A program made the position numbers and the translations under genes. The notes under the pieces were generated by a model that did not search any database, was not told the DNA's origin, and saw nothing but the letters and a program-made list of their open reading frames with translations. From NCBI RefSeq assembly GCF_014639315.1, contig NZ_BMFY01000004.1, positions 248,001 to 312,000 on the forward strand: 64,000 bases of DNA, written 5' to 3'. Numbering within the stretch: the stretch's first letter is position 1; each line of letters starts with the position of its first letter. Source of the DNA: Sediminivirga luteola. GTDB lineage: Bacteria > Actinomycetota > Actinomycetes > Actinomycetales > Brevibacteriaceae. Shown piece after piece: positions 1 to 64,000 of the stretch.

Positions 1-30
1 GGGCATCCGCCCACCAGTGAAGGAGGAGCC

Positions 31-522
31 ATGTCCGATGCTCAGCCCGGGATCGACTTCGAGAAGGTCTCGATCGTCCCTTTCTCCGAGATCGACCCCT
101 TGGACCTCCGTGAGTTCCTGGTCAACGCCCAGAGCGAGTTCTGGGAGGACCGCGATTTAAGCGGTGAGCACGGCGCGTTCTGGTTCCGTCAGTTCGCGGA
201 GTTCGGTCTCGTCGCCCGCTATGAGGGCACCACCATCGGCTACCTCCTCGGCTGCGTGCCGATGACGGGCCCGGCCTACATCCACCTGGTCGCGGCGCAC
301 CGGGACTACCGGCACATCGGCGTGGGTACCGAGCTCTACAAGGCGTTCATCCAGAATGCCAAGCAGGCGGGCGCCTCCCAGGTGCAGGCCACCACCGTGC
401 CGGGCAACAGCCACACCATCGCGTTCCACTCCGCGCTCGGCTTCAGCGGGGAACTGGTGGAGGATTACGCCGGCCCGGGGAACGCACGCGTGTTCTTCGA
501 GCTCTCCCTGCACTCGGCCTGA
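31..522 (+). CDS. GNAT-family N-acetyltransferase
   Basis: A 163-residue single-domain protein of the GCN5-related acetyltransferase fold, expected to move an acetyl group from acetyl-CoA to an amine; the substrate is unknown. The acetyl-CoA motif is visible near residues 88-105 (YRHIGVGTELY, the R/Q-x-x-G-x-G/A signature), followed by a C-terminal segment with N..AFHSALGF typical of the family. The start is fixed by a strong Shine-Dalgarno GAAGGAGG at 19-26. It converges on folD and shares a terminator hairpin with it. Its upstream neighbour is outside the window. Confidence 0.85.
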   Translation: MSDAQPGIDFEKVSIVPFSEIDPLDLREFLVNAQSEFWEDRDLSGEHGAFWFRQFAEFGLVARYEGTTIGYLLGCVPMTGPAYIHLVAAHRDYRHIGVGTELYKAFIQNAKQAGASQVQATTVPGNSHTIAFHSALGFSGELVEDYAGPGNARVFFELSLHSA

Positions 523-563
523 AGGTCTGCCTGAGCGCCTTCAAGCACTCGCACGGATGACAA

Positions 564-597
564 AGAGCCGCCCCGTCCGACCGGACGAGGCGGCTCT
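564..597. terminator. Bidirectional terminator between GNAT gene and folD
   Basis: Inverted repeat AGAGCCGCC-C-CGTCC / GGACG-A-GGCGGCTCT with a GACC loop: 14 pairs and one mismatch, lying between two convergent genes. No long T tract, as is common in high-GC actinobacteria. Confidence 0.75.
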
Positions 598-640
598 AGT
601 CGTTCTCGTGTCGTTCTCGCCGCGCGGGTCGCCGGCGTGG

Positions 641-1537
641 TCAGCCGGCGGCGCGTTCGGCCGTCAGGACCACGTTCTCCAGCAGCAGCGCCCGGGTCAT
701 GGGGCCCACTCCCCCGGGATTGGGCGAGATCCACCCGGCGACGGACGCCACCGCCGGATCCACATCGCCCACCACCCGGGATCTGCCGGTCTCGGGGTCG
801 ATCCGGCGGCTGACGCCGACATCAAGCACGACCGCTCCCGGCTTGACCGCCTCGGGCCGGACGATTCCCGCGGACCCGGCCGCCGCCACGATCACATCCG
901 CCTGCCGCAGCAGGGAATCGAGGTCGCGGGTGCCGGTGTGGGTGAGGGTCACCGTGGCGTTGTGCTCGCGGCGGGTGAGCAGCGCGCCGATGGAACGGCC
1001 CACCGTCACGCCGCGGCCGATGACCACCACATGCGCCCCGTCCAGTGAGATCCCGTGCCGTCTCACCAGCTCGATCACCCCGCGCGGCGTGCACGGCAGC
1101 GGCGTGGTGATCTCCCTGCTGGTGTTGAGCATCAGCCGGCCCAGATTCATCGGGTGCAGCCCGTCGGCGTCTTTCTCGGGCCGGATGCGCTCCAGGATGG
1201 CGTCGGTGTCGATCTGCGCCGGCAACGGCAGCTGCACGATGTAGCCGGTGCAGGCGGGGTCCTCGTTGAGCTCGTCGATGACCGCTTCCAGCTCCGCCTG
1301 CGAGGCATTGGCCGGCAGATGCCGCCGGATCGATTCGATGCCCACTTCGGCGCAGTCGGCGTGCTTGCCGTTGACGTACCAGGTGGAGCCGGGGTCGTCG
1401 CCGACGAGCACGGTGCCCAGGCCCGGCACGATCCCTCGAGTCTTGAGCGCGGCTACGCGCTCGCGCAGTTCCTCCTTGATGCGTGCGGCCGTCTTCTTCC
1501 CGTCCAGTACCTGCGCGGTCGGTGTCTGCTCCGCCAT
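641..1537 (-). CDS. folD: Bifunctional methylenetetrahydrofolate dehydrogenase / methenyl-THF cyclohydrolase FolD
   Basis: 298 residues, the usual FolD length. It interconverts 5,10-methylene-THF, methenyl-THF and 10-formyl-THF in the cytosol using NADP. The protein starts [15 protein letters not shown] and shows the family segments YVNGKHADC (catalytic Lys), [18 protein letters not shown], the NADP-binding [10 protein letters not shown] and the C-terminal [11 protein letters not shown]. The ATG at 1537 overlaps the glyA stop by one base (TGATG), so translation is probably coupled. SHMT upstream makes the methylene-THF that FolD uses, so the two form a one-carbon operon, probably controlled by the riboswitch before glyA. 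Confidence 0.96.
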
Positions 1538-2817
1538 CAGTACTGCTCGAGCCCTTCGTAGAGCGGGAAGTCGTCGGCCAGGCGCTGCACCCGGGCGCGC
1601 AGCGAATCCACATCGGCGGCGGCGCCCTGGGCCAGCGCGATCGCGATGACGTCGGCCACCTCGCGGAACTCGGCCTCGCCGAATCCCCGCGAGGCCAGTG
1701 CCGGGGTGCCGATGCGCAGACCGGAGGTGACCATCGGCGGGCGGGGGTCGAACGGCACGGCGTTGCGGTTCACGGTGATGCCGATCTCGTGCAGCAGATC
1801 CTCGGCCTGCTTGCCGTCCAGCTGCGAGTCCCGCAGGTCCACCAGCACCAGGTGGACATCGGTGCCGCCGGTCAGCACGCTCACGCCGGCCTCGGTAACG
1901 TCCTGCGCGGCCAGCCGTTCGGCCAGGACGCGGGCACCGTCGAGGGTCCGCTGCTGCCGCTCGCGGAACTCCTCGCTGGCGGCGATCTTGAAGGCTACGG
2001 CCTTGGCGGCGACGACGTGCATGAGCGGCCCGCCCTGCTGGCCCGGGAACACCGCGGAGTTGATCTTCTTGGCCCACTCCTGCTTGGCCAGGATGAACCC
2101 GGAGCGGGGGCCGCCGATCGTCTTGTGCACGGTCGAGGAGACCACATCGGCGTGCTCCACCGGGTTCGGGTGCAGGCCGGCGGCGACCAGGCCGGCGAAG
2201 TGCGCCATGTCCACCCAGAGCTTGGCGCCGACTTCGTCGGCGATGGAGCGGAAGGCGGCGAAGTCGAGCTGGCGGGGGTAGGCGGACCAGCCGGCGACGA
2301 TCACCTCGGGGCGGTGCTCCAGCGCGCGCTTGCGGACCAGGTCCATGTCGATCACGTGCGTGGCCGGATCCACCTCGTAGGAGGCGACGTCGTAGAGGCG
2401 GCCGGAGAAGTTGAGCTTCATGCCGTGGGTGAGGTGCCCGCCGTGGGCCAGGTCGAGACCGAGCAGCTTGTCGCCGGCCTGCGCCAGGGCATGCATGACC
2501 GCGGCGTTGGCGGTCGCGCCGGAGTGCGGCTGGACATTGGCGAACTCAGCGCCGAACAGCGACTTGGCGCGGTCGCGGGCGAGTTCCTCGGCCACGTCGA
2601 CTGCCTCGCAGCCGCCGTAGTAGCGCCGGCCCGGGTACCCTTCCGCGTACTTGTTCGTCAGCACGGAACCCTGGCACTGCAGCACGGCTCGGGGCACGAA
2701 GTTCTCCGAGGCGATCATCTCCAGGGTCCCCCGCTGGCGGGCCAGCTCGGCATCCAGGACGGCGGCGATCTCCGGATCGACCGCGCTCAGGCTGCCGTTC
2801 ATCGTCTCATTGCTCAC
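1537..2817 (-). CDS. glyA: Serine hydroxymethyltransferase GlyA
   Basis: 426-residue PLP enzyme that converts serine and THF to glycine and 5,10-methylene-THF. The PLP lysine motif [13 protein letters not shown] is present with K232 as the Schiff-base residue; the N-terminal MIASENFVP and the [13 protein letters not shown] substrate loop are also clear. The start is GTG at 2817, chosen because AAGGAG at 2826-2831 lies 8 bases upstream; an ATG five codons later (2802) is less well placed. It is the first gene of glyA-folD, and its leader carries a ZTP riboswitch. Confidence 0.97.
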
Positions 2818-2865
2818 GTGGGCGTCTCCTTACATAGGCCACAGCTGGACATCATGACCGCGCGG

Positions 2866-2954
2866 GGCCCAGGCGAACGGCCGAGCGGGTCTGCACAAAG
2901 GGGTGTCGCTCCACGGTGGTTGTGTCCCACCTTAAAACGCCAGTCACGACTGCA
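2866..2954 (-). promoter_or_regulatory. ZTP (pfl-motif) riboswitch in the glyA-folD leader
   Basis: Read on the minus strand the leader has the pfl/ZTP consensus elements in order: GTCGTGACTGGCG (from about 2951), then GTGGGA..CACAACCAC and CGTGGAGCGAC, a variable linker, and the second domain CGGCCGTTCGCCTGGGC ending near 2867. ZTP aptamers sense Z nucleotides that build up when 10-formyl-THF is short, and they commonly control glyA, folD and purH. The aptamer ends about 40 bases before the Shine-Dalgarno. I see no clear intrinsic terminator in that short platform, so control of ribosome access is the simpler guess. The class assignment is from motif recognition, not a covariance search. Confidence 0.9.
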
Positions 2955-3016
2955 GAGATCCCGCCGGCGCGGACGACGCGCCGTTGGGGCGGAACCTCTA
3001 GGGAACACAATAGCAA

Positions 3017-3047
3017 CGGCCGCCACCCGGCAATCGGGCGGCGGCCG
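3017..3047 (-). terminator. Terminator of the infA-rplQ operon
   Basis: Hairpin just after rplQ: CGGCCGCC-A-CCCG / CGGG-C-GGCGGCCG with a 5-base GCAAT loop, 12 pairs and one mismatch. On the minus strand it is followed by TTGCTATTGTG, moderately T-rich. Confidence 0.8.
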
Positions 3048-3067
3048 TCGCATGGGACGTCTGGACG

Positions 3068-3625
3068 TCAGGCCTTGGCCTCGCCGTCCTCGGTCTCCTC
3101 GGCAGTGTCTTCCGCGTCGGCGGCCTCGTCGGTCGGAGTGTCCTCCGACGTCTCCTCAGCAGCGGTGTCCTCCGCAGCGGTCTCCTCCGCCTCGTCGGCG
3201 GCCGGCTCCTCGCTGGCGGCCTTCGTCGCGGCCTCGGCCTCCTTCACGGTGGCCTGCTTGGGCGAATAGGGCTCGAGCACGAGCTCGATCACGGCCATCG
3301 GCGCGCGATCGCCCTTGCGGGGCTCCAGCTTAGTGATGCGCGTGTAGCCACCAGGACGCTCGGCCATGGCCGGGGCGATCTCGGTGAACAGCTCGTGCAC
3401 GATGCCGGCGTCCTGGATCTGCGCCAGCACGCGGCGGCGAGAGGCCAGGTCACCGCGCTTGGCGAAGCTGATCAGGCGCTCGGCCACCGGGCGGAGCCGC
3501 TTGGCCTTGGTGACGGTGGTGGTGATGGAACGGTGCTCGAACAGCTGGGCGGCCAGGTTGTTGAGCAGCAGGCGCTCGTGCGCCGGCGAGCCGCCGAGGC
3601 GCGGGCCCTTGGTAGGCGTAGGCAT
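3068..3625 (-). CDS. rplQ: 50S ribosomal protein L17 with long acidic tail
   Basis: 185 residues. The first about 120 form the usual L17 core ([44 protein letters not shown] and the VIELV strand), binding 23S rRNA near the exit tunnel. The last about 60 residues are almost wholly Ala, Glu, Asp and Thr. Such acidic tails on L17 occur in many actinobacteria; the function is unknown. AGGAGAG lies just upstream of the ATG. It is the last gene of the rpsM-rpsK-rpoA-rplQ unit and is followed by a terminator. truA, which often follows rplQ, is not here. Confidence 0.95.
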
Positions 3626-3652
3626 GGTTCGTGTCTCTCCTTGGAAATGTGC

Positions 3653-4663
3653 TTAGAGCTGCTCGTCTTCGGCGAAGGCGCTGCTGTCGTCGTCCTCGTC
3701 GGAGGCCGCCGGCGACTCGTATCCGGGAGGGCTGTCCTTGAGCGAGAGGCCCAGCTCGGCCAGCTTGCTCTTGACTTCCTCGATGGACTTCGAGCCGAAG
3801 TTGCGGATGTCCATCAGATCCGCCTCGCTGCGGGTGACCAGTTCGCCGACGGCGTGGATCCCCTCGCGCTTGAGGCAGTTGTAGGAGCGGACCGTCAGGT
3901 CCAGATCCTCGATCGGCAGCGCCAGGTCCGCGGCCAGGGCCGCATCGACCGGCGAGGGCCCGATCTCGATGCCCTCGGCCTCGGTGTTCAGCTCACGGGC
4001 CAGCCCGAACAGCTCGACCAGGGTCTTGCCGGCGGAGGCGACGGCATCGCGCGGGGTGATGGAAGGCTTGGTCTCCACGTCCAGCACGAGGCGGTCGAAG
4101 TCGGTCCGCTGCTCCACACGGGTGGCCTCGACCTTGTAGGTGACCTTCAGCACCGGCGAGTAGATCGAGTCCACCGGGATCCGCCCGATCTCGGCGTCGG
4201 CGCTCTTGTTCTGCGCCGCCGAGACGTAGCCGCGGCCACGCTCGATGGTGAGCTCCAGCTCCAGGCGGCCCTCGCCGTTGAGCGAGGCCAGGCGGAGGTC
4301 CTTGTTGTGGATCTCCACGCCGGAGGGCGCCGTGATGTCCGCGGCGGTCACATCGCCGGGACCCTGCTTGCGCAGGTAGGCCACGACCGGCTCGTCGAAC
4401 TCGGAGGAGACCACGAGCGACTTGAGGTTGAGGATGAACTCCGTGACGTCTTCCTTGACACCCGCCACGGTCATGAACTCGTGGAGCACACCGTCGATGC
4501 GGATGCTGGTGACCGCCGCGCCGGGAATCGACGACAGCAGGGTGCGGCGCAGGGAGTTGCCGAGGGTGTAGCCGAATCCGGGCTCCAGCGGCTCGATGGT
4601 GAACCGCGAGCGGTGCTCGGAGACGACCTCTTCATTCAGAGTGGGACGCTGTGCGATCAGCAC
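3653..4663 (-). CDS. rpoA: DNA-directed RNA polymerase alpha subunit
   Basis: 336 residues. The N-terminal domain (residues 1 to about 230) carries the dimerization segment [19 protein letters not shown]; the C-terminal domain after residue 255 has [14 protein letters not shown] and [15 protein letters not shown], which contact UP elements and activators. The extreme C-terminus is acidic (DEDDDSSAF). Start is GTG at 4663 with AAAGGAAG upstream. rpsD is not between rpsK and rpoA, unlike Bacillus or Mycobacterium but as in many other actinobacteria. Confidence 0.97.
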
Positions 4664-4847
4664 GTGGGCTTCCTTTCAGCAGACATCCGCCATATGACGT
4701 CTGCATGCACTTGGTGAGTCCTCCGGGTGATCCGGACGAGTTCTCCTAATTGAGGGTCGAACGTATGAGCGCCGGTCCGCGGTGCCCGCCGAGGCCGTCG
4801 TACGGTACGGCGGTCCCGCGGGCCGGTGCTCGAGGAACGCGAGCGTC

Positions 4848-5246
4848 TTACACGCGGCGGCGCTTGGGCGGACGGCAGCCGTTGTGCGGGGTCGGCGTGA
4901 CGTCCTGGATGGAGCCCACTTCGAGGCCGGCGGCCTGCAGCGAGCGGATCGCCGTCTCGCGCCCCGAGCCGGGGCCCTTGACGAAGACGTCGACCTTCTT
5001 CATGCCGTGCTCCTGCGCACGCCGGGCCGCGGACTCGGCGGCCATCTGCGCGGCGTAGGGAGTCGACTTACGCGAACCCTTGAAGCCGACCTCACCCGAG
5101 GAAGCCCACGCGATGACGGCGCCGGACGGATCGGTGATCGACACGATGGTGTTGTTGAAGGTGCTCTTGATATGCGCCTGGCCGGCGACGATGTTCTTCT
5201 TCTCCTTGCGGCGGGGCCGCTGCGCGGAGCGAGTCTTGGGAGGCAT
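4848..5246 (-). CDS. rpsK: 30S ribosomal protein S11
   Basis: 132 residues, family length. Typical motifs are [45 protein letters not shown] and [18 protein letters not shown] at the C-terminus. It binds 16S rRNA in the platform next to S18 and S21. It lies 38 bases after rpsM; the 184-base stretch to rpoA holds only a weak hairpin. Confidence 0.97.
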
Positions 5247-5284
5247 TGTCTACTGTTCTCCTGATCGAATCTGCTACCGGGTGC

Positions 5285-5653
5285 TTACTTCTTCTTACCG
5301 GCCACCGTGCGCTTGGGGCCCTTGCGGGTACGCGCGTTGGTCTTGGTGCGCTGTCCGCGGACCGGCAGGCCGCGACGGTGACGGAGGCCCTCGTAGCTGC
5401 CGATCTCAACCTTCCGGCGGATATCGGCGGCGACCTCGCGGCGGAGATCGCCCTCCACCTTGAACGTGCCCTCGATGAAGTCGCGCAGCTGCACGAGCTC
5501 GGCGTCGGTGAGATCCTTCACCCGGGTGTTCGGGTCGATCCCGGTCTCGGTCAGGGTCTGGCTCGCACGAGTGCGGCCCACACCATAGATGTATGTCAGG
5601 GCGACCTCGACCCGCTTCTCACGGGGCAGATCGACTCCGGCAAGACGTGCCAT
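5285..5653 (-). CDS. rpsM: 30S ribosomal protein S13
   Basis: 122 residues beginning [21 protein letters not shown], with IYGVGR, the [21 protein letters not shown] loop and a basic tail ending KRTVAGKKK. It sits in the 30S head and contacts L5 and the P-site tRNA. It is preceded by a 298-base spacer in place of the expected rpmJ. Confidence 0.97.
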
Positions 5654-5951
5654 TTCTCTCTTCTCTCATTCGTTTCAGGGGTGCTTCGGCAGTCTCTCTC
5701 CCCTTGCCCGTTCACTGCTCGTGCGATGAACGGGCTCCGGGTCCCCGGCCCCTGACCGGGGGTGTCATCGAACGCTCGCGTTCCCTGCTGACGGGAGCGG
5801 CGCCGAAGGAGCCTGCCTCGGGTGTGGTGCGCGCATGCGACGGGTAGCACCCGTGTCGCCGTGACGCCCCTTCACGCGGGCCCCGGCGCACTGCGCCGGA
5901 CACCCGCTCGGCCGGACCCGCGCTCGTCGCGCCGGCCCGGCCGGAAGCTCT
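5654..5951. other. Spacer between infA and rpsM, with no rpmJ
   Basis: In most bacteria rpmJ (L36, about 37 codons, Lys/Arg-rich with a Cys-x2-Cys zinc site) sits here. I looked on the minus strand for an L36-like peptide with KVxPSVKxxCxKCKVIRR or RHKQRQG and found none in any frame. The spacer is very GC-rich with several imperfect inverted repeats (for example around 5739-5763 and 5878-5943) but no coding signal. Confidence 0.7.
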
Positions 5952-6173
5952 TTACTTGTAGCGGTAGACGATGCGGCCCCGGGAGAGGTCGTACGGGCTG
6001 AGCTCCACCACGACCCTGTCCTCCGGGAGGATGCGGATGTAGTGCTGGCGCATCTTGCCCGAGATGTGCGCCAGGACCACGTGGCCGTTCGTCAACTCAA
6101 CGCGGAAGAACGCGTTGGGCAGCGCTTCGACCACAGTGCCCTCGACTTCGATGACCCCTTCTTTTTTGGCCAT
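5952..6173 (-). CDS. infA: Translation initiation factor IF-1
   Basis: 73 residues, [12 protein letters not shown] to RGRIVYRYK, exactly the usual IF-1 size and a single S1/OB fold ([23 protein letters not shown]). It binds the 30S A site during initiation. A longer reading frame extends upstream, but the conserved N-terminus places the start at ATG 6173. The Shine-Dalgarno is weak (GAGG 12 bases upstream). It heads the infA-rpsM-rpsK-rpoA-rplQ unit behind a candidate promoter. Confidence 0.97.
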
Positions 6174-6495
6174 GTCGTTCGCAAACCTCATATCCCCCGC
6201 GCTCGCTGCGCGGGCCTCGTCGTCTCGCGGTCGTGCCCCGGTGCGTGACCGGGTATTCCTCACGACAGCCGTCCTTCTGTCGTTTCCACGGGGTTTCCCC
6301 GGTGCCCGGCTTGCGCCTTCGTCAGGCGCACCCGCCCGGCACCGCGCAGCGCGCGCGCCTGACGGCGTGCGGGCAGCATGAAAGGACAGACCAGTCCACT
6401 ACGATACGGCATCCCCGCCGTGAACGCCAAATCATCGAGCAGCCGACGCGACGACTACGGACGCCGCCGTGAGCTCGCGCCGGGCGGGCCGGGGT
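6174..6495 (-). other. map-infA intergenic region with infA leader
   Basis: 322 bases without a gene. It contains a candidate sigma-70-type promoter (6401-6430) and a long leader with a nearly perfect hairpin at 6301-6343: arms GGTGCCCGGC and GCCCGGCACC with one mismatch around an inner GCGCCT/AGGCGC stem. The hairpin is 128-170 bases upstream of infA. Confidence 0.5.
6401..6430 (-). promoter_or_regulatory. Candidate promoter of the infA operon
   Basis: On the minus strand TTGGCG (6425-6430), 18 bases, TATCGT (6401-6406), giving a leader of about 220 bases before infA. This is a consensus match by eye. Confidence 0.45.
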
Positions 6496-7326
6496 TCAGT
6501 CCTCCAGCGGGACCGGTTGGACCCCGAAGCGCGCCAGCTCGGCGGCGCCGCCGTCGGGCGCCGTGAGCACCCAGATGCCCCCGGCGTGCCGGGCCACCGT
6601 GTGCTCCCACTGGGCGGCGCGTCCCCCGTCGTCGGTGACGACCGTCCAGCCGTCGTCGAGCACGTGCGTGCCGATCCCGCCGGTGACGAGCATCGGCTCG
6701 ATGGCCAGGCACAGGCCCGGCTTGATCCGGGCGCCGGCGTGCTGGCTGCGGTAGTTGAGGACATCAGGGGCCTGGTGCATCGCCGAGCCGATGCCGTGGC
6801 CGACGTAGTCTTCGAGAATGCCCAGGTCCGGTGCCTCGGCGGAGACGAAGTCATCGATCGCCTCGCCAATCTCCCCCACCCGGGACGCCGTGGCGAAGGC
6901 GGCGATGCCGGCCCACAGTGCGCGTTCGGTGACGCGGCTCAGCCGCACGTCCGCAGCCGCGGCGGCGGCCTCACCGCCGACCGGGAAGGTCAGCGCCGAG
7001 TCCGAGTGCCAGCCGTCGACGATGCAGCCGCAGTCGACCGTCACCAGGTCACCGGCCGCCAGGACGCGATCTCCCGGGATGCCGTGAACGGCCTCGTCGT
7101 TGACCGAGATGCAGGAGACGGCCGGGAAACCCGAGTAGCCGAGGAAGTTGGGCGTCGCCCCGGCCTGCTCGATCACCGCGGCGGCCGCGGCGTCGACCTG
7201 CGCGGTCGTGGCGCCCGGCACGGCCGCTTCCCTGGCGGCGGCGAGCGCCCGGGCGGTGATCAGCCCGGCGGCGCGCATGGTGCGGATCTGCGCGTCGGTC
7301 TTCATCTCGATCTTGCGACCGAACAT
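6496..7326 (-). CDS. map: Methionine aminopeptidase, type I
   Basis: 276 residues; removes the initiator methionine from nascent proteins. All five metal ligands of the pita-bread fold are present: D98 (VDCGC), D109 (WHSDSA), H177 (GHGIG), E210 (AIEP) and E241 (WEHT), plus the active-site H81 (VHGIPG). Without the N-terminal zinc extension of some actinobacterial paralogues it is the short type Ia form. It follows adk by 38 bases in secY-adk-map, the order found in many Gram-positives. Confidence 0.96.
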   Translation of the reverse strand: MFGRKIEMKTDAQIRTMRAAGLITARALAAAREAAVPGATTAQVDAAAAAVIEQAGATPNFLGYSGFPAVSCISVNDEAVHGIPGDRVLAAGDLVTVDCGCIVDGWHSDSALTFPVGGEAAAAAADVRLSRVTERALWAGIAAFATASRVGEIGEAIDDFVSAEAPDLGILEDYVGHGIGSAMHQAPDVLNYRSQHAGARIKPGLCLAIEPMLVTGGIGTHVLDDGWTVVTDDGGRAAQWEHTVARHAGGIWVLTAPDGGAAELARFGVQPVPLED

Positions 7327-7364
7327 GTCTGCCGTCCCTTGTGTCTCTCGTCGTATCGCGTGGC

Positions 7365-7934
7365 TCAGCGGCCGAGGGCGGCCAGGATGCGATCGGTGAC
7401 GTCCTCCACCTCGCCGAGGCCGTCCACTTGCTTGAGCAGGCCGCGCTTGGCGTAGATATCGGTCAGCGGCTGAGTCTGCTCGGCGTAGATGTCCAGCCGG
7501 TGCCGGATGACGTCCTCGGTGTCGTCGGACCGTCCTTGCAGCTGGGCGCGGGCCAGCAGCCGGCCGACCACCTCATCGGTGTCAGCGGTGAGTTCGACCA
7601 CCGCGTCCAGCCCGGTCCCCTGCTCGGCGAGCATGGCGTCGAGCTCTTCGACCTGCTGGGCGGTGCGCGGATACCCGTCGAGGAGGAAGCCCTCCGCGGC
7701 GTCCGGCTGGGCCAGGCGGTCGCGGACCATCTTGTTCGTCACCTCGTCGGGAACGTACTCGCCGGCGTCCATGTAGCGCTTGGCCAGCACGCCCAGCTCG
7801 GTCTCCTCAGCGACGTTCTGGCGGAAGATGTCCCCGGTCGAGATGGCCGGCACGCCGAGCTTCTCCTGCAGGCGCGCGGCCTGGGTGCCCTTGCCGGCGC
7901 CGGGGGCTCCGATGAGGATGATGCGAGCTGTCAT
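7365..7934 (-). CDS. adk: Adenylate kinase
   Basis: 189 residues; catalyses ATP + AMP to 2 ADP. The P-loop is GAPGAGKGTQ (residues 8-17), the AMP-binding segment is STGDIFRQNV, and DGYPRT is intact. The LID is short (RAQLQGRSDDTEDVI, no four-Cys zinc site), the short form typical of actinobacteria. It is 77 bases after secY and transcribed with it. Confidence 0.97.
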   Translation of the reverse strand: MTARIILIGAPGAGKGTQAARLQEKLGVPAISTGDIFRQNVAEETELGVLAKRYMDAGEYVPDEVTNKMVRDRLAQPDAAEGFLLDGYPRTAQQVEELDAMLAEQGTGLDAVVELTADTDEVVGRLLARAQLQGRSDDTEDVIRHRLDIYAEQTQPLTDIYAKRGLLKQVDGLGEVEDVTDRILAALGR

Positions 7935-8011
7935 GGGTTTCCTCTCGTAGGTGCGTCATGCGCGCGCGAAGCGTCCTCGCCTCACGCGCGCATGCCGCAT
8001 CGGACTAAGGA

Positions 8012-9313
8012 TCAGCGGAGCAGGCCCTCGTAGTGCCGCTGCTGCATCTGCGAGTCGATCTGCTTCACCGTCTCCAGGCCGACGCCGACGATGATCAGCA
8101 GCGAGGTGCCACCGAACGGGAAGTTCTGGTTCGCGTTGATGAGCACGAGCGCGATCAGCGGGATCATGGCGACGAACGCCAGGTAGAGCGCACCGGTGAA
8201 CGTGATCCTGGTGAGGACGAAGTTCAGGTACTCCGCCGTGGGACGGCCCGCGCGGATGCCCGGGATGAAGCCGCCGTAGCGCTTCATGTTGTCGGCGACT
8301 TCCTCCGGGTTGAAGGTGATCGCGACGTAGAAGTACGTGAAGAAGATCGTCAGCAGGAAGTACCCGGCCATGTACACCGGGTGGTCCCCGGTGGTCAGGT
8401 ACTGGCCGATCCACTGCACCCAGGCGTCTTCGGGATCGCCGAACTGGCTGATGAGGCTCGGCAGGTACAGCACGGACGAGGAGAAGATGACCGGGATGAC
8501 GCCGGCCATGTTCACCTTGATCGGGATGTAGGTGGACGTGCCGCCGAACATCCGGCGTCCCACCATGCGCTTGGCGTACTGCACCGGCACCCGGCGCTGC
8601 GACTGCTCGACGAAGACCACCAGGGCGACCAGCAGCAGGCCGACGGCGCAGACGATCACGAAGATGTCGATGCCCTGCTCGCTCAGGATGGCGCCCAGCG
8701 CCGCCGGGAAGCCGGCGGCCACGGCGGTGAAGATCAGGATGGACATGCCGTTGCCGACGCCGCGCTCGGTGATCTGCTCGCCCATCCACATGATCAGACC
8801 GGTGCCGGCCGTCATCGCCAGGACCATGACGGAGATGCCGAACCAGGTCTCGTCGGCGATCAGGTTGTCACAGCCGGGAGCGTTGCCGAACAGCGCGCCG
8901 GTGCGGGCGGTGGCGATGAGCGTGGTGGCGTTGAGCAGCGCCAGGCCGATCGTCATGTACCGGGTGTACTGGGTCAGCTTGGCCTGCCCTGTGGCGCCTT
9001 CCTTGTGCAACTGCTCGAAGCGCGGGATCACCACGCGCAGCAGCTGCGTGATGATGCTGGCGGTGATGTAGGGCATGATCCCTAGCGCGAACACCGACAG
9101 CTGCAGCAGCGCGCCGCCGCTGAAGAGGTTGATCAGTCCGAACGCGCCCGACTCGAAGTCGTTGTTGTTCACACAGGCCTGCACGGCGGTGTAGTCCACG
9201 CCCGGGGCGGGGATGTACGAGCCGAGGCGGTACAGCACGATGATGGCAAGCGTGAACAGCAGCTTGCGTCTGAGGTCAGGCGTGCGGAACGCGCGCCCAA
9301 TTGCGCCGAGCAA
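8012..9313 (-). CDS. secY: Protein translocase subunit SecY
   Basis: 433 residues with ten predicted membrane helices; the channel subunit of the Sec translocon. Conserved parts include FRTPDLRRKLLFTL at the N-terminus, the plug region around GGALLQLSVFALGIMPYI and the cytosolic loop QRRVPVQYAKRM. I place the start at TTG 9313 (reads MLGAIGRAFRTPDL) because GGGAGGA lies directly upstream and homologues begin at this residue; the open frame runs 38 codons further upstream without similarity. It follows rplO across a terminator, so it probably has its own promoter. Confidence 0.95.
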   Translation of the reverse strand: MLGAIGRAFRTPDLRRKLLFTLAIIVLYRLGSYIPAPGVDYTAVQACVNNNDFESGAFGLINLFSGGALLQLSVFALGIMPYITASIITQLLRVVIPRFEQLHKEGATGQAKLTQYTRYMTIGLALLNATTLIATARTGALFGNAPGCDNLIADETWFGISVMVLAMTAGTGLIMWMGEQITERGVGNGMSILIFTAVAAGFPAALGAILSEQGIDIFVIVCAVGLLLVALVVFVEQSQRRVPVQYAKRMVGRRMFGGTSTYIPIKVNMAGVIPVIFSSSVLYLPSLISQFGDPEDAWVQWIGQYLTTGDHPVYMAGYFLLTIFFTYFYVAITFNPEEVADNMKRYGGFIPGIRAGRPTAEYLNFVLTRITFTGALYLAFVAMIPLIALVLINANQNFPFGGTSLLIIVGVGLETVKQIDSQMQQRHYEGLLR

Positions 9314-9616
9314 ACATCCTCCCGGGATTCGTTCATGAGGGCCCTTGCATCCGCGCCGCTCTCGCGGCGCGTCCACCGGCGGTGCCGGTCGCGTGCACCG
9401 CGCATGCCGTCGGGCTGCGGGCCACATAACTACCTAGGGAAGCCTACCAGCTTCCCGCCCGCCGCCACTCCCCTCAAGCGGCACGGAGGCAACCTGTGGA
9501 TGAACGGCAGGTGACGCCGCCCTCGGGACCGGCCCGTGCCCGGCGGCGGTGCAGACGCATGAAGGCGGCATCCCGGGGATCCGGGATGCCGCCTTCATCG
9601 TCGCGCGAGCGGGTGC
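9314..9616 (-). other. rplO-secY intergenic region
   Basis: 303 bases. It holds the perfect terminator hairpin at 9561-9596 and, closer to secY, a less GC-rich stretch (GTAGGCTTCCCTAGGTAG at about 9427-9444 on minus) where a secY promoter is likely. I could not fix the -35 element. Confidence 0.4.
9561..9596 (-). terminator. Terminator of the spc operon after rplO
   Basis: Perfect 16-base-pair stem GAAGGCGGCATCCCGG / CCGGGATGCCGCCTTC with a GGAT loop, 20 bases after the rplO stop. One of the strongest hairpins in the window. Confidence 0.88.
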
Positions 9617-10072
9617 TCAGACCTCGGTGGCGCTGCCGCCGGCGGCCTTGATCTTCTCGATCGCGGAGCCGGAGAACTTGTTGGCGCTGATGTTCAGCGC
9701 GCTCGTGATCTCCCCCGTGCCCAGCACCTTCACCGGCTGCTTCGGGCGCACGGCGCCCTTGGCGACCAGGTCCTCGACCGTCACATCGCCGCCCTCCGGG
9801 AAGAGCGCGCTCAGCTTGTCGAGGTTGACCACCTGGTAGGTGACCTTGGCCGGGTTCTTGAACCCGCGCAGCTTCGGCAGGCGCATGTGCAGCGGCGTCT
9901 GGCCGCCCTCGAAGCTGTGCGGCACCTGGTAGCGGGCCTTCGTGCCCTTGGTGCCGCGGCCTGCGGTCTTGCCCTTGGAGCCTTCACCGCGACCCACGCG
10001 GGTCTTGGCGGTCTTGGCTCCGGGAGCCGGGCGAAGGTGGTGCACCTTCAGTGCATGTTCGTCGTTCGCCAT
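9617..10072 (-). CDS. rplO: 50S ribosomal protein L15
   Basis: 151 residues from ATG 10072. The N-terminal [21 protein letters not shown] and the glycine-rich basic loop [17 protein letters not shown] are diagnostic of L15, which reaches deep into 23S rRNA. A GTG two codons earlier (10078) overlaps the rpmD stop as GTGA and could also start; the GGAG spacing favours the ATG. Last gene of the spc unit. Confidence 0.95.
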
Positions 10073-10074
10073 GC

Positions 10075-10257
10075 TCACTCCACCTCTTCAACAGTGACCA
10101 GGTGGCTCACGGTGTTCACCATGCCGCGGATCTCCGGACGGTCCTCTTTGAGGACCGTATCGTTGATCCGCTTCAGGCCCAGCGTGCGGAGAGTCTCCCG
10201 CTGGTTGCGCTTGCCACCGATTTCGGACTTGATTTGCGTGATCTGCAGCTTGGCCAT
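10075..10257 (-). CDS. rpmD: 50S ribosomal protein L30
   Basis: 60 residues, [28 protein letters not shown], the standard bacterial L30. The segment [27 protein letters not shown] is canonical. It overlaps rpsE (TGA/ATG share a base) and rplO. Confidence 0.97.
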
Positions 10258-10937
10258 CAGGCTTTCGCCCCCTCGGCGGCGGCGCGCAGCAGTGCCTCCG
10301 GCGCCACCTCGTCCACGGCACGGCCGCGGCGGGCCGCGACCTCCTCGGGACGCTCGAGCTTGCGCAGCGCCTCGATCGTGGCGTGCACGATGTTGATGGC
10401 GTTGGACGAGCCGAGCGACTTGGACAGGACGTCGTGGATGCCCACGCAGTCCAGGACGGCGCGCACCGGACCGCCGGCGATCACGCCGGTACCCGGGGAG
10501 GCCGGACGCAGCAGCACCACGCCGGCGGCCTTCTCACCCTGGACCGGGTGCGGGATGGTCTGGCGGATGCGCGGGACGCGGAAGAAGTTCTTCTTGGCCT
10601 CCTCCACGCCCTTGGCGATGGCCGCCGGGACCTCTTTGGCCTTGCCGTAGCCCATGCCCACCAGTCCGTCGCCGTCGCCGACGACCACCAGGGCGGTGAA
10701 GCTGAACCGGCGGCCGCCCTTGACGACCTTGGACACGCGGTTGATGGTGACGACGTGCTCGATGAACTGGTTCTTGTCGTCCCGGTCGCCCCGGCCCCCG
10801 CGGCCACGGCCTTCGCCGCGTCCGCGACCGCGGCCGTCGCCGCGCTGGCCACGACCCTGGTTCTGGCCCTTGTCGTTGCCGGCGTTCCCGGCGTTCTCAG
10901 CGGTAGTTGGCTGATCCTTGACCTCTTCGGTGCTCAC
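10257..10937 (-). CDS. rpsE: 30S ribosomal protein S5 with RG-rich N-terminal extension
   Basis: 226 residues, against about 165 in E. coli. The core starts near residue 54 ([27 protein letters not shown]) and includes the fidelity-related double-stranded RNA-binding domain and [14 protein letters not shown]. Residues 1-53 are extra: an acidic/Asn-rich start, then repeated RG/RGG units ([16 protein letters not shown]). Similar extensions occur in other actinobacteria; here it is long and unusually pure. Start overlaps rplR by 4 bases. Confidence 0.95.
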
Positions 10938-11314
10938 AGGGTCAGACCTCCTTCACGGGCTCCCTCGGCGATGGCGGCCACACGGCCGTGGTAGGCGTTG
11001 CCACCACGGTCGAAGACCACGGCGGTCACACCGGCTTCCTTCGCGCGGGCGGCGATCAGCTCGCCGACCTTGCGCGCCTTGGCGGTCTTGTCGCCGCCGT
11101 CCTGCCGCAGCTCCGGCTCCATGGTGGAGGCGCTGGCCACGGTGTGCCCCGACGTGTCGTCGATGACCTGCACGAAGACGTGCCGGGTCGAACGGGTGAC
11201 GGCCAGGCGCGGACGCTCGGACGTGCCGGAGATGCGCTTGCGCAGGCGGACGTGCCGCCGCTTGCGCGCGGCGGCCTTGCCCTTGCCGTAGCTCTGCTTC
11301 TTGGCGAAGGCCAT
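10934..11314 (-). CDS. rplR: 50S ribosomal protein L18
   Basis: 126 residues from ATG 11314, beginning [27 protein letters not shown]. The 5S rRNA-binding segments ([39 protein letters not shown]) are clear. An alternative GTG at 11320 overlaps the rplF stop. Confidence 0.96.
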
Positions 11315-11316
11315 AC

Positions 11317-11853
11317 TCACTTACCAGCCTTTCCGACCTTGCGGCGAATCTGCTCGCCGGCGTAACGCACGCCCTTGCCCTTATAGGGCTCGGGCTTGCG
11401 GAGTTTGCGGATGTTCGCGGCGACCTCACCGACGAGCTGCTTGTCGATGCCGTTCACCGTGACCTTGTTCTGGCCCTCCACCGCGAAGCTGATGCCTTCC
11501 GGCGGCTCCACCGTGATGGTGTGGCTGTATCCGAGCGCGAACTCCAGGTTCGAGCCCTTCGCCTGCACGCGGTAGCCGGTGCCGACGATCTCGAGCTGCT
11601 TGGAGAAGCCCTCGGTGACGCCCAGGATCTTGTTGTTGATCATGGTGCGCGTCAGGCCGTGCAGGGACCGCGACTCACGCTCGTCGTTCGGGCGGGAGAC
11701 CGTGATCTGGCCTTCCTCCTGGCTGACCGTGATGGGAGCGGCGACCTTGTGGCTGAGCTCGCCCTTGGGGCCCTTCACCTTGACCAGCGGGCCGTCGATG
11801 GTGACCTCGACGCCGGCCGGCACGGTGATGGGCTGCTTGCCGATACGTGACAT
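11317..11853 (-). CDS. rplF: 50S ribosomal protein L6
   Basis: 178 residues, [17 protein letters not shown] through [20 protein letters not shown], the classic L6 ends. Two tandem L6 folds bind 23S rRNA near the factor-binding site. Overlaps the alternative rplR start and follows rpsH by 13 bases. Confidence 0.97.
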
Positions 11854-11866
11854 GTTCCCTTCCCCC

Positions 11867-12265
11867 TTACCAGACGTAGGCGAGGACTTCCCCGCCCACG
11901 CCCTTCTTGGCCGCCTGGCGGTCCGTGAGGAGACCAGACGAGGTGGACAGGATGGCGATGCCCAGGCCGCCGAGCACGCGAGGCAGGTTGGTGGACTTGG
12001 CGTACACGCGCAGGCCCGGCTTCGACACGCGGCGGATGCCGGCGATGGCGCGCTCTCGGTTCGGCCCGAACTTCAGGTCGAGGTGCAGCTTCTTGCCCAC
12101 TTCGGCGTCTTCGACGCTCCAGTCGGCGATGTAGCCCTCGGCCTTCAGGATGTCGGCGATGCTCGACTTCAGCTTGCTGTACGGCATCGAGACATCGTCG
12201 TGGTATGCCGAGTTGGCATTGCGCAGACGCGTGAGCATGTCTGCGACGGGATCTGTCATGGTCAT
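11867..12265 (-). CDS. rpsH: 30S ribosomal protein S8
   Basis: 132 residues, [20 protein letters not shown] to GGEVLAYVW, with the C-terminal [12 protein letters not shown] motif that binds 16S helix 21. The S14 gene normally upstream is absent: only 92 bases separate it from rplE. This matches the published Micrococcus luteus spc operon; S14 must be encoded elsewhere. Confidence 0.97.
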
Positions 12266-12357
12266 GTGGGCTCTATGCCCTTCCTCGCTGCGGTTTCCTC
12301 ATCGCGCCGGTGCGGCGTGAGCCGTCAGGCGGTCATCGGACCTGCAACGTAGAGTGG

Positions 12358-12936
12358 TCAGTTGCTCTTGAACGGGAAACCGAGGTGACGCAGCAGCGCG
12401 CGTCCCTCATCGTCGGTCTTGGCGGTGGTCACGACGGTGATGTCCATGCCGCGCACGCGGTCGATCTTGTCCTGATCGATCTCGTGGAACATCGACTGCT
12501 CCGTCAGGCCGAAGGTGTAGTTGCCGTTGCCGTCGAACTGCCGGTCCGAGAGCCCGCGGAAGTCGCGGATACGGGGCAGAGCGAGGGAGATCACGCGGTC
12601 CAGGAACTCCCACATGCGGGCGTTGCGAAGCGTGACGTGAGCGCCGATCGGCTGGCCCTCGCGCAGCTTGAACTGCGCGATGGACTTCCTGGCCCGGGTC
12701 ACGACCGGCTTCTGGCCGGTGATCGCGGTCAGATCGGCGATGGCGCCCTCGATGAGCTTCGAGTCGCGGGCGGCGTCGCCGACACCCATGTTCACGACCA
12801 CCTTGCTGAACGTCGGAACCTGGTTGACGTTGGCGTACTGGAACTCCTCCTGGAGCTTCGCCACGATCTCCTCGCGGTAGAGCTTCTTCAGGCGAGGCAG
12901 CTCGCGCTGGATCCTCTCCGGTGCTTCCGCGCTCAT
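12358..12936 (-). CDS. rplE: 50S ribosomal protein L5
   Basis: 192 residues. Diagnostic segments are [38 protein letters not shown] and [20 protein letters not shown]. It binds 5S rRNA in the central protuberance. Its ATG overlaps the rplX stop. Confidence 0.97.
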
Positions 12937-13301
12937 CAGATGTCCTCCCCGGTGCGACGGGACACGCGGACGCGCACGGTCTTGGTCCGACCGTTACGCT
13001 CCACTTCCTCTTCTCGGTAGCCGATGCGGGTCGGCTTGTTGTCCTTGGGGTCCACCAGCGCCACATTCGAGATGTGGATGGGGGCCTCGTGGATCTCGAT
13101 ACCGCCGGTCGCCCCGCCCTTGGCGGTCTGACCGGCACGACGATGCTTGCTGACGCGGTTCACGCCCTCGACCAGCACGCGGTTCGTCTCCGGGAACACT
13201 TCGAGGACCTTGCCCTGCTTGCCGCGGTCGCCGCCGCGCTCCTGGCGGGCGCCGGCGATCACCTGGACGAGGTCGCCCTTCTTGATCTTGATCTTCGGCA
13301 T
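12936..13301 (-). CDS. rplX: 50S ribosomal protein L24
   Basis: 121 residues starting [29 protein letters not shown] (KOW motif), with [11 protein letters not shown] and the C-terminal segment KPTRIGY. An assembly initiator protein of the 50S subunit. Two bases separate it from rplN. Confidence 0.96.
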
Positions 13302-13303
13302 GG

Positions 13304-13672
13304 CTACAGCACCTCCGGGGCCAGCGAGATGATGCGCATGAACTTCTTGTCCCGGAGCTCACGGCCCACGGGTCCGAAGATGCGCGTCCCGCGGGGCTCG
13401 TTGTCGCCCTTGAGGATCACCGCGGCGTTCTCATCGAAACGGATGTACGAGCCATCCGGACGGCGGCGCTCCTTCACGGTGCGGACGATGACGGCCTTGA
13501 CCACATCGCCCTTCTTGACATTGCCGCCGGGGATGGCGTCCTTGACGGTGGCGACGATCGTGTCGCCGATACCGGCGTAGCGTCGACCGGAGCCGCCGAG
13601 CACGCGGATGGCGAGGATCTCCTTCGCCCCCGTGTTGTCGGCGACCTTGAGTCGCGACTCCTGCTGAATCAC
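13304..13672 (-). CDS. rplN: 50S ribosomal protein L14
   Basis: 122 residues, [37 protein letters not shown], textbook L14. It forms intersubunit bridges B5 and B8. First gene of the spc unit, after a strong GC hairpin that separates it from rpsQ. Confidence 0.97.
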
Positions 13673-13743
13673 TTCATTCTCCTGTCGTCGCGTCGGTTCT
13701 CATCGGCTGGGATGAGCCTGACGGAACGGTCGTTGTCTTGGGT

Positions 13744-13799
13744 GACCGGCCGGCGCGGCCGGCGGCGCCCCGTTTCGGGGCCCCCGGCCGCGGCCGGTC
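13744..13799 (-). terminator. Large hairpin at the S10/spc boundary
   Basis: In the 138-base rpsQ-rplN gap: outer arms GACCGGCC (13744-13751) and GGCCGGTC (13792-13799), middle CGGCCGG/CCGGCCG (13756-13762, 13784-13790), inner GCCCCG-TTT-CGGGGC (13767-13781). Its position fits an S10-operon terminator or attenuator. Confidence 0.65.
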
Positions 13800-13810
13800 C
13801 TGGCAAGCGC

Positions 13811-14092
13811 TTACTTCGCGCGCTCGACGATCTCCACCAGACGCCACCGCTTGGTAGCGGACAGCGGCCGGGTCTCGGCCAGGAGCACGGTGTCGCCGAT
13901 GCCGGCGGTGTTCTCCTCGTCATGGGCCTTGATCTTCGTGGTCCGGCGGATCACCTTGCCGTACAGGCGGTGCTTCACGCGGTCCTCGATCTCCACCACG
14001 ATGGTCTTGTCCATCTTGTCGGAGACCACCAGGCCCCGGCGGATCTTCCGGCTGGCGCGAGCCGGAGCGGCCTGCTGCTGCTCAGACATCAC
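13811..14092 (-). CDS. rpsQ: 30S ribosomal protein S17
   Basis: 93 residues; core [28 protein letters not shown] and [17 protein letters not shown]. It binds 16S helices 7 and 11. Overlaps rpmC by 4 bases; last gene of the S10 unit. Confidence 0.97.
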
Positions 14093-14340
14093 TTATCCTC
14101 TTCCTTCGCGTCTGCGGGGTTCGAGCGGATGGCCAGCTCGCGCTCCCGGATCACGGTGTAGATACGGGCGATGTCGCGGCGCACGGCCTTGAGCCGGCCG
14201 TGGCTCTCCAGCTGTCCGGTCGCGGACTGGAACCGCAGGTTGAAGAGCTCGGCCTTGGCCTTACGGAGCTCCTCCAGCAGCCGCTCGTCGTCGAAGCCGT
14301 CGAGCTTGTCGATCGACAGATCCTTCGATCCAACTGCCAT
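14089..14340 (-). CDS. rpmC: 50S ribosomal protein L29
   Basis: 83 residues from ATG 14340 ([16 protein letters not shown]); an ATG at 14346 overlapping rplP is an alternative start. The [26 protein letters not shown] motif is canonical. L29 lies at the tunnel exit beside L23 and helps dock trigger factor and SRP. Confidence 0.95.
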
Positions 14341-14342
14341 GA

Positions 14343-14759
14343 TCATTCACCACCTTCACGCCGCACGATGCGGGCCTTGAGCGGGAGCTTGTGGATCGCC
14401 AGGCGCAGAGCCTCGCGAGCCACCTCCTCCGGGACGCCGGCCAGCTCGAACATCACGCGGCCGGGCTTGACGTTGGCGACCCACCATTCGGGCGAGCCCT
14501 TGCCGGAGCCCATGCGGGTCTCGGCGGGCTTCTTGGTCAGCGGCCGGTCCGGGTAGATGTTGATCCAGACCTTGCCGCCACGCTTGATGTGGCGGGTCAT
14601 GGCGATACGAGCAGCCTCGATCTGGCGGTTCGTCACATAGGCGGGCTCAAGCGCCTGGATGCCGAAATCGCCGAAGGCGACCTGCGTGCCGCCCTTCGAA
14701 ACGCCGGAGCGCTTCGGGTGGTGCTGCTTGCGGAACTTGACTCGACGTGGGATCAGCAT
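14343..14759 (-). CDS. rplP: 50S ribosomal protein L16
   Basis: 138 residues, [19 protein letters not shown] with [25 protein letters not shown] and [13 protein letters not shown]. It organizes the A-site region of the 50S subunit. Three bases after rpsC. Confidence 0.97.
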
Positions 14760-14762
14760 CTG

Positions 14763-15560
14763 TCACTTCTCCGATCCGGCGTCGGCGGCCGGGGCCGCCG
14801 ACTCAGCCTGGTTCTGCTGGGCCTCGCCGCCGCGCTGACGGCCTGCGCCGCGTCCACGGGCACCGCGACCGCCGCGGGGGCCGCGGCTGGGAGCCTGCGC
14901 CTGCTGGGCAGCGAGCTCCTTATCGGTCAGATCGCCCTTGTAGATCCACACCTTCACGCCGATCCGGCCGAAGGTGGTGTGCGACTCGAAGAACCCGTAG
15001 TCGATGTTGGCGCGCAGGGTGTGCAGCGGCACGCGGCCCTCGCGATAGAACTCCGAGCGGCTCATCTCCGCGCCGCCGAGGCGGCCGGAGCACTGCACCC
15101 GGATGCCCTTGGCGCCGGCCCGCTGAGCGGACTGGATCGCCTTGCGCATCGCGCGGCGGAACGCCACGCGGCTGGCCAGCTGCTCGGCGACGCCCTGCGC
15201 GACGAGCTGGGCGTCCACCTCGGGGTTCTTCACCTCGAGGATGTTGAGCTGGACCTGCTTGCCGGTGAGCTTCTCCAGGCTCCCGCGGATGCGGTCGGCC
15301 TCCGCGCCGCGACGGCCGATGACGATGCCCGGCCGGGCGGTGTGGATGTCGACGCGGACCCGGTCCCGGGTGCGCTCGATGTTCACCTTGGAGATGCCGG
15401 CGCGCTCCATGCCGTCGGTGAGGAGCCGGCGGATCTTGACGTCCTCGCCGACATAGTCCTTGTAACGCTGCCCCGGCTTGGTGGAGTCAGCGAACCACTT
15501 GGACTTGTGATCGGTGGTGATTCCCAGTCGGAAACCGTTCGGGTTGATCTTCTGACCCAC
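14763..15560 (-). CDS. rpsC: 30S ribosomal protein S3 with Gly/Arg/Gln/Ala-rich tail
   Basis: 265 residues from GTG 15560 ([14 protein letters not shown]). The KH domain ([13 protein letters not shown]) and the C-terminal [15 protein letters not shown]-type segment are normal for S3, which lines the mRNA entry channel with S4 and S5. Residues from about 220 on form a low-complexity tail ([19 protein letters not shown], then Gln/Ala/Ser). Comparable tails are known in Micrococcales. Confidence 0.96.
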
Positions 15561-15566
15561 TACCGG

Positions 15567-15950
15567 TCACCTCCCCTTCCGCGTTGCGCCGGCGGGAAGA
15601 TCCTCGCCGCTGGCCAGCACGACGGTGATGTGGCTGGTGCGCTTCTTGATCTGGAAAGCGCGTCCCTGGGCCCGGGGCCGGATGCGCTTCATGGTGGGTC
15701 CCTCGTCGACATACGCCTGGGCGATCACCAGATCGTCCTCGTTGAAGGCTTCGCCGAGCTGCTCAGCCTTCACACGGGCGTTGGCGATGCCAGACGCGAC
15801 GAGCTTGTAGATGGGCTCGGAGGCACCCTGCTGCGCGAACTGCAGCACAGCAAGGGCTTCGGTCGCCTGCTGACCACGGATGAGGTCGACGACGCGCCGA
15901 GCCTTCTGGGGCGTGACGCGCAGATAGCGCGCTTTCGCCGTGGCTTCCAT
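15567..15950 (-). CDS. rplV: 50S ribosomal protein L22
   Basis: 127 residues, [26 protein letters not shown]; the tunnel-lining beta-hairpin region around [24 protein letters not shown] is conserved, with no macrolide-type insertion seen. Six bases before rpsC. Confidence 0.97.
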
Positions 15951-15982
15951 CGCTTCCTTCTCTCTTTCGATTCAGGCCGCGG

Positions 15983-16264
15983 TCAGCGGCGGCGGCCCTT
16001 GCGGTCGTCCTTCTCGTGGCCGCGGAAAGTTCGCGTGGGAGCGAACTCTCCGAGCTTGTGGCCAACCATGGCTTCGGTGATGAACACCGGGACGTGCTTC
16101 CGGCCGTCGTGCACGGCGATCGTGTGCCCGAGGAACTCGGGGATGATCATCGAGCGGCGCGACCAGGTCTTAATGACGTTCTTGGTGCCCTTTTCGTTCT
16201 GCGTAGCGACCTTCTGGTAGAGGTGCTCGTCGACGAAGGGGCCCTTCTTGAGGCTACGAGGCAT
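15983..16264 (-). CDS. rpsS: 30S ribosomal protein S19
   Basis: 93 residues, [15 protein letters not shown] through [16 protein letters not shown]. Typical S19 signature [28 protein letters not shown]. It sits in the 30S head and bridges to L5. Confidence 0.97.
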
Positions 16265-16279
16265 GATCGAGGCTCCCTA

Positions 16280-17116
<837 letters not shown>

Positions 17117-17155
17117 GTGCTCTCAATCCTTCTTGCGGTTCGTCGTCACGCCCGG

Positions 17156-17455
17156 TCAGAGCGTTCCACCGAAGATGTCGATGCTGCCTTCTTTGAGTGC
17201 GACGATGGCGCGCTTGGTGTCCTTGCGCTTGCCCATCCCGTGCCGCGTACGGCGCGACTTGCCCTCGCGGTTGGCCGTGTTGACGGAGGCGACCTTCACG
17301 TCGAAGATGCTCTCGATCGCGTACTTGATCTCGAGCTTGTTCGACCGCGGATCGACGAGGAACACGTACTGGCCCTCGTCCGCGAGGCGGAACGACTTCT
17401 CCGAGACGACCGGCTTGATGATGATGTCGCGGGGGTCCTTCTGCGCAGAGCTCAT
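17156..17455 (-). CDS. rplW: 50S ribosomal protein L23
   Basis: 99 residues, with [17 protein letters not shown] and the loop [28 protein letters not shown]. It is the main docking site for trigger factor and SRP at the tunnel exit. Overlaps rplD by 4 bases. Confidence 0.97.
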
Positions 17456-18111
17456 GATGCGTTCTCCTCCTTCGCTGCGGTGGACCGCGTGGCGAGGAAC
17501 TCCTCGAGCGCACCCGAGGTGAACACGATGTCGTCCGCGACGAGGACGTCGTAGGTGTTGAGCTGACCGGGGGTCAGCACATGCACATCGGCGAGGTTCC
17601 GCACGCTCTTGATCGTGAGCTCGTCACCGTGCTGGACGACGATGAGCTTGTTCGCCCGGTCCGAGAGATTGTTCAGCGCCTGCTTGGCCTGCTTGGTCGA
17701 CGGGACCTCCGAGTCGACCACCGAGGACAGCACGAAGACGCGGCCCAGGCGTGCCCGGTCCGAGAGCGCACCGCGCAGGGCGGCGGCCTTCATCTTCTTG
17801 GGGGTGCGCTGGCTGTAGTCGCGCGGGACAGGCCCGTGCACGACGCCGCCGCCGGCGTACTGCGGGGCGCGGATCGAGCCCTGGCGGGCGTTACCGGTGC
17901 CCTTCTGGCGGTACGGCTTCTTGCCGCCGCCGGAGACCTCGGCGCGGGTCTTGGTCTTGTGCGTGCCCTGACGCGCGGCGGCGAGCTGCGCGACGACGAC
18001 CTGGTGGATCAGCGGCACATTCGTGGGGACGTCGAAGATCTCCGCGGGCAGCTCGGCGGTGCCGGCCTTCTTGCCCTGGGCGTCGAGGACGTCGATAGAC
18101 GTGGTGGCCAT
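17452..18111 (-). CDS. rplD: 50S ribosomal protein L4
   Basis: 219 residues. The long tunnel loop reads [31 protein letters not shown], and the C-terminal Rossmann-like globule is typical. In enterobacteria L4 represses the S10 operon; whether it does so here cannot be judged. Five bases after rplC. Confidence 0.97.
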
Positions 18112-18116
18112 TGTGC

Positions 18117-18791
18117 TTAGCCCTCCTTCGCAGCAGTCCGGACGAGCACGACTGCGCCCTTCGGGCCGGGCACGGCGCCCTTGACCAGCAGCAGACCGTT
18201 GTCCGTGTCGACGGAGTGGATGGTGAGGTTCTGGGTGGTGTGCTTCACCGCACCCATGCGACCGGCCATCCGCAGGCCCTTGAAGACGCGACCCGGGGTG
18301 GCGGCGCCACCGATCGAGCCCGGCTTGCGGTGGTTGCGGTGGGCACCGTGCGAGGCGCCGACGCCGGCAAAGCCGTGGCGCTTCATGACGCCCGCGGTGC
18401 CCTTGCCCTTGGTCTTGGCGGTGACATCCACCTTGGAACCGGCGGTGAAGACGTCGGTGCGCAGCTCCTGGCCGAGCTCGTACTCGGAGGCGTCGGCGGT
18501 ACGCAGCTCGACGAGGTGACGGCGCGGGGCGACGCCCGCCTTGGCGAAGTGGCCGGCGACCGGCTGGTTCACCTTGCGGGGGTCGATCTCGCCGAAGGCG
18601 ATCTGAACGGCCTCGTACCCATCGGCGTCCGCGGTGCGGATCTGGGTGACGACGTTGTTGTCGGCGGCGATCACGGTGACCGGGACGAGGGTGTTGTTCT
18701 CATCCCAGACCTGGGTCATGCCGAGCTTGGTGCCGAGGAGGCCCTTGACCGTGCGCAGCGCCGGCTGTGCCTTGGAACGCGTGTTAGCCAT
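18117..18791 (-). CDS. rplC: 50S ribosomal protein L3
   Basis: 224 residues, with [30 protein letters not shown] and [23 protein letters not shown]. The glutamine-methylation region near the peptidyl-transferase centre is kept. An assembly initiator. Confidence 0.97.
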
Positions 18792-18805
18792 TGGTCACTC
18801 CTCTC

Positions 18806-19114
18806 CTACAGCTTGATCTCGATGTTGACGTCATCGGCCAGGTCGAGGCGCATGAGCGAGTCGACGGCCTTCGGCGTCGGATCGACGATGTCGATCAGGC
18901 GCTTGTGCGTGCGCATCTCGAAATGCTCACGGCTGTCCTTGTACTTGTGCGGCGAACGGATGACAACGTAAACGTTCTTCTCCGTCGGCAGCGGCACCGG
19001 GCCCACGACAGTCGCGCCGGCACGGGTCACAGTGTCAACGATCTTGCGCGCTGCACTGTCGATGACCGCGTGGTCGTACGACTTGAGCCGGATGCGGATC
19101 TTCTGTCCCGCCAT
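18806..19114 (-). CDS. rpsJ: 30S ribosomal protein S10
   Basis: 102 residues starting [26 protein letters not shown], with [35 protein letters not shown]. The frame is open far upstream, but homology and size set the start at ATG 19114. S10 also partners NusB in antitermination. First gene of the S10 unit, about 120 bases after a motif shared with the rpsL leader. Confidence 0.97.
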
Positions 19115-19648
19115 GGCTGTTGGTCCAACTCTCTGTTCGTTCCTCCCGGCCATCAACCCCGCGCCTCGCCCTGCTGAGCGCCGAAGCACCCTGCTGGACC
19201 GCGCACGAGCTCTGTGCCGGCTGTTCACTACGACCCCCGAGGTCGGGCGTGTCGCGCTTGCCTTTCGGGCGAAATCCCCAGTCATGAAGATTCCGTTTCG
19301 AGGCGAGCCGCCCGATGCTTCCGGCTTTCTGCGAACCGGCCGTGAGCCGATTCCCTTCCGGTCCGCGGGGCACGCACGCGAGCACGCCGCAGCAGCGGCA
19401 TGTGCACACGCAGGGGTCACCCCCGGAAAGCAACTTTTCAATCTTGGCATACTCCGGCACGGCATGGCAAACCGCTGCGCCTGTGCCTCTCGCCACGTCT
19501 CCCGCCGCTACGCGCCGCCCACCGGCCTCGCACCCATCCACGTCGCGGGCGGCCGCAGCCGATGTGGCCCCGGTTGTGGTGGCCGGCCCCGGTTGTACCT
19601 GGGGCACACCACCATGACCGCGGCCATGCCTGCCCAGGCACCGTCGGC
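19115..19648 (-). other. sugC-rpsJ intergenic region, S10 operon promoter region
   Basis: 534 bases with no convincing gene on either strand. Present are the 19-base element shared with the rpsL leader (19236-19254), an A/T-rich patch on the minus strand around 19430-19455 (TATGCC, TTGAAAAG) where transcription could start, and a direct repeat CCCCGGTTGT at 19568-19577 and 19587-19596 just after sugC. Confidence 0.5.
19236..19254 (-). promoter_or_regulatory. 19-base element shared with the rpsL leader (S10 copy)
   Basis: CCCGAGGTCGGGCGTGTCG on the plus strand (CGACACGCCCGACCTCGGG in the transcribed direction), 122 bases before rpsJ. The identical sequence lies at 28851-28869 before rpsL. CGACA at its 5' end could serve as a -35-like hexamer, but no clear -10 follows at 17 bases. 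Confidence 0.7.
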
Positions 19649-20905
19649 TCAGGCGGCGCCGCTGTGCTGCTCGCGAGCGCGCTCGAGCGCCTGCTGCCTG
19701 GCGGCTTCGGACCGTTCGGCGATGCGTGCGGCGTTCTCGTCGTCGCGGCTCAGATTGCGTCCGGTCCTGGGATCGAACAGTTTCACGCTCTCGGGCACGA
19801 AGGCCAGGTCCACGGCATCGCCGGCGCCGATGCGCGTGCGCGAGTCGAGCGCCGCGACCACCTGGGTGCGCAGGCTCTCCCCGTCCAGGTCCCGGTCGAG
19901 TTCGGCGAGCGCCTGGGAGACCTCCGCATCGGCCTCGAAGGGAAGGTACGCGTAGACCTCATTGCCCAGCCATTCGGTGACGTCCACCGTCGCGGAGATC
20001 ACGGCGCGGTCCTGGCGGGTGGCGTCGTCCAGCAGCGCGGCGTCCTCGAATGCCTCCGGCCGGATGCCGGCGATCAGGAGCTCGGGCGCCTCCGCCAGCG
20101 CGGCCTCGTCGCGAGCGGTGACCGGGATCGGCCCGAACGGCGAGTGCAGGACGCCGTCCTGGTTCCGCACCGGGATGAAGTTCATCGGCGGCGAGCCGAT
20201 GAATCCGGCCACGAACAGGTTGATCGGCTCGTCGTAGAGCTCCTGCGGGCTGGCGTACTGCTGCAGCTCGCCGCGCTTGAGCACCGCCACCTTGTCCCCG
20301 AGCGTCATCGCCTCGGTCTGGTCGTGCGTCACGTAGACGGTGGTGGTCCCCAGCCGCCGCTGCATCCGGGCGATCTCGGTGCGCATCTGGCCGCGCAGCT
20401 TCGCGTCCAGATTGGACAGCGGCTCATCGAAGAGGAAGGCCTTGGCATCGCGCACGATCGCCCGGCCCATCGCCACACGCTGCCGCTGGCCGCCGGAGAG
20501 GTTCGCCGGCTTCCGCTCCAGGTGCTCCCCCAGCTCCAGCATCGACGCCGCCTGCTCGACCTTCCGGCGGATCTCCTCCTCCCCCAGGTCCTTTGCCAGG
20601 CGCAGCGGGAAGGCGATGTTCTCGAACACGGTCATATGGGGGTACAGCGCGTAGTTCTGGAACACCATCGCCAGGCCGCGGTCCCGCGGGGCCTTCTCAT
20701 TGGCGCGCTCGCCGTCGATGGTGAGCTCGCCGTCGGTGATGTCCTCCAGTCCCACGATCATCCGCAGCAGCGTGGATTTGCCGGAGCCGGAGGGGCCGAC
20801 CAGGATGACGAACTCGCCGTCGGCGATCCGCAGCGAGACGTCGTTGACCGCAGGGAAGCCGTCACCGTACTTCTTGACGATCCGGGAGAGATTGATTTCA
20901 GCCAC
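19649..20905 (-). CDS. sugC: Trehalose ABC importer ATPase SugC
   Basis: 418 residues. ATPase domain: Walker [10 protein letters not shown] (residues 37-45), signature LSGGQ (136-140), Walker B FLFDEP with D160-E161, H-loop H194. The C-terminal part after about 240 is the MalK/UgpC-type TOBE regulatory domain. It energizes a CUT1 sugar importer. The neighbouring binding protein is LpqY-like, so the likely cargo is trehalose, perhaps with related disaccharides. It lies 69 bases after sugB. Some genomes use one such ATPase for several importers. Confidence 0.88.
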
Positions 20906-20974
20906 GGCTGACTCCGTTCCTTGACTCGGCTGGCTGGTGCTCGGCGGAGAGGCGCCCGGCGAGGGCGGCGGGGG

Positions 20975-21829
20975 TCATCCCTTCACCGCCCCGCTGGTGA
21001 GGCCGGCGACGATCTGGCGCTGGAAGAGCAGCACCAGGACCACGACGGGAATGGTCACGACGATGGCCGCCGCGGCGATGGCGCCGGCCGGCTCCTCGAA
21101 CTGTGAGGCGCCGGTGAAGAAGGACAGCGCCGCGGGCACGGGCCGGGCCGCGGAGGTCGAGGTGAGCGAGATCCCGTAGAGGAAGTCGTTCCAGGCGATG
21201 AAGAAGGCGATGATGGCGGTGGTGAACACTCCCGGCGAGGCGAGCGGCACGATGACCTTGCGGAAGGCCTGCCAGCTGGTGGCGCCGTCCACCTGCGCGG
21301 CCTGCTCCAGCTCCCAGGGGATCTGCCGGAAGAACGCCGCGAGGGTCCAGATGGAGATCGGCAGGGTCAGGGACAGGTAAGGGATGATGAGGCCGAGCCA
21401 GGTGTCGTACAGGCCGATGCGGGACCACAGGTTGAACAGCGGCGTGACGATCGAGATCACCGGGAAGATGGACACGCCCAGCGCCATCGTCAGGATGAAC
21501 TTCTTTCCCGGGAAGTCCAGCCGGGAGACCGCGTAGGCGGTCAGCGTGGCCAGCACGACCGCGATGGCGGTGGCGATGAGGCAGATGCCGATCGAGTTGA
21601 TCAGCGCGGGGACGAACAGCTCGCTCGCCTGGCCGGTGAAGATCAGCTCGTAGTTCTCCCAGCTGACCGCGGTCGGCCAGAACTGCTGATTGCCCACATC
21701 GGACGGGGACTTCAGCGAGAGCGAGATGATCCACACCACCGGGAAGAGCGCGTAGACCGCCACCAGGACGGAGACGACCGCCCAGAGGATCTTCCTGCCC
21801 GTGGTCAGTTTGCCGGTGTCCATGTTCAC
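20975..21829 (-). CDS. sugB: Sugar ABC transporter permease SugB
   Basis: 284 residues, six predicted membrane helices, MalG-like. The EAA loop reads [26 protein letters not shown], the coupling helix that contacts the ATPase. Starts on an ATGA overlap with sugA. Confidence 0.87.
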
Positions 21830-22743
21830 TCACCCCGTGCCCGCGAGAGATCGACCCTGAACAGCTTGATGAAGATGAAGCAGATGAGCGCCACGCAGGC
21901 GAACAGCAGCACCGAGACCGCCGAACCCAGGCCCACCTGCAGCTGGCTGATGGTCTGCGCGTAGGCCAGGAACGACACCGTGGCGGTTCCCTGCGCGCCG
22001 GAGGTCATCACGAAGACAGAATCGAAGATGCGGAAGGCGTCCAGAGTGCGGAACAGCAGCGCCACCATGATGGAGGCGGTCATGTTCGGCAGGATCACCT
22101 TGGTCATCCGTTGCCACCAGGTCGCGCCGTCGACTTTCGCCGCCTCCAGCATGTCCCCGGGGATCTGCGCCAGGCCGGCCAGCAGCAGCAGCGAGATGAA
22201 GGGAGTGGTCTTCCAGATCTCCGCGGCGGAGATGACCAGGAATGCGGTCCAGAAGTCGCCGAACCAGTCGAAGCCCGGGTTGCCGGTCCAGGCACCGACG
22301 AAGCCGGTGCCCAGGTCGAAGGCGTACTTCCAGCTGAAGGCGCTGACCACGGTGATGATGCCGTACGGGATCAGGATCACGGTGCGCAGCCACGGCCGGA
22401 CGGTGCGCACCGCGTTCAGCATCACCAGGGCCAGGGCGAAGCCGAGGACGAGTTCGATGGCCACCGTGAAGACGGTCACCAGGAGCGTGAAGCCGAGCGT
22501 CTGCCACCACTGCGGGTCGCCGAGCACGACGACGTAGTTGTAGCCCCAGTTGAAATAGCGCGCGTCGGGATCGGTGAGCCGGTAGTTGAACAGGGACTGG
22601 TAGAAGGCCTGCAGGATCGGGTAGGCCGTGACCGCCAGCAGGACCAGCACGGCCGGCCCGGAGAGCAGCCAGCCCATCCGGGTCTCGTCGCGTGCCCGGT
22701 CGGAGGTGCGGGCGCCAGGCGCCGGCTTCGTGGTGGTGCTCAC
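21826..22743 (-). CDS. sugA: Sugar ABC transporter permease SugA
   Basis: 305 residues from GTG 22743, which overlaps the lpqY stop as GTGA; the open frame extends about 96 codons further upstream inside lpqY without coding sense. Six membrane helices, MalF-like, with EAA loop [22 protein letters not shown]. It pairs with SugB to form the membrane pore. Confidence 0.87.
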
Positions 22744-24032
22744 AGCAGGGCCTCCCCTCGGAGGATCTGTTCGATCAGGTCCGCGGACGCCGCCGGCGTG
22801 GTCTGCGGGTCGAGTCCGGCGGGCGGATGCCAGCTGCGCTGCAGCCCGCCGGTGACCTCGTTGTAGTACGGCGTCATCGGCCTCGGCGCGGCGCGTTCGA
22901 GCGATTCGCGGATGATATCCGCCATCGGGTACTGCTCTTGCACCTCGGGGTCCTCGTACGCACGCGTGTCCGAGGCGGGGTTGCCGTTGGTGACCATGTA
23001 CTCGGCCTGGTTGTCGGTCGAGCGGATGCACTCGATCGCCTGGAAGGCCTCGTCGGGGTGCGCGGAGTAGGAGCTGACGCCGATGTTGATGCCGCCCAGC
23101 GGGGGACGGGATTCCGTGCCCTCCTCGGTGGCCGGGTAGAACGTCCAGGCCATATCGTCGAGGACTTCCTGGTCCAGGCTGCCGCCGTCCACGGACGCGG
23201 CGGTGGCCGCGTAGACGAACGGCCAGTTCACCATGAAGGAACCGGTGTCGCCCTGGAACCGGAGCATCGCGCCGTTCTCATCCTGATTGCTGAAGGACGG
23301 CCCGCCCAGGCCTTCTTGCCCGATGGTGGACATGATCTCCGCGGCCTTCTGCCCGGCGGGGCTGTCGATGCCGAGCTGGACCTCATCGGCGGAGGCCTCC
23401 GGGTTCTCCACGATATGACCGCCGGCGGATTCAATCAGCGCGTTGATCCACACGGTGAGGGCTTCCGCGCGGATGCCCTGAACGCCGAGTTCCTTGTCCT
23501 GGGAGGCGGCCGCCTCGATGAGCTGGTCCCAGGTGACCGGCTCATCCATGTCCAGGCCGGCGGCCTCGGCCACCGACTCGCGGTACCAGAGCAGCTGCGT
23601 ATTGGCCCAGAACGGGGCTGCGATCAGCTCGTCCTCCCAGGTGGACGAGGCCACCGAGCTCTCCACGGCATTGGCCGTGAACTCCTCGACGTACTCGTCC
23701 GGCACCGGCACGAGGTAGCCGGCGTTGGCCATCTCCGGCACGTAGACCGGATCCAGGCTCATCATGTCGATCGACGCGTCCTGCGAGGCGAGGCGGCGGA
23801 TCAGCTGCTCCCGCTGACCGTCCGCATCACGTGGGAGGAGGGAGACCTGGATGCGGTACGCGCCTGCTGCCTCCTCCGTGCAGCGCTCCGCCAGCGTCGC
23901 CTGACCGCCGTCATCGGGATTGATGTACCACATGAGAGTCGGGACGCCGTCGCCCCCGGCACAGGCGCTGGTGCCCAGGACGGCCGCAGCCGCGCCCAGC
24001 CCGAGTGCCCGTCTCCATCGATGTTCCCGCAT
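22740..24032 (-). CDS. lpqY: LpqY-type trehalose-binding lipoprotein
   Basis: 430 residues. Signal peptide MREHRWRRALGLGAAAAVLG followed by lipobox TSAC, so the mature protein is lipid-anchored. Along its length it matches my memory of mycobacterial LpqY: a segment like SLPR..QREQLIRRLAS, NTQLLWYR, VNWPFVYA, LGGINIGVSSYS and YPMADIIR. LpqY with SugABC recycles trehalose shed from cell-wall glycolipids in mycobacteria; here uptake of external trehalose is equally possible. Start chosen at ATG 24032 because the signal peptide begins there. Confidence 0.85.
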   Translation of the reverse strand: MREHRWRRALGLGAAAAVLGTSACAGGDGVPTLMWYINPDDGGQATLAERCTEEAAGAYRIQVSLLPRDADGQREQLIRRLASQDASIDMMSLDPVYVPEMANAGYLVPVPDEYVEEFTANAVESSVASSTWEDELIAAPFWANTQLLWYRESVAEAAGLDMDEPVTWDQLIEAAASQDKELGVQGIRAEALTVWINALIESAGGHIVENPEASADEVQLGIDSPAGQKAAEIMSTIGQEGLGGPSFSNQDENGAMLRFQGDTGSFMVNWPFVYAATAASVDGGSLDQEVLDDMAWTFYPATEEGTESRPPLGGINIGVSSYSAHPDEAFQAIECIRSTDNQAEYMVTNGNPASDTRAYEDPEVQEQYPMADIIRESLERAAPRPMTPYYNEVTGGLQRSWHPPAGLDPQTTPAASADLIEQILRGEALL

Positions 24033-24089
24033 GCTGTCCGTCACTCCCGTCACGACGCCGGTGTCGCCAAAGTCGCTGCTGGTGGCCAC

Positions 24090-24095
24090 AGCATA
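24090..24095 (-). promoter_or_regulatory. Candidate -10 element for lpqY
   Basis: TATGCT on the minus strand, about 57 bases before the lpqY start. No convincing -35 hexamer, so the call is tentative. Confidence 0.35.
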
Positions 24096-24293
24096 CAACA
24101 CCGGATGCCACCGTGAGCCGGACATCCGCTCTGGTCACGACCGCATCCCGCCGGGCGCCGCGCCATCGGGCGGGCCCGTGGTCGCTGAGCCGTGACGCGC
24201 AGATTCCGGGCGAGCTCACCGGGACGGGGTGCACACGCCCGCCATCAGCGGCAGGGTGGCGTGACCGCCACAGCGCGATACGGGCTGACAATG

Positions 24294-24333
24294 CACGAAG
24301 CCCCGCAGCGGCGAACCGCTGCGGGGCTTCGTG
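24294..24333 (-). terminator. tuf / str operon terminator
   Basis: Perfect 18-base-pair stem CACGAAGCCCCGCAGCGG / CCGCTGCGGGGCTTCGTG with a 4-base loop, 12 bases beyond the tuf stop. It isolates the str operon from the sugar transporter. Confidence 0.92.
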
Positions 24334-24345
24334 GGAAGAGCGTGA

Positions 24346-25539
<1,194 letters not shown>

Positions 25540-25632
25540 TGGGTTCCTCCTCGTGGATACCGTAGAGATTGCTTCTCAATCTTACGGGCTTTTTGGGTTT
25601 CTGACCTTGGGTTGCTTGTGTCCGGCCGCTCA

Positions 25633-25664
25633 CACGGTCCGCGCTGGTGAAGGCGCGGACCGTG
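25633..25664 (-). terminator. Hairpin between fusA and tuf
   Basis: Perfect 12-base-pair stem CACGGTCCGCGC / GCGCGGACCGTG with an 8-base loop, 16 bases after the fusA stop. It may be a partial terminator or an mRNA-stabilizing element giving separate control of tuf. Confidence 0.6.
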
Positions 25665-25680
25665 CGCGAGAGCAACGGGA

Positions 25681-27786
25681 TTACTCCTCGCCGCGGGCCT
25701 TCTGGATGACCGCCTCGGCGACCGCCTTCGGGACCTCCGCGTAGCTGCTGAACTGCATGGAGTACACGGCACGACCCTGAGTGCGCGAACGCAGGTCGCC
25801 GATGTAGCCGAACATCTCCGACAGCGGCACGGTGGCGCGGACGACCTTGACGCCGCTCGCGTCCTCCATGGACTGGATCATGCCACGACGGGAGTTCAGG
25901 TCGCCGATAACGTCACCCATGTACTCCTCGGGGGTGCGCACCTCGACGTCCATCACCGGCTCCAGCAGAACCGGGTTCGCCTTCCTGACGCCCTCCTTGA
26001 GGACCATCGAGCCGGCGATCTTGAACGCCATCTCGGAGGAGTCCACGTCGTGGTAGGCACCGTCGACGAGAGTCGCCTTGATGCCGACGAGGGGGTATCC
26101 GGCCAGCACGCCCAGCTGCATGGCGTCCTGGATGCCGGCGTCCACGCTGGGGATGTACTCCCTGGGCACGCGGCCACCGGTGATGGCGTTCTCGAACTCG
26201 TAGATGGTCTCGCCCGTGACCTCAAGCGGCTCGAACGTGACCTGGACCTTGGCGAACTGGCCGGAGCCACCGGTCTGCTTCTTGTGGGTGTACTCGACCT
26301 TCTCCACCTTGCGGCGGATGGTCTCGCGGTACGCCACCTGCGGTGCGCCCACGTTCGCCTCGACCTTGAACTCGCGCTTCATGCGGTCCACCAGGATGTC
26401 CAGGTGGAGCTCGCCCATGCCGCCGATCTCGGTCTGACCGGTCTCCTCGTTCAGGTTGACCGTGAAGGTGGGATCCTCCTTGGCCAGCTTCTGGATCGCG
26501 GTCGAGAGCTTCTCCTGGTCGCCCTTGGTCTTCGGCTCGATGGCCACGAAGATCACCGGGTCGGGGAAGCTCATGGACTCCAGGACCACCGGCTTGGCCG
26601 GATCGCACAGGGTGTCACCGGTCGTGGTGTCCTTCAGCCCGATGAAGGCGTAGATGTGGCCGGCGACGGCCTCCTCCACCGGGTTCTCCTTGTTGGAGTG
26701 CATCTGGAAGAGCTTGCCGATGCGCTCCTTCTTCCCGCTCGTGGTGTTGAGCACCTGAGCACCGGAGGCGACCTTGCCGGAGTACACCCGGACGTAGGTC
26801 AGCGACCCGAAGAAGGGATGCGTGGCGACCTTGAAGGCGAGCGCGGAGAACGGCTCGTCCATCGAGGCCTTGCGGGTCACCTCGGCCTCCTCGTCGCCCA
26901 CGGCGTGGCCGGAGACATCCGGCACGTCCAGCGGGGAGGGGAGGTAGTCGATGACCGCGTTGAGCATCGGCTGGATGCCCTTGTTCTTGAAGGCGGAACC
27001 GCACAGCACCGGGAACGCCTCGCTGGAGATGACCAGCTGGCGGATGCCCGACTTGATCTGCTCGATGGACAGCTCGCCCTCTTCGAGGTAGGCCTCCATC
27101 AGTTCCTCGGTGGCCTCGGCGACATCCTCGACCAGCTGGTTGCGGTACTCCTCGACCTTGTCGGCCAGGTCGGCGGGGATCTCGATCTCCGTCATGTCCT
27201 GGCCCTTCTTGGACTCATCCGGCCAGGCCCAGGCCTTGCGCTCGATCAGATCGATGACGCCGGAGAACTCGCTCTCGGCACCGATCGGGAGCTGCACGAC
27301 GAGCGGCTTGGCACCGAGACGGTCCTTGATGGTCTGGACGGTGAAGTAGAAGTCCGCACCCAGCTTGTCCATCTTGTTGACGAAGCAGATACGCGGCACG
27401 TTGTACTTGTCCGCCTGACGCCACACGGTCTCCGACTGGGGCTCCACACCCTCTTTGCCGTCGAACACCGCGACGGCGCCGTCGAGCACGCGCAGGGACC
27501 GCTCCACCTCGACGGTGAAGTCGACGTGGCCGGGCGTGTCGATGATGTTGATCTGGTTGCCCTCCCAGTAACAGGTGGTGGCAGCCGAGGTGATCGTGAT
27601 GCCGCGTTCCTGCTCCTGCTCCATCCAGTCCATGGTGGAGGCACCGTCGTGCGTCTCGCCGATCTTGTAGTTGACGCCGGTGTAGAAGAGGATGCGCTCG
27701 GTCGTAGTGGTCTTGCCGGCATCGATGTGGGCCATGATGCCGATGTTGCGGACCTTCTTCAGGTCGGTCAGCACGTCCAGTGCCAC
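25681..27786 (-). CDS. fusA: Elongation factor G
   Basis: 701 residues from GTG 27786 ([22 protein letters not shown]). GTPase motifs [23 protein letters not shown] and NKMDK; domains II to V complete, with the domain IV loop containing [14 protein letters not shown]. It translocates tRNAs and mRNA. Sits 62 bases after rpsG. Confidence 0.98.
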
Positions 27787-27848
27787 GATGTCTCTCTCTC
27801 GTCGTTAGACCTTGCCGCGCCCGCGGGTGTTGCGGGCACGCTTGTACG

Positions 27849-28319
27849 TCACCAGCGGTAGTGAGCGAACGCCCGGTTGGACTCGGCCATCTTGTGGGTG
27901 TCCTCGCGACGCTTGACCGCCGCGCCGAGACCGTTGCTGGCGTCCAGGATCTCGTTCTGCAGACGCTCGGTCATGGTCTTCTCACGACGCTGACGCGCAT
28001 AGCCGACCAGCCAGCGCAGCGCCAGGGTGGTGGCGCGCACGGCGCGCACCTCGACCGGCACCTGGTAGGTCGCGCCGCCGACGCGGCGGGAGCGGACCTC
28101 CAGCGACGGGCGGATGTTGTCGAGCGCCTTCTTGAGCACGACGACCGGGTCGCTGCTGCTCTTCTCGCGCACGCCCTCCAGGGCGCGGTAGACGATGCGC
28201 TCAGCCGTGGAGCGCTTGCCGTCGAGGAGGATCTTGTTGATCAGCTGGGTGACCACCGGGGAACCGTAGACCGGATCCACGACGAGCGGACGCTTGGGTG
28301 CGGGGCCTTTACGCGGCAT
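27849..28319 (-). CDS. rpsG: 30S ribosomal protein S7
   Basis: 156 residues, [23 protein letters not shown] to [11 protein letters not shown]. Typical S7: initiates 3' domain assembly of 16S rRNA. Its ATG shares a base with the rpsL stop (TAATG), so translation is coupled. Confidence 0.98.
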
Positions 28320-28693
28320 TACTTCTTCTCCCTCTTCGCGCCGTAACGGCTGCGGGCCTGCTGACGGCCCTTGACGCCCTGGGTGTCAAGGGAGCCTCGG
28401 ACGATGCGGTAGCGCACGCCCGGGAGGTCCTTCACACGACCGCCGCGCACCAGCACGATGCTGTGCTCCTGGAGGTTGTGACCCTCACCGGGGATGTACG
28501 CCGTCACTTCGATCTGGCTGGACAGCTTGACACGAGCGACCTTCCGCATCGCGGAGTTCGGCTTCTTCGGGGTGGTGGTGTACACACGGGTGCACACGCC
28601 GCGGCGCTGAGGGCTGCCCTTCAGCGCGGGGGCGTCACTCTTGGTGACCTTGTCGCGCCGGCCCTTGCGGACCAGCTGCTGAATAGTAGGCAC
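28319..28693 (-). CDS. rpsL: 30S ribosomal protein S12
   Basis: 124 residues from GTG 28693 ([15 protein letters not shown]), with GGAG 8 bases upstream; the frame is open further but homology fixes this start. K43 (TPKKPNSA) and K88 (GGRVKDLPG), where streptomycin-resistance mutations usually occur, have the wild-type lysine. First gene of str, behind a structured leader. The neighbour upstream is an SseB-like gene instead of rpoC. Confidence 0.97.
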
Positions 28694-28726
28694 TACATGT
28701 TCTCCATTGCTTCTCGACCTTCCTAA

Positions 28727-28786
28727 ACCCCGTTCCGCGGACACTCGCGAGATCCGACCCGCAAGGGCGTCAAGGAAGAACGGGGT
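28727..28786 (-). promoter_or_regulatory. Leader hairpin adjacent to rpsL
   Basis: Arms ACCCCGTTC (28727-28735) and GAACGGGGT (28778-28786), 9 perfect pairs enclosing 42 bases. With the next hairpin it folds most of the rpsL 5' leader. Confidence 0.55.
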
Positions 28787-28797
28787 CTTACCTTCCG

Positions 28798-28826
28798 GGG
28801 TCTGGGTGAAGCTTGCGCCCAGACCC
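28798..28826 (-). promoter_or_regulatory. Leader hairpin distal to rpsL
   Basis: Arms GGGTCTGGG (28798-28806) and CCCAGACCC (28818-28826), 9 perfect pairs with an 11-base loop, 25 bases downstream of the shared element in the transcribed direction. Confidence 0.55.
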
Positions 28827-28850
28827 TTGTAAACACCGTGGACTGCTTAA

Positions 28851-28869
28851 CCCGAGGTCGGGCGTGTCG
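28851..28869 (-). promoter_or_regulatory. 19-base element shared with the rpsJ leader (str copy)
   Basis: CCCGAGGTCGGGCGTGTCG on the plus strand, identical over 19 bases to 19236-19254 before rpsJ. It lies 158 bases upstream of the rpsL start codon, in the same orientation relative to the gene. Confidence 0.7.
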
Positions 28870-29243
28870 GCTGGGCCTGAGAACCCGGATCCACCTCCAC
28901 GGACCGTGGTCCATGGACGCGAACACATACCGCGCAGTGCCATCGATGGCCCTCTGCACCTGCGGGTGGAGCCGGTGGGCGCGTGCCCCTCACCGCCAGT
29001 GCCGCTTCCCTGAGGACGGCTCCGGCGAGGCACCGGCGCCCGGAATCGAATCCGTGCATGCGAGAGTGCCTGATTCGCATCAGTTACCGCTCCAGACTAA
29101 CGCCCCTGCGGCAGCCGGTCAAAAAGCGTCATGAGGACGCGATCTGCCCGCCGGACCTGGGCTCATCCGCCCCGGACGAGGTGCGAGCCGGCGGCAGCAG
29201 GGGCCGGGGAAGATACAGGGCGCCCGATGCCGGAACCCAGGCC

Positions 29244-30047
29244 TCACCGTGCCCCGGGGGCGAGGGCGATGGCGAGGGAGTCGACCGCCTCGCCGATCAC
29301 CGCATCGGCGGCCAGGCGCATCCGGAGCCGTTCCATGCCTTCCGGCGGCACCGGGCCGCCGGGCGTGACCACCACCGCCAGCTCGGGGCCGGAGACGGTC
29401 ACCCGGTGCGAGCCGGGCCGGAGCGAGACTCCGTCGATCCAGTCCTCCGCGCGGGCGGCTGCGGCGACGGCATCGGCCACGGCCGGATTCGCCCAGGCCG
29501 GGCGCCACTGGCCGGCGCGGCCCTGGGCCAGGAGCCACAACGCCGGACGCCGGATGAGGAAGGCGTGCGGACTGCCGGGGTCGACGACGACCAGCTGCGA
29601 GCCCTCGTCCACGGCGGCCAGCGCCAGCCTCCGCGCCTCGACCGGCACCGGCCTGGCCTGGCCGTTCCAGGCAGCCAGTTCCGGGATCCCGCTGAACGCC
29701 GGGGCGACGGCGCGGCCGTCCTCCGCGGCGAGCGTGACCATGGCCATCTCGGCGCTCTTCTCCGCCGTCAGCCCGGCGTGCCCCTCCCCTGCCTCGCCGA
29801 GTTCGGCGAGGATGGGCGCGTAGACCCGGGCGGGCGTGAACGCGTTCACCACCGCCCGGTGGGCCGCGGGATCGAACCGCCCCTCTTCACCCGCCGCGCC
29901 TCGCAGCGCGGCGGCCAGGGCCGCATCGGGCTCCCCCGTGTCACCCGCGAAGGGGTGCGATTCGAGGGTGCGGCCGGCCCACGGGACTCCCGCGGAGTCC
30001 GCCTTCGGCGTCCGGCCGGCGGGCCCGGGCTCAGGCTCCGGCGACAT
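29244..30047 (-). CDS. SseB-family protein
   Basis: 267 residues from ATG 30047, overlapping the priA stop by 17 bases; a longer open frame upstream lies inside priA. The N-terminal part has [27 protein letters not shown] and a segment [16 protein letters not shown] followed by [20 protein letters not shown], the pattern of the SseB N-terminal domain. In actinobacteria this gene regularly follows priA, usually just before infC; the molecular role is unknown. Here the downstream neighbour is the str operon. Confidence 0.75.
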
Positions 30048-30762
30048 CCAGTGCCTCGGTGAGGGTGAAGCGCCCGGCGTAGAGCGCCTTGCCCAGGATC
30101 GCCGAGTCCACCCCGAGCGGGACGAGCTCGCGCAGCGCCGCCAGATCTTCCAGGCTGGAGATGCCGCCGGAGGCGACGATGGGCTTCTCAGTGCGGGTGG
30201 CGATCTCCTTGAGCAGTTCCACATTGGGACCGCGCAGGGTGCCGTCCTTGGTGACGTCGGTGACGACATAGCGGGCGCAGCCGTCGGCCTCCAGCCGGTT
30301 GAGCACCTCCCATAGGTCGCCGCCCTCACGGGTCCAGCCCCGGGCGGCGAGCGTGGTGCCGCGCACGTCCAGGCCGACGGCGACCCGGTCGCCGTACTCG
30401 CCGATGATCCGGGAGGTCCATTCGGGGTTCTCCAGGGCGGCGGTGCCGATATTGACGCGGGCGGCGCCGGTGGCGAGCGCACGCTCTAGGCTGGCGGTGT
30501 CGCGGATGCCGCCGGAGAGCTCGACCTTGATGCCCAGCTCCCCCACCACCCGGGAGAGCAGGTCGTGGTTGGATCCGCGGCCGAAGGCGGCGTCGAGGTC
30601 CACCAGGTGGATCCACTCGGCGCCCTGGGACTCCCACTGGCGGGCGGCCTCGAGCGGATCGCCGTAGTCGGTCTCGGAGCCGGCCTCGCCCTGGACGAGG
30701 CGGACGGCTTTGCCGTCGGCGACGTCCACGGCGGGGAGCAGCACAAGCGGGTCGCGGGTCAT
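30031..30762 (-). CDS. priA: Bifunctional phosphoribosyl isomerase PriA (HisA/TrpF)
   Basis: 243-residue TIM barrel. The catalytic pair appears as D13 (LLPAVDV) and the Asp of [12 protein letters not shown]; phosphate loops are VELSGGIRD and IVASGGISS. In actinobacteria this enzyme isomerizes both ProFAR (histidine) and PRA (tryptophan), replacing TrpF. The assignment as PriA over a single-function HisA rests on lineage and the [13 protein letters not shown]-type loop. Confidence 0.92.
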
Positions 30763-30827
30763 CAGGATCCTGCCTTTCGTGGAGTGTCGCTTCGAAGTTC
30801 GCCCCGTGCCCGGGATGCCCGGCCGGG

Positions 30828-31445
30828 CTAGAGGGTCTCGGCCCAGTTGCGCAGCAGCCGGGCGCCGGCGTCACCGGACTTCTCGGGGTGGAACTGGGTC
30901 GCGCTGGTGGGGCCGTCCTCGATCGCGGCGACGAACCGCTCCCCGTGCTCGGCCCAGGTCGTCAGCACGCCCTCCGGGGCGCTGTGCGCGGCGTAGGAGT
31001 GCACGAAATAGAACCGTTCGCGCTCGATGCCGGCGAACAGACGCGACTCCGCCGGCGGCTCGACCTCCGCCCAGCCCATATGCGGGACTACCGGCGCCTG
31101 CAACCGGCTGACGGTGCCGGGCCACAGACCGAGGCCCTCCGTTTCGACGCCGTGCTCGACGCCCCGCTCGAACAGCACCTGGATGCCGACGCAGATGGCC
31201 AGCGTCGGGCGGCCTTCTTCATGGCGCCGGCGGATCAGATCCACGGCGCCGGTCGATTCCAGTCCGCCCATCACCGCGGCGAAAGCGCCGACGCCGGGCA
31301 CGATGAGGCCGTCGGCCTCCTCGATACGGCTGTGGTCTGCCGTCAGCACGACTTCGGCGCCGGTCCGCTCGGCTGCGCGCACGGCGGAGCGGACGTTGCC
31401 CGAACCGTAGTCCAGCACGACGATGCGCTTCTGATCCGCGGTCAC
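30828..31445 (-). CDS. hisH: Imidazole glycerol phosphate synthase glutaminase subunit HisH
   Basis: 205 residues from GTG 31445, overlapping the upstream gene as GTGA. Class I amidotransferase: [16 protein letters not shown], the catalytic Cys in [11 protein letters not shown] and His/Glu in TQFHPEKSG. It supplies ammonia to HisF, which is not in this window. Confidence 0.95.
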
Positions 31446-32074
31446 GGCCGCACCCCTTTCCTGCCCAGTCCCAGCAGCGAGACCACCCGCCAGACGGCGA
31501 AGCCCAGGACGAGCCCGGCCGCAGCCACGCCCGCCCAGGCTGGCGCGGTGCCGCCGAGGGCGATGATCAGGGCGAAGATCAACACCACGAGCGCGAGGAT
31601 CGCCGCGGCGGACCACATCAGCGCGGTGCGGGCGATGGCGTGCCGTTCGGGCGTCATGGCGGCGGCCGAGGCCTGGAGCTTGGTCATGCCCCGGGTCGAG
31701 ATACTGCCCTCGACCTGCTCGGGGGTGGTGCTGCCCAGCAGCAGCTGTTCCAGTACGGACGGCAGCTTGGACAGCGCCAGGCCGGCGGGGACGTCGGCTT
31801 CGTGGGCGCCCCGGCGCCACTGGCTGGCGTCGATCTGCCCCTCCCGCCGGATCAGCAGCAGCACGTCCATCCGGCCGGCGATCTTCGACAGGGTCGCCGC
31901 CTGCTCCCGCGCCCGCTCGAAGTCCGGGTCGTCGACCGCCACGGCGTGATAGGAGCCGATCGGGACGACGTGCCCGTGGATGTCCGAGAGCACGCAGGCA
32001 GCCGCCAGCTGGGTGGACTGGGCGAAGGGCGTCAGGACGATCACCTGGTGCTCGGCGCCGGTGGTCCCGCTCAC
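31442..32074 (-). CDS. Conserved two-helix membrane protein within the his operon
   Basis: 210 residues from GTG 32074 (overlaps the hisB stop, GTGA). Residues 1 to about 150 look soluble ([43 protein letters not shown]); two hydrophobic helices follow (about 155-180 and 183-205) and the protein ends basic (GLGRKGVRP). No domain I recognize. A protein of this type between hisB and hisH recurs in related actinobacteria from memory. With overlaps on both sides it is co-translated with histidine enzymes, yet histidine synthesis is not known to need a membrane protein. Confidence 0.75.
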
Positions 32075-32679
32075 AGCGCTCCCTTCGTGCTGGGCACATC
32101 GGTGACCCGCGGGTCCGGTTCGACCGCATCCCGCAGGGCACGGGCGAAGGCCTTGTACTGCGCCTCCACGATGTGGTGCGGATCGCGCCCGCGGCGCAGT
32201 TCCAGATGCACGGTCAGCCCGGCGTGGAACGCGATCGACTCCAGCGAGTGCGAGGTCATCGAACCGGTGAAGTGCCCGCCGATGAGGTGGTACTGCTGCC
32301 CTTCGGGCTCGCCGGTGTGCACGAAATAGGGGCGGCCGGAGACGTCGACGGTGCATTCGGCCAGCGCCTCGTCCAAGGGCACGCTGGCGAAGCCGTAGCG
32401 GCGGATGCCGCGTTTCTCGCCGAGGGCCTCGCGCAGCGCCTGGCCGATCACGATAGAGGTGTCCTCGACGGTGTGGTGGACGTCGATGTGCACGTCCCCG
32501 GACGCCTCCACGTCCAGGTCGATGGCGGAGTGCTTGGCCAGCGCGGTGAGCATGTGCTCGAAGAACGGCACGCCGGTGCTCACCTGCGCGCGGCCGGTGC
32601 CGTCCAGGTCGACCCGGACGTGGACGCGGGATTCGCTCGTGGTTCGGTCGATCTCGGCGCGGCGGGCGGCTGTGGTCAT
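32071..32679 (-). CDS. hisB: Imidazoleglycerol-phosphate dehydratase HisB
   Basis: 202 residues from ATG 32679 ([18 protein letters not shown]). Metal-binding repeats HHTVEDTSI and [10 protein letters not shown] and the segment [13 protein letters not shown] are diagnostic. Single-function form without the phosphatase domain of E. coli. Overlaps hisC as ATGA. Confidence 0.96.
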
Positions 32680-33797
32680 CGGGTCATCACCTCGGTGATC
32701 GCGTTGAGGAAGGCGGTGGTCTCCGGCTCCGTGCCGGCGTTGACGCGCAGGTGGCCGTCGATGCCGGTGTTGCGGATCAGCACGCCGCGGTCGAGCAGCT
32801 GCTGCCACACCGCCTGCGGATCGTCGAGACCGCCGAACAGGAGGAAGTTGGAATCGGAGGAGTGCACGGTCAGGCCCAGCTCGCGCAGCGCGGTCGCCAT
32901 CCGTTCCCGCTGCGCTTTGAGCTCCTCGACCTTGGCCAAGAGCGCCGGAGCGTGGTCCAGCGCGGCGCAGGCCGCGGCCTGGGTCAGCGCGGAGAGGTGG
33001 TACGGCAGGCGAACCAGCCGCAGGGCGTCGCACACGGCCGGATCGGCGGCCAGATATCCCAGCCTGGCGCCGGCGAAGGCGAAAGCTTTGCTCATGGTGC
33101 GCGAGACCACCAGGCGCGGGCGGCCCGGGAGCAGGCGCAGCGCCGTCTGGGAGGGGTCGCGGGAGAACTCGGCGTAGGCTTCGTCGACGATCACGATTCC
33201 CCGGGCCCGGTCGTAGACCTCTTCGATCACGTCGAGGCCGGTCAGCGTGCCGGTGGGGTTGTTGGGCGTACACAGGAAGACGACGTCCGGGTCGTGCCGA
33301 TCGATGGCCGCGGCGGCCAGATCGGCGGTGATGGCGTAGCCCGGCTCGCGCGGGCTCTCGACGAACCGGGCGCCGGTGCCGCTGGCGATGAGCGGGTGCA
33401 TCGAGTAGCTCGGACCGAAGCCGAGAGCGATGCGGCCGGGTCCGCCGAAGGCCTGCAAGAGGTGGGCGAGTACCTCGTTCGAGCCGTTGGCCGCCCAGAT
33501 CTGCTCTGGCCGGAGCTCGGGAACACCGGGCGCCGCGGATGACAGGTACGCGGCAAGCTTCTGCCGCAGTTCGGTGAACTCACGGTCCGGGTACCGGTTG
33601 AGTCCGGGAAGCTCCGCTTCGAGACGGGCCGCGATCGCCTCGGTGACCTCCCGGGGCACGGGATGGGCGTTCTCGTTGACGTTCAGCTGTACCGGGACGT
33701 CCAGCTGCGGCGCCCCGTACGGGGTCTTGCCGCGCAGGTCGTCACGCAGGGGAAGATCGTCAAGGGAGACGGTGGCGGGGCTTCGATTCACCCCCAC
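32676..33797 (-). CDS. hisC: Histidinol-phosphate aminotransferase HisC
   Basis: 373-residue class I/II PLP aminotransferase. PLP lysine K237 in [28 protein letters not shown] and VDEAYAEF are also canonical. Start GTG 33797. First gene of this his segment; hisD, which often precedes hisC, is absent and a LysM gene lies upstream. Confidence 0.95.
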
Positions 33798-33817
33798 AGT
33801 CTACGGGAGACGGGCGT

Positions 33818-34174
33818 TCAGCCGCCTGCCGGGACCGCGATCTGCTGGCCCGGGTGCAGCTCCCCCGAATCGAGTGAGTTGAGTTCGGCGATGACCAGCA
33901 TGGTGTCACGCGGATCGGTCTCCGGCGAGACCTCCGAGGCGATGCCCCAGAGGCTGTCGCCCTCCCCGACGGTGATGTACTCGACGGTCCCGTCGCCGGC
34001 CGAGGCATCGACCGTGCCGGTGGCCAGCGCCTGCCCGCCGAAGAAGCCCGGGACGGTGGCCAGGAGCGCGCCGATCAGCAGCACGGCGCCGGCCAGAACG
34101 GTCGCCGTCAGCAGACGGAGCACGGCGCGACCGCGTTCGTTGAGCTGCAGCTGCGTGGCGATCGATTCGAACAT
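33818..34174 (-). CDS. LysM-domain membrane protein divergent from lexA
   Basis: 118 residues from ATG 34174 with AAAGGAG upstream. One membrane helix at about residues 22-45 (LLTATVLAGAVLLIGALLA), then a C-terminal LysM domain (YITVGEGDSLWGIASEV to HPGQQIAVPAGG) that should bind peptidoglycan outside the membrane. Its position opposite lexA, with SOS boxes between, matches YneA of Bacillus and Rv2719c of M. tuberculosis, SOS-induced factors affecting division. By that analogy I infer a damage-induced division inhibitor or cell-wall factor. Confidence 0.8.
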   Translation of the reverse strand: MFESIATQLQLNERGRAVLRLLTATVLAGAVLLIGALLATVPGFFGGQALATGTVDASAGDGTVEYITVGEGDSLWGIASEVSPETDPRDTMLVIAELNSLDSGELHPGQQIAVPAGG

Positions 34175-34192
34175 CGCGAAGACTCCTTTTCC

Positions 34193-34262
34193 TCGAACGT
34201 CTGTACTATTCGTACCACGGGATTCGAACGTATGTCCACTAGTGTGTCGAACAGATGTTTGA
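34193..34262. promoter_or_regulatory. Array of three LexA (SOS) box-like sites between LysM gene and lexA
   Basis: 34247-34262 TCGAACAGATGTTTGA is a good match to the actinobacterial TCGAAC-N4-GTTCGA box. 34224-34239 TCGAACGTATGTCCAC and 34193-34208 TCGAACGTCTGTACTA each have one perfect half and a weaker second half. Starts are 23-31 bases apart, between the divergent lexA and LysM genes. TTGAAT (34259-34264) with TTAAGC 17 bases later could be the lexA promoter, so the best box would overlap its -35. Confidence 0.85.
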
Positions 34263-34435
34263 ATCCCGGTGCACTCGCTGGTTAAGCTGGTCACAGCCTG
34301 ACAGGCGGCACGGACAGTCCCCGTTGCAGCGCAGAGCATCCTGAGCGCAGCAGGCGGACGCTCCGCTCAGCCGGCCGTACCCGCCGGCGGCGACGACCCG
34401 CGGGGATGAGAAGTGGACGAGGAAGAGGTGGCGAC

Positions 34436-35239
34436 GTGGGCGAGGACTCCCAGCAGGCCGGACGTGCGGCCGGACGGTACCGGGGCCGGCCCCGCAACAG
34501 CGATGTCGCCGACGAGGTAGAGGCGGCCCGTAGCCGCGCGGAGCAGGAAGACGGCTCCGCGCTCCCGGCCGGGAACGCCCCCGACGACGGGGACGACCGG
34601 CTCACCCCGCGCCAGCGCCTGGTGCTGGAGACAATCGAACGCGCAGTACTGCGCAACGGCTACCCGCCGAGCATGCGGGAGATCGGCAAGGCCGTGGGCC
34701 TGGCCAGCCTGTCCAGCGTCGCGCATCAACTGAGCCAGCTCGAACGACTCGGTTACGTTCGCCGCGATCCGCGCCGTCCTCGCGCGATCGAACTCGTCGG
34801 CGCTCCCTCCACCGCCCAGGAGACGGATGCCGAGCCCTTCGTGCAGAACGCCGCCGACTCCGCCAACACCGCGCTCGTCCCGGTGGTCGGGCGCATCGCT
34901 GCGGGCGGCCCCATCCTCGCCGAGCAGGCCATCGAGGACATGTTCGCCCTGCCCACCCAGGTCGTCGGCGGTGGGGAGAAGTTCCTGCTCCAGGTCTCCG
35001 GGGACTCGATGATCGACGCGGCCATCTGCGACGGTGACTGGGTGGTGGTGAGACGGCAGAACAGCGCCGAGAACGGCGAGATCGTCGCGGCGCTCCTGGA
35101 CGGCGAGGCAACCGTCAAGACGCTCAAGCGCAGAGACGGGAAGCAGTGGCTGTTGCCGCAGAACCCCGCTTACGACCCCATCGACGGCGACTACGCCACC
35201 ATCATGGGCCGTGTCGTGGCGGTGTTGAGGCGTCTCTGA
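34436..35239 (+). CDS. lexA: LexA repressor
   Basis: 267 residues from GTG 34436, preferred to ATG 34406 because GGAAGAGG lies 7 bases upstream of the GTG and nothing suitable precedes the ATG. An Arg/Asp-rich N-terminal extension of about 50 residues precedes the winged helix ([37 protein letters not shown]). The peptidase domain has the A156-G157 cleavage bond (GRIAAGGPI), nucleophile S191 (SGDSMID) and K228. Activated RecA triggers self-cleavage and SOS induction. Confidence 0.96.
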
Positions 35240-35265
35240 CAGCCACGAGGCATGGAACGACCGCT

Positions 35266-35307
35266 TAGTGACAGAACCACACCGTCTACGGTGTGGTTCT
35301 GTCACTA
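35266..35307. terminator. Perfect 19-bp inverted repeat after lexA
   Basis: TAGTGACAGAACCACACCG / CGGTGTGGTTCTGTCACTA with a TCTA loop, 27 bases after the lexA stop. Most simply the lexA terminator. The arms are about half A/T, richer than other terminators here, and the repeat marks the point where mqo/LysR begins, so a decayed mobile-element end is a less likely alternative. Confidence 0.7.
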
Positions 35308-35492
35308 CAGGTATGCCTGGGCAGGAAAAGCGTGTTTTACCGCTGCCGGTGTTCCCACTCATCCGCACCGACCTCAGGTACCCGTTCGCAGTAGCCTGTC
35401 ATAGGAATATGCGCCCGCCTGGGCACCGGCGTCGGCAGGCGCCCATATACCATCGCACGTAGTGGCACATCGGTCGCAAAGGGCGGCCGGCG

Positions 35493-36971
35493 TCAAAGGT
35501 CGAGCGCTCTGGCCGTCCGCCGGAGGGATTCCTCCACCCGGCCCGCGGTCCACTCAGCCGTCCGACCCGGGATCGCCTCGTCGACGCGGTGCCGCCAGCG
35601 GGCCCGCCACAGCTCGGGGAAGCACCGCTGCAGCAGATCGAGCATGATCGGCACGGCCGTGGACGCGCCGGGTGAAGCCCCCAGGAGACCGGCGATGCCT
35701 CCGCCGGCGCCCACCACGAGTTCGGTACCGTGCCGGAGCGCCCCGATCCGGCGCGGGTCGGGTGTCACCAGCTGAGCACGCTGCCCCGCCGGGACGAGCT
35801 CCCAGTCGCGGGGGTCGGCGTCGGGATAGAACCGCTGCAACTGGCGGAACCGCGTGCGCTGCCCGGCTGCCAGCTGGCCGATCAGATAGCGGACGAGCGG
35901 AAGGTTCTGCGCCATTGCCGCGGTGATCACGGGCAGGTTCGCCCAGTGCAGCGTGCGGAAGAAATCCGTGAGACGGCCATGCACCAGCAGTTTGGTGCTG
36001 AAGGTCGCGTAGGGGCCGAACATGAGGAACTCCCTCCCCTCGACCACGCGCCGGTCCAGGTGCGGTACGGACATCGGAGGCGCGCCGACGGGCGCCTGCC
36101 CGTAGACCTTCGCGGCATGCCGGGCCACGACGGCAGGATTCGCGCAGCGCAGGAACGCCGCTCCGACCGGCAGGACCGCGTAACCGCGCACCTCGGGGAG
36201 CCGGGCCTTCTGCAGCAGTCGCAGCGCATAACCGCCCGCGCCGACGAAGACGAAGCGCCCCCGGACCGCGAATCGTTGCTGACCATGACGTCCCCGGACC
36301 AGCCAGGCACCATCCCGGGCCCGTTCGATCGAGCGCACCTCGTGACCGAGCCGGCTCTCGCCGCCGGCCCGTTCGATCACGCGCACCAGCGCTTTGGTGA
36401 GGGCGCCGAAGTCGACGTCGGTGCCGTGGTCCATGCGGGTCGCGGCGGCCGGCTCGCCGTTGACGCGTCCCTCGCCCACGAGCGGCGCCCACCGGGCGAT
36501 GGCGGCCGGATCGTCGGTGAACTCCATCCCGCGGAAGAACGGGTCATCCTGCAACGTCGTGTATCGCTGTCTCAGATAGTCGCGATCACGTGCGCCGAAG
36601 ACGACGTCCAGATGCGCCGTCGCGTGGATGAACGCGGCCGGATCGAGCAGGCCCTCACCGGCGAGGTGCGCCCACCATTCACGGGTGAGCAGGAATTGCC
36701 GGGCAATCGAGGCGGCACGCGCTCCGTCGCCGGGGTCCGGCATGTAGTTCAGTTCGCAGTAGCCGCTGTGGCCGGTACCGGCGTTGCGCCACGGATCGCT
36801 GCTCTCCGGCGCGAGGGAGTCTCCCCGCTCCAGGAGCACGATCCTCCAGTCCGGTTCCAGGAACGCGAGCATCGATCCCAGGGTCGCGGACATGATGCCG
36901 CCGCCGATGAGGACGACCTCCACCTCCTCATGATGCTCGTGCTTGGCGTTCCGCGCCTCTGTGGCCACCAT
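35493..36971 (-). CDS. mqo: Malate:quinone oxidoreductase
   Basis: 492 residues from ATG 36971, preceded by GAAGGAG; in-frame upstream starts to 37049 exist but lack ribosome sites. FAD-binding VEVVLIGGGIMSATLG at the N-terminus, SDPWRNAGTGHSGYCELNY (Mqo-specific), and the C-terminal GLLGASPGASTAVPIML signature. Peripheral membrane enzyme that oxidizes malate to oxaloacetate and reduces the quinone pool. It is divergent from a LysR gene. Confidence 0.92.
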   Translation of the reverse strand: MVATEARNAKHEHHEEVEVVLIGGGIMSATLGSMLAFLEPDWRIVLLERGDSLAPESSDPWRNAGTGHSGYCELNYMPDPGDGARAASIARQFLLTREWWAHLAGEGLLDPAAFIHATAHLDVVFGARDRDYLRQRYTTLQDDPFFRGMEFTDDPAAIARWAPLVGEGRVNGEPAAATRMDHGTDVDFGALTKALVRVIERAGGESRLGHEVRSIERARDGAWLVRGRHGQQRFAVRGRFVFVGAGGYALRLLQKARLPEVRGYAVLPVGAAFLRCANPAVVARHAAKVYGQAPVGAPPMSVPHLDRRVVEGREFLMFGPYATFSTKLLVHGRLTDFFRTLHWANLPVITAAMAQNLPLVRYLIGQLAAGQRTRFRQLQRFYPDADPRDWELVPAGQRAQLVTPDPRRIGALRHGTELVVGAGGGIAGLLGASPGASTAVPIMLDLLQRCFPELWRARWRHRVDEAIPGRTAEWTAGRVEESLRRTARALDL

Positions 36972-37065
36972 CGTGCTCCTTCGGGAGGGCATGCGGGTTT
37001 CCCGCGGTTCGATGTTTCCAGCGTTCATCACGGCATCCCATCCGTCCAATGAACAACAGGCTCGG

Positions 37066-37071
37066 TATGAT
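37066..37071 (+). promoter_or_regulatory. -10 element for the LysR gene; leaderless start likely
   Basis: TATGAT, a near-consensus -10, ends 6 bases before the ATG at 37078, and there is no Shine-Dalgarno. The transcript probably starts at or next to the start codon. Confidence 0.55.
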
Positions 37072-37077
37072 CCGGAT

Positions 37078-37977
37078 ATGGATCAATGGGTAGACCGACT
37101 GGCGCCTCAGCTCGCGGCGCTCGTGGCACTCGCGGAGCACGACGGGCATATGACCCGCGCCGCCGCAGCCCTCGGCGTGCCGCAGTCATCCATGAGCCGG
37201 CGCGTGCACGCCCTGGAGGCCGAGCTCGGAGTCCCGCTCCTGCTGCGCGCCGGCCGGGGAGTCCGGCTCTCCCCCGGCGGCGCCGAGCTCGCCCGCCGTG
37301 CCCGCGATCCCCTCCGGCAGATCGGCTCCGCCGCTGCCGCGCTGGCCGGTGACGCGGATCCCGACCACGGGGTCGTCACCTTCGGCTTCCCGCTCACCCT
37401 GGGATCGGGGCTCGTCCCCGAGCTCCTCGCCGCGTTCCGGCACCGCCATCCGGGGATCCGGGTTCAGCTCACGCAGGCTCATGGCGCGCAGCTGGAAGCC
37501 GATCTGCTCTCCGGCGCCCTCGACCTGGCGATCACGATCCCCGCCCCGGCGAAGGCCCGCCACACCATCATCGGGACCCAGCACATCCAGGCCGTCCTCC
37601 CCGAGAGTCATCCCCGTGCGGCAGCGCGCAGGCTGCGGCTGCAGGACCTCGCGAGCGAGACGTTCATCGCCAATCCGCCCAGCTACAACTTGCGCCGGCT
37701 CACCGAGGCGTGGTGCGCCCAGGCGGGGTTCACGCCGGACATCGGCTTCGAGGTGACCGAGTTCGCCACGATCCGCGAGCTCATCAGCAGGGGGCTCGGC
37801 GTGGCCCTCTTACCCGGCGACGAGCGGACGCCGCCCGGCATCGTGGAGCGGCCGCTGACTGGCGCGCGCTACGAACGCGATATCGCCCTGTGCTGGGCCA
37901 CCGCGACCGAAGCACCGGTGACCCGCCGGCTCTCGGAATTCCTCGCGAGCGGCTTCGCCCGCGAGGCGGGGCAGTAG
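37078..37977 (+). CDS. LysR-family transcriptional regulator
   Basis: 299 residues from ATG 37078. N-terminal winged helix with MTRAAAALGVPQSSMSRRVHALEAELGVPLLLRAGRGVRLS; effector domain from about residue 95 (GVVTFGFPLTLGSGLVPELLAAFRHRHPG). Divergent from mqo with 106 bases between, the classical LysR arrangement, so it probably controls mqo in response to a small acid; the effector is unknown. No Shine-Dalgarno; a -10 box just upstream suggests leaderless translation. Confidence 0.88.
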   Translation: MDQWVDRLAPQLAALVALAEHDGHMTRAAAALGVPQSSMSRRVHALEAELGVPLLLRAGRGVRLSPGGAELARRARDPLRQIGSAAAALAGDADPDHGVVTFGFPLTLGSGLVPELLAAFRHRHPGIRVQLTQAHGAQLEADLLSGALDLAITIPAPAKARHTIIGTQHIQAVLPESHPRAAARRLRLQDLASETFIANPPSYNLRRLTEAWCAQAGFTPDIGFEVTEFATIRELISRGLGVALLPGDERTPPGIVERPLTGARYERDIALCWATATEAPVTRRLSEFLASGFAREAGQ

Positions 37978-38088
37978 CCCGGAAGTCCCTCGCGAACGCC
38001 CCGGCGCGCCACTCTTACCTCGTCATCACGCCCTTACGTCGTCGACGGCCAGGCCTGGAGGGCGGCGTTCTACGGGCGCAGTGACGAT

Positions 38089-38122
38089 CTCAGGGCGGGC
38101 GAACGCGCGAGGGCCCGCTGAG
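38089..38122. terminator. Terminator between LysR gene and DinG-like helicase
   Basis: Stem CTCAG..CGGGC / GCCCG-CTGAG, 10 pairs with a 2-base bulge, between two convergent genes. Confidence 0.5.
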
Positions 38123-38137
38123 CCGGGAGTCCCGCGG

Positions 38138-40207
38138 TCAGCCGGCGGCGCCGTCCGCCACGTGCTGGTCGCGCTCGTCGTTCTCCTCCCCGGTGCCGTC
38201 CACCGCGCCGGGGCCCGGCGTGGCGAGCCGCCGGAGCGCCCCGCGCGCGACCTCCGGATCCGCGGTGGCCCACATCGGCGGCAGGCTCCGCATGAGGAAT
38301 CCGCCGTAACCGGCTGTCGCGAGACGCGGGTCCAGCACCGCCACGACGCCGCGATCGTCCACCGTGCGGATCAGCCGGCCGGCGCCCTGCGCCAGCCTGA
38401 TGGCGGCGTGTGAAGCGGACACCGCCATGAATCCGTTCGCGCCCCGGCGCGCGGCGGCCCGGGTGCGGGCCGAGGCGAGCGGATCGTCCGGGCGCGGGAA
38501 GGGGATGCGGTCGATCAGCACCAGCCGGCAGGCGTGGCCGGGCACGTCGACACCCTGCCACAGCGAGAGCGTCCCGAACAGACACGCCGAGCGGCTGGCG
38601 GCGAAACGCTTGACCATCGTCGGCAGCACGTCCTCGCCCTGCAGCAGGATCGGCACGTCCAGACGCGCCCGCATCGCCGTCGCGGCTTCTTCCGCCGCGC
38701 GACGAGAGGAGAACAACCCGAGCGCGCCGCCCTCGCTGGCCTCGATGAGCGTGGCCATCTCCTCCAGGGTCTCCTCCGCCAGCTGTGCCCGTCCCGGGCG
38801 CGGCAGGTGACGAGCCACGTAGAGAATGCCCTGCCTGCCGTAGTCGAAGGGAGAACCGACGTCGACGGAGTCCCAGCGGGGCGCGTCCTCGCCGGCCAGG
38901 CCGAGCGCACCGGCAACCGGCGCGAACGACCCGCCCAGCGTCAGGGTCGCAGAGGTCGCCACCACGGTCCGGTCGGTGAACAGTCCCGAGCGCATGGTGC
39001 CGGCCACGCTCAACGGCGCGATGTTCACCCGGTTCTCCGGTTCGGCGCGCTCGTGCCGGCTGATGAAGAGCACATCGTTCTCCGTCGGCACCGCCATCCG
39101 CTCGGCCAGCTCGAAGACCTCGTTCAGCCGGGCACGGGCGACCTGCCGGCCCGCCGCGATCTCCTTGTCCTGCTCCTTGCTGCTCCCGCCGGAATCCGCC
39201 AGCGCCTGCCGCGCCGCATCGCGCACCGCGGCCAGGGCGATCGCCAGTTCCTCGGGCGCGCCACGGGCCAGCAACCCCGGCTCCATCATGGACAGCGCCG
39301 CGGCGAGCTGCTCGGCGGCCTTCTCCAGGGCGAGCGTGGAGACCGCCGTGTGCCGGCGTGCGGAGGAGGCCGCGGCCCGCACCATGCCCTCTCCCAGCTG
39401 CCCCGCCAGGGCGCTGGTCACCCGGTCCTGCAGTTCGTGCGCCTCGTCCACGATGACGGCGGAGTGCTCCGGCAGCACGGTGGAATCGCCGAAGGCGTCG
39501 ATGGCCAGGAGCGCGTGATTGGTGACCACGACATCGGCGGCCGCGGCCTTGGCCTTGGCGCGCTCGGCGAAGCATTCCTGCGCCACCGGGCAGCGTTGGG
39601 CTCCCAGGCAGTCGAAGGCATTGACCGAGACCTGCGCCCACGCCCGCGGCGAGACGCCGGGAACCAGATCGTCGCGGTCCCCGGTCTCCGTGGTCCGCGC
39701 CCAGGAACGCACCCGCATGATCTCCTCGCCGAGCTGAGAGGCCCCCGCGGATGTGCCGCCTGCGCCGTCGCGTGAGGCCGGGACGGCATCGGCGCCCAGA
39801 TCGAACAGCAGGCCGGTGGAGTCGCCCTCCTCGGGGTACCCACCGTTCAGCTTGTGCAGGCAGACGTAGTTGCGCCGCCCCTTCAGAACGGCGGCGACCG
39901 GTTTGCGGCCGAGTTCCGGCGCCAGGGACCGGGCCAGGCGTGGCAGATCGCGGGCCACGATCTGGGATTGCAGCGCCAGCGTCGCAGTGGAGACGACGAC
40001 CGTCTCACCGGTGGTGACGGCGTGCCGCACGGCAGGCACCAGATAGGCGAGCGACTTGCCGGTTCCGGTGCCGGCCTGCACCAGCAGGTGCACGCCTTTC
40101 TCCAGCGCCGAGCCGACGGCCTCGGCCATCTGCTGCTGGCCCTCGCGCGGGCTGCCGCCGAGCTCCTCGACCGCCCGCTCCAGCAGAGCGGGCAGCTCAG
40201 TGCTCAC
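38138..40207 (-). CDS. dinG: ATP-dependent DNA helicase, DinG/XPD-like with Fe-S cluster
   Basis: 689 residues from GTG 40207, overlapping the hflX stop as GTGA. Superfamily 2: Walker A AGTGTGKS (45-52), DEAH box VDEAH (253-257), helicase C-terminal motif AQGAGRLIRTVDD. Four cysteines C116, C200, C206 and C212 match the XPD-type 4Fe-4S site. Such helicases unwind forked DNA, D-loops and R-loops 5' to 3'. No LexA box is visible upstream of this gene. Confidence 0.88.
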   Translation of the reverse strand: MSTELPALLERAVEELGGSPREGQQQMAEAVGSALEKGVHLLVQAGTGTGKSLAYLVPAVRHAVTTGETVVVSTATLALQSQIVARDLPRLARSLAPELGRKPVAAVLKGRRNYVCLHKLNGGYPEEGDSTGLLFDLGADAVPASRDGAGGTSAGASQLGEEIMRVRSWARTTETGDRDDLVPGVSPRAWAQVSVNAFDCLGAQRCPVAQECFAERAKAKAAAADVVVTNHALLAIDAFGDSTVLPEHSAVIVDEAHELQDRVTSALAGQLGEGMVRAAASSARRHTAVSTLALEKAAEQLAAALSMMEPGLLARGAPEELAIALAAVRDAARQALADSGGSSKEQDKEIAAGRQVARARLNEVFELAERMAVPTENDVLFISRHERAEPENRVNIAPLSVAGTMRSGLFTDRTVVATSATLTLGGSFAPVAGALGLAGEDAPRWDSVDVGSPFDYGRQGILYVARHLPRPGRAQLAEETLEEMATLIEASEGGALGLFSSRRAAEEAATAMRARLDVPILLQGEDVLPTMVKRFAASRSACLFGTLSLWQGVDVPGHACRLVLIDRIPFPRPDDPLASARTRAAARRGANGFMAVSASHAAIRLAQGAGRLIRTVDDRGVVAVLDPRLATAGYGGFLMRSLPPMWATADPEVARGALRRLATPGPGAVDGTGEENDERDQHVADGAAG

Positions 40208-41730
40208 CCGCGGCCGCCGATCCGGGCCTCGCCTCCGCGTGCCACCAGCATGTCCGGGCGGGTGAAGGGCCTCAGCTCGGCGGCAAGATCCGCGTGCACG
40301 CGGGCCTGCAGGACGGTGCCCTCGGCCAGGTGCTCCTCGGTCAGGACCGTGCCCTGCTCGTGCACCCGGGAGACCAGGTCGCCGCGCTCATAGGGCAGCA
40401 GCACCGTCAGCTCGTGCTGCGGCTGCGGAAGGAGTTCCTCGATCAGCGTCCTGAGCTCGCCGATGCCCTCACCCGTGCGCGCCGAGACCGCGACCGCGTG
40501 CCGGTGCGCGCGGCGCAGGCGGTCCAGGTCGAGGGGGTCGGCGAGGTCGGCTTTGTTCAGCGCGATGATCTCCACGCCCGCCTCGTTCCCGACCTCGGCG
40601 AGGACGTCGTGCACCGCGGCGATCTGCCCTTCCGGATCGGAATGCGAGGCATCGACGACGTGCAGCAGGACATCGGCGTCGGCGGCCTCCTCCAGGGTGG
40701 AGCGGAACGCCTCCACCAGCTGATGGGGAAGGTTCCGCACGAACCCGACCGTGTCGGTGAAGGTGTAGTCCCGGCCGTCGGCGGCGCGCGCCGCGCGCAC
40801 GGTGGGATCGAGGGTCGCGAACAGCGCGTTCTCCACCAGGACGCCGGCCCGGGTGAGCCGGTTGAGCAGGGAGGACTTGCCGGCGTTGGTGTACCCGACG
40901 ATCGCGACCGAGGGCACGGCGTTTCGCCTGCGGCCGGCGCGTTTGGCCTCGCGGGAGGGCTTCATCGCGGCGATCTCGCGGCGCAGCTTGGCCATCCGCG
41001 TGCGGATCCGGCGGCGATCCAGCTCGATCTTGGTCTCGCCGGGACCGCGGGAGCCGATGCCCGCGCCGGCCGCCACCCGCCCGCCGGCCTGCCGGGACAT
41101 CGACTCGCCCCAGCCGCGCAGTCGCGGCAGCAGGTACTCCAGCTGCGCCAGTTCCACCTGGGCCTTGCCCTCGCGGGATTTGGCGTGCTGGGCGAAGATG
41201 TCGAGGATGAGGGCCACCCGGTCGATCACCTTCACCTTGACGATGTCCTCTAAGCCGCGCCGCTGGGAGGGCGCGAGCTCGCCATCGCAGATGACGGTGT
41301 CGGCGCCCGATGCGGCGACGATCTCCGCGAGTTCCTGCGCTTTGCCCGAACCCAGGAAAGTGCCCGGGTCGGGGTGCTCGCGGCGCTGCAGCACGCCGTC
41401 GAGCACCTCGGAGCCGGCGGTCTCGGCGAGCGCGGCGAGTTCGCGCAGCGAGGTCTCCGCTTCCGCCGCGGTCCCAGAGGTCCAGAGCCTGGCGAGCACG
41501 ACCTTCTCCAGCCTCAGCTGCCGGTACTCGACCTCGGTGACGTCCTCGAGCTCGGTGGAGAGCCCCTGCACGCGGCGCAGCGCCTGGCGTTCGGCGCGGT
41601 CGAGTTGCTCGCCGTCGTGGTCGGCCGCCAGCTCGCCCTCGGCGGTGATGGCGGTGCCCTCGCGGGAGAGCACGCGCGCGATCATCTCCGCTTCGCGGTC
41701 GCGGGGTGCTTCGTGAGCGTCCTGGGGCAC
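40204..41730 (-). CDS. hflX: GTPase HflX
   Basis: 508 residues from GTG 41730, which has GAGGAG 7 bases upstream; an open frame continues to 42018 but lacks a better start. N-terminal HflX domain (DPGTFLGSGKAQELAE, DGELAPSQRRGLE), then the GTPase domain with GYTNAGKSSLLN, FATLDPTVR, DTVGFVRNLPHQLVEAF and NKAD. HflX splits stalled or hibernating ribosomes and in actinobacteria can link to macrolide tolerance. Followed by dinG. Confidence 0.93.
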   Translation of the reverse strand: MPQDAHEAPRDREAEMIARVLSREGTAITAEGELAADHDGEQLDRAERQALRRVQGLSTELEDVTEVEYRQLRLEKVVLARLWTSGTAAEAETSLRELAALAETAGSEVLDGVLQRREHPDPGTFLGSGKAQELAEIVAASGADTVICDGELAPSQRRGLEDIVKVKVIDRVALILDIFAQHAKSREGKAQVELAQLEYLLPRLRGWGESMSRQAGGRVAAGAGIGSRGPGETKIELDRRRIRTRMAKLRREIAAMKPSREAKRAGRRRNAVPSVAIVGYTNAGKSSLLNRLTRAGVLVENALFATLDPTVRAARAADGRDYTFTDTVGFVRNLPHQLVEAFRSTLEEAADADVLLHVVDASHSDPEGQIAAVHDVLAEVGNEAGVEIIALNKADLADPLDLDRLRRAHRHAVAVSARTGEGIGELRTLIEELLPQPQHELTVLLPYERGDLVSRVHEQGTVLTEEHLAEGTVLQARVHADLAAELRPFTRPDMLVARGGEARIGGRG

Positions 41731-41880
41731 TGGCCGGCTCCTCTTGTCGTCGTCTCTCGTCGTCTTGCCTTTCCTCGGGTCCTGTCCTGCTGATCCTTGC
41801 TCACGCGTGGTGAGTGCCGCATCGGCGGCACGGACGAAGCGAGGGAACTCCCATTCTCCCATCACCGGCGCCCCGCCCTC

Positions 41881-41886
41881 TATGCT
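41881..41886 (+). promoter_or_regulatory. -10 element for the methyltransferase; leaderless start likely
   Basis: TATGCT ends 9 bases before the ATG at 41896 and no Shine-Dalgarno is seen, so the mRNA probably begins at the start codon. Confidence 0.45.
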
Positions 41887-41895
41887 GAACGCACG

Positions 41896-42540
41896 ATGAA
41901 CGACCACTATTTCTCCGCTCAGCCCTCCAGTGCGGCGCGCCGGCAGGAGATCACCGTCTCCCTGGCCGGCCGGCAGGTGCCGGTCACGACCGCGGCGGGC
42001 ACCTTCTCCCCCGGGCACCTGGACACCGGCACGGAGGTGCTGCTGCGCCGGCTACCGGCGCCGCCGGAGTCCGGCCATCTGCTGGATCTGGGCTGCGGCT
42101 GGGGCCCGCTGGCGCTGCACGCGGCCCTGACCGGCGGCCCGGACCTGACCGTGTGGGCACTGGACATCAACGAGCGCGCTCTGGAACTGACCGGCGAGAA
42201 CGCCTCCCGGCACGGGCTGACGCAGGTGCGCCCGGTGACCGCCGAGCAGGTGCCTGAACAGCTGCGGTTCCATCAGATCTGGTCGAACCCGCCGATCAAG
42301 GTCGGCAAGCCGGCGCTGCACGCCCTGCTGCGCTCGTGGCTGCCCAGGCTGGAGCCGGGCGGGACAGCCTGGCTCGTGGTCGCCAGACAGCTAGGCGCTG
42401 ATTCCCTGCTGCGCTGGCTGGCCTCCGGCGCGTGGCTGGATGCCGATGACGGGACCAGCACGCAGACGGTGCCGTTCCGCGCCGCGCGTCATTCCAGCGC
42501 CAAGGGGTTCCGCGTCCTCACGGTGGAGCGGCTTCCCTAG
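41896..42540 (+). CDS. RsmC/RlmG-type class I SAM methyltransferase
   Basis: 214 residues from ATG 41896. SAM motif I LLDLGCGWGPLAL (about residues 61-73), motif II acidic residue in VWALDINERALELT, and catalytic NPPIKVGK, the N-P-P-[FIY] of amino-group methyltransferases. These methylate N2 of guanine in rRNA. It is a single-domain form, lacking the N-terminal duplicate of E. coli RsmC; the exact rRNA position is unknown. Divergent from hflX. Confidence 0.82.
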   Translation: MNDHYFSAQPSSAARRQEITVSLAGRQVPVTTAAGTFSPGHLDTGTEVLLRRLPAPPESGHLLDLGCGWGPLALHAALTGGPDLTVWALDINERALELTGENASRHGLTQVRPVTAEQVPEQLRFHQIWSNPPIKVGKPALHALLRSWLPRLEPGGTAWLVVARQLGADSLLRWLASGAWLDADDGTSTQTVPFRAARHSSAKGFRVLTVERLP

Positions 42541-42562
42541 GGCCGCCTCACGCCGCTGGCGT

Positions 42563-43342
42563 TCAGCGTCCTTCCCAGGTGTGATCCGTTTTCGTCACGA
42601 ACGCCCTCACGGCGCGGGCGAAGTCCTGGGAACCGTAGACGCGTTCGACGATGTCCGTGTCATCCACCGGTCCGCCGGCGCTGAGCCTCCGCACGCTTTC
42701 CTTCACGGACCACATGGTGAGCGGGGCGTGCGAGAGGAGACGGGCGGCGATGTCGTGCGCGGCGGCGTCCACATCATCGGCCACCGCGGTCACGAAGCCC
42801 GACTGATACGCCTCCTGCGCTTCGATGAACCGGGCCTGCAGGAGCATGTCCACCACGCGTGCCCTGCCCAGCAACTGCATCAGGAGGTCCACGGTATCGG
42901 CGGAGAGGCAGTTCCCCAGGGTTCGGGCGATCGGCACGCCGAACCTGGACGACGGGGAGCACACCCGGATGTCCGCGCACGCCGCGATGCCCAGGCCGCC
43001 TCCCACGCAGTAACCGTCGACGGCCGCGATCACCGGGACGTCCACGGCGCGGAGCCGGTGGAGCACTTCGGAGATCCTCTGCTCGTACGCCACCCCCTTC
43101 GGGCCGTCGAAGGACTCGAACTGGGCGATATCGGTGCCCGCCACGAAGGCCTTGCCTCCCGCGCCGCGCAGCACCATCACGCGTGTGTCGCCTCCGTCGG
43201 CGACGTCGCAGGCGTCCACGAGTCCCTGGTACATGTTCCAGGTCATGGCGTTGCGCTGGCCGGGCCGGTTGAAGGTCACGGTCAGCACATGCTCCGCGGA
43301 CTCCACCAGCAACTCGTCGCGTTCCCTCCGGTCTCCGGTCAT
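42563..43342 (-). CDS. Crotonase-superfamily protein lacking both usual catalytic glutamates
   Basis: 259 residues. Fold signatures are present: GKAFVAGTDI and the oxyanion-hole loop GYCVGGGLGIA (about residues 110-120). Against classical enoyl-CoA hydratase, the first catalytic Glu (QPE-I-LLG) aligns with I138 in FGVPIARTLG and the second with D165 in VVDMLL. The segment FGVPIARTLGNCLS is, from memory, typical of a subgroup often found beside CaiB-type transferases. Simple hydratase chemistry is doubtful; isomerase, decarboxylase, thioesterase or lyase activity is possible. One base after the CoA-transferase gene. Confidence 0.85.
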   Translation of the reverse strand: MTGDRRERDELLVESAEHVLTVTFNRPGQRNAMTWNMYQGLVDACDVADGGDTRVMVLRGAGGKAFVAGTDIAQFESFDGPKGVAYEQRISEVLHRLRAVDVPVIAAVDGYCVGGGLGIAACADIRVCSPSSRFGVPIARTLGNCLSADTVDLLMQLLGRARVVDMLLQARFIEAQEAYQSGFVTAVADDVDAAAHDIAARLLSHAPLTMWSVKESVRRLSAGGPVDDTDIVERVYGSQDFARAVRAFVTKTDHTWEGR

Positions 43343-43343
43343 C

Positions 43344-44546
43344 TCAGTTCGCTCCCTTCCCGGTGTTCTTCAGTACCCGCAGCTCGTCGTCGGAGAACCC
43401 CAGGCCGTCGAGGTTGCCGTTGTCCTGGCCCAGTGGCGGGCCGGCATGGGCACGCCGCGCCGGAGTGCGGGAGAACCGCATGGGTGAGCCGATCTGCCGG
43501 ACCGTGCCGGCGACCGGGTGCGGGGAATCCCAGAAGTAGTCGCGCGCATGAAGGTGCTCATCGGTGAACACCTGCCCGTAGTCGTTGATGGGTGCGCACG
43601 GCACGCCGGCCTCGTTGAGCAGCTCGCAGATCCGCTCCGTCGTCATCGTCGTGGTCTTCACCTCGATGAGTTCGATGAGTTCCTCGCGGTTCTGCATCCG
43701 GCTGTAGGGGGTTTCGAACCGGTCGTCGTCCAGGAGATCGAGCAGATCAAAGGCCTCGCACAGCCGCTGCCAGTTCCTGGCGGTATTGGCGCCGATGGTG
43801 GCGTAACCGTCCGCGGAGCGCACCGCCTGATAGGGCGCCTGATTCTGATGCGCTGAACCGTTCGGCCCGCCGACCCTGCCTTCGACGAAGTAGGCGGCCG
43901 CCTCCCAGACCGCGTAGGAGACGCCGCTCTCCAGGAGGGAGACGTCGATGTGCTGCCCCTCCCCGGAGCGTCCACGTTCATGCAGCGCGGCGGTGACCGC
44001 CAGGGCGACATAGAGCGCTGTGGTCAGATCGCAGATCGGCACTCCGACTTTGGCCGGAGGGCTGTCCGGATAGCCGGTGATGCTCATCAGCCCGCTGCGG
44101 GCTTGCGCCATGATGTCCAGGCCCGCCAGGGGGGCGAGCGGACCGTCTTGTCCCCAGCCGGACGCGGAGGCGTAGACGATCCCGGGATTGCGCTCACGCA
44201 CGGACGAGTAGTCCACACCGAGCCTGGAGACGACGCCGGGGCGCATGTTCTCCACGATGACGTCGGCATGCTCGGCCAGCCGTAGGAACGCTTCGCGCCC
44301 CAGCGGCGTCTTCAGGTCGAGAGAGACCGATTCCTTGTTCCGGTTGAGCAGCATGAACGGCGCGCTTTCGCCGCTCACATGCGGACCGGTCGCTCGGGTC
44401 TGGTCGCCGCCGTCGGGATTCTCCACCTTGATCACGCGGGCTCCGAGGTCCGCCAGCTGCATGGTCGCGAACGGACCGGCCATGAAGACGCCTAGCTCAA
44501 GGACGGTGAACCCGGAAAGCGGGCCGTCGGTCTGGGCACGGGTCAT
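43344..44546 (-). CDS. CaiB/BaiF-type (class III) CoA-transferase
   Basis: 400 residues from ATG 44546 (an ATG at 44552 is also possible). Family III features: LELGVFMAGPFATMQLADLGARVIKVE, the DLKTPLGREAFLRL segment, and D175 in VPICDLTTALY, the catalytic aspartate that forms a mixed anhydride and then an acyl-CoA intermediate. It moves CoA between carboxylic acids; donor and acceptor are unknown. It forms an operon with the crotonase and is divergent from the GntR gene. Confidence 0.9.
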   Translation of the reverse strand: MTRAQTDGPLSGFTVLELGVFMAGPFATMQLADLGARVIKVENPDGGDQTRATGPHVSGESAPFMLLNRNKESVSLDLKTPLGREAFLRLAEHADVIVENMRPGVVSRLGVDYSSVRERNPGIVYASASGWGQDGPLAPLAGLDIMAQARSGLMSITGYPDSPPAKVGVPICDLTTALYVALAVTAALHERGRSGEGQHIDVSLLESGVSYAVWEAAAYFVEGRVGGPNGSAHQNQAPYQAVRSADGYATIGANTARNWQRLCEAFDLLDLLDDDRFETPYSRMQNREELIELIEVKTTTMTTERICELLNEAGVPCAPINDYGQVFTDEHLHARDYFWDSPHPVAGTVRQIGSPMRFSRTPARRAHAGPPLGQDNGNLDGLGFSDDELRVLKNTGKGAN

Positions 44547-44623
44547 GATCACTCCTTTGTGTCGCCGCGCATCCGCTCGCCCCGTTGCCAGCGGATGTGA
44601 TCTGCGTTACATTCTTTGCACTA

Positions 44624-44633
44624 CTGTATACAG
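44624..44633. promoter_or_regulatory. Palindromic operator of the GntR regulator
   Basis: CTGTATACAG, a perfect 10-base palindrome with the GTATAC core seen in operators of FadR/FCD-type GntR proteins, in the 108-base region between the divergent CoA-transferase and GntR genes. It lies 22-31 bases before the GntR start, so it could block both directions. Confidence 0.65.
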
Positions 44634-44654
44634 AAGACCGGAGAGCTGTACACG

Positions 44655-45389
44655 ATGCCGCCACACCGAGGGCACCTGCCGCAGGTCGAGCAACCCGCCA
44701 GCCTCGCGGAACTCGCTCGCACCGCGATCGAGCGCGCGATCCTGGCGGGGACGTACCTGCCCGGAGAACGGCTGGTCGAGGAGAGGCTCTGCGAGCATCT
44801 GGGGATCTCACGCCCGCCCTTGCGGGAAGCCCTACGGCAGCTGAGTTTCACCGGCATCGTCGAGCACACCCCGCGCAAAGGCGTGCGGGTGATGGCGATG
44901 ACGCAGCACGATGTGTACGAGATCCTGACCTTCCGCCGGGAACTGGAGCGCATGGCCCTGCGCCTCGCGCTGCCGGGGCTCGACCCGGGGCGGCTGGACG
45001 AGTGCCGCGCGGCGCTGGAACGGATGTGGCCGGTCGCGGAGGCGGGCGACGAGGGCGGACTCGTCGCCGCCGGTTTCGAGTTCCACCTCTCGGTCATCCG
45101 GCTGGCGCACCACAAGCGGATCGAGCAGGCCTTCCGGTCGATGTCCCTCCAGTTGCAGCTGTGCATGGCCATGAACAACCGGGTCCGGCGCGATGTGGAG
45201 GACCTGAAAGGGAACGTCCAGCGGCACGAAGAACTCCTCGCGGTGATCGTCACAGAAGACCGGGACCGCATCGAGGCGGCGTTCGACGCGCACGGCAACG
45301 CCACCTTCGTCAGGGCCTCCCTGGACGAGCTGGAGGGCGGATCGAACCAGTCGGCGAAGTGGTTCGCAGGGTTCCTCGACAGACACTGA
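44655..45389 (+). CDS. GntR-family regulator, FCD (FadR) subfamily
   Basis: 244 residues from ATG 44655. Winged helix: LARTAIERAILAGTYLPGERLVEERLCEHLGISRPPLREALRQL, HTPRKGVRVM. C-terminal FCD domain from about residue 90 with FRRELERMAL, FHLSVIRLAHHKRI and QRHEELL, supplying the metal/ligand-binding residues of the family. Ligands of this class are usually carboxylic acids. It sits between the CoA-transferase operon and tctCBA and probably controls both. Confidence 0.9.
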   Translation: MPPHRGHLPQVEQPASLAELARTAIERAILAGTYLPGERLVEERLCEHLGISRPPLREALRQLSFTGIVEHTPRKGVRVMAMTQHDVYEILTFRRELERMALRLALPGLDPGRLDECRAALERMWPVAEAGDEGGLVAAGFEFHLSVIRLAHHKRIEQAFRSMSLQLQLCMAMNNRVRRDVEDLKGNVQRHEELLAVIVTEDRDRIEAAFDAHGNATFVRASLDELEGGSNQSAKWFAGFLDRH

Positions 45390-45426
45390 ACCGAGTTCCT
45401 TACCAGCGCTATCAAAGGAGATAGAC

Positions 45427-46386
45427 ATGAGGAAGAAGACCATTGCCATCGGCAGCGCCCTCGCCTCCTCGGCACTCGTGCTGAGCGGATGCGGCGACGG
45501 CGGCACCGCGGAGGGCTACGCCGCCAGCGGCAACGTGACGATGATCGTCCCGTTCGCCGCAGGCGGGGGAAGCGACATCGCCGGACGCGCCACGGCCGCC
45601 GGACTCGAGGAGGTCACCGACCGCACGATCACCGTCCAGAACATCGACGGCGGTTCCGGCGCGGTCGGCTACTCGGAGTTCCTGGGCCGCAACGGCGACG
45701 GGAACTACCTGCTGGCGACCGAGACCGCCCTGGTGGCGCTCCCGCTCACCCAGGACGTGGAGTTCACCTACCAGGACTTCACCCCCATCATGAAGCTGGG
45801 CGAGGACTTCACCATCATCGTCGCCAACGGCGATTCCGAGCTGGACAGCTGCACCGATCTGGTGGAGAAGGCCTCCTCTGAGCGCACCGTCGTCGCGATC
45901 GCCGGGGAAACCGGGTTGGACAACATCACGTTCTCGCTCATCGAGGACGAGACCGGCGCCAGTTTCGACCGGGTGCCGTTCGAATCCGGCGGCGATATGA
46001 TCACCGCCTTGATGGGGAATCAGATCGAGGCGATCTCCGTCAATCCCGGAGAGGTGGCCGGCCAGCTGGAGTCCGGCGATGTCAAGGCGCTGTGCGCAGC
46101 CTCCGAGGAGCGGTACGAGTACGAGGGATTCGAGCACATCGAAACCGCAGCCGAACAGGGCATCGATGTCGCTTTCGCGCAGTTCCGCGGCGTCCTCGCG
46201 CCCGGCGGGATTTCCGAGGAGGCCCGTGACTACTGGATCGAGCAGGCGCAGGCCTACGCGGAGACCGAGGCGTACACGACCTATATCGAGGACAACCTGC
46301 TGCAGCCCACTGTCGAGTACGGCGATGATTTCGGGGACTACCTGGCTGAGAACGAGCAGGAGATCCGCGAGGCGCTGGACCTATGA
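45427..46386 (+). CDS. tctC: Tripartite tricarboxylate transporter substrate-binding lipoprotein (TctC-like)
   Basis: 319 residues. Signal peptide with lipobox LSGC (Cys at about residue 22), so anchored outside the membrane. The family segment VTMIVPFAAGGGSDIAGRATA with its glycine-rich ligand loop is clear; AAAGGAG lies 6 bases upstream of the start. Members bind citrate, other di- and tricarboxylates or aromatic acids; specificity cannot be read here. Unusually acidic, and only 37 bases after the GntR gene. Confidence 0.9.
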   Translation: MRKKTIAIGSALASSALVLSGCGDGGTAEGYAASGNVTMIVPFAAGGGSDIAGRATAAGLEEVTDRTITVQNIDGGSGAVGYSEFLGRNGDGNYLLATETALVALPLTQDVEFTYQDFTPIMKLGEDFTIIVANGDSELDSCTDLVEKASSERTVVAIAGETGLDNITFSLIEDETGASFDRVPFESGGDMITALMGNQIEAISVNPGEVAGQLESGDVKALCAASEERYEYEGFEHIETAAEQGIDVAFAQFRGVLAPGGISEEARDYWIEQAQAYAETEAYTTYIEDNLLQPTVEYGDDFGDYLAENEQEIREALDL

Positions 46387-46973
46387 GCACCCCGGCAATG
46401 GCGCCGGCAATGGCGGCGTGGAAACGACATCGCAGTGATCTCATCGGCACAGCGGTCCTGGGTACGGTCGGCACGATCGCCACGGTCATGGGCCTGGGAT
46501 ACGGCGTGTTCACCGAGGGCAACCGTGTCGGCCCGGGTTTCCTGCCGGTGGTGGTCGGGCTGTTCATCCTGGTGGCGGCCGGGCTGGAGCTGGGCCGGAT
46601 CCTCTTCGCCGGGCGCGCTCTGAGCGAGGGGTCGGTCATGGCGCTGGTGGAGGATGTCGAGCAGGAGGCCGCCGAGCAGATCAGCGAAACGCGGCGCGAG
46701 GAGCAGCGGGACACCTTCGGACGGACCGCGAAGCAGCGCAACTGGGCGCCGTTGTACATCTTCGCCGTCCTCGCCGCAGCGCTTTTGCTCGTTGACCTCG
46801 TCGGGCTCGTCCTTTCCTTCGCCCTGGCGGTCGCCTTCCTGATCATCGTCATCGAACGACGGCCGTGGTGGGTCGGGCTGCTCGCCACCGCCGGCGCGGT
46901 CGCGTTCATCGTTGTGATCTTCAAAGCGCTGCTCGGCATCCCATTGCCGAGCGGATACCTCGGACTGATCTAG
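46383..46973 (+). CDS. tctB: Tripartite tricarboxylate transporter small subunit (TctB-like)
   Basis: 196 residues, four predicted helices in two pairs (about 25-45 and 50-70, then 125-150 and 155-185), separated by a charged loop. Motif EGNRVGPGFLPVVVGLFIL matches TctB proteins. Overlaps tctC as ATGA. Confidence 0.88.
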   Translation: MSTPAMAPAMAAWKRHRSDLIGTAVLGTVGTIATVMGLGYGVFTEGNRVGPGFLPVVVGLFILVAAGLELGRILFAGRALSEGSVMALVEDVEQEAAEQISETRREEQRDTFGRTAKQRNWAPLYIFAVLAAALLLVDLVGLVLSFALAVAFLIIVIERRPWWVGLLATAGAVAFIVVIFKALLGIPLPSGYLGLI

Positions 46974-46982
46974 GGGGCGGCC

Positions 46983-48491
46983 GTGATTGAGAACCTCCAG
47001 CTCGGCATCGAGACGGCCGTCTCGCCGGAGAACCTGCTGTGGTGCTTCATCGGCGTGCTGCTCGGCACGATCATCGGTCTGCTCCCCGGCCTGGGCTCGG
47101 CCACCGGCGTGGCCATCCTGCTGCCGGTCACGCTGACCTTCGAACCTGTCACGGCGCTCATCATGCTCGCCGGGATCTACTACGGCTCCCAGTACGGGGC
47201 GTCGACGAGCTCCATCCTGATCTCCACTCCAGGCGATTCCTCCAGCGTCGTCCTCACGCTCGACGGGTATCAGATGGCCCGTAAGGGGCGAGCCGGGGCG
47301 GCTCTGGCCCTCTCGGCCATCGCCTCGTTCGTGGCGGCGATCCTCTCCCTCATCGGGCTGATCACGCTCGCCGGCCCGATCGCGCGGTTCGCGTTGAACT
47401 TCGGTCCGGCGGAGAACCTGGCCGTCATGCTGCTGGGACTGGCGACGATCGTCTCGTTCGCCGGTTCCAATGTCCTGCGGGGCGTCACGATGGCTGCGGC
47501 GGGGATCCTGGTGTCCCTGGTGGGCGTGGCGTCCGGGTTCTCCACCGCGCGCTTCACCTTCGGCAGCGCCAATCTGCTCAGCGGGCTGGACTTCATCGCC
47601 GTCATGATCGGGATCTTCGCCGTCGGTGAAGTGCTGCATCAGATCCGCCGGGGCGGTGAACGCCCGATCCGGGCCGGGTTCCGCGATCTGCTGGTCACCA
47701 GGGCGGAACTGAGGAGAGCCGCGGCACCGTCTCTGCGCGGGACGGGCGTCGGTTTCGCCACGGGCGTGCTCCCCGGTGCCGGCGCCACGCTGGCGAGCTT
47801 CATCGCCTACGGCATCGAGAAGCAGGTCAGCCGTTTCCGCACGCAGATGGGCAAGGGAGCACCCGAGGGAGTCGCCGCGCCCGAAGCCGCGAACAACGCG
47901 GCGGCCAACGCCAGCTTCATTCCCACTCTCGCCCTGGGCATTCCCGGCAGCGGGACCACCGCGGTGCTCCTCGGCGCGTTCGTCATCTTCGGTCTGCAGC
48001 CCGGCCCGCTGCTGTTCGAGCAGGAACCCCGCCTCGTCTGGGGGCTGCTGCTGTCCTTCTTCATCGGCAATCTGATCCTGCTGGTGCTCAATCTGCCGCT
48101 GGCGCCGGTGTTCGCGCAGCTGCTCCGCATCCCGTACCCCTACTTGTATCCGTTCGTGCTGATGATGAGTTTCATCGGCGCTTTCGCGCTCGGCAACAAC
48201 ACGTTCACCATGGCGGTGGTCTTCTTCGCCGGGATCCTCGGGTACTTCATGAAGCGGTACGACTTCCCCGCGGCACCCTTCGTGCTGGGGATGGTGCTAG
48301 GTCCGCTGCTGGAACGCTCGCTCATCCAGACCTCTGCCCTCGGAGACGGCAATCTCCTGATCGTGTTCGAATCGCCGATCGGAGCCATTCTCATGTCCGC
48401 GGCGATCCTGGCGTTCGCCTATCCTCTGGCGAGCGGGATCATCCGCGGAGCGCGGAACAGGAGGAAGGAGCCGCAAGAGGTCGGCAGCTGA
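46983..48491 (+). CDS. tctA: Tripartite tricarboxylate transporter large permease (TctA-like)
   Basis: 502 residues from GTG 46983, 9 bases after tctB. About eleven helices. The TctA signatures GTIIGLLPGLGSATGVAILLP and YGSQYGASTSSILISTPGD are at the N-terminus; GVLPGAGATLASFIAYGIEK and LALGIPGSGTTAVLLGAF form the second copy. Sodium or proton-driven uptake with TctB and TctC. Ends 45 bases from convergent dapF with no obvious terminator. Confidence 0.92.
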   Translation: MIENLQLGIETAVSPENLLWCFIGVLLGTIIGLLPGLGSATGVAILLPVTLTFEPVTALIMLAGIYYGSQYGASTSSILISTPGDSSSVVLTLDGYQMARKGRAGAALALSAIASFVAAILSLIGLITLAGPIARFALNFGPAENLAVMLLGLATIVSFAGSNVLRGVTMAAAGILVSLVGVASGFSTARFTFGSANLLSGLDFIAVMIGIFAVGEVLHQIRRGGERPIRAGFRDLLVTRAELRRAAAPSLRGTGVGFATGVLPGAGATLASFIAYGIEKQVSRFRTQMGKGAPEGVAAPEAANNAAANASFIPTLALGIPGSGTTAVLLGAFVIFGLQPGPLLFEQEPRLVWGLLLSFFIGNLILLVLNLPLAPVFAQLLRIPYPYLYPFVLMMSFIGAFALGNNTFTMAVVFFAGILGYFMKRYDFPAAPFVLGMVLGPLLERSLIQTSALGDGNLLIVFESPIGAILMSAAILAFAYPLASGIIRGARNRRKEPQEVGS

Positions 48492-48536
48492 CCGCGTCCT
48501 CACGGTGCCGCCGCTCCCACACCGGCCGCCAGACGT

Positions 48537-49457
48537 TCAGGCCAGCTGGATGCCGCCGGCGGCGACGAGGGCCGCCGGGCCGGCCAGGCGCACCGACTGC
48601 GGCGAGATGGTGATCCGCAGGGAACCGCCGGGAACGTTGACCCGCCAGATGTCCGGGGCGCCGTTTCCGGCCCAGTGCCGGGCGGCGATGGCCGCCGCGC
48701 AGGCTCCCGTGCCGCAGGAACGGGTCTCCCCGACCCCGCGCTCGTGCACGCGCATGCTCAGCTCGCCCGCGGAGCCGGGCGCCGGCTGCCGCGACGGCCG
48801 TCCCTCGATCACGATCAGCTCGACGTTGATGCCTCCGGCCGGTGCCGGGCTCACCGAGGGCGCCCGGTGCAGATCAGCGTCGATCAGCTCCCTGGGGTTG
48901 GCCAGCGCCACGACGACGTGCGGGTTCCCGGTGCTGATCCGCAGGCCGGGCCGCGGCACCTGCACGCCGGTGATCTCCACCAGCGCGTCCTGCTCGGGCA
49001 GCTCCCAGTGCCCGATGTCCACCTCATACCAGGGTTCGCCGCTCGCGGTGAAGGGGTCGCTGAGCCTCGTCACCGCTTTGACGCCGTCACGGGTGGCGAC
49101 GAGGATCTCGCCCTCGTCCGGGACCAGTCCTTCGGTGACGAGGTGGTGCGCGAAGACCCGCACGCCGTTGCCGCACATCTCGGCGATCGAGCCGTCGGCG
49201 TTGCGGTAGTCCATGAACCACTCGGCACCGGCCTCGGCCTGTTCCTGTGCCCCTTCGATCCCGCTGACCGCAGAGCGCACGACGCGGATGACGCCGTCGG
49301 CGCCGAGGCCGCGTTGCCGGTCCGCGAGGGCCTCGACGGCGGCCGCACCCAGGTCCAGCTCACCGCCGTGATCGGGCAGGAGCAGGAAGTCGTTCTCCGT
49401 GCCGTGCCCCTTGACGAAGGCGTGGCCGGAGAGCGGAGCGAGAGCGGAGGAACGCAT
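48537..49457 (-). CDS. dapF: Diaminopimelate epimerase
   Basis: 306 residues from ATG 49457. Both catalytic cysteines are present: MCGNGVRVFAHHL and SCGTGACAAAIAA. It converts LL- to meso-diaminopimelate for lysine and peptidoglycan. It follows miaA by 19 bases and is the last gene of the recA-to-dapF run. Confidence 0.95.
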   Translation of the reverse strand: MRSSALAPLSGHAFVKGHGTENDFLLLPDHGGELDLGAAAVEALADRQRGLGADGVIRVVRSAVSGIEGAQEQAEAGAEWFMDYRNADGSIAEMCGNGVRVFAHHLVTEGLVPDEGEILVATRDGVKAVTRLSDPFTASGEPWYEVDIGHWELPEQDALVEITGVQVPRPGLRISTGNPHVVVALANPRELIDADLHRAPSVSPAPAGGINVELIVIEGRPSRQPAPGSAGELSMRVHERGVGETRSCGTGACAAAIAARHWAGNGAPDIWRVNVPGGSLRITISPQSVRLAGPAALVAAGGIQLA

Positions 49458-49476
49458 GTTCCCAGCGTACCGGCCG

Positions 49477-50397
49477 TCAGCGGTGCGTGCGGATGAGATC
49501 CAGGGCTTCGTCCGTGAGCTCTGCCAGCGGCCGGGTGGCATCCAGCCAGTGGATGCGCTGGTCGCGGCGGAACCAGGTGCCCTGACGTTTGGCGAAGCGG
49601 CGGGTCTGCACCACCGTGTCGCTCTGCGCCTCCGCCTCGCTCAGGCGGCCTTCTAGCTGGGCTATCGCCTGGGCGTACCCGATCGCGCGGGAGGCCGTCC
49701 GGCCCGCGGCGAGCCCACGCCCCAGGAGCTGTTCGACCTCGTCGAGCAGCCCGTGTTCCCACATCTGCGCGACGCGGCGTTCGATCCTGGAGTGCAGCTC
49801 GTGCCTGTCCATCGCGAGGCCGAGCTGCACTGTCGGACGCAGATGCCGGTATTCCGGCAGGTGGGCGCTGAACGGCTTACCCGTCAGCTCGATGACCTCC
49901 AGGGCGCGGACGGTGCGGCGCTCGTCCGCCGGGGCGATCTTCTCGGCCGCCGCCGGGTCCAGCCGTTCGAGGTCGGATCGCAGTGCGCCGACCCCCTCTT
50001 CCGCCAGTCGTTCTTCCAGCCGGGTGCGGACCCCGGGATCGGTACCCGGGAAGCGCAGGTCGTCGAGTACCGCGCGCACGTACAGACCGGAGCCGCCCAC
50101 CAGCACTGGGACGCGCCCGAGGGACCGGAGGCCGTCGATGAGGGAGCGCGCCTGAGCCTGGAATACCGCGACGGACGCTTCCTGGGTGACCTCCAGGACG
50201 TCGATGAGCCAGTGCGGGATGCCGCGCCGTTCGGCCGGTGGCAGCTTGGCGGTGCCGATGTCCATGCCCCGGTAGAACTGGAGTGCATCGGCGTTGACGA
50301 TCTCCCCGTTCAGGCGTTCGGCCAGGGCCAGCGCGAACTCGGACTTGCCGGTGGCGGTGGCGCCCACGACGGCCACGACAGGCGGCGGCATGTTCAT
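49477..50397 (-). CDS. miaA: tRNA dimethylallyltransferase MiaA
   Basis: 306 residues. P-loop GATATGKS, DALQFYRGMDIGTAK with the catalytic Asp/Gln region, GGSGLYVRAVLDDL, and the C-terminal TRRFAKRQGTWFRRD. It adds a dimethylallyl group to A37 of tRNAs reading U-starting codons; MiaB then methylthiolates it. ATGA overlap with the gene upstream. Confidence 0.96.
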   Translation of the reverse strand: MNMPPPVVAVVGATATGKSEFALALAERLNGEIVNADALQFYRGMDIGTAKLPPAERRGIPHWLIDVLEVTQEASVAVFQAQARSLIDGLRSLGRVPVLVGGSGLYVRAVLDDLRFPGTDPGVRTRLEERLAEEGVGALRSDLERLDPAAAEKIAPADERRTVRALEVIELTGKPFSAHLPEYRHLRPTVQLGLAMDRHELHSRIERRVAQMWEHGLLDEVEQLLGRGLAAGRTASRAIGYAQAIAQLEGRLSEAEAQSDTVVQTRRFAKRQGTWFRRDQRIHWLDATRPLAELTDEALDLIRTHR

Positions 50398-51242
50398 AGC
50401 TGCTGGTCCGCGTTCAGGCCCGCCTGCGTGCCCGCGCCCGGATCCCGGCGCGGGTGAGGGCGTGCACCACAGGCTGGACGAGGGGCCGCGGTCAGGTCGA
50501 GGGCGACGGTGAGGTAGTCGATGCCGTGCTCGGCGTGGATGTGGAGACCGGTCGTCACCGGCCGGCGGCCTGCCTCCGCCAGGGTTCGCAGCACGGTGAC
50601 GTCGCCGGTGTGCCCGGCGGCTCGCGCCGCGAGCCCGTCCCGGCCGGAGACGTCGCTCAGATCGGACTCGCGCAGCACGTGAATGAGGCGGCGGTTGACC
50701 GCGGCACCGTCAGGATCGTGGGGCACGGGAGAGTGCGGGTGGGCGTCCGCTGCCAGGTCGAGTCCGGCAAGCCAGGCGCCCTCCTCCAACCGGTCGAGAT
50801 CGCGGCGGTTGCGTAGACGCAGCGAGCCGTCCCCGGTGGCGTGCGCCGCGAGCAGGACGAGGACGGCGTCGGCCAGCGAGAGCACCCGCACCTGCCCGGA
50901 GTACAACGCCGCTTCCAGCTCCGGCCCGCTGAGATGTTCTGGCGTCCAGGCCGGCGCGGCCTCGTCGCGCTGGCCGGCACGGTCCCGGTGCTTCTGTCCC
51001 GCATCGGGCTCCGCCGGCAGCGGCCGCAGCAGCACTGCGTGGTCGAGGCCGATGCCGCCCAGGGAAGCGAGGAGAGCGCCGGGCAGCGGGTCCTCGCTGA
51101 GCAGTACCCCGAGCGGCCCGTGCGCGGCGGTTTCCCTCAGCGGGCCCAGCACATGGTCCCGGAACCGGGCGAACTCGTGGCTTTCGCCCGGGTCCACCTC
51201 CGGTAGCAGCAGGGCGGTGGTGGGGGCGAGGATCAAGCGCAT
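50394..51242 (-). CDS. Conserved actinobacterial protein of unknown function between miaB and miaA
   Basis: 282 residues. N-terminus [24 protein letters not shown], a middle part with Ala/Asp-rich helices and GLDLAADAHPHSPVPHDPDG, and ITVGLHIHAEHG-like text near the C-terminus followed by a Pro/Arg-rich tail. Position corresponds to Rv2728c of M. tuberculosis, sometimes described as class III extradiol-dioxygenase-like; I see no clear metal site. TGATG overlap with miaB and ATGA overlap with miaA imply co-translation with the ms2i6A37 pathway. Confidence 0.75.
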   Translation of the reverse strand: MRLILAPTTALLLPEVDPGESHEFARFRDHVLGPLRETAAHGPLGVLLSEDPLPGALLASLGGIGLDHAVLLRPLPAEPDAGQKHRDRAGQRDEAAPAWTPEHLSGPELEAALYSGQVRVLSLADAVLVLLAAHATGDGSLRLRNRRDLDRLEEGAWLAGLDLAADAHPHSPVPHDPDGAAVNRRLIHVLRESDLSDVSGRDGLAARAAGHTGDVTVLRTLAEAGRRPVTTGLHIHAEHGIDYLTVALDLTAAPRPACGARPHPRRDPGAGTQAGLNADQQL

Positions 51243-52780
51243 CAGCCGCGGGTGCGGATGGCCGGCATGCCGAGCATCGTGGCGCCGCCAGACGCGGAGC
51301 CGCTGGTGCCCGGCGCCGGAACGCCGCAGGAATCGGCCTGCCGGCGGTCCCAGGCGTCTCCCGCAGGGGTGCGTCGCAACTGGTAGTGGTTCGTGTCGTC
51401 GGCGAGCAGGAAGTAGGAGCCGGCCGCGGTGACGCGGGTGGTGACCATATCGCCGGGCCGGGGCGTCGACGCGCCCTCCGGGAGCGCCACGTGGACGAGG
51501 CGATTGTCCCGGGCCCGGCCCGAGAGCCGGCCCGAATCCGCTTTGCGCGCTTCTCCCTCGGCGATCAGCACTTCCACCTCGCTGCCGATGAGCTTCTCGT
51601 TCTCTTCCCTGGCGATGCGATCCTGCAGCGCGACCAGACGCTCGAAGCGTTCCTGCACGACCTCTTTGGGCAGCTGCTCGGGAAGGTCGGCGGCCGGGGT
51701 GCCGGGACGGCGGGAGTACTGGAAGGTGAAGGCCTGAGCGAAACGGGACTGCTCAACGACGTCGAGGGTCTGCTGGAAGTCCTCTTCGGTCTCACCGGGG
51801 AAGCCGACGATGATGTCCGTGGTGATGGCAGGGTTGGGGATCGCAGCGCGGACCCGGTCCAGGATGCCCAGGAAGCGGCTGGACCGGTAGGACCGTCGCA
51901 TGACCTTCAGGATCCGGTCGGAGCCGGACTGGAGCGGCATGTGCAGCTGCGGCATGACAGAGGGCGTCTCCGCCATCGCGGCGATGACGTCGTCGGTGAA
52001 CGCCGCCGGATGCGGGGAAGTGAACCGGAGACGTTCCAGGCCCTCGATCTGACCGGCGGCTCGGAGCAGTTTGGCGAAGGCGCCGCGGTCGCGGAACTCG
52101 GCGCCGTAGGAGTTGACGTTCTGGCCCAGCAGCGTCACCTCGATGACGCCGTCGGCCACCAGCGCTTCGACCTCCGCCAGGATGTCCCCCGGCCGGCGGT
52201 CCTTCTCCTTGCCGCGCAGGCTCGGGACGATGCAGAAGGTGCAGGTGTTGTTGCAGCCCACGGAGATGGACACCCAGCCGGCGTACGCGGATTCGCGCTT
52301 GGTCGGGAGGGTGGAGGGGAACTGCTCAAGCGACTCCAGGATCTCCACCTGCGCTTCAGCGTTGTGCCGGGCGCGTTCCAGCAGTGCCGGCAGGGATCCC
52401 ATGTTGTGCGTGCCGAATACCACGTCCACCCAGGGCGCGCGCTGCACGATGGTGTCGCGGTCCTTCTGCGCCAGGCAGCCGCCCACGGCGATCTGCAGAC
52501 CCGGGTGCTCGCGTTTGATCTCCTTGAGCCGGCCCAGGTTGCCGTAGAGGCGGTTGTCCGCGTTCTCCCTCACCGCACAGGTGTTGAAGACGACGACATC
52601 GGCCTGCGCGCCGGCTTCGGCCGGGTGGTACCCGGCGTCGGAGAGCAGGCCGGAGAGCCGCTCGGAATCGTGCACGTTCATCTGGCAGCCGTAAGTGCGT
52701 ACCTCGTAGCTGCGTGGCGTCGCCCGGGGCTGGCCGGGGGACGCGGCGAGGGAGATGGTTTCAGACATGGCAGGGCTCAT
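51242..52780 (-). CDS. miaB: tRNA-2-methylthio-N6-dimethylallyladenosine synthase MiaB
   Basis: 512 residues. N-terminal cluster cysteines C32 (TYGCQMN), C68 (FNTCAVR) and C102 (GGCLAQ); radical-SAM CxxxCxxC at C176, C180, C183 (GCNNTCTFC); TRAM domain near the C-terminus. Start ATG 52780 overlaps recX; MSETISL at 52768 is an alternative. The tail after TRAM (about 60 residues, Gly/Pro-rich) is longer than in E. coli. Confidence 0.96.
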
Positions 52781-53433
52781 TCTATCGCCGCGCCGGTGCC
52801 GGCGTCGTCGAGCAGCTCGGAGACGATGCGCAGACTCAGCCCGGGCGGGAAACCCCGGCGAGCAAGCATCCCCAGCAACCGCCGCTCCTGTTTCTCTCGC
52901 GGCAGCCTCGCCACGCCGGGCAGCTTCTTCTCCACCAGGCGGATCGCCAGTTCGGCCTCGTCGGCATCCTCGATGGGGGCGAGCGCCTGAGAGATGTGTT
53001 CCTCCGCGACGCCCTTGTCCGCCAGCTCACGTCTGAGCACGGCCTTGGAGAGCGCCCGTCCCTCGCGTTTGCCCCGGACGTATTCCTCCGCGTAGGCGGC
53101 GTCGTCCAGGAGACCGAGTTCCTGGAAGCGCACGACGACTCGTTCCGCGGCCTCCGGGGTGTGCTCCTTGGCGATGAGCTTGCGGCGCAGTTCCGCCACG
53201 GAGTGGGAACGGGCGCTGAGCATGTTCAGACCGCGTTTCTTGGCTTTCGCGTAGTCCGCATCGTCCCCGGCCTCGACGTCCTCGGCATGCCCGCGCGCCT
53301 CCGCCGACACGACGCCATCGGCGCCGACGCCGGCGATCGCGTGGCGCAGCCGCTCAAGGGTCTCCGCCCGGGCGTCCTCCCCCCTACCGGGGACGCCCGG
53401 GCCGTCTGCCGCCGGGGCCTCAGAACTCGGCAT
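52777..53433 (-). CDS. recX: Regulatory protein RecX
   Basis: 218 residues from ATG 53433, overlapping the end of recA by 14 bases. About 75 acidic/Ala-rich residues precede the three-helix repeats ([57 protein letters not shown]). RecX limits RecA filament growth. Confidence 0.92.
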
Positions 53434-54538
53434 GGGCGACGGCCTTCTCAGCCGTGTCGCCGGGCGCACCGGTCTTCGCGCCGGCGGCCGGCGCCTCCTG
53501 CTCGGGGTCCTTGAGCAGACCGAGCTTGATCTTGATCTTCCGCTCGATCTCCTCGGCAAGGGGCGGATTGTCGCGCAGGAAGTTCCGCACGTTCTCCTTG
53601 CCCTGGCCGAGCTGGTCGCCCTCGTAGGTGAACCAGGAGCCGGATTTCCGGATGATCCCGTTGTCCACTCCCATGTCGATGAGCGAGCCCTCGCGGGAAA
53701 TGCCGTGGCCGTAGATGATGTCGAACTCTGCCTGCTTGAACGGCGGCGCGACCTTGTTCTTCACGACCTTCACGCGGGTGCGGTTGCCGACGGCGTCCGC
53801 GCCCTCCTTGAGGGTCTCGATGCGGCGGACGTCCATGCGGACGGAGGCGTAGAACTTCAGCGCCTTACCGCCGGAGGTGGTTTCCGGCGAGCCGAAGAAC
53901 ACGCCGACCTTCTCACGCAGCTGGTTGATGAAGATGGCCGTGGTCTTGGAATGCGCCAGCGCGCCGGTGATCTTCCGCAGCGCCTGGGACATGAGACGCG
54001 CCTGCAGGCCGACATGGCTGTCGCCCATCTCGCCTTCGATCTCCGCCTTGGGCACGAGCGCGGCGACCGAGTCGATCACGATCACGTCCAGGGCGCCGGA
54101 GCGGATCAGCATATCGGCGATCTCCAGGGCCTGCTCACCGGTGTCCGGCTGCGAGACCAGGAGGGCATCGGTGTCCACGCCGAGTTTCTTGGCGTACTCG
54201 GGATCGAGTGCGTGCTCGGCGTCGATGAACCCGGCGATGCCCCCGGCGCGCTGAGCGCTGGCCACGGCGTGCAGGGCGACCGTCGTCTTACCGGAGGACT
54301 CTGGTCCGTAGATCTCGACGATCCTGCCGCGCGGCAGACCGCCGATGCCCAGTGCGATGTCCAGCGCGATGGAACCGGTGGGGATCACCTCGACGGGCGC
54401 TCGTGCCTCATCGCCCAGCCGCATGATCGCACCCTTGCCGTACTGGCGGTCGATCTGGCCGAGTGCCGCCTCGAGCGCCTTCTCCTTGTCGCCGCCGGCC
54501 GCGCCCGCTGTCGCGCCGCGTGATGACTTTGCCGCCAT
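53420..54538 (-). CDS. recA: Recombinase RecA
   Basis: 372 residues from ATG 54538 ([20 protein letters not shown]). Walker A GPESSGKT (from residue 78), MAW-like [24 protein letters not shown]2 loop region [22 protein letters not shown]. No intein. Catalyses strand exchange and triggers LexA cleavage. Behind a perfect LexA box and a leader of about 210 bases. Confidence 0.98.
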
Positions 54539-54758
54539 AGCTGAACCCTTCTGGTCGTCTCCGTGCCGGCCTTTCGTCCTGCTAAGGGCGAAGGGCCGTG
54601 CTCTATGTCTGCGAGCGTAGTCCCCGGCACGGACAGGTGTCCCGTGCATGCCCCGGCGTGTGGACGAATCCCCTCCGGCGCCTGCACCTGTGACCTGGTG
54701 CGCCGCCAGGGGCAAGCGCACCCATGCCGTTCCGCCGCATTCTGTCGTTCTCCCATGA

Positions 54759-54764
54759 AGTCTA
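54759..54764 (-). promoter_or_regulatory. -10 element of recA
   Basis: TAGACT on the minus strand, 7 bases downstream of the LexA box; the box would cover the -35 region. Confidence 0.5.
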
Positions 54765-54771
54765 ACGGAGC

Positions 54772-54789
54772 TTCGAACACAGGTTCGAA
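54772..54789 (-). promoter_or_regulatory. Perfect LexA (SOS) box of recA
   Basis: TTCGAACACAGGTTCGAA, a full palindrome matching TCGAAC-N4-GTTCGA with no mismatch. Confidence 0.92.
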
Positions 54790-54889
54790 TCGACGCGCCG
54801 AGGGAACGACCGCAGCGGAAGCGGCAGAGCGGGCGGGAGGATCTCAGCGGCGACGGACCGGGGATACGGGCCACAGGGAGAGTTCAGCG

Positions 54890-55117
54890 TCAGAACGGGG
54901 TCGAGCGCTGCTCGTCGCGACCCAGCCACCGCTCCCGGGGCACCCCGGCCGCATCGCAGACGGCCAGCCAGATGGTGCGCATGTCGACGCCGCGCTCGAC
55001 GGCTTCTGCGGGCGTGGCGGAGCCGAGCGTGCTCAGGGCCAGATCCTGATGCAGGGAGGCGGCGCGGACAGAGCCGAACTCGTCGTTCATCAACTCCCAG
55101 TAGACGGTATGACGCAT
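54890..55117 (-). CDS. DUF3046 protein
   Basis: 75 residues: MRHTVYWELMNDEFGSVRA, SLHQDLALSTLGSATPAEAVERGVD, TIWLAVCDAAGVPRERW. Matches the small DUF3046 family that stands upstream of recA across actinobacteria. Function unknown. Three bases after clgR, probably in one transcript. Confidence 0.88.
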   Translation of the reverse strand: MRHTVYWELMNDEFGSVRAASLHQDLALSTLGSATPAEAVERGVDMRTIWLAVCDAAGVPRERWLGRDEQRSTPF

Positions 55118-55120
55118 GCC

Positions 55121-55423
55121 TCAGCGCGCCGGCGTGGCCATGACGTCTTCGGACAGGGAGTCCGGCACCGTGTCCGGGATGCTGACGCCTTCTGCCATCG
55201 CCACCCGGTCGCTCACCTCGCGGAGAAGGACCGACAGGGGGATGTCGAGCGCTTCGCAGATAGAGGAGAGCAGCTCGGAGGAGGCTTCCTTCTGACCGCG
55301 TTCGACCTCGCTCAGGTAGCCGAGGGAGACGCGGGCGCCAGTGGAAACGTCGCGCAGGGTGCGGCCCTGGCGGCGGCGGTTGTTCCGGAGCGCGTCACCG
55401 ATCTCGGTTCGCAGCAGGACCAT
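55121..55423 (-). CDS. clgR: XRE-family regulator, ClgR-like
   Basis: 100 residues from ATG 55423 with GAGGAGG six bases upstream. Helix-turn-helix [44 protein letters not shown], then [14 protein letters not shown]. This sequence and position (upstream of DUF3046-recA) match ClgR, activator of clpP/clpC and stress genes. The C-terminus ends in APR, not the AA pair by which ClgR of streptomycetes is degraded. Confidence 0.88.
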
Positions 55424-55556
55424 GGTCACCCTCCTCGTCGCTCGCGTCTCGGTACACCCACTGTAGTACGGATAGCTGTGCCATTGCTGTGTCCAACCAC
55501 CCGCCCGGCCATCTTGTTCCCTGCTTGTAACACCGGCGCGGTGGATCGCGTCACAG

Positions 55557-56075
55557 TCATTCAGCGAGACGCGGCTCCCCGGCAAGCAGGCCCACCAGCA
55601 GCTCCAGCGCCGCCGTCACGGCGGCCTCCCGGATCTGCTGACGGTTGCCGCCCAGGTCGAGACGCCGCACCCACTCCCCCGCGTCCGTGCCCGGGGCCAA
55701 GAGCCCGGCGACCGCGACGAATACCCGTCCCACCGGCTGCCCGTCCTGCGGCCCGGGTCCAGCGACGCCGGTGGTGGCGAGGGCGAGATCGGCGCCCAGG
55801 ACGTGCCGCGCCCCGCGCGCCATCGCGCGGGCGACGTCCGGGTCCACAGCACCGCGGGACGCGAGCAGGGAGGCCTCCACGCCCAGGATCGCGTGCTTCA
55901 GGTCGGTGGCATAGGAGACGACGCCGCCGCGGAACACCGCCGAAGCGCCGGGCACGGCGACGATGCGGGCCGCCAGCAGTCCGCCGGTCAGGGATTCGGC
56001 CACGCCCAGGCTCAGGCCCCTACCACCCAGCGTCTCCAGGACGCCGGCGGCCTGGCCGCCCGGACGGCCGCTCAT
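55557..56075 (-). CDS. CinA-family C-terminal protein (nicotinamide-nucleotide amidohydrolase, PncC-like)
   Basis: 172 residues: only the CinA C-terminal domain ([57 protein letters not shown]). Hydrolyses nicotinamide mononucleotide to the acid in the NAD salvage cycle. The molybdopterin-like N-terminal domain is absent, as usual at this locus. ATGA overlap with pgsA. Confidence 0.9.
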
Positions 56076-56677
56076 CCCCGGGGTTCCCGCTGGGCCGTGC
56101 GCACCAGCCGCACGGCTTTGACGATGTAGTCGATGCCGGTCACGACCGTGACGACGACAGCGGCCACCATCACGATCCAGGCAGCGATGGTGATGATCAG
56201 CATCGCATCATGACCGAGCACCGCATCCAGGGGCCGCAGCAGCAGGAACAGGCCGATGCCGGCGGTCTGGAGCACGGTCTTGAGCTTGCCGCCCCGGGAG
56301 GCCGGCATCACGCCGAAACGGATCACCGCGAACCGGAGGACCGTGATGAGCAGCTCGCGGATCAGGATCGTGACCGGCACCCACCACGGCAGCTGCATCA
56401 CCAGGGCCAGGCCGATGAGCGCGGCGCCCAGGAGGGCCTTGTCCGCGATGGGATCGGCGATCTTGCCGAAGTCGGTGACCAGATTGTGCTTGCGCGCCAG
56501 ATCGCCGTCGATCTTGTCGGTGATCATGGCCAGCGCGAACACGCCGAAGGCCCAGAGCCTTAAGGCCGGGTCCAGGCCGTCCGCGGCCAGGAGCAGCCAC
56601 AGGAACACCGGGACCAGCAGGATCCGGAAGACCGTGAGGGCGTTCGGGACGTTCCAGGGGCTGGGCTGTTGTGTCAC
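56072..56677 (-). CDS. pgsA: CDP-diacylglycerol-glycerol-3-phosphate 3-phosphatidyltransferase
   Basis: 201 residues from GTG 56677. The CDP-alcohol phosphatidyltransferase motif is complete: DG-x2-AR-x8-G-x3-D-x3-D (DGDLARKHNLVTDFGKIADP then IAD). About five helices. Makes phosphatidylglycerol phosphate. A GTG at 56701 is in frame, but TATGCT lies 6 bases before 56677, so a leaderless start is preferred. Confidence 0.92.
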   Translation of the reverse strand: MTQQPSPWNVPNALTVFRILLVPVFLWLLLAADGLDPALRLWAFGVFALAMITDKIDGDLARKHNLVTDFGKIADPIADKALLGAALIGLALVMQLPWWVPVTILIRELLITVLRFAVIRFGVMPASRGGKLKTVLQTAGIGLFLLLRPLDAVLGHDAMLIITIAAWIVMVAAVVVTVVTGIDYIVKAVRLVRTAQREPRG

Positions 56678-56683
56678 GGCTCC

Positions 56684-56689
56684 AGCATA
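56684..56689 (-). promoter_or_regulatory. -10 element for pgsA; leaderless start likely
   Basis: TATGCT on the minus strand ends 6 bases before GTG 56677. Confidence 0.5.
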
Positions 56690-56724
56690 CTTCCCGAGCA
56701 CCCGGCGGGCTCCTGACCCGGTGC

Positions 56725-56762
56725 CAGGACCGGCCGCCCCGCCAGGGAGCAGGCCGGTCCTG
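56725..56762 (-). terminator. Terminator after ftsK
   Basis: Stem CAGGACCGGCC / GGCCGGTCCTG, 11 perfect pairs with a 16-base loop, 23 bases after the ftsK stop. Confidence 0.7.
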
Positions 56763-56785
56763 AGGCCAGGCCAAGAGCCGGGCGC

Positions 56786-59572
56786 TCAGGCGCGCAGACT
56801 CATCTCGTCGGCGTCCTCGGGTTCGGCGGCGCCCAGGTCGTCGCCGGAGGGCACGGGCCCGGTGGGATCGGGGTCGCCGGCGCCGTCGTCACCGGACGGG
56901 GGATCCTCCCCGCGGATGATCGCCAGGGTCGCCGGCAGATCCTCGATCCGGACCAGGACGTCACGCGCCTTGGAGCCCTCGGAGGGACCCACCACCCCGC
57001 GGGATTCCAGCAGGTCCATCAGTCGGCCGGCCTTGGCGAAGCCCACCCGCAGCTTCCGCTGCAGCATCGACGTCGAACCGAACTGGGTGGTGACGACCAG
57101 CTCGGTGGCCTGCAGCAGCAGATCCAGATCGTCGCCGATCTCCTCGTCGATCTGCTTCTTCGGCGCCACCTGCGCGACGTCCTCGCGGTAATGCGGCTGC
57201 AGCTGGGACTTGACGTGCTTGACGATCTCCTCAATCTCGGACTCGTTAACCCAGGCGCCCTGCACGCGCATCGGTTTGGACGCCCCCATCGGCAGGAACA
57301 GGGCATCGCCCTGGCCGATCAGCTTCTCCGCTCCCGGCTGATCCAGCACGACCCGCGAGTCCGCCAGGGACGAGGTGGCGAACGCCAGCCGCGAGGGCAC
57401 GTTCGCCTTGATCAGTCCGGTCACGACGTCGACGCTGGGGCGCTGGGTGGCCAGCACCAGGTGGATGCCCGCGGCGCGCGCCAGCTGGGTGATGCGCTGA
57501 ATGGAGGCCTCCACATCGCGCGGGGCCACCATCATCAGATCGGCGAGCTCGTCCACGACGACCAGCAGGTACGGATAGGGCTGCAGAGTGCGTTCCGAAC
57601 CCGGATCGGCCTTGACCTTGCCGGCGCGGACCGCCTTGTTGAACTCGTCGATGTGCTTGAAGCCGTAGTGCGCCAGATCGTCGTATCGGGTGTCCATCTC
57701 CTTCACCACCCACTCCAGCGCCTCCGCCGCCTTCTTGGGGTTGGTGATGATGGGGGTGATCAGATGCGGGATGCCCTCGTAGATGGTCAGTTCCACCCGC
57801 TTGGGATCGACCAGGATCATCCGGACCTCATCGGGAGTGGCGCGCATCATGATCGACACGATCATCGAGTTCACGAAGCTCGACTTACCGGCACCGGTGG
57901 CGCCGGCGACGAGCAAGTGAGGGGTCTTGGCCAGGTTCGCCACCACGAAGCCGCCCTCGACGTCCTTGCCCACACCCATGACCATCGGATGCTCGGTCTT
58001 GCGGGCGGCCTGAGACCGGAGCACGTCGCCGAGGGAGACGGTCTCGCGGTCCGCGTTCGGGATCTCGATGCCGATGGCCTTCTTGCCCGGGATCGGAGAG
58101 AGGATGCGCACATCGGCGCTGGCCACGGCATAGGCGATGTTCTTGCTCAGCGCAGTGACCTTCTCCACCTTGGTGCCGGCGCCCAGCTCGACCTCGTAGC
58201 GGGTCACGGTCGGGCCGCGGGAGAACCCGGTGACCTCGGCATCGATGTTGAACTGCTCGAGCACATCGCGCAGCGCCTCGACCACGCGGTCATTGGCCTC
58301 GGACCGCTCCTTGGCCGGCGGCCCCGGCGTGAGCAGCGAGGATTCCGGCAGCGTGTAGGTGACGTCCCCGGCAAGGGACAGCTGCTCGACGCGCTGCGGG
58401 ACCGGCGCCGTCGGCGGCGCCGTCTGCTTGGTCAGGTCGATCACATCGGAGGGAGTGCCCAGCACCTCGGTGGGCGCCTCGGACGCAGCGGCAGCTGTGG
58501 CCGCGCCCGGATCCATATCGGCACGACCGGGCACCCCGGCGGCGGCCTTGGCGGCGGCGATCTCCGTTTCCGCGCGGGTGGGGCGCCGCTCCCCCGGTCT
58601 CGGTCCGCGCACCGCGCCCGGCTCCGGCAGGCCGTCCTTGCCCGGCCGGGTGTCCTCCGTGCCCTGCGCCGGGTCTCCCCCATCCTCCCGGTCGTTGATG
58701 TACGCCTTGTCGTAGGCCTTGGCCTCGCCGGCGCTCTCGGCGTCCTCCTCCGCGGCCTGCTTTGCCTTGCGTCCCGCACCCCGGGCACGGCGGCCGACTG
58801 GCTTGAGCGTGCTCGTGGAGCGGCCCTGGGCGACCAGGTCCTCCGGTCCCTCGTCACCGGACTGCGGGGCAGGCGCCGCCTGGCCGGTCAGCCGGTGATA
58901 CAGCGCCACCAGACGAGCCGGTATCAGCAGCACGGGGGTGGCCGTGATGACCAGCACGGAGAAGAGCGCGGCCAGCGCCAGCAGCGGCACCGCGACGTAC
59001 TCGGTGAGCGCCGCGGTCAGCGGTCCGGCGATCAGGAAGCCCAGGGCGCCGCCGCCGTTGGCCATGGCGGCGTGGCTATGGGCGAACGTCGGCAGTCCGG
59101 CGGCGATGTGCGCCAGGCCGGCAGCAGCGACGATCAGCAGCAGGCCACCCACCAGGATGCGATTGTTGCCGCGGGTGTCCTCGCCGCGCAGGAACAGCCG
59201 CAGGGCGTACAGCACCGCCAGTAGCGGAAGCGCGATGGCGACCCGGCCGAATGTGCCCTCGACGACGCTACGCAGCGCGTCGCCGACGGCTCCGGGCAGC
59301 TGCCACCATTCGAAGGCAGCCACGACGATCGCCAGGCCCAGCAGGAAGAACGCCGTGCCGTCACGGCGCAGCGGCTCCTGGGCCTCGTCGTCGGGGATGA
59401 ATGCCTTGCGGGTGCGTTCGCCGGTCATCGTCGCCACTCCCATCCACGCCCGGTACAGGGCGCGCGCAGCCCAAGGGGTGCGCTGTTCTCGCTCGGCCCT
59501 CGCCGGCTGGGGGCTTCTGGCGGCAGTCTTGCGCGGAGCCGAACCGGCGGGGGAAGAAGTTCGGGTCGCCAT
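56786..59572 (-). CDS. ftsK: DNA translocase FtsK
   Basis: 928 residues. Four helices in the first about 230 residues anchor it at the septum; a Pro/Ala/Glu-rich linker (about 240-410) follows; the motor has Walker A GATGAGKS (557-564) and Walker B LLVVVDELADLMM; the C-terminal gamma winged helix (FGSTSMLQRKLRVGFAKAGRLMDLLE) reads KOPS-type sites. Pumps chromosome dimers through the septum. Confidence 0.96.
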   Translation of the reverse strand: MATRTSSPAGSAPRKTAARSPQPARAEREQRTPWAARALYRAWMGVATMTGERTRKAFIPDDEAQEPLRRDGTAFFLLGLAIVVAAFEWWQLPGAVGDALRSVVEGTFGRVAIALPLLAVLYALRLFLRGEDTRGNNRILVGGLLLIVAAAGLAHIAAGLPTFAHSHAAMANGGGALGFLIAGPLTAALTEYVAVPLLALAALFSVLVITATPVLLIPARLVALYHRLTGQAAPAPQSGDEGPEDLVAQGRSTSTLKPVGRRARGAGRKAKQAAEEDAESAGEAKAYDKAYINDREDGGDPAQGTEDTRPGKDGLPEPGAVRGPRPGERRPTRAETEIAAAKAAAGVPGRADMDPGAATAAAASEAPTEVLGTPSDVIDLTKQTAPPTAPVPQRVEQLSLAGDVTYTLPESSLLTPGPPAKERSEANDRVVEALRDVLEQFNIDAEVTGFSRGPTVTRYEVELGAGTKVEKVTALSKNIAYAVASADVRILSPIPGKKAIGIEIPNADRETVSLGDVLRSQAARKTEHPMVMGVGKDVEGGFVVANLAKTPHLLVAGATGAGKSSFVNSMIVSIMMRATPDEVRMILVDPKRVELTIYEGIPHLITPIITNPKKAAEALEWVVKEMDTRYDDLAHYGFKHIDEFNKAVRAGKVKADPGSERTLQPYPYLLVVVDELADLMMVAPRDVEASIQRITQLARAAGIHLVLATQRPSVDVVTGLIKANVPSRLAFATSSLADSRVVLDQPGAEKLIGQGDALFLPMGASKPMRVQGAWVNESEIEEIVKHVKSQLQPHYREDVAQVAPKKQIDEEIGDDLDLLLQATELVVTTQFGSTSMLQRKLRVGFAKAGRLMDLLESRGVVGPSEGSKARDVLVRIEDLPATLAIIRGEDPPSGDDGAGDPDPTGPVPSGDDLGAAEPEDADEMSLRA

Positions 59573-59665
59573 GCGCCCAAACTACTACGCCCGCGGCGGC
59601 AGGCCCCGGATTTCGCCCGGCGAGTGACGCATCGGCGCCGAGGATCACACCAAGATCAGACGAGA

Positions 59666-61351
59666 TCAGACCAGGACGACGGTGGGGACGATCATCGGAC
59701 GCCGGCGCAGTTTGCCGCCCACCCAGCGGCCGACCGTGCGGCGGACGACCTGCTGCAGCTGGTGCTGATCGGCCTTGTTCTCCTGCACCGCCTCGGCGAC
59801 GGCCTGAGCGATCTTCGGCTTGATGTCGTCGAACACGGCATCGTTCTCGGCCACGCCGCGCACGTGGATGTCAGGTCCGGCCAGCAGCGCGCCATTGGAG
59901 GTGTCCACCGCGAGCACGATCGACACAAAGCCCTCACCGGCCAGCACCAGACGGTCCTTCAGATCCGCCTCGGTGATCTCCCCGACCGAGCTGCCGTCGA
60001 CGAACACCATGCCGCACTCGACGGCCCCGACCACGTCCGGCACGCCTTTGACCATGTCGACGACCCAGCCGTTCTCCGCCAGCACGATCCGGTTCTCCGG
60101 CACGCCGGTCTGCCGGGCCAGCTCGCCATTGGCCAGCAGATGCCGCACCTCGCCGTGCACCGGCATGACGGCGCGCGGGCGGACGATGTTGTAGCAGTAG
60201 AGCAGCTCGCCGGCGGAGGCGTGCCCGGAGACGTGCACCTTGGCGTTGCCCTTGTGGATGACGTTCGCGCCGAGCCGCATCAAGCCGTTGATCACGCGGT
60301 AGACGGCGTTCTCATTGCCGGGGATGAGCGAGGACGCCAGGATGATCGTGTCTCCCTGCCCGATCTCCACACGGTGATCGCCGGAGGCCATCCGGGACAG
60401 CGCGGCCATCGGCTCGCCCTGGGACCCCGTGCTCATCAGCACGATCTGATCGTCCGGGTAATCGTCGACGTGCTTGAGGTCGATGAGGGTGCCCGGCGGG
60501 ACCTTCAGATAGCCGAGCTCCTGGGCGATCCGCATGTTCCGCACCATGGACCGGCCCACCAGCGCCACCTTGCGCCCGTGGGCGCTGGCGGCTTCGAGGA
60601 CCTGCTGCACGCGGTGCACATGCGAGGCGAAGGAGGCCACGATGATGCGTCGCTCGGCGTGGGCGAAGAGATCCTCGAGGACCTTCCCGATGTCCTTCTC
60701 CAGGGCGGTGAAGCCGGGCACATCGGAGTTGGTGGAGTCGGTCAGGAACAGATCCACGCCCTCCTCGCCGGCACGGGCGAAAGCGCGCAGGTCCGTGATC
60801 CGGCCATCGAGCGGCAGCTGGTCCATCTTGAAGTCGCCGGTGTGCAGCACCGTGCCGGCACCGGTCTTGATGAACACGGCGAGGGCATCGGGGATGGAGT
60901 GGTTGACCGCGAGGAATTCCAGGTCGAAGGGGCCGAGCTGTTCAGCGTCGCCCTCCCGCACCTCGACGGTGACCGGAGCGATGCGGTGCTCCTTCAGCTT
61001 GGCTTTCAACAGCGCCAGCGTGAAGGTGGATCCCAGCAGCGGGATGTCGTTGCGGCGCCGTAGCAGGTACGGCACCGCGCCGATGTGGTCCTCGTGACCG
61101 TGCGTGAGAACGAGACCGACGATGTCATCCATCCGGTCGTCCAGGTAGCGGAAGTCCGGGAGGATGAGGTCCACGCCCGGCTGCTCGTCCTCGGGGAAGA
61201 GCACACCGCAGTCCACGATGAGGATCTTGCCGCGGTACTCGAACAGCGTCATGTTCCGGCCGATCTCCCCCAGCCCGCCGAGGGCGATGACGCGCACCGA
61301 CTCGGGGTCGGCCGGCGGCGGGGAGGCAAGGTCGATGTCGAAACGGCTCAC
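59666..61351 (-). CDS. rnj: Ribonuclease J
   Basis: 561 residues. Metallo-beta-lactamase motif HGHEDH (84-89) with further ligands in VNHSIPDALAV and HTGDFKMD; beta-CASP motifs such as STGSQGEPMAALSRMASG and PVHGEVRHL. Dual endo- and 5'-3' exonuclease of rRNA and mRNA. ATGA overlap with dapA, a conserved actinobacterial pair. Confidence 0.95.
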   Translation of the reverse strand: MSRFDIDLASPPPADPESVRVIALGGLGEIGRNMTLFEYRGKILIVDCGVLFPEDEQPGVDLILPDFRYLDDRMDDIVGLVLTHGHEDHIGAVPYLLRRRNDIPLLGSTFTLALLKAKLKEHRIAPVTVEVREGDAEQLGPFDLEFLAVNHSIPDALAVFIKTGAGTVLHTGDFKMDQLPLDGRITDLRAFARAGEEGVDLFLTDSTNSDVPGFTALEKDIGKVLEDLFAHAERRIIVASFASHVHRVQQVLEAASAHGRKVALVGRSMVRNMRIAQELGYLKVPPGTLIDLKHVDDYPDDQIVLMSTGSQGEPMAALSRMASGDHRVEIGQGDTIILASSLIPGNENAVYRVINGLMRLGANVIHKGNAKVHVSGHASAGELLYCYNIVRPRAVMPVHGEVRHLLANGELARQTGVPENRIVLAENGWVVDMVKGVPDVVGAVECGMVFVDGSSVGEITEADLKDRLVLAGEGFVSIVLAVDTSNGALLAGPDIHVRGVAENDAVFDDIKPKIAQAVAEAVQENKADQHQLQQVVRRTVGRWVGGKLRRRPMIVPTVVLV

Positions 61352-62268
61352 GAGAGGTACCCGGCTTTCTTCAGGGCGTCGCGGAGCACCGCGACGAGGG
61401 CGTCATCGGCGGGAAGCAGCGGAAGCCGCGTGCCCCTGTCCGCCAGGACTCCCTGCAACTGCAGGGCGGCCTTGGCGGTGACGACGCCGGGGGCGGTGGT
61501 CATGATCGCCTGCACGAGGGGCAGGGCTTCGTAGTGCAGCCGCGCCGCCGTGGCCAGGTCGCCGCGGGCGACAGCGTCGACCATCGCGCGGTAGCGGTCC
61601 GCGGCGACGTGTCCGACCACGGAGACCAGGCCGACGGCGCCGACGGCCAGCAGCGGGAAGTTCAGGGCGTCCTCGCCCGAGTAGTAGGCCAGATCCGTGG
61701 CGGCCAGGACGGTGGAGGTGGCGTGCAGATCGCCCTTGGCGTCCTTGACCGCCAGGACACCGGGATGCGCGGCCAGCTCAATGAGCGTCTCGGTGCTGAA
61801 CGGTACCGCGGAGCGCCCCGGGATGTCGTAGAGCATGACCGGCAGGTCCACCGCGTCGGCGACCGCGCGCACATGCGCGGCGAGGCCGGCCTGAGTGGGC
61901 TTGGAGTAATAGGGGGCGACCACGAGGACGCCATCGGCACCGGCGGCGTGGGCCTGCTGCGCCAGCTCGACGGTGTGCGCCGTGTCATTGGTGCCCACGC
62001 CGGCGACGAGCCGCACTCCGGTCCCCACCGCGCCGCGCACGGCGGCCAGCAGCTCGGACTTCTCCTTGTCCGAGGTGGTCGGGGCCTCGCCGGTGGTGCC
62101 GGAGACCACAAGCGCGTCGTTGCCGAGCTTCACCAGATGCGCCGCGGTGCGCTCGGCGGCGGCCAGGTCAAGCGCGCCATCCGGGGTGAAGGGCGTGATC
62201 ATCGCGGTGCTCATCGTGCCGAAGGCGGCACGGGCATCCGCGTAGCGGGAACGGGCGGTATCAGACAT
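61348..62268 (-). CDS. dapA: 4-hydroxy-tetrahydrodipicolinate synthase
   Basis: 306-residue TIM barrel. Schiff-base K175 (AVKDAKGD), Y147 (YDIPGRS), T58-T59 (GTTGE). Condenses pyruvate with aspartate semialdehyde, first step to diaminopimelate and lysine; dapF is also in this window. Confidence 0.96.
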   Translation of the reverse strand: MSDTARSRYADARAAFGTMSTAMITPFTPDGALDLAAAERTAAHLVKLGNDALVVSGTTGEAPTTSDKEKSELLAAVRGAVGTGVRLVAGVGTNDTAHTVELAQQAHAAGADGVLVVAPYYSKPTQAGLAAHVRAVADAVDLPVMLYDIPGRSAVPFSTETLIELAAHPGVLAVKDAKGDLHATSTVLAATDLAYYSGEDALNFPLLAVGAVGLVSVVGHVAADRYRAMVDAVARGDLATAARLHYEALPLVQAIMTTAPGVVTAKAALQLQGVLADRGTRLPLLPADDALVAVLRDALKKAGYLS

Positions 62269-62463
62269 GATCCAAGCCTATCGCGCGCAGCGCCGCACCC
62301 CGCTCGCGGCGGCGGGCGTGCCGCATGGCGCCGATGCGTATGCCGGGGACGGCCGGCCGCGGCACCGCAGGGACCGGCGGAGGCCGGGGACGGCCGGCCA
62401 CCAGGCGGTTACCGGCCAGGTCCGGCAGGCTACCGGCATCGCCTTTCGGGATCGGCGGGCATA

Positions 62464-63660
62464 ATGGCGGGTGTGCTTGCGAACCCGAGCCGGCTGACCG
62501 GAATCGACGCCGCCCGGGGCCTCGCGCTGCTGGGCATGATGGTGACGCATCTCATCCCCCTGACCGAGGCCGGGTCGACCACCTGGGCGATTGCCTTCGC
62601 CGGGCGCGCCTCCGCGCTGTTCGCAGTGCTTGCCGGCGTGAGCCTGGCGCTGAGCGTCCGCCCGGAGTCCCTGCGCGAGCCGCGGGGCTGGCTCCGGCAG
62701 GCAGCCGGCGTCGCGGCGCGGGCCGGGGTGATCATCGCGATCGGCCTCAGCCTGGGCGAGCTCGACTCCGGGCTGGCGGTCATCCTGGTGCACTACGGCG
62801 TGCTGTTCCTGCTGGCGGCCTCCGTGCTGCGGCTGCCCGCGGGCTGGCTCGGCGGGCTGGGAGTCGCGTGGCTGCTGCTGATGCCCGTGGCGCTCCATGC
62901 CATCCGGGCTGCCGGGATACTGCCGGCCTTCGGCTACGACAGTCCCGCCTGGACGGGCCTGGCCGATCCGGCCCAGTTCTTCTCCGGCCTGCTGGTCACC
63001 GGCTACTACCCGGTGCTGAGCTGGTTCGGCTACATCCTCGTCGGCATGGCGCTGGGACGGGCCGATCTGCGGCGGGCGTCGCTTGCCCTGAGCCTTGGCT
63101 TCTTCGGCGCGGGCGCGGCGCTGGCGGCGAAGGCCGCGTCGGCGGCGCTCCTGCTGAGCGGTGGCCTGACGGCGCTGGAGCAGGTCTGGGAGCACGGCCG
63201 CGGATTGCGCGCCTTCAGCCTGGAGTACTACCTGGAGGTCTCCGGTTACGGCACCACCCCGGCCAATAGCTGGTGGTGGCTGGCCGTCTCGGGTCCGCAC
63301 ACCGGCACGCCGTTCGATCTGCTGCACACAGCCGGAGTCGCGGTGGCGGTGATCGGCGCGGCCTGCGCGCTGTGCCAGCTGCACGCGGGGCGGGTGCTCG
63401 TGACTCCCCTCAGCTGGGCCGGCCGGATGCCGCTGACGCTGTACACGGCGCATGTCTGTGCCATGGTGTGGCGGGACGCCGCGGATCCGGAACTGCTGCT
63501 CCTGCTGCATATCGGCGGGGCGCTCGTCTTCGCCGCGGGCTGGCAACTGGTGACTGCGACCGCTACGGGCGCTCCGCGCCGCGGACCGCTGGAAGGAGTC
63601 GCAGCGGCGTCTTCCCGCGCCGCGCGGGCCCGGGTGGGCCAGCCTCAGAGCCCGAACTGA
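62464..63660 (+). CDS. Multipass membrane protein, HGSNAT-catalytic/DUF418-like
   Basis: 398 residues, about ten helices. N-terminus RLTGIDAARGLALLGMMVTHLIP matches heparan-alpha-glucosaminide N-acetyltransferase-like proteins (DUF1624), and PLSWAGRMPLTLYTAHV near the C-terminus matches DUF418. Probably transfers an acyl group across the membrane; substrate unknown. ATG 62464 lies inside a CATAAT -10-like sequence, so GTG 62473 as a leaderless start is equally likely. The frame is open 310 codons further upstream, antisense to dapA, which I do not accept as coding. Confidence 0.78.
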   Translation: MAGVLANPSRLTGIDAARGLALLGMMVTHLIPLTEAGSTTWAIAFAGRASALFAVLAGVSLALSVRPESLREPRGWLRQAAGVAARAGVIIAIGLSLGELDSGLAVILVHYGVLFLLAASVLRLPAGWLGGLGVAWLLLMPVALHAIRAAGILPAFGYDSPAWTGLADPAQFFSGLLVTGYYPVLSWFGYILVGMALGRADLRRASLALSLGFFGAGAALAAKAASAALLLSGGLTALEQVWEHGRGLRAFSLEYYLEVSGYGTTPANSWWWLAVSGPHTGTPFDLLHTAGVAVAVIGAACALCQLHAGRVLVTPLSWAGRMPLTLYTAHVCAMVWRDAADPELLLLLHIGGALVFAAGWQLVTATATGAPRRGPLEGVAAASSRAARARVGQPQSPN

Positions 63661-63816
63661 CCGCGACGACCGATAACTGGGCTGCCGTCTCGCAGCGCCT
63701 GCACCGTGGCTTTTCGGCTGCGCCGTGGTTTTCTCGGCTGTGCCCGCCCGCGGGACGATTGCGAGGGCTGCGCGCCCGCGGAGATCGCGCGGCTCGCTGT
63801 TCGTTCTGAGTTCGGT

Positions 63817-64000
63817 CTAAAGAAGTCGGCCTTCGTGCTGCTTGTGCAGTGCGATGGCCCGCCGCATCGCCTCCCGGGCGCGCCGGCGGTCCCGGGCCGC
63901 GTCGTAGATGCATGCCAGGCGGAACCAGCTGCGCCAGTCCTCCGGCGCCTCCTCGGTCTCCCGCCGGTACTTCTCGAAGACGCCGTCGGCGGCATCGCGC
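63817..64000 (-). CDS. TPR-like protein, C-terminal fragment (runs off the window)
   Basis: The last 60 codons read in from the right edge: RDAADGVFEKYRRETEEAPEDW, SWFRLACIYDAARDRRRA, REAMRRAIALHKQHEGRLL and a TAG stop at 63817-63819. The 34-residue spacing of helical A/W/Y positions suits a tetratricopeptide repeat. From memory, small TPR proteins of this kind occur near dapA in Micrococcales. The start lies beyond position 64000. Confidence 0.7.
   Translation of the reverse strand, partial: RDAADGVFEKYRRETEEAPEDWRSWFRLACIYDAARDRRRAREAMRRAIALHKQHEGRLL

Follow-up and report, generated by a model that had tools for sequence, protein, structure and literature searches.

The genes glyA and folD lie 38 nt apart on the reverse strand of the window (the whole stretch of DNA analysed, 64,000 nucleotides), and on the same strand an RNA element ends 42 nt ahead of the GTG start of glyA. 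An earlier note, which gave no strand, had read a ZTP riboswitch at 2862-2960; when the whole window was compared with 4227 families by cmscan, RF01750 (ZMP-ZTP, Rfam) was found at 2957..2860 (-), at most three bases off, covering model positions 1-86, that is, the full length. The element was also scored with R1, a covariance model from 27 actinomycete aptamers (alignment A1) which has the source-genome aptamer among its rows. NCBIfam assigned both downstream genes, and the placement ahead of two folate one-carbon genes, as read in the earlier note, was thereby confirmed. The features, all on the minus strand, are as follows.

3625..3068 (-): rplQ, the upstream neighbour (TIGR00059, 125.4 bits, cutoff 70.05)
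3013..3051 (-): terminator-like hairpin, 3' of rplQ and upstream of the aptamer (17 pairs, 14 of them GC)
2860..2957 (-): ZMP/ZTP riboswitch aptamer, RF01750, full length (cmscan, 50.8 bits; R1, of whose 27 rows it is one, 55.4 bits)
2946..2950 (-): P1 core 5' strand GUCGU, pairing with GCGAC 2909..2905 (RF01750 alignment; helix 1 covaries in 27 sequences)
2938..2941 (-): GGCG, presumed 5' strand of the aptamer pseudoknot, invariant in the 27 A1 rows (complement CGCC 2875..2872)
2915..2931 (-): P2 hairpin GGUGG...CCACC (RF01750 alignment; covariation test)
2866..2882 (-): P3 hairpin GGCC...GGCC with loop GUUCGCCUG (RF01750 alignment; covariation test)
2826..2831 (-): Shine-Dalgarno-like AAGGAG, 8 nt before the glyA GTG (sequence)
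1537..2817 (-): glyA, serine hydroxymethyltransferase, GTG start (NCBIfam NF000586, 592.7 bits, cutoff 335)
641..1498 (-): folD, methylenetetrahydrofolate dehydrogenase/cyclohydrolase (NCBIfam NF010789, 462.2 bits, cutoff 401)

The 50.8 bits of the RF01750 match stand against a gathering cutoff of 39 (E value 2.5e-5 with the window and all 4227 families taken into account), no other Rfam family reaches its gathering threshold in the window, and in the whole source genome (G000; 3.86 Mb, 45 contigs, completeness 99.17) the only RF01750 match is the one at the glyA-folD locus. Both conserved pfl modules, which the earlier note had also recognised, are present in the RF01750 alignment and in the sequence, GUGACUGGCG with P2 and GGCCGUUCGCCUGGGCC with P3, and the conserved core GACUGGCG and CGCCUGGGC is able to form the pseudoknot GGCG/CGCC. 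The complementarity of GGCG 2938..2941 (-) and CGCC 2875..2872 is itself seen in the letters, and we take the two to be the pseudoknot strands. Helices P1, P2 and P3 all appear in the RF01750 alignment, in which five non-standard pairs are marked, four among the ten Rfam pairs of P1 and one among the five of P3. Unlike the model, this P1 is non-standard beyond its five core pairs, GUCGU/GCGAC, which are contiguous and standard with one U-G among them, and the outermost P3 pair is a C-C mismatch. Over the 27-sequence alignment 95.7% of the cells in the three helices are paired as against 87.4% in shuffles, both sides of a pair have changed in 47 cells as against 16.2, and slid versions of the helices score far worse than the real placement, a comparison biased in favour of the latter because the helices had been read from these 27 sequences in the first place. 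UCUGCA 2956..2951 (-), close to the aptamer's 5' terminus, is complementary to UGCAGA 2895..2890 (-) in the P1-P3 linker; this pairing, partly formed in the aptamer-constrained fold, would lengthen P1 across a bulge. A chance resemblance with no RNA element behind it hardly needs to be reckoned with, since nothing was found in its favour, while the E value over the window and all families, the covariation of the stems and the occurrence of the element at the corresponding place ahead of glyA in related genera all speak against it. It is almost certain that 2860..2957 (-) belongs to the ZMP/ZTP riboswitch aptamer class, and by analogy with that class its ligand would be ZMP/ZTP and ligand binding would raise glyA-folD expression.

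The context is that of the class as well. The 2010 account of the pfl motif (PMC2864571) places glyA and folD among its commonest genes, describes pfl RNAs upstream of both and predicts a gene-ON role; the later proof of ZMP and ZTP as ligands is recounted in a review (PMC7266159), and expression of a Pectobacterium ZTP riboswitch-lacZ fusion is reported to require ligand (PMC10117056). The element resembles RF01750 in its full-length match, both modules, the three helices, complementary pseudoknot strands and a purine or one-carbon folate gene context, here glyA and folD. The same arrangement, an aptamer before glyA, recurs in other genera. Among 54 loci sampled without regard to gene (L001-L034 taken by search score and L139-L158 picked by us from the order-level match list), tblastn placed glyA after the aptamer in 40, purH in 13, three of which were also checked by NCBIfam and were all purH, and folD in one, L003. 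Adding the 36 full-length loci selected for their GlyA similarity brings glyA to 76 of 90, some of the loci seeming to be one genome reached twice (e.g. L019 and L047). In L003 a short ORF comes after the aptamer and ribosome binding site (RBS), and folD after that, with glyA missing between; this could be what remains of an operon from which glyA has been lost. Taken together, the aptamer in the glyA-folD leader is well supported but ordinary, its class and its context both being known already.

Within the same order RF01750 was found in 234 of 347 genomes at E 0.001, 224 of them scoring above the cutoff. In the same family its distribution is patchy, with 4 positive genomes out of 60: the source genome, the only genome from each of two other genera, and one of the 57 from the dominant genus. 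The filtering in both searches was of a stricter kind, at the expense of weak matches. We infer that this family is the Brevibacteriaceae, with Brevibacterium as the dominant genus. Of 80 named loci selected for their GlyA similarity, R1 matches 37 (L056 only partially). Brevibacterium supplies the top seven GlyA matches, at 82% identity, a value shared by a Cellulomonas and a Promicromonosporaceae MAG, and none of the 11 named Brevibacterium glyA loci gave an R1 match. Upstream of these 11 genes (L035-L041, L043, L044, L055, L061) a block TCGCTGTTARCAT was noticed in every case, 76 to 84 nt before the ATG, which is perhaps a promoter. A weak R1 search of the family (E up to 1) matched 24 of 60 genomes, the best beyond the four known loci at E 0.076. 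As far as they were read, five partial matches (model 12-44, E about 0.2) are not aptamer remnants; L118, the one inspected, reads by eye as coding sequence. Two aptamer matches before glyA, L059 1311-1391 (Cellulosimicrobium cellulans JZ5) and L069 1313-1396 (Isoptericola variabilis JZ7), lack the CUGGCG or CCGGCG core and may be variants, or products of decay, in which the 5' pseudoknot strand is missing. The single match in the dominant genus, the 11 Brevibacterium loci without one, the non-standard pairs in P1 and P3 and a score lower than in any of the 30 top order loci (56.5 to 67.7 bits, a list picked for high score) could all be read as signs that the source-genome aptamer is itself decaying, no longer switches and will disappear as it has from most of the neighbouring genus. 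But it exceeds the gathering cutoff by 11.8 bits and has kept all core letters that are identical in the 26 other A1 aptamers, and we consider such decay very improbable.

A scan of 2700-3200 on both strands gave one terminator-like site, where shuffles average 0.1, the hairpin at 3051..3013 (-), upstream of the aptamer. As this GC-rich hairpin parts rplQ from the leader, the riboswitch is probably the beginning of a separate transcript; the scan of 2700-3200 gave no consensus promoter. Between aptamer and glyA it gave no terminator-like site, which agrees with the lack of a clear terminator stated in the earlier note and sets this leader apart from the many pfl RNAs described as overlapped by terminators (PMC2864571). 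TTTT is present in 5 of the 76 glyA linkers of aptamer loci. In four Arthrobacter loci (L098, L101, L103, L107) the aptamer is followed after no more than a few bases by a run of four or five T, so that P3 itself might act there in a terminator-like structure. A 13-codon ORF (ATG ATG TCC ...) at 2855..2814 (-) spans the Shine-Dalgarno, its TGA stop lying within the glyA start (GTGA overlap). It was rejected as a leader peptide: when ATG ORFs of at least five codons with a stop touching the glyA start were counted, like overlaps occurred in 7 of 76 leaders, own included, and the peptides were unlike one another.

We argued that a riboswitch in the 5' leader of the glyA-folD transcript would sense ZMP/ZTP as follows. 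A shortage of 10-formyl-THF would let ZMP/ZTP accumulate and occupy the aptamer, the bound ligand would lock the pseudoknot (GGCG with CGCC), and glyA-folD expression would rise. Without ligand, the free strand CGUG-ACU-GGCGUUUU would pair with GGAGACGCC-CACG and so hide the Shine-Dalgarno together with part of the start; once ligand is bound, GGCG would be held in the aptamer and the RBS left more accessible. Two further features, both on the minus strand, are needed here.

2821..2829 (-): Shine-Dalgarno with spacer, GGAGACGCC, complementary to GGCGUUUU 2941..2934 of the aptamer (p 0.018 against shuffles, this locus)
2837..2840 (-): GGCC, possible invader strand, pairing with the P3 3' strand in the minimum-free-energy fold

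The predicted folds of the leader agree with this scheme. The pseudoknot strand, GGCG(UUUU) when free, is complementary to the Shine-Dalgarno region GGAGACGCC, and in the minimum-free-energy fold this strand, together with the bases beside it, is paired to the Shine-Dalgarno, to the spacer and to part of the start. In folds that leave out pseudoknot and ligand, imposing the aptamer raises the unpaired fraction from 0.52 to 0.68 for the Shine-Dalgarno and from 0.35 to 0.51 for the GUG, at a cost of about 11 kcal/mol (-56.2 to -45.5) with pseudoknot and ligand uncounted. On paper, these predictions would make a coherent ON switch. The aptamer class is shared with the pfl ZTP riboswitch of Clostridium beijerinckii, a transcriptional ON switch in which, as reported (PMC10085676), an invader strand displaces P3 and the pseudoknot so that a terminator forms. 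Like that invader, a downstream strand is predicted here to pair with the P3 3' strand and free the pseudoknot strand; unlike C. beijerinckii, this leader has no U tract, and the freed strand is predicted to pair with the RBS and not to end transcription.

Comparison with shuffles and relatives gave a different picture for the RBS pairing. At the own locus the real pairing value is reached by 1.8% of 1000 shuffles (p 0.018, weakly significant), while in the family relatives none is significant (L002, p 0.28; L003, 0.555; L004, 0.702) and across 42 representatives the pseudoknot strand shows no trend towards complementarity with the RBS (mean z -0.12, se 0.15). Those are 42 of 43 representatives, L069 having been dropped for want of an anchor, and in them the mean z of aptamer segments against linker or RBS runs from -0.25 (se 0.16 to 0.17) to 0.55 (se 0.11). 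The P3 and L3 segments are less complementary to linker or RBS than shuffles are, and the L3/P3 3' strand is not above shuffles against the linker (z 0.32). Against its own RBS the locus gives z -2.63 for the pseudoknot strand and -2.35 for the P1 3' segment, these two of ten values standing out uncorrected. The duplex of the pseudoknot strand with its own RBS has an energy of -16.1 against a mean of -13.7 (sd 3.1), and 58 of 220 RBSs predicted in the source genome pair with the aptamer strand as strongly or more so; these were drawn from 20 genome stretches and the window (the stretch overlapping the window being cut to its first 8 kb), and their genes were predicted by a simple codon-position GC filter that perhaps included the own glyA. 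Shine-Dalgarno accessibility in the own leader is 0.52 with the real aptamer, 0.75 with the aptamer removed and 0.47 on average with shuffled ones, 11 of 20 of which cover it as much or more. In 73 distinct leaders (of 76 with glyA; 20 shuffles each; pseudoknot and ligand outside the folds) no general occlusion was seen, the values being 0.465 with the aptamer, 0.422 without and 0.422 shuffled. The real aptamer thus leaves the Shine-Dalgarno slightly more open than shuffled ones on average, and lies below its own shuffled mean in 34 of 73. ACGCC occurs within 14 nt of the start in 12 of 76 glyA riboswitch leaders and in 5 of 220 own-genome RBSs (18-nt window), but the 76 leaders are not independent (43 clusters at 80%) and the windows differ, and we therefore give this enrichment no weight.

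Since the RBS pairing is not general and is matched by other RBSs and by shuffles, the case for translational control rests mainly on the missing terminator. The earlier note had suggested such control; the anatomy and the lack of a terminator-like site fit it, but none of the computations shows a conserved structure sequestering the Shine-Dalgarno. Failure to find such an occluding structure across relatives would suit a genuine ZTP riboswitch with transcriptional output, in which Rho, for instance, would end transcription in the leader or early in glyA and Shine-Dalgarno access would play no part. The studied ZTP riboswitches of C. beijerinckii (PMC10085676) and Thermosinus carboxydivorans (PMC7337938) are described as acting on transcription, and a 2026 covariation study models ZTP expression platforms from terminator-bearing sequences (PMC13273304). 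The 2700-3200 scan, with no terminator-like site between aptamer and start, counts against this transcriptional output, which we consider rather unlikely here. A translational output is the likeliest because no intrinsic terminator was found, and we hold it with some confidence; that the element is a ZMP/ZTP-sensing riboswitch raising glyA-folD expression, most likely at translation, we hold with good confidence. More specifically, but only tentatively, the RBS might carry a decoy of the pseudoknot partner, ACGCC beside GGAG taking the place of the L3 CGCC. One aptamer strand would then be common to the ligand-bound pseudoknot and the helix covering the Shine-Dalgarno, a reading that we consider rather unlikely. 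Equally speculative is the suggestion that this decoy may be a lineage-specific platform, met in the source genome and L002 (both GGAGACGCC), in L003 (GGAGAAACGCC) and in some Isoptericola and Cellulosimicrobium loci. None of the listed literature titles and abstracts treats a translational ZTP riboswitch of an actinobacterium, a statement that concerns those titles and abstracts and not the printed literature as a whole.

As a result of the analysis, glyA-folD in the source genome can be annotated with a well-supported regulator, and, if true, the RBS decoy would be a translational counterpart to the transcriptional ZTP switches studied so far; neither would greatly surprise a specialist. For the family, the results suggest that the source genome has kept a riboswitch which most of the searched genomes of the family's largest genus lack.
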